Source: Polytrichum commune (lineage: Eukaryota; Streptophyta; Polytrichopsida; Polytrichales; Polytrichaceae). Taken from it: a stretch of 64,000 nucleotides of DNA. Where the stretch lies: NCBI GenBank assembly GCA_950295325.1, contig OX485809.1:41199081-41263080 (forward strand). The letters are read 5' to 3'. Under the pieces are notes generated by a model. That model saw nothing but the letters and a program-made list of their open reading frames with translations. It was not told where the DNA came from and did not search any database. The position numbers and the translations under genes were made by a program. The first letter of the stretch is position 1; each line of letters opens with the position of its first letter. Below are positions 1 to 64,000 of this stretch, one piece after another.

Positions 1-3000
1 TACACGAGTGCAACAATCTAAGATAACATGGGCTAAAACTAGTTTGATGCAAGTTAGGCAAATGCCAAGCAAACTTTAAATAGAGGCATACTTGACATGC
101 TCAAAATTATAGACATAATAATTCTCAAACTCCAAAACTACCCTAAAGATGGTAACAACTAGGGTCATCTCCTACACTAGATTATTGTGGCTATGGCTTC
201 AATACAAGTTTTCCACAAGACACATGAACATACACCCCCCCCCCCCAAGAAAAGAAAACACACACACACACACAAACAAACTTCAAGACTTCAACACAAA
301 CTCACATGCCTCCCATAAAGATATATGTCCAATAACCTCCTCAAATCATCCACATCCACTACTAAACAAAGCCAAACCCTATCTCATTCATCGCACTAAA
401 CTTGCTAATAAACAAATTTATATTAAGTAACATGCAACAAACTCTTCAATACAAGACCCATACACGATCTTAACACACATCTCTTCTAAGGTAGATGGGC
501 CTTATTTAGTTCCATTTTGTTGTTTGCTACCTTATACAACTCAATTTTGTGAGTTCAAGTTTATGTGCATCCACAAATGCATATTAAGAAGCTAGGAACA
601 CTTTTATTAAGCTTTGGAGCTAGTAATTAAAAGTTGGTATGAATCATCAAAGCTCATTGACAGAGAGCTGTAAAAAGCCACATAGGTCCTCCCCCCAAAA
701 ATGTTCAATGTTGAGCATAGAACGGTCAACAAATTTTGAGCATGTAGTCCAATATTCTTTAGATACATGTCTTTCTAGTGTCAAGTCAAATTAGGATGTT
801 GACCTTTTAGTGCCATAAGCTAAATAAAGTAGACCCAAATTTAGATGTCTAAATAATCATAGAAAAAAATTAGGCTATCTACCTTGTAACATATCCATAG
901 GCCAGACGTCACCATCCCAAACTACCCCTCCATCCATAAATAGAAAAACTATGAACGCCTCAATCACACCCTCTCAAATCCCTTATGGGCCAACCCATCA
1001 ATTACACTTCCCCACATCTCTCAAACCATTATATTATGAAACGGCCAAGACACTTGTGCAACTAAAGAAACCACGTCTTCTAGCGACAAAACCTTCCTCC
1101 ATCTCTTGTGCACTAATGCGGATAAGGCCGTATCCAAAGTGAACACCAAACCTCACCTCATAGTCTCATAGCCTCATGTACAGTACAATCCCATTCTTAA
1201 AGGACTTCACATGGACAAACACAACAAAGCCTTAAACAAGATTTGCAAAATGCTCTTCACCCATCATATCATCATATTGAAATGTCTTCATCCCTCTTCA
1301 AGTCCATGATTGGATCTATGTTAACATTGCCCATGTAGCCTTAAAACTATCAATGCCCACCTCCCGGGGGGTGGACTCTTCATACAATGTACGAATTAAC
1401 ATTAGTGTAAGGAGGGGTATCATGTGAGGCATTGATATACATAGTGTACATAAGAGAGAGGTATTGATTTTCTCTAATGTTTATATTTGGAAAGGCTATT
1501 GGCAATGTCAAAGTAAATGTATATGTACAAAAAGGGGCTTAAGGTTTAGAAAAAATATTGACAATAGATGTTAGTTTCACCCAATCCACGTTTTCATCCA
1601 TTCTTGTCATATGGTAATAGTCCTTGAATGACTACATTGTCCATTCTTGTTAGGGTTTGCATTTGGGTGCTAGGTTTTACAAATTGGAGGCACTTGGAGC
1701 ACCCATGGGCTCCCTTGGGCTTTGTTTTTTGGACTGTGGCTAAGTTATTGTGCTCTTGGCTTTCTTCATTTGATTTAAACGTTGCATTCCATGTTCATTG
1801 GAAGTGAAAGTGGATTTTATAAGTAATAGAGGCATATTTGATTCATAATTATAGTTTGTATTTGTAGTGAAGGTATTCATCGCATTAAATTGAAAAGCTT
1901 AGCATAAATACATGAGTCCATTTTCTAGCTTGTTGTTAATACATACACATTTGTTTTTTTTGTTATTATTATTATTATTATTATTATTTTCTCTTGTAAA
2001 CTTCTAGTGAATAGGGGCTTAATTTCATAGTGACCCGCGCATGTCATTCACGTATCAAATGAAGAGTCTACGCCCTGAGGCCCACCTAGGCTTTGCTTAA
2101 ACATCCTTCTTTCAAGACTACCTACACATGCATCAACACTCAAACAACCTCAATAAACACTCACCCTCCACTGATTAGAGTTCACATATTGTCACGGTAG
2201 ATGCCCATACACATGCAACTAGAAGAAGAATAGACAAGTACTCCACACATCTCTAGACCATCGTAACAAAAAGATGGAAAGTCCAATGACTAATCGCCCC
2301 AAATGCATTCGAAAGTGAAGGAATCCACATACATAACATGGCGGCTTATGAGTTTGATTGGTGATAATAAAACCCATCTCTAACATGGTTCAATAGCTTG
2401 AGGGCATAGATGTTCTTCATTCATGCTCAGTATATTATCAACAAATCCTAGATTTTAAATTTGACCATAATTTTGGATTTGCGATTTTGGTCAAATAAAC
2501 TTTGGGTGAGTGGGTGCATGTGTCTTTTCTTTTTGGCTAACCCAATGTTAATATTTGACACCAATACCAACTCTTCAAATTAGGGTTGCAAATGGTTTGT
2601 GCAAAACATGACAACAATGATCTACAAAGGGTCACGATGCCTTGTGAAAAGGTCACGACAATTTGGATGAACAACGTTTACAACGATTCAAAGGACTTAG
2701 AGCACATAAACCATTTCCAAATATAATTCGTCACTGGATATTATTATTATTATTATTAGTTCTTTTTCACCCTCTTCTTTTCCATTTTGGTTCAAATATT
2801 GTGGGTCACAAAAAATTTGGTACTTTGACCCATGATCATCACAGAAATGGACTCCACATCTTCACAAATTACAGTACCGGCAAGTGAGACACAACAAGAG
2901 AACCATCTTCACTTTTCATATATATCTCAAAAGCTAAGATATGTGACCCTATTATTGGCACTTCCAAATCATTTCTTTGGCCGTTGAATTGGCTTAGGAT

Positions 3001-5095
3001 AAATCCATCCAAATTGCAAGTTGTAAAATTGCACTTGAGATGTAGAAGTCATAACAGTCCACAGTGCATATTGTTTTACTCTTCAAAGGATCACATAGCT
3101 CTTAATGTGTGATGAACTTAAAACGGTGTCTATGTATTGAGCAAAACATCCAATCTCATCATGAAACGTGTCTTTTTGGATGTCTGTTCATACCACTCCA
3201 ATATAAGTTCAATTAAAGGGGAATGAGGTCACTCTTCTTAATTGGACACCTATATTCTAACATCCAAGATGGTGACCTCATGCAGATTTAAGATGAAATG
3301 CAATGTCACCCATGCACATTTTGAAGTTTGAAGCTTCAAAGTTATTTTGTTCGTTGAAGAGATCAGAAAACAAACACATACAAGTCACTGGTACAACATC
3401 TGAGCTCTTGGCAAAAGTGACTTGACCTTCAAAAGTTAACAGAATGATGAGTCCATCAGCCAATATCTTTGCAAATTCGGAGCTCAACACACATTTGTGT
3501 TCTTAGAAACACAAGGTTTTCATGTATAAATACATCCCATTCCATGGAGCCTCAAGTTATTCTTTCAATTAGACCAACAAGTTAACATTAGCCTCTATCT
3601 CATGGAGGCTACCACACTCCACCACTCTAGAGAATTCACTGGTTAGGTTCCCTGACTTAAAAATTTCATTTCATTTCATTCGTTCCCATTTTCAAAATGT
3701 CCAAGCTCTGATTTTAAAAAGAAAGAAAAAGAGTCTGCAAACAAATAATCTGCAAACAATCAAGCAGAAGCAGTCGTTCGATCGATCCATCTAACGGTCG
3801 TTTTTCAGTTTTTCAAACGAAGTTATCGCATCAATCAAGCAGACACAGTCGTTTGATCGATCCACCTAACGGTCGTTTTTCGAGCAAAGTCATCACATCC
3901 ATATCATCAAGGAACACTAAGAGTTACCAGATAAACTTTTGCAGAAAAATTTGGTTCCTGGAAAGTCTGCTTGCACATGCCCTCCCCAGGAGGAACCCAA
4001 TTGATTCTTCAATTGATAATGTTGAAATAGGCATATACATATAATGCTTGCAAAATACCTCACAAGGAAATACAAAAGGCTCAACTTGTGCATCTTTGTA
4101 TCCCTTCCTACAACAAGCACTCAGAGGAGTTGATCTCTTCCATTTTGCAAGCGCAGTTCAGGGTCAAGGCCAAATGACCCCCCATTTGTGTGAAAAAAAT
4201 CAGCTTGCAGCACTCCCAAACTTCGTAAATACTGGATTCTTCAAGTACCACCCAACCTCGCAGAGGTTGTTTTGCGTTGCAAAAATTTGTTTCTCCTCTG
4301 TGAAGAGTCCTAAAGACATTGGATTATTTATCCACCACGGCCTATTACGGCAAAAATCATTGCAGAAACCCCTAATTAAGCCTGTCTTACACTACCCATC
4401 ATAAATACATGTCTGTATGCGCAGCAAGTGGAAAGTAGTGCCACCTAAACCCAAAACTTCTGCCAATAAAAGTGAGAGGCGGCTTCATCCTCTTCATCAT
4501 CCAAGGTTCCTCCCAAAGGCTATCTTCAAGACATCAATCATCAATCCTCGGAGAAAAGTGGCTTCGATTCAAAGTGTCGTCATCTTTTGAGTTGGAGGCA
4601 GATTGCACCAAAAGAAAACGCGAGAGGCTTTGTTGGCCGCGTGACAATGATGTGGAGCTCGTAAACTTATTGAAGCACCTGGATCCATATTTCAGGGGGC
4701 CTTTTGCTCTTTGTTGTTTTTTGTTCCTCTTGACATGAAAGCTGATTCATCTAAAATATGGTGATGATGTGCAAAATTGTGCCGCGCCCTGAAACACAAC
4801 CAACCCTCCACAAGTGAAGAACCATCATCACTATTTCCCTGCTTGTCAAAGGTGCTCTCAAAATACCGTAGAGGGCTCTCTATTCCAACCAAAATTCATT
4901 CATCTTCCTTTGGATTCTGCCACATGTCATGCTCACATTGACGCAGGCCCAATTGTATCCATCATGGAAACCATATTCCAGAACTTGTAAAGATGTAAAT
5001 AGAGTATGCCCTCTTAACAGTATGACCCCATTCTTCCATTCAGAATCTTTTCATTCATTCCTGCTTTTCCTTCAGTCCATCCTGTAGTTTTTCCA
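1..5095. other. Gene-free region downstream of the ABI3-like gene
   Basis: No convincing gene is visible; the open frames are short and lack family motifs. The stretch holds a 12-base C run at 235-246, an AC microsatellite near 260-275, a TTA microsatellite at about 1,963-1,987 and a 75-bp tandem repeat (listed separately). The 3' untranslated region of the ABI3-like gene should occupy the right-hand end on the reverse strand, but I could not place a clear polyadenylation signal. Confidence 0.6.
3757..3906. repeat. 75-bp tandem repeat, two copies
   Basis: Two adjacent copies begin at 3,757 and 3,832. Both contain CAATCAAGCAGA, then GTCGTT(T/C)GATCGATCCA and CTAACGGTCGTTTTT. The copies differ by a few substitutions and diverge toward the right end of the second unit. 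Confidence 0.8.
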
Positions 5096-8000
5096 TCAGC
5101 CAGCTGGTTCAGGTTTCGGTGACTTAGGTGTTGCCGCCAGAATCTCGTCCAATGGAAAGTCGAGATTCAAGCTTGGAAACCGTTCAAGCGGCTGAAGCAA
5201 GCCTTCGGATCCGAATGGTGTGCCCATATTGTTCATGATATCCTTCAAAAATGGATCGGCATCGCCTACTTTTGGGTGCTCCTTCAAAATACTTTCGGGA
5301 GCTCCACCCCCATAAATTCTATCCGTGACCAACCCCTTGACCTTTTGCATCATCCCCTCCTCTAGAGGAATCTTCTCTGACTTTTTCACCTGCATCCCAG
5401 TGCCATTTGAGCTCACCTGCTTCTTTCCTCGAATAATCTGCCAATATCAAAAAACCACATGGTAGCTCAGTACTAAATCATAATAAACTGCACATAATCT
5501 CATTGACCACGTCACAAACTTCCAGAGGCACACTTATTGTGTAGACATGATAATATAGAGTTATCCTCTTGACTTAACATGACTTTTGATCAGGAGTTGA
5601 TTGTTCTGAATACAACAACTTCCATGTTTTGTAAGTATTTGGTGCATGCTTGGCGGTAGTGTGGAGGTTTAAGCTAGCACATTCTATATCAGACCATTGA
5701 GGATCAAACTCATTTTGCCATGCCAAGAGGTGCTAAAATGAGTTTGGCCCTCAATGAACCAAAATAAGTTTCTCTTCATTCAAATTCAAACACTACTTCT
5801 ATGCATGCACCGTAAGTGGAAAAACAATTATTGATATTTGTATGCAAAACAACCAATAGAAAACCATAGGGGGATCTGACAAAAAGCCCCATTGAGGTAA
5901 AGGATAACTCTATTATGTTGAAAAAACATATCAGTTTCAATTGATATTGTTATCCCCTTTTATTGTGTGCCACATTCCAAAGCAACTTACTACATAAGAT
6001 TCACATGTAGTGTAGGATTATTACATTTTACACCACAATTTGGAAGTTTGTGATACATCCTTTGGTGGATACATTATATTATCATGTTCTCAACATCTGA
6101 AGTCTCGTCAGTATCAAACTGGTCCACCTGTACAGCTAGAAGGAACCACCATTACTGGCAGCTAAGGAAGGATATAACTTACAAATTTGCCTTGCCGATC
6201 CTTGTAAAGGATAAGCAAATCTCCTTCTGCAAGGTGATGAAATTTCACAAACTCTCCTGCAAGAGCCAAGCAAAACTTTCTTCAGTGTCACACGACCATC
6301 TTGCATTCTGATGTCTGAAGTGCAGTCTATTACAAGTTAGTACTGAGCTCTTTGTGACGTTCTTCTGAATTCTGAAGTGCAGATTTATTTCCCAGTTCTA
6401 CTTTTCTTTCTTACCCAACAAGGAGTGTCAACGAACACATACCACAGGCCACAAGAAGATTGGCAAATGGGTTGGAAAGCTAAACAGGAACAAAGAGCTC
6501 ACCTGTATTCTCCAGCAAGTACATCCGGCTCTTGTTATTGGGCCAGAACCTACTATCATCCAACACAGTTACACATTGTCACTACCATGTAAACATTCTT
6601 CTAATGCACTCATAACTCACCTACATGGATGAATCTTTTCCTCAGAAAACAAAAAGAAAAAGAGAATGTGAGGGAGATAGATAGTGAAGTACTTTAATAG
6701 CTGGTATTGTAACTGTATCATTCTTTTCACAGGTTGCATGCTTCAAACAAGGAAAATAATCACTCCAACCTAGAAACCAACTCAAAACTTTTCCTCTTTT
6801 CAGGCAGATAAGACCAGACCCAGAATGACTTTTAAGAAGAACCAAGACTGACTTACGATGAATCAGCAGAAACAATCAAGGGTTATGACCTCACTTCTTT
6901 AGGCGGAAGTGTCACACTGAAAGATAAAAACACCAACAACAACCAACAAAACCAAGAACCTCAAGAATGGGAAAATCATGAAGGAATAAAAACTTGACAA
7001 AAGACAGGTATATTATGCTGTTGAACACCACCATGCTGACAAGAAACCACATAAATTAAGCAATGAACTGATCTGGTCAAAATCAAAATAAAGCCGCAGA
7101 CTCATCCCAATGAAGTAACTAAACAGATAAAAAAAATATAAAAAAAATATAAAAAATCAAGTCATGGTCAGCACAGAAAAGGTGGAATACAGTCCTACAG
7201 TGACATTCAAATAACAGCAACGAGAAATAGAACAAGATGTTTGTAATTTCGGGCACTTGACAGACAATAAGGCTTAGATCCTAGAGATTTAAATGCAATT
7301 CACCAAAAGAAATAAAACTAAGTAGGCAGCAAGTTCTAAACCATGACAGGACAAAAAAAACAGTGCATCCACTGTTCTCCCACTTAATCTTTTACTGAAA
7401 TCTCCTTAAATCAGTCATGACTCTCAGCATTTGCCCACCTGTATCGGAAATTCCAGCAGACATCAGAGTCAAAATCCTCTACTTGGAGATTGATGCCCCC
7501 TCTCATAGCAAGGAGAGGCAGGTGTTGCTCAGACTCTTTCTGCAAATCATCAACAAAAACCTGCATTGAGGGCTGTGCACTGACATAAAAACTCGCATTT
7601 TGCTCATCATATATGACTTCCAACACAGCAAGTTTCGAATGATAGTGAAGCCATGAGGGGAGAACACCACTGACCTTAGGGAGAACAATTCGTCCAAGAT
7701 TGCCAACATCACTATTTCGGAGCTCTTTTTGCAGCAGAAAGGTCAATGCCTCCACGTTCCGTCCCTGTACATATCCCACCTTCATAATTGAGAACATACA
7801 TACAGGCATCACAATCGCAGGTGGGTCGCACAAGTGCCAAGAAATCTTGTACACAGGTATACACAACAACATGAAATTTTTGTTGTCAATCAAGGTGCGT
7901 GCCAATCGGAAGAGTTTAGTCTTGACCTTCGTAGTACTGTCATAGAGATTTTATTCATCAGCTTCATCATGAAGGGGACTGAAAAGCTGCCACCACAAGA

Positions 8001-10259
8001 AACTAGCTTCATCACCCCTAAACTATGTGGAACAGATATCTGCAGCCTTGTTACAGTAGAAAAATTGAGAGCTCAAAGAAAGGAGCCTTTGAGAAAATGT
8101 CTTACGCACACTAGTTCACTCAACTCCACTTTACACTTGAGCTTTCAACTTGAGAGCTTGAACTTTTTTACCAAGCTTACAACATTCACATGGTGGCTGG
8201 ATGGATCCCATGTGGAAGGACTACGACAAGCTCTTAGTCATTCTTGACAAGCTCTTGGCCAAACTCCTAATCTATCTCGTGGAGATAGCTTAAGAATATC
8301 AAGAGTTCGAGCTACCATTTTGTGCACCCCAAGCCAATGAGCATGGCCACTTAACAATTGCTCAAAATATTGAGAGCTAGAAGATTAGTCAAGCTCTTAA
8401 TATTTTCACCTTTGGATGAATGCTCGTCAACTCCAAGAAATCAAACTCCCAGATAGTGCAAGTTTGGGCTCTCAACTTGAGCTCTAGTGTAAAAAGTGGC
8501 CTGAAAATGATATACACTAATGTTGAAGAGAAAGAAGGTCTATATTACACACCTTTCGTTGCGCTCTGACAGAACCACCAACTGGCCAAAATTCTAATCT
8601 GTCTCATGGACACTGCAGAATGTCAAGAGTTCAGGTTTCATTTTGTGGGCCACAAGCCAATAGGCATGGCCACTTTACACTTGCTCAGACTATTGAGAGC
8701 TTGAAGATTGCTCAAGCTCTCAATAGTTTGAGCTCTGGATGAATGCTTGTCATCTCCAAGAATACAAACTCCCAAAAATCGTAAGTTCAAGTCCTCAACT
8801 CGAGCTCCAGTGTAAAAAAAGCGGCCTGAAAATATATACACTAAAGAAGGTCCACATTACACACCTTTCGTTCTGCATTGACACCACCTGCAATCTGTCC
8901 ACCAACCTGAGAACTCCCCGTCCTCCTCATCCCTCCCATCTCCTGTAACCCCGCCTGCGAGGAACCCCCACACCCAGACCCAGACGTCGCGGTTGCATTC
9001 GCACTGCTCGAGGTTCGAGCATGGTGCGACATGGATTGCCGTTGCCTCGCCATCCGGTTTCTTCTCGCAGCTCTTGTGGTGGCCGCGGGAGAATTATCAA
9101 CAGGGTTTCCACCACCATTTGTTCCACATGCATATGCTAACCCTAACCCTGCCTGCATGTTGCAATACAATTGTTGCTGCATTCCCCCATCCTCGCACTT
9201 CATCTGTGGCATCATCGGTCCCATCGAAAGCGCCGGACCTGAAACACCACCCATTTCTGATTTCGGAAAAGGGTACTGCTGCCCTGGCATCATCGCCACC
9301 GCCGTCGTCATCGGCATGCTACCACCAATGCCCATGAACGTGGTGGTTGGTTGGTGGTAAATTGCTTCACTCGCATTCTCAACCATCATCAACCGGCGGG
9401 ACTTGAACCGGTGAAGATGATGAAGCTCCTGCTGTGCTCCACCGGGTGTCCCCATCGAGTCAGCCGACTTCAACCGATGAAGATGATGCATCTCCTGTGC
9501 TCCGCCGAATGTGGTGTTGGCCGATATCGGCATCTCGGCAAGCCCGCCGAACGGGTGGAACCTGTCATTTCTCTGGTGAAGCATTGGTTCAAGCACCGCC
9601 CCATATGCCGCAGCGGAGGCAGCCGCAGCAGCGACGCTCATAGCAAAATCGAAGGGCATGCTATTATGTTGTTGCTGTGATTGATCCAAACTGCTTTCGG
9701 TGGGCGAGGAGGACGATTTGCACCCTTTTTGTTCCTTAACCCACATGATGATATAACCCATGAGGCTCTTAAGCCCTTTCTCGCCGCCTCCTAGGGTTTC
9801 AATCGCACGGTTGAGCACTGCTTCGTTCACTTTCACCTTCTTCAGTATGGCCCTCACGTTTCCGTCGCGTAGAATCGACAGGGAGCTGTCATCTGCACCA
9901 TCCGTAAAGCCCGAGCCATTGTGGTCGGAGGAGCTCGTTGTGGAGTAGGACGCGGATTCAACCTGTGAGCAGAAGTCCCCGCTGCCTTCGTGTTCCATAC
10001 TAGAAGAGGGATTTGAAGACGGGTTCGAAGAGTGTGTGGAGGATTGGGGGAACGGAACACTGGGGAGGGCTTGCGTGTTGAGCCACGAGCTCTCTTCGCT
10101 CTCTAAATGTAGAGTGGCCGCGTCCCGTTCCTTAAGATCTTCAAGTGCAAACTCAAGGCTTGCCCAGTTTGCTCCACTCATCATCTCCCGGGATGACTCT
10201 ACTCCCCGCAGCATCTCACACTGCTGCTTGATTTTTGTAGCTTCCATCCTTGACGACAT
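5096..10259 (-). CDS. ABI3: ABI3/VP1-type B3 transcription factor, six exons
   Basis: This is a nuclear transcription factor of the ABI3/VIVIPAROUS1 family. Family members act in abscisic acid responses and in seed or desiccation programmes, bind RY elements through B3 and contact bZIP partners through B1. Exons (reverse strand) are 10,259-8,865, 7,764-7,675, 7,539-7,439, 6,549-6,503, 6,256-6,183 and 5,437-5,096. All introns are GT-AG and every phase fits, giving 682 residues; Arabidopsis ABI3 is about 720. B1 is near residues 128-179 (AIETLGGGEKGLKSLMGYII). B2 is near 393-409 (RAARRNRMARQRQ). B3 is near 468-577 and contains SDVGNLGRIVLPK, RYRFWPNNKSRMYLLENTG and GEFVKFHHLAEGDLLILY. About 105 residues follow B3. 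The ATG at 10,259 is the first in the open frame, but the frame stays open to 10,313 and TATCAG precedes it, so an upstream exon is possible. Confidence 0.9.
8128..8826. mobile_element. TIR-element repeat in intron 1, partly duplicated
   Basis: Intron 1 of the ABI3-like gene contains an end reading CCACTTTACACTTGAGC at about 8,131 and opposite ends reading GAGCTCTAGTGTAAAAAGTGGCCT (8,483-8,506, shown with one central run) and a similar block at 8,803-8,826. The same terminal pattern (GGCCACTT, then ACAC, then GAG, then GAGAGC) recurs at 16,698-17,812, 27,596-28,182 and 52,998-53,566. I read this as a non-autonomous DNA element inserted in the intron and later tandemly duplicated. Superfamily and exact ends are not settled. 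Confidence 0.55.
8253..8888. repeat. 312-bp tandem duplication covering intron 1 and the exon 1 end
   Basis: The two units are about 8,253-8,576 and 8,577-8,888. They share AAGCCAATxxGCATGGCCACTT, AATGCT(C/T)GTCA, a GTGTAAAA-rich block and the stretch ACACACCTTTCGTT. The last stretch is the end of exon 1 plus its donor (exon end 8,865) in the right unit and a copy (pseudo-exon end 8,553) in the left unit. The offset between the two donors is exactly 312 bp. The units are diverged by many substitutions, so the duplication is old. Confidence 0.8.
8684..8732 (-). repeat. 21-bp-stem hairpin in intron 1
   Basis: Arms 8,684-8,704 and 8,712-8,732 are inverted repeats with one mismatch (which is a G:U in RNA) around a 7-base loop. 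The diverged counterpart in the left duplication unit, near 8,370-8,420, is a weaker hairpin. It lies in the intron of the ABI3-like gene and inside the TIR-like repeat. A small-RNA origin is possible but nothing in the sequence proves it. Confidence 0.6.
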
Positions 10260-12282
10260 CAGCACCTGCTGATACAATTCGGTCAGAAACAAATCAAAAA
10301 AATTGAAAATACTTCAATTCAACTATTGTTGCAAAATGGACCCCTTACGCCAAAACTGGACAAAAGAGCGATCTGATGTATTTAGGTGAATGAAAAACAT
10401 GATGAAAATTGTCGTTGCCTCCCACCCTACTTAAGACTACAAACTCAATGCAATGTCCCTAGGTGTCAAGCTCTCTCCATCTCCGCATCTTAGCAACACA
10501 CATGGCGGCTGACAAAAACCTGGAAACTCGCAAAAGAGTCTTGAGAGATAGTTCACAAGCTTCGTTAAGAAAGTTAAATGCGACAGAACTACAGAAACAC
10601 AATCCAACACCGATGCACTGGCTATGTCGATAGGGTACGGGATTGGGATCCGGACAGGTGCAACCGGTATACAAAGTGAAGAGAAGACTGAACAACAACC
10701 TGAGAGAGATGATGAATTGATGCTTGATTTTATCCAATTTCACAACATCATCATTTGTCCCCACTCAGAAGCTCTCCTCTTAGAGCTGCTGCACATCCAC
10801 AATAGCAGCGATGATGATGATGAAGACCACCCTATCAAGATACAGAGCAACCAGAACATAGCCCCAACCACACCAAGTCTAAGTCTAAGTCAAGCAGAAG
10901 CAGAAGCAGGAGCAGCAACTTCCACTTAGCACCATAACAACTAAGTTGTGAGTTTTCTGTTGGTGTGGTGTCTGTTTACCATTTCGGCAGGGCTGTCTGT
11001 CGTCTCCCCCGGTCCAAAATGCCAGAGATCTCCTTAAACAGAGCAGAGCAAGACCCAGAGCAACTGCTCCCCTGAGAGAGAAGGTTTGTTCTCCCTGGCG
11101 CCTGTTGAATTATTGTTGCGGATATTGAGGAGGTCACAATTTGCAAGCTTCCAGTACAGGAAGGCTTGTTAACCGTATCATCGTCATCACACGGCATTCG
11201 TTTCCAATCTCACCGACCATCCTCATCGTCGCCTCCGCCCAGGAGGTGGACTGGTCACCTCTGTGTGTGTGTGTGTGTGTGTGTCTCTCTCTCTCTCTCT
11301 GCGCCCTCTCTTTTCTCTTTCTTTCTTCACCGTCACTTGACTCACAAGCTAGCTCCCCTCCGCCAGCTACAGTCGACCCTCCACTACCAAAACCTGATCG
11401 AAAATGCTCCTCCGAACAGCATCTCCACTTGGCAAGGGTCAATCCCTCTCCCTATCTATCTGTCTGTCCTTCTCAGCCACCGTGGACAGTTACACCTTTC
11501 TTAACTTATGAGATCCCCACAAGCTTTATTCTTGGCCCAAATGCCCCACTCTTCCTTGGATCCGGTGCCACAACCACCCTTACGATCTCACAGCAGCACC
11601 TCTACCTCCACCCGCACCAAATCCTCCAAACTCCATCGCCCTGCTAAGTTCTAACCCACGTCAACAACAACATCAACCGGAACTCCGCAACCTTACCCTC
11701 GAAGATGATGACCTCTTCCTCTCCACCACTAACAGCAAGGAAGCAACCAACCCCAACCGAACCAAACCTCTACTCCGACAAGGAAACGACGACGACGACA
11801 ACAACAGCAACAAGGGGAGCCGGAGCGTCACTATAATACTACTGCGCCGAGAAGCGAGCCCCGAAACGCATCGACGGCGGCGACCCAGCACGCACAAAGA
11901 CGGCAGGCACCGATTGGGCGCCCAAGGTGGGAGTTTTTGGCAGGCAAAAGTGGGAGTTTCTGGGCGAGGGGCAAAAATGGTATCCGTGGACCCTCATTCA
12001 CCGAGCGAAGGAGACAAGAGAGGCGAGGGGAGGGGAGGGGGAGCGGAGCGGAGGAGGGAGAGAGAAGAGAGACGACACAGAGCGGGACAAGGGGGAGCTC
12101 TGCTGGCAATTAGCTGAGTTGGCAGTCCAGTCAGATTCTCAGGGACGCGTGTCGGGCTGTGAGCGGCCTTCGGATCGCGCATTGAACTAGGTCCTGCGCC
12201 AGTCGTGGTGAGTGGGTAGGAAGGAAGGTAGGGACCTTTTTAACTTTTGGGAGGTTGAACTAGAACAATGAACAGACAGCTA
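10260..12282. other. Upstream region of the ABI3-like gene
   Basis: This 2-kb stretch is more GC-rich and less repeat-laden than most of the window and should contain the promoter and 5' untranslated region. It holds a TG then CT compound microsatellite at 11,262-11,300 and purine-rich runs at 12,010-12,075. The open frames in it (for example 11,141-11,647) are low-complexity and carry no motifs. I could not choose a transcription start or a TATA box with confidence. Confidence 0.5.
12145..12153 (+). promoter_or_regulatory. CE3-like ABA coupling element
   Basis: The 9-mer ACGCGTGTC is identical to the core of coupling element 3, known from ABA-responsive cereal promoters. It lies about 1.9 kb upstream of the chosen ATG of the ABI3-like gene. 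Its role here is inference; a chance match in a region this size is unlikely but possible, and the distance to the real transcription start is unknown. Confidence 0.3.
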
Positions 12283-12482
12283 CACAAGCTTATAGTTACA
12301 GATGAACTGGTTGAGTTTTAAAATAGCCTGTTAAAATTCAAGACTTCGGGAAAACTACCGATGGATTTACAAGAATTTATTCTTCAATTCAATAAAGAAA
12401 ACGAGAAAAAAAAGAAGGAAGATGTCAATGTGTAACATGATTGATATTTGGAACACTAGGATCTCGACTGATTATGCCCAAA
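12283..12482 (+). repeat. Dispersed repeat family C, copy 1
   Basis: It shares the landmarks GTTACAGATGAACTG, AAGACTTCGG, GATGTCAA(T/C)(A/G)TGTAAC and GGATCTCGAC(T/C)GA with copies at 24,086-24,240, 25,024-25,113 and 56,578-56,790. No coding potential is seen and the class is not recognised; a fragment of a larger retroelement is one possibility. Confidence 0.65.
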
Positions 12483-12578
12483 CATCTTCCCATATACTGA
12501 AAACTAGAAGAGTGGAACTTAATTAGTAATACGCTTTAGCATTGCAGGGTGGCTTCCAATGACATTGGCAGCTAGGTA

Positions 12579-13552
12579 CAGTCAAGACTCCATAAGTGTT
12601 ACCCCTGTAAGCGTTATAATTTCATATATGTTAAGAAAATTTTACTCCCCTACAAAAACTCAATTGGTAAGACTAGTGAGTGTTATGTGTTAATTGTTAT
12701 AACATGCTCTACTCCCTTCTTTGTTAATTGCACCTCTATAAGTGTTAATTTTGAGAAAATCAAGGTAATAATATATGAGAGCATACATTTTAAACATGTA
12801 ATCACATTTATCCCGTATTCTTTGTGAATAATTCAAAATTGTTGGAGGCACACGGGTGTTCTATCGATCTCTATTGAGAGGGAGATAGAGGAACCTAAGC
12901 GCTTGGTAGAGGTTGATGAAGTTGCTACTCTACTTCATCAATTGATGTTGTTGTCATTTGATAATGAGGTGGGTGACGTGATGAATGCTCATGAATACCT
13001 CAATTATGAGATGGAGTTTGATTTAAACAACCCCTATGAATCTACCGATGAGGAGTTTTTGGATATGTATTCCTCATAACATCAAGAAATTGATGTTGAT
13101 GAGGTTATGGTTGATGTGGTAGAAGAAGTTGTAGGATTTAGTGTTGTTGAGTGCTCTCTATAGACTTTGAGGAAACATTTTGAACAAAGACCAAATGACG
13201 CCCTATCACACATCAGGAGCAATCAAGACTCCAAAAGGAAGTTTCATCTCATCATTTGGAAGCTTCTCGTCATACTACTATGGACTCTTTCTTTCGGTTA
13301 ATTTAGTTGGAAGAATATCGTCAAGCTACTACTATATGGATTATTTCTTTCAATTAGTTTAGTTGAATTATGTATTATCATTTGTACTTTCATTTTATTT
13401 TTATAAAATGTTATGTTCTTCATTTTCAAAAAAATTAAGTGTTATTTCTATAAATGTAATTAATCATCGGTATGAATTCTAAGTGTTACTTGTTATAATT
13501 TTGTATATGTTTTCTTTTGCTACTCCCGACCTGTAACATTTCTAGAGTCTTG
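12579..13552 (+). mobile_element. pogo/Tigger-like DNA transposon relic
   Basis: The left end reads TA then CAGTCAAGACTCCATAAGTG, and the right end, read inverted, gives TACA then AGACTC and AATGTTAC, so the ends form an imperfect TIR of about 25 bp bounded by TA. The right terminus appears to have lost four bases. A CAGT terminus and TA target duplication are typical of the pogo group of Tc1/mariner elements. The interior (about 0.97 kb) retains only the C-terminal coding region and is far shorter than an autonomous element. Confidence 0.6.
12895..13240 (+). pseudogene. Tigger-like transposase C-terminal remnant
   Basis: One frame reads VEVDEVATLLHQLMLLSF, then an acidic stretch with STDEEFLDMYSS, then VVECSL and TLRKHFEQRPNDALSHI. 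It is interrupted by TAA near 13,077 and TAG near 13,160. The order (leucine-rich segment, acidic linker with a DEE box, final helix ending in F-x-Q) resembles the tail of Tigger/jerky DDE transposases. The catalytic core and N-terminal DNA-binding domain are missing. It sits between pogo-like ends, which supports the assignment. Confidence 0.5.
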
Positions 13553-15384
13553 TAATATTACATTGGAGACAAGCTAGGCAATAATAACATGTCATAACAA
13601 GTCCTCGAAATTCATGTAATTATGGTGCCTTGCTTCCTATGTTTGTGGGTACTATAGATCGGGGATCGGTAGGTTAACTCCCAATAAAGCCAATCGAACA
13701 TCCACTCTTCGTAGTTTGTGAGTTCTAGTTGATCTCTATTGACCTAGCTTGAACTACAGTGGTTATGGATTGTGTGCCATAATACACACCATCACATATG
13801 ACAATAGCATGCCATGCTATTTACATTTGAATCTTCTACCATTCACATTGTTTTTGTTCTTCCATTACTAGTTGTTTGTAAGGTATCAATTGAAAGCAAT
13901 CGAGACTACCTATCCAAAGAGCGTATACTCACTTCCAATGTGCAACAATCAAAGAAGAGAGCATCAAAAATGAATATAGGGGTGTTTCTTGTCAAAGACA
14001 TATATATAGAATGGTCACTTGTGGCCAAATGTTTGAGAGATGGAAGATTATTTTGATGACTTTAGAAAGAACACGAAAAGCTCTACAAAACATATTGTTT
14101 CTTTGTGGAAAACTAGCAAGATTAAAATAAATATTATTTTTTGTTTTTTAGACCTCCGATGTTGTATAATTTGAGTCGATGTATAATGTGCACCCAAAAT
14201 ATTATCTCAACATTTTGTTAGTGAGGATTCCCCTTGATTAGTTTGGCCCAAATTATTTACCATAATTAGTGTAGTTTTATGGCCTTCATTAAATGACCAA
14301 GGTGATGGATTTTTTAAAGAGGAACGCATGGATTGCACCTTACTATGCATCCATCTCATGAAGATCATAGTTGAATTAATCACAATAGTATGTATTAGTG
14401 ACAATCATAAAAACACTTCGCTTCTCTTGAAACAATTCATTGACATTAAGTATGTGATTTGAAACCCACGCCAAATCGGAATAGGGTAGGGTGTTTTGTA
14501 GGCCAACTTTAATTCATGAATGGGTAGTTATGCTTGACATTCTATCACATGTCAATTTTGCATGGATTGGGAACCAACCAAATTGCACATGGAAATTATA
14601 GCTTGGCATGAAATACAATGAAATAAGAAACACTTTACTTTGGTATGTTATCTATGTTCCAAATAGCACATTTTTGTTCTGAGTACAACTGTGAGTTGGG
14701 AGAGCACCCACATTAGATCGACTTGAATTGCAATGCAAAAGTTCTAAAGAACTTGAAATTTTGTTTGCAATGAGTTGGTCCTGGTAACTTGCTTGGGTTG
14801 TTGATTTCCATGTCTTATTGTTACACCAATATTAGCTAATAGTGTGGGCTATTATTTGGAGTTACACATTGCTTAACTATCATATCAATCATAATCAAGC
14901 AAGTTATTCCATGTTCCTTGATGTGCACAATGACAATTTATCTTAAATGGGTAGAAGATGGTATTCTCAATAGAAAGAAGAAGTTATGTCAACGTGTAAA
15001 TGCAAATGGTGACCCACACTAATAGGTGATACAGATGCAAATCTACAATCACTTCAGCCAATTATTATAGGTTGGTAACAACTTCACACAAGTACAAAAT
15101 GGCAGTTACACGACACAACCATTTATCATGAAATGATCAAAATGACAAATATTGGTGTCATTTTGGTCAATTTATGTTAGGCAATTGCGTCATCAAATAC
15201 AACATATGTATTAGTGTCAGCACAAAATGATATAGTATTTGAGCATAGCACCAAGTGTTACTTTTTCTACCAGTCAAAATCCCCAAGAAATATGGATCTT
15301 GTGTGGTTAATCCTCTTAATTGCACATGACACATGTTTGAGTGATATAAGATGAGGCTTGTAGTTTTAAATAGACATAAAAAAG
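13553..15384. other. Noncoding stretch without recognisable genes
   Basis: AT-rich sequence with only short open frames. I see no family motif, RNA gene or clear repeat boundary. Confidence 0.5.
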
Positions 15385-15502
15385 AACATGCTACGATCAT
15401 ATTGGACTATGCGTTCATAATATATTAATTATTTGGATTTGATTGTTTTAACACGATTGGGAGGGACTTGTACCTACATGTAAAGAGAATTGAGAGGGGA
15501 AT

Positions 15503-15568
<66 letters not shown>

Positions 15569-15596
15569 CAAAAAGACATTTACCTACCGTGTGTAT

Positions 15597-15635
<39 letters not shown>

Positions 15636-15960
15636 AACCCATCAAAACAAAATTGAGTAATGTCAGTTACAATAAGACGTGCTTTGATTAGATTGGACAA
15701 TGCATTCAAAATATATTAGCTAGATGGATTCCATTGTTTATCACAAATGGGAGGGGCTTGTATGATCACCTAAAGAGAAGAGAATTTACAAGGACATTTA
15801 CCTACCACGTATATAAATATGAATATAGATGTAGAGATAGATAGATAGATACACACATGTTGACAATTACAAAGACATTAGATTGTTCGTTGACACCGAC
15901 CCATCAAAAACTAAAATCTAGTCATTCCAGTGAGAACCCGCATGATAGTGACAACCGCAT
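15385..15960. repeat. Tandem duplication (~291 bp) with compound microsatellites
   Basis: The left unit starts near 15,390 (ACGATCATATTGGAC) and the right unit near 15,681 (TTGATTAGATTGGAC). Both contain AATATATTA, GGGAGGG(A/G)CTTGTA, AAAGAGAA, ACATTTACCTACC and CCCATCAAAA in the same order. The left unit has expanded CT, AC and AT runs (15,502-15,569) and an AG run (15,599-15,634). The CT and AG blocks can pair into a long hairpin. The right unit keeps only a short GATA-type run. Confidence 0.75.
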
Positions 15961-16697
15961 AACTTGGAAAAGCTCTGGATGTTACTTATGAAGCTGTTCT
16001 TAGAGAATTCAACCCGAGTTTGGTGTGTTAAAAGTCCTATTGTTACTCGTAACGATTCAAAAAATTACTTAGAAAAATTAAGCCCCAGATGGGCACTATT
16101 TCTTGAGTCCCCTTGGTTGCGCGGTTTCATCCGAGGTGGTTGAAATTGACCTCTCCAATTGAATCTGTTTCAAATTGTGCCAAAAAAGAAAAAGAAAAGA
16201 CCACCTTTAGCAATCAATGTGTGTAAAAAGTGGAATGTATGTACCACCACCACAACGTGAGTCCTTGTCTGTGGCCATCAAAAGCTAAAGTAAATTTAAA
16301 TTACTAGGCGAGTGATTCATCATCTATCTCCTTACTTTCCATTGCACGGTGGAATTGACCCCGACTCACCCTCGAATTAAATGAACTCCCCACTCACTTT
16401 ATCCAGTGTGCATGTGATTGCTTACTTGGCCCCCAGACTGTACAGTCGCATGCTTCGACAAGAGGGAAGAGGCTCCAGGCGCGGCTCATAAGTTAAGGAC
16501 CGTACCCAGTTTTATTATAAGATCGAAACTATTGTCCCATTTAATTAGTGAGGGTGAGAGTAGATTTCATTACATTTTGGAATTAGTGCCACCAGAAGGT
16601 CTAGGGTTTGTGGAGTCCAAAATGTCAAAGTGTCAGAAAAACTCTCTATACAAGCTCCCTTCATATTTTTTTAGTGTTGGTTAGATGAGGGAAGCTA
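15961..16697. other. Noncoding stretch
   Basis: No gene, RNA or repeat boundary recognised. The 88-codon open frame at 16,418-16,684 has no motif and no neighbour supporting it. Confidence 0.5.
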
Positions 16698-17812
16698 AGG
16701 GCCACTTCACACACGAGACTGAGAGCCCGTGACTAGTACACTTCAAGCACTCTCATTGGTGGACAAGGCGGAGCCGGTCCAAGTTCGCTTTCACTCTACG
16801 CTCGAGTGACCAACGGAGTAGGTGAATGCAAGATGGATGTAAAGTCTACATGGACTCCTACATGGCATCGAATGGATCATGTTTCATGGTCACTTGGACT
16901 ATTTTGCAAAAACCACCTCTTGGAGGTAGGCCTAACACAAAACTAGGAGATCATGGCACTCCGAACACTCACAGCCGTTGATATATTCCAATTTATCATG
17001 CGTGAGGACCCGCATGAACAGAAATTTATTGAAATAGCATTTGGTTGAGGGCCTGGTCACATATGACTTCACACTACACTTGAGGGTCTGTGATCACACT
17101 ACAGTAATCTCCTGCTTAAGTACGCACTTTGAGTTGGAGCTGTTGGTGCGCACTTTACTCATATCCCTTTCTAGACCCTCTACTTTGATGAATCGCAATG
17201 GGAAACGGATGAAACTTGAGGCAACCCGCTTGACCGAAGCCCAACAATGTGAAATCATTGCAAAGTTGAACAAGCCGAACACGCCGAGCAAGCAGGCGCT
17301 AGGGTTGGAGTAAGAAGTCAATGAAGGCGCCATCCGGAAAGTCTAGGACAATCGGGAAAACATACTGCAACGAAATCCAACCTATCGAGACATTTGTTGA
17401 ATCTGAAAGTGCTATTGACCTCAAAGGCTTTGAAGCTCTACACAACATTGTCCTCGACATCAACGACCAATCGCTTTGCTCCGATGTTCAAACGGAAGCT
17501 GGACAAACGTATAATGAACTGTGACAATCGTTTGAGGCGTTTTAGCGAAACATTAAAACCGACATTCATTGTCGAGCATAAAAAATGCATGCATTCACGA
17601 CAAATGACTCCGCATGACATGCTCAAACAATAAAACATGAACCCTAATGTTTATCAAAAAAGTTGCGCACTGAACCAGGATGCGCACTTAAGCGGGAGAT
17701 TACTGTACATGATGTTGGAGGTGTCCCGGGGACGGCGTTTGGACACTTTTCTTTCTTGTGGGCTCTCACAATTTCATGGTCACGGCTTGTGGCTCATGTG
17801 TGAAGTGGCCCT
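16698..17812. mobile_element. TIR DNA element with transposase fragment
   Basis: The ends AGGGCCACTTCACACACGAG (left) and its near-complement at the right (CATGTGTGAAGTGGCCCT) form an imperfect TIR that extends to about 35 bp through GAGAGCCCGTGAC. No clear target duplication remains. The subterminal sequence (CTCATTGGT, GGTCCAAGTTC) recurs in the shorter element at 27,596-28,182, so this copy is the longer member of the family. It carries an HTH transposase fragment. Confidence 0.65.
17187..17352 (+). pseudogene. psq/CENP-B-type HTH transposase remnant
   Basis: The frame reads RLTEAQQCEIIAKLNKPN, then TPSKQALGLE, a stop, EVNEGAIRKV, a stop, and DNREN. This matches the N-terminal Psq-like helix-turn-helix of Tigger/pogo and CENP-B related proteins, where a V-S-E-G-A-I-R-x-W-like pattern follows the first helices. 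The stops sit where an aromatic residue and the conserved tryptophan are expected. Downstream frames to about 17,630 show no intact DDE core. It lies inside the TIR element at 16,698-17,812. Confidence 0.6.
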
Positions 17813-18165
17813 CCGACATACATAACATTATTCAGCAAGACGAGGCCGTTCCATAGCCCAAGTCTGGTGGCCCACCTGGTATTTTCCCAGGGCCAGGTAG
17901 GGTTTTCCGGTATACTACGGAGATGGGGGCTGCTACCTTTATTAGGGCCGGACGGACTACTACATGGAAGAAAGAGCAGGTCAGGTCGATGGGTCCCAGC
18001 AGGCACAGAGCTTTCACCCCACCCAAGCTCAATCCAGGATAGTCGTCATAACTACCACAATTCAACAAAGACCGTTTCTCTGCTTGCATACTTTGCACGA
18101 ATTCTGTGGCAAAGTTTGGGCCACACAGGGTGGTTGCTCCTCTCTAACTCAGCCCTTGCCAACTG

Positions 18166-18200
<35 letters not shown>

Positions 18201-18645
18201 TGCATGCTTAATTAGGGTTTGCCTGGTCTTGTGGCCATTCGAAGTTCACGATAACCAGGATTGATGAAAGGACACATGAACGAGATAACCTGTTAACTTG
18301 TTGCAGGGAAGTTTGATAGTTGAGCGACCGGTTTTGAAATGGCAATAGATTAACAAGAGGGACCTGCACTTCGAAAGTTCAGCTGCCCTTCATCCATTCT
18401 TGCCAAAACCATGAGGTTATATCCTCCACCAACTGTTGGCTACTAATCACAGGAAACTCCTGTCCGGAATAAGGAGCTCTTCATGAGCTCTGGGATGTGT
18501 TGGGCTTTCTTCTTCCAACGATTTTCAGCTCAACGGATGCTTTTGATGAGCGGTTGCAGATTTGCGGTGACTATGATCACCATGACGTTGCCGAGCAACT
18601 GCATGAGGTCCCAAGGCCATTTCTTAGAGCCAGTTCACACGGGTC

Positions 18646-19138
18646 TCAAGTCTTAAGTTCCAAGTATGATATGGATGCCTACACGGTAACACTTTTTGGA
18701 GGCGAGGTTTGGGACTTGCGTTGAGAGTTGGGTCGAGAGTTGGGTTTGAGCAAAAAGCTAGACCCAACTCTCGACGAAAGTTCCGAGAATATTTTCACAT
18801 GAAATAATGAAAATCTAACAAACTTCGGACTGTTTGATGGAGAAACCCGATTTCAGCCTTAGATGGTGGAGAAGGTGGATTGTCTTCTTTTTCTTCTTCT
18901 CCCTCTCTTGCTTTTTTTTTTTTTTTTTTTTCCTTGCCTTTCGTTATTGGTTAATTGTATCTTCTAGTTTGTGTTGAAATATTAGGGTTGTTGTGTTCCA
19001 AATGGAGGGTTTTTTTTTCCCTTCTTAAAACCAATTTTTAAAGAGTAGACAAGATGTATTCATGGCTCCAAAGAGTTATTTTTCTCCTAACACATCATAC
19101 AGTGCATTTTGGCCATTCAATTTTCAAGCAAATGATTC

Positions 19139-19179
<41 letters not shown>

Positions 19180-20340
19180 ATATATGGTAGGAAATGATGT
19201 CATAGAAGTAGGTGACAAAGAGGAGAAACAAAGTTTGAGTGCACCCAAGAAGAAAACACTTGGCACAAGAATAAAATATTAGCATCTAAAAATCTTAAAG
19301 TGGCAATTCCCAAAAAATAGTAGTTACAAGGAAACTTGTAACAATGGCAACTAAAGGAGACGTTGAAAATGAAGATGAAGATTAAGTGTTGGGATCCAAC
19401 TCTCAGTGGAAAGATAGTGATGTGGACACATTTGCATGGAGAGAACGAGCCAGAATTTGTGAAGAATGGCAAAAAAAAAGTACTTTATATTGCCTTGCAA
19501 AATGTCAAATGTCAAATTGTATAGTTGAATATTGACTTGCAAGAAGAAAATTTTAGCATTTTTCAAGTAAGACAAAGATGATGAATTGGCGAATGGGGTT
19601 TCAGGAATTGATAGACATAAATACAAATTTAACGAATCTATGGACCAGTAGTGGTATCACACATGTCATATCATGAAGCATATAAACATACCAACAAATA
19701 ATAAACATTTATCATCAAGTCAGAGTCAAGACAATTATTTTAAAGAGAGAACCAACACACATCAATCAAATCATCTTTATGTCTAAAACAATAGTTATTT
19801 TTTGAATTAAAAACCCATTTTAATTTTTTAGAAGATGATAGAAAATTGTACTTTCTTGATGAAAATTTTGAAAAAAAAATTATTGCTGAAAATAATAGTT
19901 TATCAAATGAATATACTTATAAATAAGTTGTAGTATCTAACATTAATGAAAATTTTAAGGATCCCTCAAATTGTATCACTAACTCTCTAGTTAATTTTGC
20001 TGTGTAAAAGTTTTTGACTAATAGATGATATATTCATGTTATTTCATGTAATATTTGTTTACTTTCTTTCATTTTTATTTTTTGGGCGGTTTTGTGATGT
20101 TGATGTTTTTATTGTCCACCTCCTCATCAAGGCCGTCTTCTTCTTTCTCAACAAAGTTATCATGCACAATTCCTCTTTATAATATTCACATCTCATTAAT
20201 TGCTAACTCTTCAATATGAAATATATTTATGTTTGGAAATCTCGTACTGCAAAATTTTCTTCATTATATATTATAATTTCTACTTCTTTAGTCTATGCCA
20301 CATCAAAATCATATCCATGAACGATGCACAAATTATGAAA
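18646..20340. other. Unrelated DNA inside the ISWI relic
   Basis: ISWI homology stops near 18,645 and resumes near 20,345, with about 55 codons missing between. The intervening 1.7 kb contains a hairpin with arms TCGAGAGTTGGGT and its complement near 18,733-18,774, a T run near 18,911-18,930, and an AG/TA microsatellite at 19,139-19,184. The interior near 19,340-19,620 shows short open frames without motifs. I could not identify terminal repeats, so insertion plus deletion is inferred rather than shown. Confidence 0.55.
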
Positions 20341-20432
20341 AAAAGATGCAAATAATAATAATTTCAAGAACATGTTGTAACCATCCTTCTTATCTTTCCC
20401 AAAGTGTTGAACTAGGTCCACCCATACAACTA

Positions 20433-20754
20433 CACTAAATATGATATTTTATGTTGGATTATATTTTATGTTGTTACCACCCTACCATGCTTAACACTAA
20501 TTTTCAATTTTTTGACAACCAGTGTTAGAAGGTATGCCAGAAGATGTGCTGGAATTCTTCTTTTATCATTGTTATTTTTTTTCTTTCATATCCTTACCAA
20601 ACACTAAACTCAAACATGTAACTCCCACATATTACCATAGTTGATATTTAGTGTTTGACTTTACATTTAATGTTACTTACTTTCATAGGATTATTGACAT
20701 TTAGTGTATACGTTTCGTATTTAGTGTATCAAACACTAAATATCATATTTAGTG
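20433..20754. mobile_element. 322-bp miniature element with TA duplication, copy 1
   Basis: The ends CACTAAATATGATATTTTAT and CATATTTAGTG form a TIR flanked by TA on both sides (20,431-20,432 and 20,755-20,756). The surrounding sequence is ISWI relic. Removing the element and one TA joins the two halves in the expected order (Thr-Thr-x-Glu-His-Leu), so the empty site can be read directly. The TA duplication suggests a Tc1/mariner-type mobiliser. A second copy lies at 63,578-63,885. Confidence 0.85.
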
Positions 20755-21673
20755 TAGTGAGCATCTGGTTGAAACAGCAGGGAAGATGGTCATTCTGGAC
20801 AAACTGCTACCCAAGCTGAAGCAACGACAGTCCCGGTTTCTGATGTTCTCCCAGACGACCCGGCTGCTTGAGGATTATTGCCAGTATATTGTGTACCGGT
20901 GTTGTCGCATTGATGGTAACACTGGAGGTGAAGATAGGGAAAGTGCAATAATTGATCAATTCGATGCACCCAATAGCAAGAAGTTTTGTTTCCTTCTATC
21001 TACATACACGTGCTGGAGGTTGGGTTATCGATTCGGCTACAGCCGGCGTTGTCGTTCTTTATGACAGTGACTGGGAATCCGCAAGTCGATCTTCAGGCCC
21101 AGGATCGTGTTCATCGCATTGGTCGAAAGAAAGAAGTCCAAGTGTTCAGATTTTGCACTGAGTTCACAACTGAGAAGGTGCTTGAGCGGGCCTACAAAGA
21201 AGTTGGGCGATGGATGCTCTTGTCATTCAACAAGGTCGTGTCGCCGAGCAGAAAGCAGTGGACAAAGATGAGCTGTTGCAGGTCGTCGGGTATCGTGCCA
21301 AGAAGGTGTTCAGTTCCAACAATAGCACTGTCACTGATGAAGATGTTGACCGGATTGATGCAAATGGGGAAGGAAGCAATGGCAGAACTGGATGCAAGAA
21401 TGAAGACATTCACAGATGATGCCATTAAAGTTCAAAGTGGAGGATACTGCAGGTCTTTACGATTTTGAAGAAAAGGGCGAGAAAGGTGAGGGCAAAGATG
21501 ACTTTGAGGAAAATGATTGCTGATAACTGGACTGAGCCATCAAGGCGGAAACCTCGTGAAACAAGAATTTCTCAGATGCCACAACTCCATAATTCTCAGT
21601 TTGTTTACACTCAGAGACTTACGGAGCATTTCGAGAAGGAAGTGAAGAAGTGGAGCGTCAACTGTGAGTGGTA

Positions 21674-23649
21674 ACATGTGAGCAATGAGTCCAAATTTAA
21701 AGAATCCTACATGTTTAGGTTCTCCATTATGAAGAGGGTAATGAAGAGAATAGTGAGAATGAATAGCATCATGGTTAGTCTTAATAGGTATTATGAGGGG
21801 ATTTGTGGGTTGATTTTCATGTGATGCCTTGCTTTGAGTAAACCACAATCAATGCACTTGGTTTTGTGTGCCAATATCAACTTTTCCTACCATCATTTAA
21901 TCAAACATACATGTGTTGGCAAGTGTAATTTCATTGTGTAATATTGTATTGATCACCACAATGCAATCTAAAGTGCATATTAAGTTGATTGATGAATGGA
22001 GTAACCATATAAAACATACATACATGTGCACATGGTCCATCTTTTCATGACAAATAATCAACGGTTATAGGAAACATGTGACCATCATACCACTTGATTT
22101 TTTTTTGTCACCGGTAATATGTTACTGCTCACCACTCATATGATAGTATTTCCCGTTGGGAGATGCCTCATGAGTAAGTGTTGCCGACTGAAAAGACTAA
22201 GAAGATGCCTCTTCAAGCTCAATTATGCACTCTATAAACACATTAGAGCAAGCACTGGTTTTCTTTAAGGTGTCGTAAATGAACATGTATTCATGAATTT
22301 AGTATCACTCAATAAAAAATCCAGCACGAGATTTGGCAAAATAATGTGTGTTTATGGTATTTGTACCACATGTGAAAAATGGGACAATCAATGCAGTATG
22401 TGAGTGTGACTTGTTTAAAGAAAACCCACTCCACTAAATGGCCACCTTACACGTGGACCAAAAGTTATGACCATGGACCCAAAGGCCTTTGAAACTCATC
22501 CAAAGGCCGTACGGTGGGAAATAGAAATCCAGTTTTGTAATTGATGGATCCTCATGCTCAGTGTAAAGTGAAAGTGAAAGTGAACCCTATTGAGGGACCA
22601 TAACATATTTTTATGGGTAATCCAAAATAGTAGGTAGTCCAGGACCCCACCGTGGCAATGTAGTAACTCTAAAAGCCATTCACATTTGAATTCTTTTCTA
22701 TGGCCCCTACTTTTGCGTCAAACCCACCTCTTCTTGATGAATTTGGCGCATTACCCAGTGGACGAGGAAACTTTATCCACTTGGTGCATACTAGAATGTA
22801 ACCACATGTCACTTGCCATTAGTATGCTAGAACACATTGATATATTTTCCTTGCACACTAGAACTTAAAACTACCACCTAAAGTACCCCAATGTGCTATG
22901 CTAAACATTGTAAATGTTCATATTTTTCACTTGGAAAATTACTTGTATTTACGAATAAAATCATGTTGACAATTAGCAGATGTGACACTTTAAGCCCTTT
23001 TCGCAAATAGTGTATGTGTTAAATACCATAAATTGTGTACATAGTGTACCTATGAACGGATTAACCCAGACTCTTATTTTTCCAATGTGAACACGCCTAT
23101 CACTTGCTCCCCCAAGTGAACGACCAAGTTCTTTGGAGAGAGGGATGGGCCGTTCACTTGTAAGTTACGATTTTCGCAAAATATTGCAAGGCAAAGGACA
23201 CAATAAAAATAAATAAACAAAACCATCATGTATCTATCGGATGAAATTCTTGACCCCGATGAATTAAATGGACCCATTATTTTATCCTATATGAATGGGC
23301 TAACTCCGCCCCCATAAGTGTACAACCACGTGCTTCCAAAAGAGGGATGGCCGAGGTAAGCTCATAAATTACTATGAAATTCAAAGGTAACACTAGGTGA
23401 GGGACTAGTCAAACTATTAAGACACCCACCATGATGGAGGGTGAAAAATCAAAGCAACATTTTTTGATTGATGAAATTGTATCTATAAAAAGATGGATGC
23501 ATGGATCACAAACTTCTCATTTATTGAACCTCCCCATTCATTACATCACCCAAATTTAGAAGAAAAGAAAACAATTGTATCATGAGTTACCCCAACTTGA
23601 ACCTCAACTTTACGACCATTAGATCTTCTTGAATTTTGTTGAAACCATC

Positions 23650-23693
<44 letters not shown>

Positions 23694-24085
23694 CTTTCCA
23701 AATCGTCGTAATGGAATTGGTATCCACATACAAACGGTTGGCTGATCATGAAATATGTTGCCGATAGTAAGTTGAATCGCCCTTGGCTTCAAGAAAAATA
23801 TGAAAGTTCCAAGTTCATGGGAATGGACCGGAGAGCAACTAAAGCTTAAAAACTCCAATCAAATCTAGGACAATGACATCCAATTGGAATTAAACAACTA
23901 CAAACATGGGAAGGAGCAAGTTCCTATCTATCCCCCGCCCCAAAATAGAAAGTCGAATCAAATCAAATAGAATGGTACGAGTCGTAAGCCGAAATCCCGA
24001 GTGACTCATCTTAAGAAAAAACACTATAAATACAAGCTATGTCGGAATGAAATCGATCCCCACCTATGTCCGGGAAAAAACCGGT
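21674..24085. other. Noncoding stretch
   Basis: No gene recognised. It includes a 41-base A run at 23,651-23,691. The phenylalanine-rich reverse frames there are artefacts of that run. Confidence 0.5.
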
Positions 24086-24240
24086 GGTTAGTTACAGATG
24101 AACTGATTGAGTTTGAGAAGTAATAACCGGTTGAAGTTGGAGACTTCGGCAGGAAAATTGGCGAACATTTTAGAGGAATCTATGGAAGAATATACCTCAA
24201 ATGGATTTAGAATCACCATTGGGATCTTGACCGACTACAG
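24086..24240 (+). repeat. Dispersed repeat family C, copy 2
   Basis: It contains GTTACAGATGAACTGATTGA, ACCGGTTGAAGTTGGAGACT and GGGATCTTGACCGACTA, matching the copies at 12,283 and 56,578. Confidence 0.65.
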
Positions 24241-25023
24241 TCTAACCTCATGAATATGACACTCCTTTATACGAGAACCTCGATATTATGACACATTTTT
24301 GCGTGACCAAACTTTGTGGTTCAAAACTCCCTCTCTCTTATGCGACTACAACACTCGAGAATGCGACATTTCGAATCTATGTTTTGTCACACTAAAGAGG
24401 TAGTTAATGCTAAAATTCTTTTCATCTATGTTACGCACATCTAAAATACATCCATTTTCACTTGGGAACTACTTGGGAACTTCATTCATCGTTAGGAACT
24501 TAATGATAATTAATTAGGTTGACAAGTGTAGAATGGACATGGTTAGGGGTAGAGTGGCCTCTTGCCTAGTATGTTGCCTTGTACACGGGACCGTGCTATA
24601 GTATCACCCGTGTCTTGATGCTAAACATCACGCATCATCGTTGTTTAGTTTCTTATTAGAGAACTCTTTACATTCTCATGTGAATCAGAATTATCAGTTT
24701 TCACAAGTGAGTAGGGAATCTTAGATAAGATGAGAGTGGCTAACTTGGTTAGGCAACACCAGAGATCTTTGGACTCATTGTTCAAGAGTTCTTGAGAACA
24801 TTTGTATCTATTGGGAGTTATGAGTTACTATTTCATACCATCTATCTTGCTTAAACTCGTTGTCTATATTTTCAAACCCATATTACGTATGTGTTCGTAT
24901 TCCCTCAACGACACGACAACTTTACACCACGTGTCATATTAACGAGAAGAAGACAACACCCCGAGAACACGACCGTGTTTTGTGTGTCCCAAACGCGTCA
25001 TACTAAAGAGGGAGAAACAATAC
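24241..25023. other. Noncoding stretch between two family C repeats
   Basis: Several short inverted matches near the two sides (CTCGATATTATGACAC near 24,270 against GTGTCATATTAACGAG near 24,926) hint at a decayed TIR element, but the boundaries are not convincing. No coding motif is seen. Confidence 0.3.
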
Positions 25024-25113
25024 ATCCTAAACCGGAAGATGATGTCAACATGTAACCGGTCATTCAACCACCCCTAGCTAGCTAGGATCTCGACCGACTC
25101 TATGTATATGCCC
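25024..25113 (+). repeat. Dispersed repeat family C, partial copy 3
   Basis: Only the right half is present: GATGATGTCAACATGTAACC, then GGATCTCGACCGACT and TATGCCCTA. Confidence 0.55.
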
Positions 25114-25280
25114 TAAAACTCCCTTCCCGGGCACCGATCCCAACGCACGGATAACAAGCCCCAAGTGGTCACGAAACCCCCATCTTCGCTCGCTCCCCAT
25201 GTGAACGCGCTCGTGAGAAGTTGGGCCCTTAAAGTGGTGGTGAGTTGAGTACGGCTTGTGAGTGCTTTGGGAAGCGGGAT

Positions 25281-25292
25281 GGGGGGGGGGGG
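25281..25292. repeat. 12-base G run
   Basis: An uninterrupted mononucleotide run. Similar G or C runs of 11-16 bases occur at 25,608, 25,691, 29,563, 39,059, 39,388 and 62,573. Confidence 0.9.
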
Positions 25293-25464
25293 TCGTATCA
25301 TCGTATACATGTATATGTTATGCGCCCGGGTTTGGAGACGTTACTATTTAGGTTATTCTTCGCCACTAGTGTACATACTACGCGGGCGCGTGACTCATCA
25401 ACAGTCCGGGATTCTTGTTGGGATTGCAACTTTGCATGGCGCATGCAAGTCGTTTGGATAGTAT

Positions 25465-25498
25465 GTTGGGGATGGGGATGGGGATGGGGATGGGGATA
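25465..25498 (+). repeat. GGGGAT repeat, G-quadruplex candidate
   Basis: Five tandem GGGGAT hexamers give at least five four-guanine tracts separated by AT. This spacing fits an intramolecular G-quadruplex. Confidence 0.8.
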
Positions 25499-25662
25499 GC
25501 GTCCTATTCAAGGAGTGAGTTCTTGAGTTCATACATTATTGTAAGTGTAATAAGTCTAGTAAGGGGCGTGTTTGAGCATCGTGATGGAGGAGTCCACCTA
25601 GATAAATCCCCCCCCCCCCTTCTTCAATTCATTTGGCGTTGGCCCGGTTGGCCTTCTGTCTC

Positions 25663-25693
<31 letters not shown>

Positions 25694-27595
25694 CCCCCCC
25701 CTCCCTTTCTAAGCTTAGAAGCTTCCGCTTTGGTCTTGGGAATCTGGGCAGGTAGGGGATGTCAACTTACTCTGTATAATATTGGACTCGATTAGTATGT
25801 TTTTTTTTCTGTTTTTTTGTTTTGGGGCACGAATTGAAAAATGGACTTGATTTTTAGTATGAGATGTTGTGAAGCATGTTCGAATCGAGGGCGCTGCACG
25901 GTGTCAGTGTGTGTGTGTTTGACAAATTCTATTCGACGTTCAGCTTCAGGTGCAAAGTGTCACACGTACAGTAGTTGCAATGAGACGTGTTTTATAACCG
26001 TTTCGGAAACGAACATAAACCATTTGTTGTAAATGGTGTTTTGAAACAAGCGTCTAGGTTTAGGGTTTCGGTTGTCATTGTGACTGTGCAATGTGATGGT
26101 CATGTATTTCCCAGTGTTTCTAGAGACGTTGCATTTTATTTTTCTTTATTTTTTTATTGCATTTTTAGAAACGAAAAATTGGTGTTTGGATCAATATTCT
26201 TTCTTGTGTACATAAAGAGATCAACCATCTGAACGTGTGCCATGGAAACGGGAACCTAAGAATTTGAGTGAAGTTTTGATCATGCCAGTTGTGGCAAGAT
26301 AAACATGAATTTCAAGAAACTTTTGCCCCAAGCCAAAACCTTTTTGAAACAAGCAATTTGGAGAGCAACGCATATGATGTTGATGATTCAGAAGTGGCAG
26401 TCATGATGACCATTTCAGTAGGTTAGATGATTTAATTGCTCTTGGTTCACAATAATTTGATAGTTATGAAGTACCTCATGCTTATTCTTGCAAAAACCCA
26501 CACTTTAGCCTTGTCTCTTTATGTTGTTTGCTTCTGGTCCTCACCTAAGCAACACACCAATCAAATCAAAGTTTCCAATCAAGAAAAACACCCGCATACC
26601 TTAGGGTTGAATTGGGTTTCAATAAACCTATGCCGATGGGTACAAAGTGCTCAAACCAGTTGGTACTACACGACTTTGTGACGTCCGTCAATAGACAAAG
26701 TGATGAATTGGAACACGATCTACGATCTAGGGACAACTTGGTTTCCTAACACCTACTGAGGGGGTAATAATAAAACCTTGCCCCCCTGTAGACCGCTTGA
26801 TGATTCATTCCAATTGAAGATCATTGTAGTAATTTGTGATCGTACTTGATCCCGCATACTTAGAGATTAATTTTCTTATAATCCCTACTGTCTACACTAC
26901 TAATCAATGTCTTCACCCTCCCCTACACTGGTTTGCCCGCCCTTGTGGTAAGTTTGGTGAACTTTTCACATGTTTGGAAACATGGGTCATGTTGTCATTG
27001 GGATTAATTACTTACTAAATGATGGATAATGAGGGGGAGGGCAAACTTGGGAAGGGAAGGGAAGGGGAGAGTGGAAATGTTGACTACAATTGTAGAGCCC
27101 CGTAAGTACCATCATAAGATAAACCAACTCTTTAATCAAGGTCATAAACCTTCAATTTTCCCAATTAGTGTACGTGGTACTAATTTTTGAAACACCAACT
27201 ATTTTGCTAACTCTCAAAATTAACGAGGGTTAATATTTTTACTAAGTGATACTAAGTCCATGGGTACATGCTCATTTACCATGTATTCCAAAAAATATTA
27301 GTGCGTGCTCTAAGGTGCTTGTAGAGTGATGAGAAAAAGTATATGCAAACCCATGTTTGTCAATGAATAGAGCCAAAATGAATAGTTCGAGTACAATTAT
27401 TGAATAGTGTTGCTATTAATAATCTTTTCAATGAATATTTCCAAGATGAACAATGCTTTTTGGATCTTTAGGTAACACTAATTTCATAGTGCAAAGAAAT
27501 TTAGTGTCACCTTTACTAATTTTTCACACACGCTCTTAGCTCTCTCTCACTAATTGGGCTAATCAGTTAGTGAGCTTCAACTACGAGCCACTTCA
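25499..27595. other. Noncoding stretch
   Basis: No gene recognised. It contains C runs at 25,608-25,619 and 25,691-25,701 around an A run at 25,661-25,689, and a family F repeat near 26,490-26,610 (listed separately). Confidence 0.5.
26490..26610 (+). repeat. Dispersed repeat family F, copy 1
   Basis: It contains GTTTGCTTCTGGTCCTCA, ACACACCAATCAAAT, TCCAATCAAGAAAA and CGCATACCTTAG. The same landmarks occur near 47,790, 56,225 and 58,405. The class is unknown. Confidence 0.5.
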
Positions 27596-28182
27596 CACAC
27601 AAGGCTGAAGGCCCCTAACCATGGCAATGTAAGAGCTCTCATTGGTCGAAAAGGCAGAGACCGTCCAAGTTCACTTCACACTAGGAGGTGAAGGCCTAAA
27701 GGCTCAAAGAAAAGTTCGTGGATGAAAATTCTACATGAAGTCTTACATGGCAAGTTGTGGATAAGGGTGCATGGTCTACCGGAATTTGCATCAAACCCGC
27801 CTCCAAGAGGCGGTGGGCTTGACGCGAATTCCGGTAGACCATGAGTTTTTTTAAATGTATTTTTCCCAACATGACAGATTTCATGTTAGACTGCAGGGCA
27901 AATTCCATAACACATTCCATGACATACAAACACCACCATGTAATTCTCTTAGATTGATAAAGTTTGAGACATATTATATCAAACCAAATCCTCCCCTCTT
28001 TTACCGTCAAACAAATATGCAATGGTCCCGCAACATGGTTCATTCTCACTTCACACTATGCTTGAGAACCCAAGACTACATAAAATGGCTTTCCCAACAC
28101 CCATGGTACGGCCTTTGGATGAGAGTCGAGGGTCCTCACCATTACAAGGTCACGGCTCTTGGCTCACGTGTGAAGTGGCCCT
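27596..28182. mobile_element. TIR miniature element related to 16,698-17,812
   Basis: The left end AGCCACTTCACACACAAGGC and right end GGCTCACGTGTGAAGTGGCC are inverted repeats, and subterminal blocks (CTCATTGGTC, CCGTCCAAGTTCACTTCACA) match the longer element at 16,698-17,812. It has no coding sequence. It contains the strong hairpin at 27,770-27,843. Confidence 0.7.
27770..27843. repeat. Near-perfect 34-37 bp stem hairpin
   Basis: Arms 27,770-27,803 and 27,807-27,843 both begin or end with CATGGTCTACCGGAATT and its complement and are separated by only three bases. A few mismatches and a short bulge interrupt the stem. A transcript from either strand would fold into a compact precursor-like hairpin. 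The related region of the larger element near 16,887-16,950 is far less paired. Confidence 0.8.
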
Positions 28183-31100
28183 AAGACAAATCAAGAACCA
28201 ACCCGTGAGCGGCACACGTTCACTATTACCTCCTCGATAGGTGTTTAGAAAACCAAACCGCTAATCGATGACCTCGCAAATTGACATGGAAGTATGGTGC
28301 TAGAGATCCAAATACTTCATCCACATCATGGCATGTATAGGTTCCATACAAAAGCCATCCATCCATCCATCCATCCATCCATCCATGGACCCCATGAACA
28401 TGGGCACCCACACATGCACATTATGGGCACCCATACATGCCCATATGAGGAAGTGGACTCCAAGCGGAGAATAACAATGCTTTCTGATGTCATAGGTATT
28501 GACGTTCCGGGTCACTTTATTTGTCCTTCTCTAGATTTAGAAGAGGTATAAAGGTGGCCCAGATAGATGTCATGCTCTTAGAGGCTGGGTCCCATGACCA
28601 ACTGGAATTGAAGTCAATTGCCTTTCAACCTCTTAAAGGCCAAGAAGGATTCATTTGTCCCGGGCAGCACCTCTGCTCGACAATATTACTATTTTGAACC
28701 GTTTGCGTTATAATCTTATGATTTGGGATACATGGACGGCTGAATTTTTGTATGAATGATTTTGATTTATAAGAATGTCATTTTTACAGTCATAGAGATA
28801 CATGTTTTTCTTCAATATGATGTTACATTAGGATGACCTTTTGAGAAGATTTTGCTCGGATCTTTAGGGATTAAATATGATACATTATCATGGCATCATA
28901 TATTGCATGCTTGATAGTGTTTTGATGGTGTTTTTTTTATGCATTATTTATCACCTCGTACAATTTTTTCCCAACTCCAAAAGAAGCACGCAAGAATCAT
29001 ATTTCTTGCAGACAAAGCATAATTGACCGTGACAAGAAGATGGTGACACCTAGCAAGAAGATGGCTACTTTTTTCTATTAATATTTTACCAACAAATTGA
29101 TGAAGTATTGGGAAGAAGTAGAAGAGAAATTCCGTATTCTTTACACATGGTAATGAACTTTGATTTTGTCATTGTGGGATTTTCAAGCACCATCCTCATG
29201 CAATGTGGTCGAATCCCACCATCCCTCAGTGCATGGCCCATACACATATACGGTTTGTAAAAACAACTTTGACACCATTAATTATCACCAAAAACCCATA
29301 CTTAGTTTACGAGGTTATGATTGAAATGAAATAACTACAAACCTTCGGGAATCGCGTTTCCACTCTATATTGTTGCCCGGGTGTTGTTGGCGGGGCCTTG
29401 TTCAAAATGCAAGATCTCTAGCCCTAGGCCATAAAGATGGATAGGACAAGATGTCATGATCTTTTAGTTGGGCCCCATTCACATTAATTCACTTGAGGTG
29501 AAAACACAATCACCTACACTATAGTACGTACACTACTTTCTTTAGTTGATTCCAAACACATTGGGGGGGGGGGGGGGTTGTATGCCTCGTGCAACCGAGG
29601 GGTATTATTCCATGATGTATTTTGATGTAGGGGAGATATCAGATAGAAAATTGTGTTACCTAATTTCATAAACAATGATGATTTAGAATATCATAACATT
29701 ATTTAGAAATTAGGGAGGAAAATATTATTTTATACGTTTGTCATAAAGAAAATCCATAATGTATAAGGTGTAGCTTAGAAGAACACTACACTGATTATCC
29801 CAATTAGTGTGTGTTACTATTTGGAGATACGCAAAGCTATACCCATTTAATGTTAACGTAATATTTTACCAAGTAAAGTCATTTATGTTTTATATTGTCC
29901 AATCAATGTAGTTGCATTGATCCTCATCTCAAAGTCCTAATCATTACTCAAATCCTCACTAAACTATTTACACAATGCGTGAAAGAAGTAACATCAATGT
30001 GAACTTGAAAGGATGGAAGGGAAGGGATACATGTACAAAGTAAGCGCGAAAGAGGGTATTTCTAGTAGCAGGACAAAGATAACCCTGCCCAAATGACAAA
30101 GAAACCTCATTGAGCAATGGATGCATAATTTGTACTCAATAGTATCCAATTTCATCCATCCATGCAACACATATACTACAAGGTGTATAGTACATTCTTT
30201 ATTTAAAATATTAAAATATATATAGAATAATAGGATTAGTGATGTTATCCATAACAATTTATTTATTATGATATGCGATTCCCTATATTCTAGAAAATTA
30301 TTTATCTCTAAGAAATTTCAAGGTCTTGGCCCAATGAATAAAGCACACAATACCATTGGTCAAACGTTGTTTGACAATATTTGATAAGTCATGCCCCCTG
30401 GGTACCAAACATCTTGAAGTGTGTGTATATACATGGTCACTTATCCAAGTGGTGGGCACTTCTAATAACTGTGTAGAATTTTGCTATGCATATAAAGGGC
30501 ATTTTGTCCAAGACCTATGGTTTACATCCATGAGCAAACCTGTCAACATAACAAATGAGATTCAATGAATGTAAATGTTTTGATGCTATTGCAACTCATT
30601 GTTTACTCTCCTCTTGCTTGTTATGCAATCCACAATCTACCTATTGGAATCCCATTGGGATTAAAAAAAAAAAAACCTACAAGAGCCACTTTACCTTGGT
30701 GAGATTGGTACGGCCCCAACTCAAAGAGCAAGGCAACTACCCTTGAGCCATAAATCTATAAGATGGTGTATTTATGTTTGAGTGTAACATTTATAATGTT
30801 GTGTTGTGTTTGTTACACTTGAGACCCGCTATACATGCCAAAAGCAAGAGCCAACAAGTCCCCCCCCCTAATGCACACAACACACTACCCCCATTTGGCA
30901 CACCACAATCCTTGCAAAACACCCTCATACCACACCCATCCTACACCCAAAACCATACATACAAAAAGAATAAATTTCTTAGTGAAATCTCAAATTCAGT
31001 GTAAATGGGACTTAGATGAACCAGAACAATGGGTTCAAACTGGTGTGAATAGGCTATAGTCTAGAGAAATCAAAAAATAGGGGTAGGTAGGACCATAGTC

Positions 31101-32460
31101 TGATAGCAAGGAGCACATTGTTTGATATCTACATATGTTTTGGGCAGGTCATAAAAGGAAAGCCCATTAGAGGTTGAAGTGTGTGAATTCTTAGTTTTGA
31201 CTCATGCAATAACTTTGCCAAATTTCATAATTCTTGAAAAAAATATCTTATGTCCCTTATCATTTGTGAATTGCAGCAATTGTGTGAGTTAGTGTTTTGT
31301 TCGTCAATTGTCTTCGGAATCGTGGTGAATAAAGTGGACTCCAAGGGGATTAAATCAACAATCCATAAACTTAGATTGAATTCACGGGTAGATCACTTAG
31401 TGCATTTTAAAAACGACGTGCGGCATAATATAGAGAGGATTAAAATCATTTGAAATAAAAATTATAAAGGAATTCCAAATAATGAAGGGGCCATTAAATG
31501 TAGACAATCCCATTATAAGTAAGTTAGATGAACATAAAAGGTGGGCCATTATTTTTTTGTAAAATTAATATAGGGGCCGAAGATAAGGATCCTAGAAGGT
31601 ATGTTCAGTATGGTATGTAAATAGGTTTAGGACTCACGGGGATGGATGATAATTGGAATTTTCGTCTGTCCAAAATTACTTAAAAGGAATATAGAGTACA
31701 AAAAATTGCAGTGACTTGGACAACATAAGTAATGGAAGGGTGCAAACAAATGGGCCATTTTTGAAAGTTATGTAATTATAGGGAGGCTTTAATTCAACCC
31801 TTGAAGGTAAATAGCCCCAAAACAAAAAAAACCCAGCCACACGTGGTGCACAAAAATGCCTTAGAGTGATCTACCCGTGATTGAATTTGCTGAATTTACA
31901 GTTGCAGTGAGATTGTAGGATCTACATGGAGTGATTCCCTTATTGCATGTATGCTATAAAAGTGTTAGTACCCCAACCTGAACAAGTATTGATTAAATAT
32001 TGCAATAGGTCAAGGCGATAGTTTGTTAAGAGATATTCGTGGTTAGAATTACAGTCAAGAGGTAAGGAAAATTTAAGAAAGTACCATGCCAACGTAATAT
32101 GAAGTTAGGCCTGGCCTAAAGGGGATGATAGTATGTCGGAAAATGAAACCAACACATAAGGTGAAAGGGGCCATCATCTCCGGGCTGAATTGAAATTTAT
32201 AGCTTTTATGGATAATTCTACAGTGTACGAGTGTCAGCCCTGAACCTCCACCCTTACGCGTCGTAGTCCATGTAGAGGCCTAAGGTTCACATGTAATTAA
32301 TTGACCTCACTTCTCCCTTGACTTGGACCCAATGCCCAAACAATGTTAATGCCACACACACAATTTTACTCCAAATGAAACGAGGTCACAAGCATTTAGA
32401 AATGCTCTCCTTCCTTATGCATTGGCCATAGCCTCACTTGTGGAGTCTGACATGCCACAT
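28183..32460. other. Noncoding stretch
   Basis: No gene recognised. It includes a CATC microsatellite at 28,355-28,386, a 15-base G run at 29,563-29,577 and a short C run near 30,861. Open frames such as 29,994-30,257 (reverse) are short and motif-free. Confidence 0.5.
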
Positions 32461-33875
32461 GATCAAGACACTCCCTACCCTTTATTCTATAAATTAACCT
32501 AACTAACTGATGCACTACTATCCTACCCCTTCGCTAACTAATCACTCAATAACCAACATGCTAGATGGCTGCCTAATTACTAATTCTCAGCCTTGGCTGC
32601 CCAATGACAACTGGTAGGAATAGGCCAGCAACTCTGCTTCTCGGCCCCCCACTCCCTTGTTCTCCTCCCTTGCTGGAGTTCCACTTCAGCCTTCATTGAA
32701 CTCAATCTACCTCAACTTCCTCTCTGTGTGCGTCCTCCAGTTAGGCACTCCCTGGATGAGCTCTGATTCGGTGTAGGGACTTAATGCCCTTCTGGAACCC
32801 TCCTTGAATATTGTCCACACCACCCCGAGAATCTGCTCTGAGTCGCAGATCAGCAGCTGGTAGCCTCTCCTCGCTTTTCCAATTGCCAGCCAAAAGCGTG
32901 ATTTACCGCCCTGGTGTCCCAAAATTCTTGCTCCCAGTTGCTGCATTGATGCAGATAATCCTATGTTCTCACCAGAGGAGGACGCCTTGAATCTCCAGTG
33001 ACCTTCCAATCTTTAGCAGACAACCACCTGCCGCATTCTGCCGTGCGGCCAAAGCATCATCTCCTTCCAGGCGACCAATGATCCAATTCAGGAACATTGA
33101 GAATGCGGCGCTCTTGAGGTCAGCACAACCTCTCTATGGCTTCATTGACCAAACTTCACAATGCCTGCTCCAAGTTCCTTTCCAGCTTCAGTCTTCCACC
33201 CAAGACCAAACATTCCGCTTCTAGAGCAATCACTGTCCACATTCCATCAGCTGCCCAAGAACTGCTCCAGCAATTGCTGTCGGCCGCATCCTCACCCGAA
33301 CGAATTCCTCATTGCTGCCCAGGGGATTCGCAGCCCAAGCCACCTTCTTCTATGCTCTGAGTTTTGACAAAATCCGACCCTTCTCTTCACTGGGAATTCC
33401 ACCCACTTCGATTCCAAGCTCACCGAGTTCGCTCAGAGGCCCAGAGGCCTTCCCTGTCACCTGAATCCTTCGCCGAAGAGAGAGTGAGCTTCTTCCTGGT
33501 TGCACCCAAGACCCTTGCTCACCGAAGCCTCCTGGGATCCGAAAATCAAGTCTCTGATCCACAATTTTGTGGAGCCCCCCCCCCTGTCTTAAAACGAACA
33601 ACAACCTAGCTTAAACAACTACTAATTCAACTAGCAACCAACTATAATTCCACCCATAAATTCACTTAATTCAAGTGTTGACTAAAGCTCAATTAGCTAA
33701 TTACTTGTTTTTTTTATGTCTTTTCCATTTTTCTTTTCTCAACCCGACACCCTACAAAACCAAATCTAAACTTAATTGGAAATCATATCTAAATTTAATG
33801 CCTCAACATTGTTATCACTTGATAACACTAGTAACCGCAACCCTGAGGTCTTCTATGATTTTTAGTGTTTAAGAA

Positions 33876-33904
33876 CACATGTGGGCACCGAATTTCGGCT
33901 CACA
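33876..33904 (-). repeat. LTR-like terminus, reverse orientation
   Basis: Read on the reverse strand it begins TGTGAGCCGAAATTCGGTGC and continues CCACATGTG. It closely matches forward copies at 35,263 and 35,963. The TG start and shared flanking block suggest the 5' boundary of a long terminal repeat extending leftward toward about 32,460. The GC-richer sequence at 32,600-33,600 would be its interior. Confidence 0.5.
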
Positions 33905-35262
33905 ACGAGACTTAGAGTCGAGAGGAATGTAGGCTTCCGTCTAAGTAAGTCATGTAATCATTATAGCCATTGTGAAAGAATTGAACGACCATAGCATGGT
34001 AGCAATTTTGGACAGAGAGCAAATGTTGAAACTATTCTATTTTAAAAGAAGATTTTGTAAACTACTTACACCATGAGCTACTGTGAGTTGGTGCCTATAA
34101 TCCTTAATCATGTAGTGTTGCAAATGAGTGAAGTATTTATTGGCAAGGCGATTGTTTGCTATTGTCAATAATTAAGTTGGATCCGGGGTGATGCTACTGG
34201 ATTATAAGTTGTACAGTTGTAGTGGTTAATTTCTGGTGTAAAAATTGAATTGCGAAATAAGTTGTGAAATCACAAAGGAACAATTCCTTGGTGGTTGTGG
34301 TGAAATTGTATGTTGCAAAGTTGATGTTGAAGGCTATGGTTTTAATGTTGGTGAATAGTTGAGTTTCAAGTGTACTAGCCTTTCAAGGAAGATGAAAGGC
34401 TAACTAGGCAAGACCGTCATCTAGAGAGGTTGGGAAGCGAGTTGGAGGTAGCCGAAAAGACTTGACTGTTGACATCCTGGTAAGCAGTGACTATATGTTA
34501 AAGGAACCGAGAAGGGAAAATGACTTAAAATTGAGAAATCATAATTTGTCAATAATCAAGAATATTGTTAACGATTGTTCCAGTTGATAATCTTGAGAAA
34601 TTAAGTTTGAATGAATTAAGATAAAAAGAAATCGCGAGACGATAGTGATATCAACTACTTCACACTCAATAGTGACCACAATCAAGAGAACCTATGTATT
34701 CAACTAAGAAATCTAAAAACAAGCATTGTCAATGACCATAACTAAATCAATGAAAGTATGATCCATTGCAATTTTGTGGATGCTACATCATAGATTGGCT
34801 AGTGCAACACAAGCTTCATTGTGTAAATCTATTGGATATAAGTTGGAGAATATGGAAAATAAACCAAAATACAACCACATACTTTAGGTTCCATGAATTG
34901 ACCAAGTACTAAGAGTCATTAAGGTGAAGAGGTTAATGGTGAGGCCATGCTTCACGTTGGACGACAATCTCATTCATTAATCCATAATCACCTAGGCATT
35001 CGATACCAATCATGACTATCCTATCCCTAGTTCGGAACCTTATAACTTTGAGTTGAATCTACTTATGATGTGGGCTCACCGCCAAATGAAACCCTTGGGA
35101 AGTGGGAAAAAAAAATATCTGTCATGCATAAGTTGCCTTGACATGGTATTAACTTAAACAAATATGGTACGGAGTGCTATACTATATTCCAAAAGCTAGT
35201 AGTAAGGGCATGTTTACACTAAAGGCATTAGGCCATGGTTCTTAAATGACCATGGTACTAAC

Positions 35263-35288
35263 TGTGAGCCCAAAATTGTGCCCACATG
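35263..35288 (+). repeat. LTR-like terminus, forward copy 1
   Basis: TGTGAGCCCAAAATTGTGCC followed by CACATG. Sequence to the right stays loosely similar to the other forward copy (GGATAAAAAGGAGTG against CATAAAAAGAGTG). Confidence 0.55.
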
Positions 35289-35962
35289 AAGGCTTAACCA
35301 TAAAAATTACTAAAACCTTATAATTATGTTTTCTTGAGTAGCCAAAAGGATAAAAAGGAGTGCGGAGTTAAAAGTCTAGATTAAATCGAGTTAAGTGGTA
35401 AGGTGGGAGTTATGTAAGGCAAGAGGCCTAGGAGAATTAATGGTGGGTCAAGTAAGTAGTTAACTGTGAGTTCTAGGGGGAAACAAAATTAACTAAAGGA
35501 ATGGGGAAGTGGAGTCCTACAAGGGGAAGGGCCAAGTAAAGAGGCCTAACCCCGTTTTTCTTTTCGGGCGGCCCGAAAGAGGCCGGCCAACGCGAGAAAA
35601 AAGGGAGAAGCTTGGAGGGGTCTCAGGAGGCAAGGAAAAAAATCTCATTATGCATGTTGAGGGTTAGAGGAGGAGAGATAAGGTGAGAGAGGGCGAAGCC
35701 CTGCTGAAATGATTGGGAAGGGAGAGGAGAGCAAAGCGTGCACAAAGAGACTCTGATATTGACAGAAATGGTGTCATCGGTCTTCTTCGAGCGGGGGCCG
35801 TGTATCTTTGTATACCACAGCCACGCGACAACGAGAAGAATGGAGGAGTGCAGGCGAGGATGGGAGCCGTTGGAGGGCGGCCAGGCCGTGGCGAGCAGGA
35901 AACCTGTACACATGGTTAGATGAATGTTGGACCTGAGGTCTGGAGTTGAACGGCAAGTCTAC

Positions 35963-35990
35963 TGTGAGCCCAAAATGGTGCCCACATGTG
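35963..35990 (+). repeat. LTR-like terminus, forward copy 2
   Basis: TGTGAGCCCAAAATGGTGCC followed by CACATGTG, exactly 700 bp to the right of forward copy 1. The downstream sequence runs into the minisatellites at 36,385-37,060. No gag or pol coding sequence lies between or after the copies. Confidence 0.55.
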
Positions 35991-36384
35991 GTGATTAACT
36001 CTTCGAAACCAATTTTTGTTTGACTTTGATGTGTTATGATTATTCACAAAACATAAAAAGAGTGAAGTGTGGTGTGGATTTAAGTTTAGGCATTAGAATG
36101 TGTTGTGTGGTTATTTCAAGGTTTGATTTCAATAGGAGAATGCCTTGATTATGTGAGTAGGGGTAAGGTGAAGCAAGGTGAGCTCCGCGGGTTAAATGCC
36201 CACTTTTGGATCCACCTTGGTAGTTTAGGAAGAAGGAAGCTTGGGGGATGGGGATTAGTCCCTACTTTGGAGGAGAAGGTTAAAGGATTGTGATTGGGGG
36301 TGCTAATCCTCTCACCTTATCCTCACTCTCTCTCCCTCTCTCCCTCTTTGCTACTTAAGGTGTTTTTTTCTCTCATTTTCCTCT

Positions 36385-36657
36385 CTCTCCATCAAGCGCT
36401 CTCAAGGGAGCAAGCTCTTAAGAGCTTGAGCCACGTGTGTGGGTTATTAGTTTTTAGTGAAGTTAATTAGTTAAGCTCTCCATCAAGCACTCTCAAGGGA
36501 GCAAGCTCTTAAGAGCTTGAGCCACGTGTGTGGGTTATTAGTTTTTAGTGAAGTTAATTAGTTAAGCTCTCTTTCAAGTCCTCTCAAGGGAGCGAGCTCT
36601 TAGAGCTTGAGGCTTTATGTGTGGAGTAGTTAGTTCTTAGTGAAGTTAGGAAGTTAA
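36385..36657. repeat. 91-bp minisatellite, three units
   Basis: Units start at 36,385, 36,476 and 36,567. The first two are nearly identical; the third is diverged. Units 1 and 2 each contain the perfect 18-base palindrome CAAGCTCTTAAGAGCTTG; unit 3 keeps a broken version. Confidence 0.9.
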
Positions 36658-36840
36658 TCCCTCTCATAAGGAGGGGAAGCTTAGAATCATTAGACTACAC
36701 CTATGAGTGGTTGTTAATTTGGTTAAATTAGTGGAACATGTTAGTCATTAGTTAGGGGACTAGGGGAATGCTTGATTAGACACTAGGTTAGAGGATTGTT
36801 GTTATAATTATTTTGGAACATCAGCCTAGTAGCTAAGGAC

Positions 36841-37060
36841 TGCCCAAACTACGGTCTGTTGGGAACTACAGTCTACTGGGAACTACGGTCTGCTGGGCAG
36901 CACCGAAGGGCCCCCCGACTTAGAATCACAGTCTACTGGGAACTACAGTCTGTTGGGCAGCACCGAAGGGGCCCCCGACTTAGAATCACAGTCGGCTGGG
37001 AATTACAGGCTACTGGGAACTACAGTCTGTTGGGCAGCACCGAAGGGGCTCCGAATTGCA
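36841..37060. repeat. 60-bp tandem repeat with internal 20-bp subrepeats
   Basis: The core unit contains GGGAACTAC(A/G)GTCTG, TTGGGCAGCACCGAAGGGG and CTTAGAATCACAGTC. Two full units and a third, altered unit are present, with extra partial copies of CTGGGAACTAC at the start and before the third unit. Confidence 0.85.
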
Positions 37061-37308
37061 GTGGCTGGCGGCAGCTAAGGGCTCCCAACTTACAAGCTGA
37101 TGGGAGAGCAGCTAAGGTGGCTGGGAAATTAAGGAGGGGTTGAATTAAGTGGGCAGATGGTCCCAAGCTGTGGTTAGTTGTGACCAAAAATGCTACCATG
37201 GTAGTTAGCTAGTTAGGGAAGGGAAGGAATTAAATAAGGTGCTATAACCACCAATTGTTGGAAGTTAATGGGGCTAAGGACACTTAGTAGTTAGCCCAAG
37301 GGCACCAC

Positions 37309-37675
37309 GGGCCTTGGCTTGGTGGTTAGGCTCATGGCCCCCAATGAGGAGGTTGTGGGTTCTATTCCCCATGCCGGCGTGGTGCTCACCACCTTAGTCC
37401 ACCCAACTATGGTGGGGGGTCCTTGGACCTTGTTGTATGGGTACCTCAAAGCCCTTTTGGGGGATACCATGTCCGGTATCTTCAAGGCACTAGTGGCTAG
37501 CTAGGAACTAGTATAGTGTGTCACTATAGTGTCCATCCTCGAAAGGGGAGAGTAGTATTGTCCCAGTGTCCCCTTGTCCAGTGGCCATCGGGTTCATTGG
37601 CATTACGAACGGACACTTTATTCACGCCGGTCCCTTGCTAAAAAGGGACCGGAGTTTCTCTTTCTCTTTCTTAGT
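37309..37675 (+). mobile_element. tRNA-derived SINE
   Basis: The head carries a box A-like TTGGCTTGGTGGTTAGG (37,313-37,329) and a box B-like GGGTTCTATTCCC (37,357-37,369) at tRNA spacing. This is the layout of plant SINE heads whose RNA polymerase III promoter is internal. A tRNA-unrelated body follows and the stretch ends near a pyrimidine-rich tail (TTTCTCTTTCTCTTTCTT). No second copy was found in the window, and target duplications are not clear, so the right end is approximate. Confidence 0.6.
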
Positions 37676-40600
37676 TAGCCCAATTTATAAACCAATAGAT
37701 AAGGGGGTAGTCACATTAGCCTAGGTAGGGGCATGTGTGGTTGACAGGCGGTTGTATTTAAAGGCGATTACAGAGAATAGCGTTTTTCAACGCTTACATC
37801 TTTTTAACCAACTAAATCAATTACACAAGTGATGGAGGATGTCAAGGACCCTTGTCCTCAACCCATGACGGAGGTCAAGGTAAAGAGGACGAGGGGAATA
37901 TCCTTGAGGGTGTGCGTGGCCAAGGCTGCGGGTTGGACTCTTGAGACAGCCAACACTACCCCAAGCCAATAGGCTAATGTTAATAAAACACAATGATTCA
38001 AATCCACATGCACTCTCTTGAACATGAGGGTCACTTCGCATTTGTTTTTAAGTTCTAGGCAACACATGTGATCCTCAAAGCCATCACCCGGACTAGGACG
38101 CTTAAGGGTGGTGGGTTTGGCCTCACATCTACCATCGGCTGACACCTCTTGACGTCCTGAGGGGACTCGCAGAGGGGAGGCTAGGGTTGCAGCACCGGGA
38201 ATTGCATCCGCCGCCAAACCCGGGTTGCTGATCTCCGGATTCTCGCGGCAAGGAGCCACACTGTAACGGCGAGGGAGGCTGGTTCGACAATACTGGGGCG
38301 CTGACCGCAAGGCTAATACACATGGCAGAAGTCGATCCGATGGTGTCTCAACGCCCTCACGAGGATTGCGCATCCAAACCAACTGCGGCTCCGGCCAAAG
38401 TGTGTGGAGGCAACATCGCATGAGTTGCCTAGGTGCTTCCTAACCCACTTGAGCCAATTTACAATTGTTGTTGTGGAGGGAGATTTAGTTCAAGATATTG
38501 CTGGTGGAGTTTGATGTTAGAATAGGATCAGTGCCGAGTGGGTGCAAGTAGAGAGTGCTTATGGCTCCGACTTGTGGGGATGCCGCGAGCTCTGCCTCAC
38601 ACCTAGCAACATAAGGCTGGTGGGCGGCAAGTCTCTTCGTTGGAGGTAGAAATGAATTAAAATGAGGGCTGAAGGTCGCATATCTCCATTAGATGCCTTG
38701 CGGGGAGTGACGGGTGGTTGTTCGCATGCTGTTGAGAATTAATGGGGAGAGTGTTGAAGGGCGGAGTGGGTTTATGAATGCGTGAATCACTAACAGGAAG
38801 AGAGGGAAGGTGAAAGAGGTAGAATTTATGCACAGTGGGAGGAAGAGTGGTTCCACATTGGTTGGCGAAAGAAAATGGTTGACAACGTGTATCCCGGCAA
38901 CACGATGACCAACCCTTAACGGTGTAGAGTAGCGCAGGGGGATGCGGCAGGCGTCAAAAACGTCGATCACTTGCTGCGCAAGGGCCTCGGACAATTCGAT
39001 GGCGAATGAATGAAGGGGGAGCATGACTGGTGGAAGCAAGGCCTAACCTATAGGGCTCGGGGGGGGGGGGGGGGCAGTGTGTTAAAAAGTTAAGGATATA
39101 GGTGCGAACAACCACTATTTTATAGGGGCGTATTACTTTCAATTCTATTCTTTTTTTCACATGCTATCATTATGTAAATTTCTACTTTGGGTAAATAGAA
39201 AAATGGCTTGCATTACTTATAATTCCAAATTACCTATTATTCCATACCCTATAGTACTTTAAAGATGTCTAGTGCCATTTTTGATACCCTATATTACTCT
39301 TAAGTCCATTTATAATTTTTAGCCCCCATGTTTTTAAAATACCCTATCATTTGTTCGCACGTATATTGCTACTCCAACCAATGACTACCCCCCCCCCCCC
39401 CCGAGTTGTAGGGACGGGGCTCAAGGCGAGCTCTTCAAGGCATGAATGGAAGCCGACCAAGGGCACTAGGCAACGGAGAGGGTAAATGCAAGGTAGCGAT
39501 TTCAGGCTTCCTCACTAGGCAATGGCAGCATAGAGGCAATGGAATGGATGAGAGAATGCTGGGGTGGGAGGACAGGTCGCAGGCTACACACCGAATGAGG
39601 TAGCATGGATATGGTTCATGCAGGGGGGGATAGGTAGTTAGCCTTAGTAAGGAAGGTGAAGTAGTTAGGTCTGGTGTTCTTGGACATTGTAATAAACACA
39701 AGTGTTTGTGAACATTTGAGTGTGTAATAAAAAATGGTGTTATACACACCACTTCTCCCAATTCCTTGATTATGCTTGCACATGTGAATGGTATGCTTGA
39801 ATGTAGCACATGATCCCCAACCCGGACTAGGACGCAATTGAAGGGTGGGGGTGATTGTGGCTCACACTAACCCGTTTTTATAAAGATGTTCATGGACTAT
39901 AGCCTAAAGCTTTTCAAGGTTACAAGTCCTTAGTGTAAATCCAAATCCCCCCCTCCCACATTTTGCAAGCACTATTATTAAGAGTTTTCCCAAAGAATTT
40001 CCCCTCAATCACGGCTAACATAATCCATACTTGTAATGCGAGGTTTTGGCATGTAGATTTTCATTCACTACAAATGTAATGTAGCCTAAAACTGCTCATG
40101 TAAACCTAAAACTTGAACCAATGACACTCTCAACCAATGAGAATACAATGATTGTCATGAGCCAGAGAATTCTATCATGCGAGTGGAGAGAAGGGAAAAC
40201 ATCATGGAAATACATCATAACACCATCATAAGGGTGACATTTACGAAGTCCAAAACATAAAGAACAACAAAAGTGGATTGTACATATAAATCGGGTAGTA
40301 GATTTAAATTGTTGAAGTTTTTGGAAATCAAAAATCAAAAATCAAAAATCAAATCATGAATACAAACTTAAATATTGTCAAACTTAGATGGACTGAGTTC
40401 AAAATAAGCACATACTCTAGTATCGTAATATCTACGAGGTGAAGGTGAAATTGAAGATGAAGTAGATGAAACATTAGCATAAGCTTCAGCTAAAGCCTCA
40501 ACATACACATGGAGGCTATGAGGACTAAAAGAGGGGCTTCTCAATAATCCACGGTGCCAATAAAAGGACGAGGTTTGTATTGGCGATGGATTCATCCAAC

Positions 40601-40710
40601 TGCAAACAACAAACCATGTATTAGAATATGTAATAACAAATTAAAATACAAAATCTAGAATTTGCAATTGAAGTTGTTGAGAAGAAAACAAGGAAAAAAA
40701 CTTACTCACA
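37676..40710. other. Noncoding stretch
   Basis: No supported gene. It holds a 16-base G run at 39,059-39,074 and a 15-base C run at 39,388-39,402. The 187-codon reverse frame at 37,858-38,421 lacks motifs and is not called. Confidence 0.5.
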
Positions 40711-43700
40711 TCAGTTAAGTAATGCGGCGTTTTCCATTGGAGTATCATCATCAAAGTCCATACCATCGCATGAGGTATCAGTTATAGGTGTTTGAAGAGG
40801 CTTTAGTACCTCATCAAAGAGTTCGGCATCACATTCTAATGCTAGAATATAACGATTGGATGAATGAGCCGCTCTAATAAAAAGAACATGGATGAAGCAC
40901 AATATTAATTAGGAAAATACGAACATTGAAGTATAAATTAAAAAACATATAAACTAATAATTGGATATTATAAAATACAATACTTGTAGAAGGTATCATG
41001 TCTGCCACAATACCACCTACAGGACTCAAACCATGAACAAATAACTTCATCAAAACTTCAAACTTCTCCTTAGCACCCCTCCATGGTTTGCCATTTCTTT
41101 GTCTACATAATTGAATTTCCGTCATAATAGAGTTGAAGAGAACGTCATTTGTGGCTAAATTGACCTCTGAAATTGAAGGATACATGTTGATCAGAAGTTC
41201 TTAAGGTTGCCTCGCAACGGGAAATGAGAATTATCGAACCAATAAAAAAGCCTTGAACTTCAAAGTGTGAAAGTCAAAATAAAAATAAAATTAAAAAATA
41301 CATACCATATAAAAAAAAATTCAAATGTGAAGCAATCCAAATGAAATGTCATAATTACTACTTACATTTTTGGACGGATTCATAGGATTTTCCAAGTGCA
41401 AGCAATTAATGATAGTCCACTCATCCTTGATCTTGAACATGTAGTTCTTGAAGAATCCTGCCACCTCTCTCTTCATTACAAAACTGTCAGGATAAAACAA
41501 AAAGAATGTTATATCATCATGAAGATAAATAAGAGCAAACGTCATTAATATGTTGAGAAAACTTGGAATGTTGGCATTCCAAGGGGAAAATTTGAGATGG
41601 CGGATCCGAGAAACATGGAACCCGAAGACCATATGGGTAATCCGCAATAATGAGGTCCACAACATGTTTATTTTGCAGTTCGCCATCGGAAAAAAATTGT
41701 CTACCTTTACCAACCTACAAAGATAAAATACAAATATTACAATTTATGAATGAATATGACAATTCAAAGAAAAAAATGAAATACGTGATGAAATATGATT
41801 GAAACTTTATAAAACATGAAATAAATTAAAAATTGTAAAATAAAATGAACTCACCTTTGATAGAATAACCACAATGTTGTCATATGGTGCACGAAATATA
41901 CATGTTTGTTTTTTATCCTCAATAATCCTCACAAAAAAATCATTCAAGATTAAATCCGAAGATGTATAATTTACAGGTAAAGGAGACAACATATCCATTA
42001 TAACTCTAAGCTTGGGAGGCATATGGAAGGTAGGAGAAGGGGTTGTATTCTGCCGCTTTCAAGTATGGAACATTGCCTTTAGATTTGAAGAAGAAGGTTT
42101 AGTAACTACAAGGTTGTTGAGACTGCTTTGAATTGAAGCATCGTCATCGCTATCATGAATTAGGAGAATTGGTCTTTTAGGCTTAGACTTTTTTTTGGCA
42201 TTTTGGCTACATCCTCATCTATTATGGAGGAAGCAATTTTAATTGCATCCTTCAAGGCGGGTTGAATAGAATCTCGAAGGGCAATATAAAAAATGGGAGG
42301 TGTTTTAAGAATACAATCCAAATACCACCCACATTTTTCAAAATGCATAGGATCCCAAGATTTCATGATCCCTTTTGTGAACATGCATTCTTCACCTTCG
42401 ATATCCAAATAGTTAGCAAAAAAAGTGAGAGATTTATAAATGGCTTTAGCAAGAAATAAGACATATTTGAAGTACCTATAAAACATCCTTCGCATGGGCG
42501 GATTGAAATTAAATTGTTTGTCAATGTTATGGTTTTACCGTTTTTGTGAACTCCCTTATCTACACCGAATTCACGAAAAAATGGAGTATCCTACAATGAT
42601 ATGCGCATTGTCTCCACATAAAAAAAAATAATGGACAAAAGATCCATACCATCTGGAAAATAATAGATGGACACATGCATATCAGCCACAGTAGCCTCAA
42701 AGAGCTTCTCGGTCTCAATAGCCAACTACCAAATATAAAATAAACATTAGAAGAATTCAATGATTGAAAAAATATAAAAAAATATAAAAAACATAGATAA
42801 AAATTTAATGAACCAGAAATAATAGAAGGAAAAAAATTTCACATGAGCCCACCAAGTAGTTTTATGAAACCACTTAGGAAACTCTATACTATTGGATTTT
42901 GGTTTCGGAAACTTGAGAGCCTCACAAAGAACAAGTGAACTATTCTACCTCTCAGGCCACTTAATCTTCATAAAAATGTCCATTGCCGAAGTTGCTAACA
43001 TCCAAAGTTTTTCTTGAGTCATGTCAAGATTCTCATCGTGAGTTTCATAATGGGACTTGACCTGCTCTAAAGACATAAGAATTTGTCTAGGATCTGCAAT
43101 GGGAAGTTGGTTCTTCAGTTCCGAATGGAAAGTCAATCTCACCCTCTTAACAACTTAAAAAACCCATTTATCAATTGCACTTGAACTCCAATGTGCATGA
43201 TCAAGGTATTTTTTATAAAATTTCTTTTGAACAGTAGCAGCAGTATCTTCCAACTTATGCTGCACCAAGGAAAAAACACATAAGAATATGATAAATCACA
43301 CATAATAAAAATAAGATGCAATAAAAAAATGCGTGAGAAATTAATACTTTAGAAAAAATAACCTGGTATAGAAATCCATTAAGAGCCTCAACAGTAAAAG
43401 TGAACCAAATTCTATGTTTGGATTTTTGTTTGGCATCAGCAACAGTAAGATCTTCTTTGCAAAATAATTTTTTTAAAATATGAAAGTGGTTGTCCAACAA
43501 TGCTTTGAATGCGGAAAAACTTCTAAACAAGATTTATAGAAACATGGAATTTTTGGTTACTCCTGAAAAAATAAAACAACCAATGATAAACCAAGAAAAT
43601 ATATATATATATTAAAAAAACTTAAAAAAAACTAAATAAAAAAAGAAGAATGAAGGAATTACCAATTGATTTCATATAAAGCTGCCAACATGGTTGCATT

Positions 43701-44168
43701 ATCTTCCTTGACGTCCAAAATAATAATTTCAACAACATAATGCCAAACAAGATCATGTGTACGATCTCGATTAATAATGGGCAACCATGCTTGCTAATGG
43801 TGGTTTCCGTCCCACACCATGAACATTTTGCCAAAAAAAACTTTGAGGTCCTCATCAGTTTGCAATATTTTTTGAAAGGCATCATTTGTCCGCACCCAGT
43901 TCTCACTCCTTGATTCAATGATACTATCAATAACATTTATTGTTTTCTCCTCATTGTTTTTCAAGGCCACGTAAAAAACCCCATTGCCCTCCATATAACC
44001 ACAAGCAACAAAATATGCAGTCAAGTTCATAATGTCATTTTTCAAAAATGACCTAACAACAAGCAATACAACCATTCGAGATAGTGGAATGTTGAATTTT
44101 ATTGATAGTTTTATTCTTAAAAGATGCATGCAATTGCAACTCCAATTAATCTTCAGAAAGAAGTACAA
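40711..44168 (-). pseudogene. Decayed ParB-like/N4-N6 DNA methyltransferase fusion
   Basis: Remnant exons run right to left with plausible GT-AG joins. At 44,168-43,670 the frame reads KMFMVWDGNH, a TAG at 43,794-43,796, then QAWLPIINRDR; the V-x-DGNHR-like motif resembles the ParB/Srx fold. Exons at 43,530-42,850 (stops near 43,160 and 42,945) and 42,725-42,165 follow without recognised motifs. At 41,675-41,390 comes VVDLIIADYPYGL, a degraded DPPY catalytic motif (encoded by 41,631-41,642), then a frameshift and DDITFFLFYPDSFVMKREV. At 41,080-40,985 comes GGIVADMIPST, the weakened SAM-binding loop, then NRYILALECDAELFDEVLKPL and a stop at 40,711. DPPY before the SAM loop is the beta-class order of amino-DNA methyltransferases. 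Family members transfer methyl from SAM to DNA amines. This copy is dead. Methyltransferase call fairly firm; ParB call moderate. Confidence 0.65.
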
Positions 44169-46017
44169 CTTCCATATCTAAAGCACAAAAAATATCACCT
44201 ATATGAAAGACAAAAACAAATTAATAAGAATATATACATATGAAAGAAATCACATATGCAAACTAAAATAAAATACAAAATATGAAAAATACAAATTTAA
44301 AAAAAAATGAGAGTATACATAAGGAAAAAACCACATATGCATAAGAATTCAAAACCCTTGTTGAAGGACCAAGAATTGTGAAAATAGGTGTATACATGAA
44401 AAAATAAATACATATACCATAAAATTTGAGATGCAACCAAGGGTGGCCGTTAACTGCTACACTTTTAGATGGAACGGTCATAATAAACATATGTATATAT
44501 GTAATTTTATTTCAAAAAAATTATGTTGTTAAATGAAGACAGAAATCCAAGAAGGGGTGGTCGTTAACGGCTGCCCTAAACTAGAACACATAAGTTGGCA
44601 TTATAGAAAAGTTGGCCGTTAACGACTACCCATTTGGAAGAGAAATGCACCTTGATTTGAATCGCTTTCCGGAGTTGCAGCTTCTTGGTCGCTCTTGTTT
44701 GTTGTATCTATGTGCCCACGTCGCCGCCTGGAACCCGTAGCAATATCTGCTTCCTCCATGTTGTTCGCTTTTGCTTCTTGTGTATGTTGTTGCCGCCGCA
44801 CTTGGAAAGAGGATGTCTGAAGACAATATTAAGATTACAGCCTCAAGAAATTATTGTAAGTCGGACTCCAAAAAAAATTGGTAGATTTCACTCCATAGAA
44901 TCTTTGCTATAACTTTCTCAAATCTTCTAATTTATTTCCAAAAACAATCAAGTGAATATATTATATTCTTTCTATTCATTCCAAATTTTTTCAGAATTGT
45001 TGGAGATTATGTCAATTTTACATAAATCGTAAAAGTCTACTAAAATTAATATGGTTAGATTTTCTGCATAAAATCTTCAATTTTTGACGATATTTGAAGA
45101 TTCTAAGATACTCTAATTATCTTTTTGGCTCTAAAACATGAAAAACATAATCATTTTGTTCATGTTATATACCGTTGGAATTGTATTCTCGGCATGTACA
45201 ATATAGTATACATTAGATACCTCCAAATTTATTTTCATTTTAAAGTTATTTTCTTATCATTTCGTTCGTACAACCTACCTCCATCTCCGCCTCAAATGGT
45301 TGTTGTTGTTCTTCGTATTGTGTGGCTTGCTCTCCGTCAATGTCTTTTGTCATAATCTTCCTCCTCTTTATCGTCCTCATTGCATTCAGAGACGATATGT
45401 GGTTGAGCTTCACATGTAGGAGTTTGATGTTCGAAGACATCTTTCGTTATCATTTAGCATGCCACAATATCTTCGTACGTCGAATTTCTTATTGTACTTG
45501 ATAAGTCCACTCCTATCATTCAAGGAATACGTCTATTCATTCTAGCCCTTAACAATTGTCTCTTACTTGAAAAATAAAAACTATTTTTTTTCCTATTTTT
45601 TTTCCTACCCTCCACTGGAATGACCACTGCTAACATGAACAAATGACGTTCTTTTGCATCTAAACACATTCAGCTTCCCTAAGCACTACATTCTCCACCC
45701 TCAACAACATGCATTTCATGGATGTTAATCATGATTAGGCCTCTAAATCTATGAACTCCAAACGGAAGTCATGGTCTCAACATAGATAGGGAGGCTTCGT
45801 GGGAATGATGGACTTGCTACAAATTTTGGTTCTTCAAAAAAAGGTCGCCAACGTCACATTGCTAGTACATGACAACATAGATGTGTTAATATCCATAATA
45901 ATCCAACTAAATATATATACAATATAATGCAAGTAAAAATTATACAATCAACCATACGAACAAGATAAAAAAACAAAACTTATTCACAAAATAGATTGAT
46001 TTCCTAGCGATTAACAA
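44169..46017. other. Region between the two methyltransferase relics
   Basis: Reverse frames at 44,801-44,619 (charged, glutamine- and serine-rich) and 45,440-45,250 (ending in GAG before a GTAGGT donor-like site) could be upstream exons of the 40,711-44,168 relic, but this is not demonstrated. Three short related motifs of the form GG(C/T)CGTTAAC occur near 44,446, 44,559 and 44,616. Confidence 0.35.
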
Positions 46018-46345
46018 TTGGAAAATCATCCGAGTCTTCAAAATTGATATCTTTGCCAATAGGTAAAGGAGATTGTAAAATCAAAGGCTTCAAGATGGAA
46101 TCAGAAACATCTTTATCACCTTCCTATGCCAAGAGGTAACGCTTCAAAGAAATAATAAATGATTATCAAAATATCAATAAATGATAACATGTTAGTTTGT
46201 GAAGAATACATAACAAAATGATTTCAAAGCAAAAACAAATTGTTTTATACATGTGCTAGCAGTGACGTCTTCAACAATGCCTTCGGATTTTGAAAAAACA
46301 TCAATCAAACATTGGAAGAACAATGGATGTTTTTCTCGCGTGCCG
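46018..46345 (-). pseudogene. Second ParB/methyltransferase-family relic, C-terminal end
   Basis: On the reverse strand, 46,340-46,256 reads REKHPLFFQCLIDVFSKSEG then IVEDVTAST and a GTATAA donor-like site. At 46,148-46,018 it reads KRYLLA, a TAG, EGDKDVSDSILKPL, then an acidic tail ending FPIVNR and a stop. These match, in order, the 41,080-40,711 part of the first relic (GGIVADMIPST; RYILALECDAELFDEVLKPL; acidic tail). The stop replaces a residue that is leucine in the first copy. The catalytic DPPY exon is not seen. The family's SAM loop therefore looks like D-x-TAST rather than the usual F-x-G-x-G. Confidence 0.65.
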
Positions 46346-46515
46346 CCAATACCCCCAAGCCCTCATACGTGTTTCCACTTTCATATCCGAGGGGGTATTG
46401 GTAGTGCCGCCAATACCCCTGAGACCTACTATCAATAGTATGAATGCAAACAACTTAGAATTTTGTTAATAAAGAACTATGCAAGATTAGATTGACATGC
46501 ATATGTGACATGGCC

Positions 46516-47049
46516 TATGACTGTAATTGAGATAACTGTGATTACATTGGCCAAGACCAAGTAAAAGACTATTGTCGAACAATGTAACTAAAATTATATT
46601 TAATTAAAGAGCATTGAATGACTGCACGGAGATTTCAAATTACACTAAAAATGATTAATTAATACAAAACCATTGACTACTCCAAAGTGCCCTTGGCTTT
46701 GGTAAAGAGACAAAAATGGGTTACTCGTGCAAGATAATTAACTATGGTTGTGCCTATGATTGTGCACCGCATTTGGTCTAATTAAAATGAACTCACTGCC
46801 AGACTATTGTTTGGGTAATTAGAGTGAGGTGAGTGACCGTCACAATTGCGTGTATTGGCATGGAGAGATTTCTAAATTTCTATCCCCCATTCTTTAACCA
46901 ATTGTCAATCTAAATCTAAACTAAAGTGAAATAACCTTATGTTTTCCCTAATAAACCTTATATGAGACACCTTGATGATACACCAATCACCTTTTAAGTC
47001 TTCCCTGAGTGTTTTCATGGGTTTGTTTGTAACCAAAATCTAAACTCCA
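46516..47049 (-). repeat. Inverted repeat arm, left
   Basis: The reverse complement begins TGGAGTTTAGATTTTGGTTA, then ACAAACAAACCC, and aligns with 49,071-49,620. Shared landmarks include GGAAGACTTAAAAGGTGATT, CAATAGTCTGGCAGTGAGTT, CATTTTAATT, GTAACCCATTTTTGTCTCTT and TTTACC. The TG start could be an LTR boundary. Confidence 0.8.
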
Positions 47050-47571
47050 GTAATTATCACACAGGAAGCTATTTGTAAATACAATGAGAAACATCCTTTG
47101 GAGTTATCCTTTGAAACATGCAAACTGGGTAAGTTGTTTTGGAAGCAACATAACTGCAAGAGAAAAGGCTATGGATCATGTAGAAGATTATAGTTATATA
47201 AACTACTTGTTATGGATAATCCCAACAACAAATATGTATTATGTGAAGATGTAATAATGTTCTTAGTTGAGTTTCCGTAAGTATCTTCGTGCATATGGTT
47301 GATTCTCACATATGCTTGATCCTCATAATTCAATTTCATATATTTCATATCAATGAACATTTTTGTGTTATGACTAAGTCTGAGATGACATTGAAGAAGT
47401 TGCAAATCATTGGAACCACCCCAATAAAAGATAAATTTAAGGCTTGATGGTTAGTATGGTAAAATTCAAGGGCCATGTCTCAGGAATCGCTCCATTTTCA
47501 GGTCGGTGATAGGAAAGAGACCAAACTTGCAAATTGGATAGTTCATGGGTTGATATGGGCATATGTTCTAT

Positions 47572-47720
47572 TGTAGTTAGTTTTTTGGCATGACTTAAAA
47601 CAACAAACCCAGGGAACTAAGTCTCAAGGAAGACTGAGATAGTGTCTATAAGGGTTAATGTCACATTGGATTAGGACTCTAATAACAACCTAGGTCTTTT
47701 ACTCCTTTATTTCCTTTTCC
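47572..47720 (+). repeat. Partial third copy of the arm terminus
   Basis: TGTAGTTAGTTTTTTGGCAT, then AACAAACCCAGGGAA and GGAAGACTGAGA, match the start of the right arm at 49,071 and then decay. Confidence 0.5.
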
Positions 47721-47789
47721 TCACGTTTAACTTCCACTCTTACAGTTCATTGGTGCTTTGAGTCGTGCGTGGGTCTGTCCTGTCTGACT

Positions 47790-47960
47790 ACTAAAATTTG
47801 AAGACGTAGTTCAATCTCTTGTGAACGTGACTTTGTAGGGTGTTTGTTCTTTGATCTTCATTGAATCACACACCAAACAAATATAGGAATCCGATTAAGA
47901 AAATAAACTTAATGACACATGCATACGTTAAGCTCTCTCAACAACACATCTTCTTTAAAT
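47790..47960 (+). repeat. Dispersed repeat family F, copy 2
   Basis: AAATTTGAAGACGTAGT, GTGTTTGTTCTTTGATC, CACACACCAAACAAATATAGG and GATTAAGAAAATAAAC match copies 3 and 4. Confidence 0.6.
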
Positions 47961-49070
47961 CTTCACTAAACACTCATCATAATTTCAATCTTTTGATTAA
48001 GGGCCAAAGCATGGTAAAGTGAACAAGATAGGTTGTATGCCCTTCCACTGTGATACAATTTTCATATATAGTAAGGGAAGCATGCTCCATTCTATACAAA
48101 AATATCATTTCGAGACCATGGATTGAATCAAACATAGTACAAAGTTTGTGCTTCATTAGTGTTATGGAGATACACATGAAGTAGATCCTAAACTGGGTGG
48201 TGCATTTGAGCTAAAACCTACTTCATTTCAAATTTTATTATGATTTGTGTGTATAGTTTAAGTATTTGGCAAGATCATATAGTATGTTAGTGCGCCACAA
48301 ATTTTGAAGCAAAATACATTTTCTTAAGATCTACTTCACCCCCATTTTCCCAAAACCAACAACCATAAAAGTAGATTCTACAAACTTTAGAATCTACTTT
48401 TATGGATGTAAATCATGTAGGTTGTAAATATATTAATGACAACATCATAACCCTCCTTATTAATGACATTGATATGAATCATTATTTTGTGTTGAGTTAT
48501 ACTAGAAATTGTGGCTACTTGCGCCTCTAGATTGATAGGGTACAACTTTTGTTCACTTTAGCATGCTTTCTAGTTGTGGGTAAGCTTTAAGGTGTAAACC
48601 TTGAGGAGGCATCTAAAGAGCTCAATTCCACATTCTAAGCTCATGGAGTGAAGTAGAAAACATCAACAATGAAATAGCAAATAGTTGATCTTTGAATAGT
48701 CACTAAGCTCATATGACTAAGAGTTAAGAAACAACATTGTGTCTCTATGGGAAGACATTACAAAGCTTTTATAAGGTGGAGTCTTTGTTTATGGAAATCA
48801 AGTAATAATTGGAGTATGTATCATCACTTGAAGTAACTAGGATGTTTTGTGAATGTAAGCTTGGGTGATGCGCACATGCTCACTTCAGTCTCTAAACATC
48901 TAAGAAGTCCAATGTGGGCCTCTCTATGCACAAAAAATTACATTTAAATTGTTATTCAAATGTATCAAAAGTAACCCTACCTAAATTTACGCATTCTTCT
49001 AGTGCATTTTTTAATTGGTTGAGCACTTAATGTTGTTGGATATTTGGGTTAATACATGCATAATGGGTGT
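47961..49070. other. Interior between the inverted arms
   Basis: AT-rich sequence with no recognised coding motif. It includes the inverted match AAAGTAGATTCTACAAACTT / TAGAATCTACTTTTATGG near 48,366-48,405, which can form a short hairpin. Confidence 0.45.
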
Positions 49071-49620
49071 TGTAGTTAGCTTTTTAGTTACAAACAAAAC
49101 CCAGGGAAACAATCAGGGAAGACTTAAAAGGTGATTCATACAACATCTAGGTGTCTTAGATAAGAATTATTAAGGAAAACACAGGGTTAATTCACTTTAA
49201 TTAGGATAAGGACTGACAATTGGCTTATGGGTAAGGGGTAAAAACTTCTAAAAACCACTCCATGTCAGTACATGCAAATGTGACAGTCTCACACCTCACA
49301 CTAATTTCCCAAGCAATAGTCTGGCAGTGAGTTCATTTTAATTGGACCAAGCATAGGCACAGCCATAGTCAATGGTCTTGCAATAGTAACCCATTTTTGT
49401 CTCTTTACCGAAGTCAAGGGCCCTTCGGTGTAGTCCATAGTCTTTCATTTTTTAACTTCATTTTAATGTAACTGGAAAAGTCAGTGCAGTAATCCTTTCA
49501 GGATAACCAATCTTCTTTCATTAAATCCAAGTTTAATTATGCAGTCCGACAATTGTCTTTTACCTGGTAGCGGCCACGACAATCTCAATCTCTTTCCTCA
49601 AGGCAATGAGTCCAAAACCA
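49071..49620 (+). repeat. Inverted repeat arm, right
   Basis: It starts TGTAGTTAGCTTTTTAGTTA, then ACAAACAAAACCC, and aligns in opposite orientation with the arm at 46,516-47,049. Sequence beyond 49,620 is no longer shared with the left side. Confidence 0.8.
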
Positions 49621-52600
49621 CTTATGCGCGTTACATATTCTCACATCACTCATGAATTCATTCCATTTGTTGAAGATTCCAATTCAAAATCATTAGATTC
49701 AAAAGTATTCAATTTATCGACCCATTTCATTATTGCAATAAAGGGTAAACGATTCAATAATTAAAGTTGTTGACATTCCAAATTAACCTTAATAACCTTA
49801 AGGTTGCAATTCACAAACAAGATTTACCGGTATAACAATCGGCACGTCCTTTGGTCTTCTCCGCCATCGGTTAACCTTTTGTAGACCATAGTCTCACCAT
49901 GTTGGCGCTTCGACTTCCATTCAACACATTAGAACATTCAATTCCATTAGAACAGTTTCTCCATTTACACATTGAAGACAATAGTCTCGTTCCTTACTCA
50001 ATTTAATTATGACCGAAAATTCGGTGCCACAACTCTCTAACTCTTTCACCTATTACAACGACAATACTCTCTTTACGCAAATCGATTTGGAGAATGAAAT
50101 CCTATTAAAGTCAATTTACTCATGGTGCAATTATCCTTAGAGGCAAGTTAGAAGTGTGGAAGTATATCAATGAAGAGACGATAATCTTTGAGCTATATTA
50201 CGCACTCGAATGTGTTTGCAATATGTTCAAATACATTCAGCTTGTCATGCAATTTAATTTCCAGTTTGCATATAATCCAACAACGAACTCATACTCAGTG
50301 AATCACATTCAATAAACATTTGTGCAAAGGTTATCAACTTCATGACATTAACACTGCTTACCGATACAAAAATCACATAGCCTCCAAATAAATAAAGTGC
50401 AACATTAGTTACGAGCAATTACAAACCAGACCATAGCCTCGGCCGAACACACTCTCAGACAATTAAGTCATGCAATTTGAAATTACAACAAGGGTATATT
50501 CGATTAGGCTCTCTAGACCATGGCCTAAAGTGAGACTGTTAATTTAAGATAGCTAATTCCGAACTTAAATTAAACTAATTGGCTGCATGTAATTCAATCA
50601 AGGTTCACGAATCTCTCGAATAAAATACCAATATTATCACCTTGTAATAACTGGAGCCTACCGCATCACAGTCTATCGTCTTATTGGCTCAACACATAAT
50701 TTACCATGGTAGAAGACTATGTATGCCCGAGGATTGGAACTGATATCATATTAGTGCAGACAGTATATTTATTTCGTATAAACAACAATACCGAACTGCT
50801 GGCCCGTCACTCGAGTAATAAGAATTCAGTCTCCCTGCTGACAGAGTTACAAATCAACTCTTAATTAGGCTACAGCTCTATACCTGGACAAGTCTTTCCC
50901 CCATCAATACAATCTCCTTGAAGGGAAATTCACCTTACCAATTCATCACAGTCGATAGACTTAACCAGGTGGATAATCATCCTCTTAGACAATCGACTTA
51001 TCGTGACAGTAAACCGCACTTAATACAGAATGAGAAGGCTGATGCGATTAAGAAGTAACTCTGAAGTACAACATGCAATTAAGACTCAAAAATCAAGACT
51101 TATGAATTACCAATAATCTGTCACCTGCACTTTGCTTCCAAAATCAGACAATTGCCTACAACTCTAGTAAAATCCCCCTAGAGTCACTGCAATTATGACA
51201 ATAACAATCAACAACAAACAATAGCCCTTTACATATGTGCATCCCACGCATGGGCTTACAAATAGATTTTAATATTCAAAATTGAATTCCCCAAAAGTTC
51301 ACACCCGAGTCAGAAAGTTCAACAACTACGCTCCTGAGCCCTCGGCCTCTCGCCTACTAGACTTACACAATGAATGGCCTCTCTCCTCTTCTCTTCCTCC
51401 ACAAGGTAGTTATAACCGTTGTTGTCTCTTCAAGCCAGGCCATAGACTTCACATGGCCTAGTTTCACATATCACAAGACAATAGCCATTTCACACCACAA
51501 AGTTTCATCTTTTCTAGTTCTAGAAGTGGCTATTCACACTGAAGTTCATTTAGGCTTCAAAAATCAACAAATTCGTACGACAGGTGCCCTTGGGTGTAAA
51601 AAATACCTAGTTTTAATTTGTTCATATATCGTCAATGTCACATGTGAGCATATTTAGATTTTCTCCCCTACATAAGGTAATGATTTAAATAGTATTTCAA
51701 ACATGTAAGTTTGAAAAAAAAATTATATTGGTGAAGCTTGTATGTCCATGGTTGTGCATTGATTCCCTTGGTCCTTTAAGGGTTAAATATGAAAGGTTCA
51801 ATGAACCAAGTATGACACGTCCTATGAATTCGTTGTAAAGCACTGCCTGGTAACTTTAGCTAAATGTGGCAAAAGTGTGCCTATGTATCAATCGTATCGA
51901 AACATACATCATATACATAAAACGATATAGAGAGAGATTTAAGCTCATATAGATGACTTATACTCAAATAAATACCACATACATTGCCTCACCATCGTCA
52001 CATTGTGACTTTGTTTCCAATTCCATGTTAAATTGGCAATGCTAAATACAAATCGAACACCATAGACCACATAAAAGATATTTTGAAAGCTTGTCGGGAG
52101 TTTGTACAAAACGTCGCATATCCCATATAAAAGCACCCTTGCTCCTTCAAAGGTAAAGAAGACAAAGGTACTTGTTGCACAACTAACAATATGTTGCTAC
52201 CCTATAGAAATCCCCACTCAAATGTAAACACACACTCCCCCATCCCTCTTCCCATTTGCCAATCTCTCACACAAGACACATCCCCGCAATCGAAAGAGCA
52301 TGGAACCTATTTCCAAATCATCCAATAACAATACAATTATAACCCATTCACACACATAGTTGTACTTATAGTGTTAGTCATTGGGTGAGGTAGGAGCTTT
52401 CAAATACCCTCCTTCGTATCGGTGCAACAGGGCTAAGTTAATATGACCTCAAGAGCATCAAAACAATATCCTAGTGTAAAGCATTAGATTTCCTTGGTTT
52501 CTTCTAGGCCTTGGCCTTGAACCTCTTTAGTAGTGCCACAAGCAACGATCGTGACTTTCAACTTTGAAAAGTACCTAAGTTGAAGTTGTGGTTATGAATA

Positions 52601-52997
52601 TTTTGACCAACCTCCTTCACGTGTAGAACTAGCAAATTTTCACAACAACTGTAAGCAACGTGTGGAAATGGTCCTTAACCTACGTTAGCACTCTTTTACA
52701 CTAGAGAGGTACTTAGGAATGTCAAAGACTAATAGCATGCCCACACTTATTGGTTTGGGCAAGCAACGAACAACACCTACCCATAGGGGGCCACTTTTAG
52801 AATTGGTTTAGCTAGTGAGAGCCACTGGATATAACCGGTGTTGGTAGGAACTGTTCACTCGTGGCCTGCATTAGTAAGTGTGGGTGGACTATGAGAGCAT
52901 GAAGGAAGAAGCCTTGTCGCAATGAATTTGTTTAAATTGCACAAAGAAAAAGAAGAAGAAGAAGAAGCCTTCTCATTGGCAGGGAAGCTTCTTACTC
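49621..52997. other. Noncoding stretch
   Basis: Stop-dense in all frames from about 49,500 to 51,350, with no motif. It may be the continuation of a long terminal repeat that starts at 49,071, but no second forward copy is available to test this. Confidence 0.4.
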
Positions 52998-53566
52998 ACA
53001 CTAATTTACTAAACTCCATTTTACTTTTGAGGTTTCAACTTGAAAGCTTGAACCTTTTTTATAACTTAGATGGAGCCTTGACTCATCTTGCATGGAACGT
53101 CTATGACAAGTTGATGGTTGAAATTTTGACCTCTGTTTGCACTCGAACTGGAGACTTGCAATTTTGGGAGTTTGACAAGCTTTCATCCAAAGTTCAAACT
53201 ATTGAGGATTTAATGAAACACTCAGCTCCCAAAATTTTGAGCAAATGGCAAACAACCATGCTCAAAATGAGACATCAAGATGGGGGTTGATTTCAAACCT
53301 AGGAGAATTCGTGATAGGTCCCCCAAAAAAAATTCTCGAGAGGCCATTGTTTGGGGACCCAAAATTCAACATGTCTTATCATGAAGGTTTGACCCAATGA
53401 ATGCCTTATCAAACCTTCATTGGGTAGCTTAGTATTTTGACTAAGAGCATGTCGTACATATTCCAAAGCAAAATTATTAAGATATTATTTAGCGTTGTGA
53501 GCAACATAAAAGGTACAAACTCTCAAGTTGAAAGTTCAAGTGTAAAGTGGACATGAGTGAATCAAC
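52998..53566. mobile_element. TIR miniature element, relative of the intron 1 repeat
   Basis: The left side, ACTCCATTTTACTTTTGAGG then TTTCAACTTGAAAGCTTGAA, is the inverted counterpart of the right side, CAAGTTGAAAGTTCAAGTG then TAAAGTGGAC. The left side also matches 8,120-8,165 in intron 1 of the ABI3-like gene. The 122-codon open frame from 52,922 runs through it and is treated as chance. Confidence 0.6.
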
Positions 53567-56500
53567 TACTTTAGTGTAAAGGAGGGTGGACGCCGCCCGG
53601 GGGGGCGGGGGGATCATGGATGTTATTTGAATGGAAGTTGGACAAATTAAAGTATCCTAGTACCACAGATCACAAGTTTGAGCTCTAGTGTAAAGGGGTT
53701 TTTACGTGACATGGACTCTCACCCAATGTGACAACACTATGTTAATAGTGAGTTTTTTTCAAATCTAATTACGTTATTATTTGTGAGAATGATTGAACAA
53801 ATTTATTATGTATATATTGTTAAAAGAAAAAATTATCTTGTTCTTATGACATGAGTAAGATGACCCACATGTGGGACTATTTGAATATAGATAAATATTG
53901 ATCATGAACATTTGATGTTTGTGACTTGCATATGAACAAATGAGAAATCTTGGGCAATGTTGATTGGTGAACATGAGATTTTCATTTCATTTGTTGAAAT
54001 TATATAATGTCACATGCATCAGATATTGGCCACATGCACTAAATGTCATGAAGACAATGAATATTGATAAGTTTCTAGTGTCACCAATTAAATAACATAA
54101 ATGACATTGATGTCTAGATGATGTGTTTCCCCTTGTAGGGATATGAACTGAATCTTTTTAGGGAGTGCTATGAAGTAATGCACATATTCATGAGAGGTTT
54201 CGTATATTTAATAAATATGAACTAGATCTACCTAATATATTATCATAATATATTTTTGATACCCTATATTTATGTAGTTCTTTTTATGATTGTAGTTTGT
54301 TGGATTTTATTTCATCCTATATTGTTTTTGCACGTGGTTCTTAATATCCTATAGAGATTGTCATCCCTGGGCATTGTTGAGTACATAAATAAGTAAATTT
54401 TTAGAGATATATTTGAATTGACTAAAATTCATAGACTGTTCATGGACAACACCATTTTATTTTTATTACTGGTTAGGAAAATTTACAAATTTTGGTGATT
54501 GAAGAAATGGAAAATTAAAAGACTTTGAGGGGTGATAGAAGAATTTATCATGTTGCAAGAGGTGTGTGTATTACAACAACTTGAAGTGAGTTGGGCCCCC
54601 CCCAAGTGACTCAAAAAGGTGGTGCCCAAAAGGGACCGTAGAGAAGAATATTTGTATACGTCCACGTGCAAAGCGACTCTCCTATAAATCACATAGTGTG
54701 AAGGCCTTTCTAGGTGTGCAAGGGGAACACGGGTCTCTTAGTGCACTTGTCCCTCATGCTTTGTGCAACGTAGCAATTATGCCTCTAATTCATTGGCCCA
54801 CAAGCATCAAATGCAAGTTGATATTTAGCCTATGGTGGCACATAGAGACTCCACTAGCATACGATAAGAAACAATTTACATCAAAGGTTTTCCTACGGGA
54901 ACTCCAAAGATGCTACTTCTGAAAAGGTTGATGACAAGAACTCTCAAGTGACGCCTTTGCATGGCAAACATAATATCTAAGGAGGTGCAACTCATTTAAG
55001 TTACATGCTTTTTGATACAACCATGTGAACGTTTCTAGAATGATTACCTGAATGTTCTTTTCCGACAATAAGGGTATGAAAGGACATTTTTGTCTCTTTG
55101 CTTCCCTTGTTCTATGGCTATCATCATTAAAGTGTGTCAAGGTCTTTAACAACATGCAAAATGATTTTTACTTAGGACATGCTTTGGAAAGCTATTCTTT
55201 GGATGTTTGACGCACTAGATGTGGAAAGGTCTTTTCCAATACCAAAGGTCATGAAGAGATTTTGCTTTACATAATATAAATTAATGGCAGGGTCTTGCAT
55301 CCTTTCTATTTCGGGGAGTTCATAACCACACTGGGGATAAAATCACTTGGGTTGGTTACTTGGTAGTGGAACCATGTCTGAGTAGCCGGTTGAGTTGCTA
55401 TTGTGTTGCCATGTGAACAATGGAATGCCAAATTAACTTTTATTATTATTTACCTTGAGGTAGGTTGTAGTTGATATATAAAAACAAATTAAGAATATTC
55501 TTCATGTTAAAATTTGATATTTTTCTTGGACTAAGTTTTTATTATTATAAAGAATTGTTGTAAAATCATAAATCCAATTGGCTAGAACGCCTAGAGCATG
55601 TAACATCACAGGGGTCACAAATAGCAAAGTCGACTCCAATGCCCTTATTCTAATAGATATTAAAAGAAGTCATAACCATAACAACATTAAGCAACTACAT
55701 GATGGTTTCTTTCCAAAGAAAGATGTTGTAATCTAAACTTTGATAGTATAGAATTGCTTGTCAAATAGTTCATTGCACACAACCCGAATGCTCCCCGTGA
55801 ATGGGGAATCCCATAATAAAAGGATGATTATGCTCATGAGATACTTTGTTCCACAAAATGTAACCAAGGAGTTGCGTAATGTTATAGGACTTGGTTATCT
55901 TCTCCCATAATTAATATACATACCTTGTATGTCTCATGTCCCTCTATGTAACTAAGGATTTATACGCACTCTTGGATCGTAAACCTAGGAAAAAGTAAGT
56001 GGGAGCTATTTGGCTCGTTTTTCATGTTCTCCAACGTATATATATTAGATATACACAACGAAACTTGCGTTGTATTGATAAATCCACGGTGAAGTATTAG
56101 CAAAATTTGGATTGAAAATCCTCCTTTTATTAGTTACAGTTATTGGAAGTGCATGTTTGTTAATTTCTTGATTAAATACATAGGTCCTTCCAATTGTGAT
56201 TGCTATTGAGTGTGGGGTAGTTGCTAAAATTTGAAGACATAGTCTAATCTCGTTGAAACATGTATACTTATGGTGTTTGTTCTTTGCTCCTTATCTAACC
56301 ACACACCAATCAAATATAGGTGTCCAATCATGAAAGCAACCGAACAACATCCACATACCTTAGTACCATACGCACTCTTGGAACATAAATGTACTATTTA
56401 GGAGCGTAATAGTAATTGCAACATTGTTAAGCACGTTACGCTCATCGATTCGTAGGGTATGTAATACATTGATTATCCCAATTAATGCATGTTACTATTG

Positions 56501-56577
56501 AGAGCCACACAATGCGATAACTACTTAATGAGAATGTAATACCAAACCAAGCAAAGTCATTTATGTTATGACGTACG
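53567..56577. other. Noncoding stretch
   Basis: No gene recognised. A further terminus-like GAGCTCTAGTGTAAAGGGG lies near 53,680-53,698, which may be an outer end of the preceding element. A family F copy lies at the right (listed separately). Confidence 0.5.
56225..56375 (+). repeat. Dispersed repeat family F, copy 3
   Basis: AAATTTGAAGACATAGTCTA, GGTGTTTGTTCTTTGCTCC, ACACACCAATCAAATATAGG and CCACATACCTTAG match the other copies. Confidence 0.65.
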
Positions 56578-56790
56578 ATCCAGAAGAACCGGCAGTTAGT
56601 TACAAATGAACCGGTTGAAGTTCGAGAAATAACCAGTTGAAATTCAAGACTACAAGAAAATTACCGATCATTTTAAAGGAATTCGTAGAAAAATATACCC
56701 CAATTTAATAAAGGAAAACTGAAGGATGTCAACATGTAATTGGTTGGGCTTGCAAACACTAAGATCTCAACCGATTATGCCCAAAAATCT
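56578..56790 (+). repeat. Dispersed repeat family C, copy 4
   Basis: GTTACAAATGAACCGGTTGA, ATTCAAGACTAC, GATGTCAACATGTAATTGGT and AAGATCTCAACCGATTATGC align with copy 1 at 12,283 along its full length. Confidence 0.7.
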
Positions 56791-57279
56791 CCCCGGTCAC
56801 TGGTGTTAACTTACAATGTCCAAACAGCGTATTGAACTTTCAATAGTAATTGAACGTCTGACCTATAAGTAAGTGTGGGTGGGGCAATAGTCATCATGTA
56901 CGGCGGTTTTCCACAATTCCAATTGAATTTCGAGTGTGTAGAAACACTTGGCACTTATGTATGATGACTTGGCACCCACTCGCTTTTGTGTCCCTCTAGA
57001 AAAGCCCGCCCGGCCTTCATGAGCACATGATGGAAATTGCACCCACCTCTCATCTAATTGGTGGCATTGAGGGCATTGCAAGTCCTCCCCCAAAAGGAAC
57101 CTCACTTTGTATGATCTAAGGCCCACTTGGGACCCCACGTATGAATAAGTTAGAGCCACAAGAAAAAGAGCCATTTCGGCCCCACACCGGTTTGGTTTCG
57201 CACCACATACCAAGGAGGCAATAGTTGAAAATGACTCCTACATGTTGGTTGTTGAATCATCTCAATTTAAACCAATGTC
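56791..57279. other. Noncoding stretch
   Basis: The 116-codon reverse frame at 56,863-57,213 has two CxxC-like pairs by chance but no recognised domain. It is not called as a gene. Confidence 0.45.
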
Positions 57280-57478
57280 TTGCCCCCACACACTCGTGGG
57301 CATAGCCAGTGGACGGCTCCCACCAATACGGGTGGTTTTTTTCGTTCGCTATGATCCAATGAACGGATAAAACGTCACTCTGTTACACCCAATCACTGGC
57401 TAAAAGCTACAATACAATTGCCCGTACTGGTGGGAGCCGTCCACTATCTATGCCCACCAATATGTGTGGGTAGGGCAT
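57280..57478. mobile_element. Foldback miniature element, ~60-bp inverted arms
   Basis: Left arm about 57,280-57,337 and right arm about 57,416-57,478 share TGGGCATAG, GTGGACGGCTCCCACCA and TACGGG in inverted order, around a 78-base centre. No clear target duplication was found. Confidence 0.75.
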
Positions 57479-58404
57479 AAGTACACCGTCTATGGTAATA
57501 AGTGTCACTTATTATTTGGAGTTCCAGAAGGCTATAACTTCTCATTGTAGATTACATTTGTTGCCAACAAATATTAAGAAGGTTGTATGCACAATATACA
57601 ACATTATTACTTTATGTTGTAAGTAGCTACTTTATTGGCAAAAAGTTGTAGTGTTGCATAACTCTAGATAGTAAGTGACACTAAAAACCACAAATGGTAT
57701 ACACTAATTTGAGGTTCCACCCCATGATATAAGAGTTGATCGGCTAAAAATGATAACAACATGGCTTCGGAGTAGTAATACATATTTTCACCCTCCCTTC
57801 CCCATGGATGCCCTCCCCCTTGGTAGACTTAGGTGTTGTGAATGGTCAACCCATGTGATGGCCAGTTAGTATGGGTAGAAAGTATTGTGGTCCACTGTAT
57901 TTCGATGCATGGGTTGCAAATTAGGGCGACTTTTAAACTCACGGATTACTGATAATCAGATGTAAAATGTTCATTCAATAGTGACAATTTTGGTATAATG
58001 TTGATATTTTTATTCTTAAATCCGCGGTAATTTATGATAGTGTAAACAAACATTGGTTCTATGCTTCTAGATTTGAACACATGATATTATGAGCTCAAAA
58101 ATGGCATGGTTCAAGAAGGGTTAAATCAATCAAATTATTGTGGTGATTTTTAAATTACATTGGGGTCATGATACTTGGTGTTAAAAGTGTAGATTTTCCT
58201 TGGGTAAAGTTTCATGAAGCATGTCATGAAACATGAACATGAAACATGCATTTAGTATGAGATGGTTAGCAAATTTAAATCAAAGTTGTAGCTACTTTCC
58301 TCATAATGTTCGGCCTCGTACGAAGATCTTATTCATTACTAAAGTGAATATTCTCACCCTTGTTAATGGTCGTATAGCCCCCCCTTTATGTTGACTATTG
58401 AACC
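57479..58404. other. Noncoding stretch
   Basis: No gene, RNA or repeat boundary recognised. Confidence 0.5.
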
Positions 58405-58590
58405 TATAATAAATATTCTATTCTAAGCACATAGTCCAATCTCTTTCAAACACGTGTATATTTTGGTATATGTTCTTGGAACCACACTACACAACGTACC
58501 ACTCAAATATAGATGTTTGATTAAGATCAATAACCAAGTCATGCACATCCACCTTGGAGAACCTCTATCAATATGACAAAATATTAGAAT
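58405..58590 (+). repeat. Dispersed repeat family F, copy 4
   Basis: CTATTCTAAGCACATAGTCC, CAATCTCTTTCAAACACGTG, CACTCAAATATAGATGTTTG and ATTAAGATCAATAACC are diverged matches to the other copies. Confidence 0.5.
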
Positions 58591-58804
58591 AAGCTAGAAG
58601 TAAATGATAAAATATAATTCCACCCTCATAAGTTGTTATGAACCAAAATTCAAAGCCTTGCTCTTTGATTAGAACCCCACCAAAACCCCATCAATCATTT
58701 TACAACATGAATAACTTTCTTTGATTGACTCAATTCCAAAATTATGATCGTAGACAAAAAAAAAAAAAGGTATATTATTGAGACCCGATTGGAAATACTT
58801 AAGT

Positions 58805-59135
58805 TACATCATAGGTGATTGTGGCTATCCCTCACTAAATGGTTGATAACATTGTTCAAGATGAATGCTTTGGGTGCTCTTCTCACATTAGAGGAGCAAT
58901 GGTTTAACTGAAAGCATAACTCAACTATGATGTGCATTGAACATGATTTTGGCATTCTCAAAGGGCAGTTCAAAGAGCTTGATAATCGGACTCAATTAAA
59001 GCTATACTTCCTACCACTATGATATGTTGTTGTTGCAAATTGCACAATGTTCTTCTTGCATTCAAAGACAAGACTCTTGATGAGATTTTAGTGAGTGTAA
59101 CATTAGCACAACGTTGGATGATGAAGACGATAATA
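58805..59135 (+). pseudogene. Harbinger DDE transposase C-terminal remnant
   Basis: IIGDCGYPSLNG at 58,808-58,844 matches the G-D-x-G-Y-P segment carrying the second catalytic aspartate of DDE_Tnp_4 transposases. After stops comes IEHDFGILKGQFKEL at 58,937-58,981, the family's E-x-x-F-G-x-L-K box with the catalytic glutamate. Then come NRTQLKLYFLPL, a stop and a frameshift into CCCCKLHNVLLAF and KDKTLDEIL, corresponding to the final C-x-L-H-N helix. The N-terminal part with the first aspartate is absent. It is not functional. Confidence 0.7.
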
Positions 59136-59859
59136 ACGGAGGACCACACTTGGATATGCATAGAGCTATGGAAGCAATGACAGAGGAGAGAACGATGTTT
59201 GAAGGCATGATGACTAGGGAGGACATCTTAGACTACCTAGTCCACATGCAAAATGATAGACATTGACGCTGATAAAGATTGTAAGCAATTAAACCAAAAT
59301 GCCAAAGAATGAGAGTTTGAGATTGGTCACCTAGTTAGTGCTTGCATAGATGAGGCCATGATGAGCAAAGCTTGAGTCATTTGTGCCATGCTTGTAGTCA
59401 TTTGCACCTCAAGCTCATAGAATCAATGCTCCATGTATGAGTAACATGCCCCTTTTGTAGTGTTCCTTGACTATTTTAGTCTCCCAAGTGCATAAATGTT
59501 AGCACAAAATTCTTTCTTCTTGTTTTCTTGCATATCCACCCTTGGCAAGTAATCATGAATAAAATCCTTCACAAAATCCACATGTACAAGGTTGTTTGAT
59601 CCACATCGACGTCGTTTCTTACCCAAGAATCATGGGGTTCTATTGCCGAGAGTTGCAGGACTAGAAAGGCCAGTTGTGCATGTGTTAGGACTCGGCGGTT
59701 GAGAGGATGCAACCTCTTTGGGATCCCATAGGTTAGAGGCACTGGGATTCATATGAGTAGATGGAGTTGAACAAGGAAGAGGTGAAGGAGCTTTTCCGAA
59801 TTGCAGTGGCACACTGGATGGTCGTCTATTACTATCTTGGGTATTTATTGTGATGAAGA

Positions 59860-60112
59860 ATATCACTTATGTGCCCGCCCAAGGCTCACAAGCAACATAC
59901 GTGGCTTGGGTAAACTCAAGAGGAAGTTTTGCAACCCTAGACACCTCTTTCTTTCTTTCCTTGCAAAATCTCCACAACTTTCCCACTCCACTAGAACCCA
60001 AGTAGTCTTTAATTCGTTTGTAATTCTTGAAAAATGAGTCCCAATTGGTTGTTCTTGCAATTTGATCGTGAGGTCTAAAACTGGCAATGGCATTGAGGTT
60101 TACCTTGATCTT
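59860..60112 (-). pseudogene. Harbinger ORF1 (Myb/SANT-like) remnant
   Basis: The reverse frame reads VNLNAIASFRPHDQIARTTN, then WDSFFKNYKRIKDYLGSSGV, KLWRFCKERKKEVSRVAK and LPLEFTQATY, ending in a stop near 59,855. This order (core D/N-rich helix, W-x-x-x-x-x-x-Y-K-x-I-x-D-Y, GSSG-V, then a KLPLEF box) matches the MADF/trihelix-like ORF1 protein that helps Harbinger transposase reach its DNA ends. A stop precedes it near 60,115, and the segment at 60,240-60,200 (LDQVRVFASH) may be a trace of the N-terminus. Confidence 0.6.
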
Positions 60113-60259
60113 GCGTCAACCATCCTTCCCATACACATATTTATTTTGAGAGCATGGAAGATGGTCCGGATGGTCTCACCCATCAAACTCAAGACGCTTC
60201 TCTTTAGTGAGAAGCAAACACTCTGACTTGGTCCAATTTAGTTACATTATATCCACTTT

Positions 60260-60789
60260 GAGATTTTGGTGGTGCATTGCCCCTTCCACCTCTTTGGACT
60301 CGGCCCCTCACTCATTCACCAACAAATTTTTTGCATGTATCAGTGAAGACATGTGGAAGCTTATCCTCACAAAGAGATTCACTCTCTAATTGAGTCTCAA
60401 GAATGGAGTCTTCACTATACACATCATCACACCCACCACTACCTTCCATTTGCCACCCACAAAAGAAAGTGCACAAATATATCACTCAATGATAGCTAGA
60501 TGAAACTTAAAACAACACAAAATAACATATCACATCGAGCATGTTTGCATGGCTCACCTCAAAATAATTATCAATTGGTAGGCTATTTATATGCCAACTT
60601 GACACAAATGAAGGAAAGTTGCAGCATCAACGAGGTTCACCAAAGAAGTCAACCATGTGGCTATGGCAACCACACCCAAAATGATTAGTCTTCAAGTCAA
60701 ATCAAGCTAGACAATAATTATTCCAAATCCCATTCATTCAACCACTTCTTAATGTTTTAAGTTGATTCAATGTGGACAAAGTCCAAGCC
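60260..60789. other. Noncoding stretch
   Basis: No gene recognised; only short frames. Confidence 0.45.
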
Positions 60790-61235
60790 TTCCAAATTGG
60801 CAAGATGAATTTTTGCATTGGCAAGGTAGGATTATGAATTGGTAGGGTGGATGTTTGATTAGGCAACGTGGACATAGAGTTCTAGACTTCCAAATTGGCA
60901 AAGTGGTATTTTGATTATCTATGAAGGAGTTCTGATTGGGCAAGGTGGTACCAATTAGCAAAATGTGACTCAACCTCCATGGCGACCATTTTGTTGACCG
61001 AGAACATTGAATCTGGCAACATTTCTATAGGCAAGAGCATAATAGTGTTTTAAGAGGCAACATGGTTATGATTAGGCTAGGTGGATATTTGATACCCCAA
61101 TACAAGGCAAGCAACACAATGCATTTTTTGGAGACCTAGAAAGTAATCTCGACAACATTTCCATAGCCAAGAGCATAACAATGCTACAATCAGCAAGAAG
61201 CACTTGTGATTAGGCTAAGTGAGATTTTTGATCAA
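60790..61235. repeat. Degenerate short tandem repeat and ~138-bp duplication
   Basis: From 60,790 to 60,970 a 20-24 bp unit close to ATTGGCAAGGTGGATTTTTG recurs about eight times. To its right, 61,014-61,095 and 61,152-61,235 are diverged direct repeats sharing CAACATTTC, AGAGCATAA and TGATTAGGCTA, each ending in a copy of the short unit. Confidence 0.65.
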
Positions 61236-63577
61236 TCACACATCAAATACATTGAAATGAAGACCGACATGCATGACCAAATTGAAATTGGGCTCACATA
61301 GCAAGGACATTATAAGGCCAAAGGTCAAAAAAATTGCAAAGATATTGCAAGAGCAAATGATTGCAACATTGATGGTGCCATCAAATCACTTCACCAAATT
61401 TAAGGCACTCAAGTCAAGGTGGTCTTAGCCAAAATGCACAGTCACACACCTTTGATTCCTCCCACATCAAAAAACATCATCAGTATCAAAACCTTGATAT
61501 GCTAGATTCCAAGATAAATTTGAAATGTGAGGAGGTTGTATGGGGTTGTGACAAACTTGACAACCCATCCCCATTTTTGATGCACCTTTAGTCTTTAGCG
61601 CTCCCACATGTGTCATTGCCTTTGCTCGCATGTCTCCAAAGAATCCACTTCTCAAGTGCCTCCTCTTGCGTTCGAAATCCTCACATCTCCCGTTTTCATA
61701 AGTAAGAGAAGTAGGTTTGGTGGCAACACTATAAAAGTGAGAGGCGGGGAGAAAATATGCAAGAACAACATCACCTTGCCATGACAACCTCCACCTATTT
61801 CATGTGCAACTTCAGGATGAATCATCTCCAACATGCCTCCCACAATCTTAAATTGACCCCCCTCTTTACTTTTGATAAATTGGGCTAACCAAAGACTCAA
61901 CCTGGTTAAGAGCCCCTAACAAGGCTACGGGGATTGAGGAGAAGACCGGGCAGGTTTGGCAACAGTTAAGCCTAAACCCCCAGTTACCACATTATATCGG
62001 TTAGTTCACCCCCTTCGGTAGTAGGGTCCTTAGTTACTATAATTCACCTAGTAAAATTGGTTTTTTTCATGGTAAACCAAATGTCATTGATCAGTAAACC
62101 AATATTTACTATTGCAATTTCCAATAAGTTATTGATTGGTAAAACTAGTAAGTTATTATAATTAAATTAGTAATTTATTACAAGTCATAAAACATTGATT
62201 GGGCTACAAATTACTTATTGGTCCCAAAATTAATATTGATCCAAATATTACTACTAAATAGAAGCCAAATTTTCTATAACTATTCTACCCTAAACACCTT
62301 GTAGGTTTAGTAAACAACCTTTTTTAATTGTTGGTATTTGGAGATGCTTTTATGCCTCAAACATAGTGAGTCCCGGGTCACTAGAAAATAAATATTGTCC
62401 CCACTCAGGTTAACCTCTTATTGGAAGGCATTGGCACAAAGTTGAGGCCCACTTAGGGAGAGAGGGAATAATGTTGTGTGCGAGTGTACCTCTCATCCAT
62501 CCCACACCCGGGTTGCTCACTTACCATGTTTTCATATATATTACTTGTGTTCAGAGGTAATTAAATTGGGATGGGGGGGGGGGGGTATTTTGGTGTACGG
62601 TAGCATTTTCTGTTGGACACCATTAGTTTTATTATTTTAATAATATTAATATTATTATTTATTATTATTATTAAATGATGAAAATTTGTGCTTTGAATGT
62701 ATTAAGGCGTTTGTTGTTAAAAAAAACCTCATCCTTGAAAGCCCCATCTAAAGTTCAAAATAGACCTCCTAACAAAAGATGCAATCAACCTATACAAACA
62801 TTTACACATGTAGAAACATATCTTATGAAAGCACCCATGATAGTGGATGAAAATGAGTAATTTTCTTCTATCTACAACATCGTACATGGAACCAATTGTG
62901 ACATGTAGGTATAGTGTTCTTCCCTTTTTATTTTCAAATCCTTTGTTATTTCTAAATTTTAAGAAACTATGAGCAATAATTAGACTCCTATGTTTTTGTT
63001 TTTTTATTCACAAGACTCTCATATTTTATTACGGGTTTATTTTCCCTAAAATTGTTTGAAATTTTATCTGAAAAGAATTCGAAGTTGCCCTATGTTTGAT
63101 CTCACGTTGTTTTCAAACTTTCTAAGTGACCTACCCGGACATAAAAACTTGACCCCCCATAGGTGTGTTGCCAATTCATCTCAAATGACCTCGAGTACAC
63201 TAATTCTAGGATTTTAAAGCTAATTCCAATGTCAAATTAAGTAAAGAAAGTAAAATTTGAGATACATACTACTTTGACAATATTATGTCGGATGAATAAG
63301 GCGTACACTCGTACAAGATAATTCCCTCTCTCCCTCCCTCCCTCCCGTCAAGTGCCCCATGGACATAATAGATGGAGACCTTTCATGCCCATAAATCAAC
63401 GCCATTACCTCAAAATTATGTTGATTTTTGAGTTGTTATGCCAAAATAAACCAATATACCATAGAGGGTACTATATTTTGACAAAATTAATTATTCTCCC
63501 CTCAAATTTTGCCACATATCAACACTGCTTGATTGAAACCCTCTTGAATTTCACGTGGAAACTACATTTAGACACTA
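61236..63577. other. Noncoding stretch
   Basis: No gene recognised. It includes a 13-base G run at 62,573-62,585, an ATT-rich microsatellite near 62,640-62,672 and a CTCC run near 63,330-63,346. Confidence 0.5.
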
Positions 63578-63885
63578 CTAGAAAGGATATTTAGTGTTTG
63601 ATTATATTTAATGTTTTTACCACCCTACCGTACTCAACACTAATTTTCAATTCCTTGATAATTAGTGCTAGACATAAATGTTGAAAAGTATATTGAAATA
63701 CTCCTTTCATCATTGTTACTTTTAATTTTTACTTTCGTATCCTCACTAACACTAAATCCAAACATGTAAACATTGATATTTAGTGCATGAGTTTACATTT
63801 AATATGATTTACTTTCATAGGATTATTGACATTTAGTGGATGCGTTTGCATTTAGTGTATCAAACACTAGATATCCTTTTTAGTG
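63578..63885. mobile_element. 322-bp miniature element family, copy 2
   Basis: It aligns with 20,433-20,754 over its whole length (landmarks TTACCACCCTACC, ACACTAATTTTCAATT, CATAGGATTATTGACATTTA). Ends CTAGAAAGGATATTTAGTG and CTTTTTAGTG are inverted, and TA flanks both sides (63,576-63,577 and 63,886-63,887). Confidence 0.8.
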
Positions 63886-64000
63886 TAGTGAAAATGGAAG
63901 AGAGGGCCTCTACGGCACCACTTATTCTCTTTCGGTGACTCCTTATTGTAGAATGTGTGCATGCTTATTGGCCAAGCTCCCCTCCATCAGCCGGGGCCCT

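Follow-up and report, generated by a model that had tools for sequence, protein, structure and literature searches.

The window analysed here is a stretch of 64,000 nt of Polytrichum commune DNA (GCA_950295325.1, contig OX485809.1, positions 41,199,081–41,263,080; genome size 408 Mb), and the minus strand of positions 40,711–44,198 holds a decayed spliced gene that carries several stops and frame shifts (Table 1). In the preliminary description this gene was called a relic in which VWDGNH is followed by IIADYPYG, GGIVADMIPST and ALECD; all four strings were found on this strand in that order, and the damage to the reading frame justifies the term. A multi-exon nuclear gene with GT–AG joins had also been proposed, and AT-rich introns indeed separate the exon blocks, with a GC content of 0.17–0.29 in the introns and 0.31–0.41 in the exons, calculated with exon limits that lie 1–2 bases off those tabulated. 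Stop-free stretches of at least 60 codons on the minus strand of 40366–44206 total 1368 codons, as compared with a mean of 374 and a maximum of 882 codons in 1000 dinucleotide shuffles of the same segment. The gene start is upstream of 44168, and a further 3′ exon is probable past the in-frame TGA. The linker encoded in the long exon contains a basic stretch and the string ILLIHDSDDD, which by eye resemble a nuclear signal and a SUMO-interaction motif, respectively.

Table 1. Features of the relic gene and of the surrounding element, in window coordinates.
Feature	Position	Strand	Remarks
Probable decayed transposon copy	40209..45976	-	right end missing at 40209
Tandem-repeat remnant	44354..44678	-	upstream of gene; 44354-44474 recurs at several spaced sites in other copies
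VWDGNH exon	43663..44198	-	in-frame TAG 43796-43794; frame change near 44060
VWDGNH	43817-43800	-	translated exon
Exon	43363..43562	-	frame shift near start
Middle-region exon	42843..43259	-	two in-frame stops
Long exon, middle region and linker	41855..42725	-
Putative methyltransferase exon 1	41366..41714	-	motif IV region, DYPYG; frame shift after motif
DYPYG	41628..41642	-	motif IV counterpart; [DE]YPDG in 23 of 27 copies read
IIADYPYG	ends at 41628	-	translated exon
Putative methyltransferase exon 2	40984..41166	-	WRGAKEK ... GGIVADMIPST; SAM loop, degenerate in window
GGIVADMIPST	ends at 40985	-	translated exon
Putative methyltransferase exon 3	40706..40871	-	RYILALECD; in-frame TGA 40713-40711
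ALECD	40842-40828	-	translated exon
Probable last exon	40369..40599	-	donor 40705 to acceptor 40600; from frame and splice sites

Dispersed copies, gene layout and termini

The relic belongs to a mobile family with well over 100 dispersed copies, and is not a single acquired gene. The genome contains at least 150 scored matches to the N-terminal (VWDGNH) exon (of 1054 candidates), at least 198 matches to the methyltransferase exons (150 of 1284 candidates scored, often with two rows per copy), and at least 150 scored matches to a transposase core (of 1761 candidates). A 1905-residue open frame among the matches proved to be an artefact of N runs. For 43 of the 64 stop-free N-terminal rows, the next 12 kb downstream contain a methyltransferase match in the same orientation, as compared with a random mean of 0.07, and no other arrangement occurs. 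Of the best 20 transposase rows, 15 have an N-terminal exon within 20 kb in head-to-head orientation, and 28 of 29 loci contain tandem-repeat arrays. A copy that was read over its full length proved to be a DNA transposon of 14.0 kb, with inverted ends and a 9-bp target duplication, and carries a divergent Mutator-like transposase gene and the accessory gene, with tandem repeats between the two. A mobile-element protein had been named as an alternative in the preliminary description, and the dispersal of the copies beside a transposase-like gene agrees with it.

Four copies have a common, sharply defined right end, beyond which the flanks are unrelated. The 13 exact matches of this end all lie on the strand of family exons and downstream of them (12 N-terminal exons and one methyltransferase row). 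A single copy provided both ends and the target duplication; the inverted match at its left end covers 47 bp at 93.6% and begins 8 bases inside the end, with TTTAGGACT immediately outside both ends; a 17-base right-end pattern did not recover this left end. In the window's subfamily, two copies terminate in the same kind of terminus. Since no Pfam model matched the transposase pieces, Mutator and SWIM included, assignment to the Mutator-like superfamily rests on the ends, the target duplication and motifs read by eye (CTCHNF...CKHLYYV and VYDATF...MADSAQANW...CLFHW), which together point to a transposon of this type. According to excerpts of PMC6446971, Mutator-like elements produce target duplications of 8–11 bp, and several carry extra genes.

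In the window, homology to other copies breaks at 40208/40209, where the shared sequence continues in 30 of the 30 copies displayed. On the left side, shared sequence extends to at least 45976, and in two copies to 46261 or 46427 (with window 46560–45200 as query, 18 rows begin at 577–648 and two others at 300 and 134). Position 45326 is a junction of deletion forms, and since shared sequence extends further, it is not the left break. Other copies of the subfamily have a repeat unit of about 105 or 210 bp; no tandem-repeat array remains in the window, no transposase match was found anywhere in it, and none of the 25 longest inverted repeats (of 64 pairs) around the relic was accepted as its ends. 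We consider it probable that the relic is a decayed copy of a high-copy Mutator-like DNA transposon, in which the right end and a detectable transposase gene are absent.

The C-terminal half and its motif IV

Profile searches place the C-terminal half among the beta-class amino-methyltransferases (PF01555), in agreement with the bacterial-type methyltransferase proposed previously. In a PDB profile search, ten of the 11 matches were methyltransferases; the adenine methylase DpnA was the best, the best single stretch reaching only E 0.075, and RsrI and CcrM were also matched. Alignment with phage methyltransferases by hhalign gave 86.5% over the SAM region, and 1.2% for a reversed control. The Pfam model PF01555 matched a relative with a DIPYG motif (L097) with 32.4 bits, above the cut-off of 26.7, whereas a [DE]YPDG copy (L161) alone reached 12 bits (E 0.2) and the relic itself scored 14.1 and 15.3 bits (E 0.045 and 0.019), all under the cut-off. 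The relic match begins at DYPYG, and is weak by itself because the best of nine decoys reached E 0.06; the profile support for the methyltransferase thus depends largely on L097.

As in DpnA, RsrI and CcrM, which we take to be beta-class amino-methyltransferases, the motif IV region precedes the SAM loop (motif I) in the copies read, and the beta-class order noted earlier therefore stands. Unlike these enzymes, the accessory protein has a replaced catalytic motif and long N-terminal and middle regions, and is encoded by a spliced gene. The DPPY reported in the preliminary description is absent from the relic, where DYPYG is found instead, and is the catalytic motif in none of the 27 copies read. 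Nor does any of them have a motif of the form (D/N/S)PP(Y/F/W); 23 have [DE]YPDG, two DYPYG, one DIPYG and one DIPDG. The SAM loop is retained or nearly so in many copies, reading DLTAGTG, DLFVGTG or DLSVGTG in some, and DMTASTG or DLTASTG in others.

Despite the altered catalytic motif, comparison of coding sequences indicates that the accessory protein is conserved between subfamilies, where pS is 0.69–0.84 and pN 0.21–0.40; synonymous sites are thus near saturation, and the proteins are still 40–62% identical. Constraint is not clear in close pairs, with ratios of 0.42 and 0.78, and one pair with pS 0 and pN 0.03. Retention of SAM loops such as DLTAGTG and DLFVGTG in some subfamilies, constraint on the motif IV exon between subfamilies, and a DIPYG lineage (L097) that exceeds the PF01555 cut-off and keeps more of the catalytic motif would fit a protein that methylates its own element through an unusual [DE]YPDG or DIPYG site, as a mark or a shield against silencing. 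We regard this as unlikely, as motif IV has other residues in place of its first proline and its aromatic position in 23 of 27 copies, and exchange of Ser and Tyr in the SPPY motif (to APPA) abolished the activity of N4CMT, according to excerpts of PMC8885841.

The unclear constraint in close pairs could also be expected of a captured host gene that is carried as passenger cargo with no role for the element. Mutator-like elements have a tendency to pick up fragments of host genes (PMC6446971, in part), and 14 of 30 loci with the N-terminal exon are deletion forms without the methyltransferase exons. On the other hand, gene order and orientation recur across loci, two subfamilies have related termini, and the proteins have kept the identity noted above though synonymous sites are near saturation; we consider passenger cargo very improbable.

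The N-terminal DGNH exon

Intact copies read VWDGNHRLQAW in the N-terminal exon, which by eye resembles VDGHLRLKAA in phage proteins (a G-[HN]-x-R..A box). None of the profile tests (Pfam, hhalign or PDB) supported the ParB-like nature ascribed to this segment. The Pfam model ParB_N (PF02195) matched neither the window pieces nor any of five intact exons, and hhalign of ParB against the N-terminal exon gave 1.0%, or 1.3% with an insert removed, as compared with 0.2–1.4% for control cuts. No ParB chain was among the eight weak matches of the N-terminal part in a PDB profile search, and a whole-protein profile of phage ParB-methyltransferases did not match the relic. Five NCBIfam models of the YcgN type matched the N-terminal part with E 0.00036–0.09, at no more than 20 bits against cut-offs of 167–286 and with a query that bridged the frame change, and were judged to be chance matches. 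The predicted fold of the window N-terminal exon alone has a mean pLDDT of 46, and was disregarded.

Phage proteins with a similar box ahead of a beta-class methyltransferase do exist: one (L002) has both ParB_N and PF01555, a second (L003) has ParB_N just below the cut-off, and a third (L005) has PF01555 only. This arrangement resembles the accessory protein, but the N-terminal parts could not be linked statistically. Together with the methyltransferase homology and the beta-class order, such proteins would suit a bacterial or phage ParB-methyltransferase gene that was acquired by the plant nucleus and now serves as a host N4-cytosine or N6-adenine DNA methyltransferase, and excerpts of PMC8566409 and PMC8885841 describe acquired N4 methylases in Marchantia and bdelloid rotifers. 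Like the accessory protein, these are eukaryotic and of bacterial amino-methyltransferase origin; they are, however, active host proteins (with SPPY in N4CMT), whereas the protein of the relic family is transposon-borne with [DE]YPDG. The many dispersed copies that adjoin a transposase-like gene and the catalytic signature missing in 27 of 27 copies also speak against a host enzyme. Because neither ParB nor the DPPY catalytic motif is supported, the active methylation gene suggested in the preliminary description becomes the less likely reading, and we consider such an acquired host gene very improbable.

Relatives outside this genome were not found among the phages, viral contigs and bacterial genomes searched; the phage search with the methyltransferase part returned two weak matches only (E 10), and a PHROGs search likewise gave weak matches only. 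A PDB search with the relic alone found no relative, and Rfam gave no match at the gathering threshold.

Proposed role of the accessory protein

The family is probably a high-copy Mutator-like transposon with an accessory protein of modified methyltransferase fold, which would be non-methylating and have an anti-silencing or helper role. A complete element has its transposase gene head to head with the spliced accessory gene, and a tandem-repeat array separates the two. The protein encoded by the accessory gene combines an N-terminal DGNHR..AW domain, a long middle region and linker, and a C-terminal beta-class methyltransferase fold with motif IV now [DE]YPDG. We infer that it may enter the nucleus and recognise the repeats or termini of its own element, where its methyltransferase fold would bind DNA or SAM and would not methylate. 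Most probably, the protein would counter host silencing or aid transposition, as do VANC and mudrB in other Mutator-like elements.

Plant transposons with extra or anti-silencing genes are already on record (excerpts of PMC6446971 and PMC5735166). Elements with such anti-silencing or helper proteins of their own are known from a few plant families. In the present case, a transposase-like gene is coupled to a protein with a bacterial-type methyltransferase fold, in which the catalytic signature is missing but conservation between subfamilies persists; this architecture was not found in the titles and opening parts of abstracts surveyed in an open-licence library. It is conceivable, though we hold it only tentatively, that in a group of plant Mutator-like elements an amino-methyltransferase of phage or bacterial type has become a sequence-specific factor without methylating activity, which binds tandem repeats of its own element and shields the element against silencing, as an independent, differently built counterpart of VANC. 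If the proposed role is confirmed, the family would illustrate how a selfish element can put a DNA-modifying enzyme to use in reading DNA, and caution would be advisable in taking such genes as evidence of 4mC or 6mA in plants.

Similarities to two known systems are noted. Arabidopsis VANDAL, with the transposase VANA and with VANC, is likewise a DNA transposon with a transposase and an accessory gene, and VANC acts by binding to motifs within tandem repeats in the VANDAL non-coding regions and by removing methylation, according to excerpts of PMC5735166. A figure legend in the same source assigns DUF1985 and DUF287 to VANC, in contrast to the predicted methyltransferase fold of the present accessory protein, and Pfam scans of the accessory-gene pieces reported neither domain. 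In maize MuDR (mudrA and mudrB), each element has two genes, one for the transposase and one for an extra protein, as in the relic family (PMC6446971, in part).

Relic and repeated family

The motif strings quoted in the preliminary description are all found on the minus strand in the order given there, and the candidate introns start with GT and finish with AG, as it had proposed. GC content is 17–29% in these introns as against 31–41% in the exons, and stop-free stretches of at least 60 codons on the minus strand add up to 1368 codons, whereas dinucleotide shuffles give a mean of 374 and a maximum of 882 (n = 1000). The frame is disrupted by stops and frame changes, consistent with a relic; frame and splice sites indicate that a further exon probably follows its TGA. 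Taken by itself, the relic is little informative: the sole Pfam family is PF01555, from the motif IV region onward (E 0.045; 0.019 for a shorter piece, the best of nine decoys giving 0.06), with none in the N-terminal part, a PDB search gives no match, and a phage search gives just two, both at E 10.

The relic is a member of a repeated family. The genome comprises 408 Mb in 64 contigs, C1 to C7 being 42–78 Mb each, and the window lies on C7. Genome size, splicing and repeat content, along with the preliminary description, would point to a plant. The N-terminal exon, which carries VWDGNH, has at least 150 matches (150 scored of 1054 candidates) and the methyltransferase exons at least 198 (150 of 1284 candidates scored, one copy often giving two rows); all copy counts are lower bounds. 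Among the scored matches, 64 stop-free N-terminal rows were compared with 148 methyltransferase rows, and in 43 of the 64 a methyltransferase match is present on that strand no more than 12 kb downstream. Other arrangements within 12 kb number zero, and random placement gives a mean of 0.07 and a maximum of 2 (500 trials).

The window copy is about 10% divergent from its subfamily, whose main members differ by 2–4% and a few by up to 10%. At its right break homology ends, while the shared sequence runs on in 30 of 30 copies examined. Deletion forms, in which the methyltransferase exons are gone, make up 14 of 30 N-terminal loci. A stop common to nine loci was rejected as the left limit of the window copy, since it is the junction of deletion forms and shared sequence continues past it; transposase-like sequence starts there in seven of the nine, and the 64-kb window itself yields no transposase match.

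Three neighbouring features were also noted. The exon-like stretch at the left shows a resemblance to the C-terminal exon (48% across 29 aa, E 0.019). Its matches include C1:16419712, which lies some 3 kb further downstream than an N-terminal exon of just 38% identity, so that the stretch could be a piece of a different subfamily; two further copies match across the junction. The inverted arms (about 500 bp, 75% identical, 2 kb apart) are probably another DNA element adjoining the relic. A short repeat, also present in L137 (83%), L162 (85%) and L167 (97% over 252 bp), is possibly a small non-autonomous element.

Coordinates of features in the window and in other sequences (L-numbers) of its genome (G000; C-numbers are contigs)
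Feature	Sequence	Position	Remark
Right break	window	40208/40209	
TGA	window	40713-40711	minus strand
Probable further exon	window	40599-40369	minus strand
Points joined in deletion forms	window equivalents	40349 and 42620	
Junction of deletion forms	window	45326	
Left extent of shared sequence	window	about 45976	most of 18 rows; 46261 and 46427 in two
Exon-like stretch	window	45761-46344	minus strand; exon-like 46010-46150
Inverted arms	window	46548-47038 / 49082-49576	
Short repeat	window	31382-31880	
Complete copy	L162	about C1:10124645-10138675	14.0 kb
Distant branch	L096	C4:44111740	
Distant branch	L097	C1:9662150	
PF01555 frames	L093	G000:C10:4592-5212	
PF01555 frames	L095	C10:15117-15353	
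PF01555 frames	L094	C12:29682-30278	
N run	L158	1-1858	
N run	L160	1-3783	

Methyltransferase fold and N-terminal exon

For the methyltransferase part (METHYLTRANSFERASE), a profile built from four relatives retrieved 11 sequences from the PDB with E values no higher than 10, of which 10 are methyltransferases; DpnA is the best (E 0.0013 over its full sequence, 0.075 in its best stretch), and RsrI and CcrM are also among them. An hhalign comparison with the methyltransferase part of phage proteins gave 86.5% (E 4.6e-6, SAM region, single pair), as against 1.2% for the reversed alignment. L097 matches PF01555 above the cut-off (E 1.1e-7); L161, of the main type, reaches only E 0.2 alone, but common motifs and 32% identity link it to L097. 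These results agree with the bacterial-type methyltransferase described earlier, and they lean on one lineage.

The DPPY motif of that description is not borne out: (D/N/S)PP(Y/F/W) occurs in 0 of 27 copies read, where motif IV is [DE]YPDG in 23, DYPYG in two (one being the window), DIPYG in one and DIPDG in one. Five of 30 methyltransferase loci (L135, L147, L148, L149, L152) gave no row for the pattern, and L147 and L149, though absent from this count, do have DYPDG. According to an excerpt of PMC8885841, changing SPPY to APPA in rotifer N4CMT abolishes methylation. Because of this loss and the altered motif IV in the copies read, DNA methylation by most family members seems unlikely.

L096 and L097, near-identical 577-aa open frames on a distant methyltransferase branch, have a good SAM loop and the motifs DIPDG and DIPYG; they are candidates for a lineage that has kept more of the active site. 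PF01555 also scores above the cut-off in long open frames of L093, L094 and L095, on contigs of just 47 and 61 kb that are possibly bacterial or other foreign DNA within the assembly. N runs beside the gene in L158 and L160, either assembly gaps or withheld sequence, give false long open frames among the matches.

Intact N-terminal exons mostly read VWDGNHRLQAW. Pfam, PDB profiles and profile-profile comparison of relic pieces and intact exons lend no support to a ParB-like motif. Phage proteins with ParB_N plus PF01555 do exist, and their whole-protein profile does not match the relic. Judging from sequence, the ParB-like label should be dropped until a structure exists.

Element ends and transposase-like gene

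Four copies (L158, L159, L160 and L162) with genes 95–98% identical have a common sharp right end followed by unrelated flanks. Its 17-mer occurs 50 times in the genome with up to two mismatches, versus nine for a backward-read control. Each of the 13 exact matches is preceded on its strand by a family exon, at 1.8–8.9 kb for the 12 that follow an N-terminal exon and at 1.5 kb for the one that follows a methyltransferase row. L162 is the one copy read at both ends: searching for the letters of its right flank located the left end, which TTTAGGACT directly adjoins as well, as a target duplication, and which from 8 bases in matches the inverted right end at 93.6% over 47 bp. In the window's own subfamily, L148 and L152 have a terminus related to that right end. 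Mutator-like elements, in the portion of PMC6446971 cited here, have 8–11 bp duplications, inverted ends and a zinc-finger transposase, several with extra genes; the L162 copy resembles them in its inverted ends and target duplication.

A large protein, in three open stretches of 890, 234 and 262 aa, is encoded on the opposite strand of the L162 copy, in head-to-head orientation to the spliced gene. Judged by eye, its layout is of the DDE type (VYDATF ... MADSAQANW ... CLFHW), and CTCHNF...CKHLYYV is SWIM-like; Pfam recognised neither in the pieces of this gene. Its core has at least 150 matches (150 scored of 1761 candidates). Of these 150 rows, the 20 best (93–100% identity) were compared with 54 chosen N-terminal exon rows, and 15 of the 20 have such an exon in head-to-head orientation no more than 20 kb away. 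The later portion of the protein (residue 782 onward) is found upstream, facing away, at 7 of 30 N-terminal loci, which are therefore shortened forms. With a dispersed family, inverted ends, target duplication and a transposase-like gene, the mobile-element option of the preliminary description stands; its other option, a methylation gene, is disfavoured for most members.

Constraint, tandem arrays and possible role

Between subfamilies the spliced gene is still constrained: pS is 0.69–0.84, near saturation, versus pN of 0.21–0.40, alike for the N-terminal and motif IV exons, the ratio not being computable where pS exceeds 0.75. Close pairs, with few changes, show no constraint (ratios of 0.42 for L161–L164 and 0.78 for L099–L107; pS 0 and pN 0.03 for L133–L130). 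This would suit a captured host gene carried as a passenger without a role for the element, an explanation that we consider very improbable. The close pairs and the single lineage behind the methyltransferase evidence nevertheless raise its standing, and for the same reasons we regard a Mutator-like element with an accessory protein on an altered methyltransferase fold as probable rather than firmly established.

In the wider subfamily to which the window copy belongs, 28 of 29 loci have tandem arrays upstream of the gene, in most cases with units of 105 or 210 bp, L104 being the sole exception, and the L162 copy has a 117-bp array of 4.2 units between its two genes. Among nine longer stretches, no array of at least 40 bp was found in L158 (N upstream), L159 (cut) and L166. 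In Arabidopsis VANDAL elements, as an excerpt of PMC5735166 describes, VANC binds short motifs amassed in non-coding tandem repeats and strips the element of methylation. Tandem repeats likewise adjoin the accessory gene here, whereas the VANC domains DUF1985 and DUF287 were not found by Pfam in the pieces scanned. By analogy with this system, the accessory protein would most likely have an anti-silencing or helper function for its own element.
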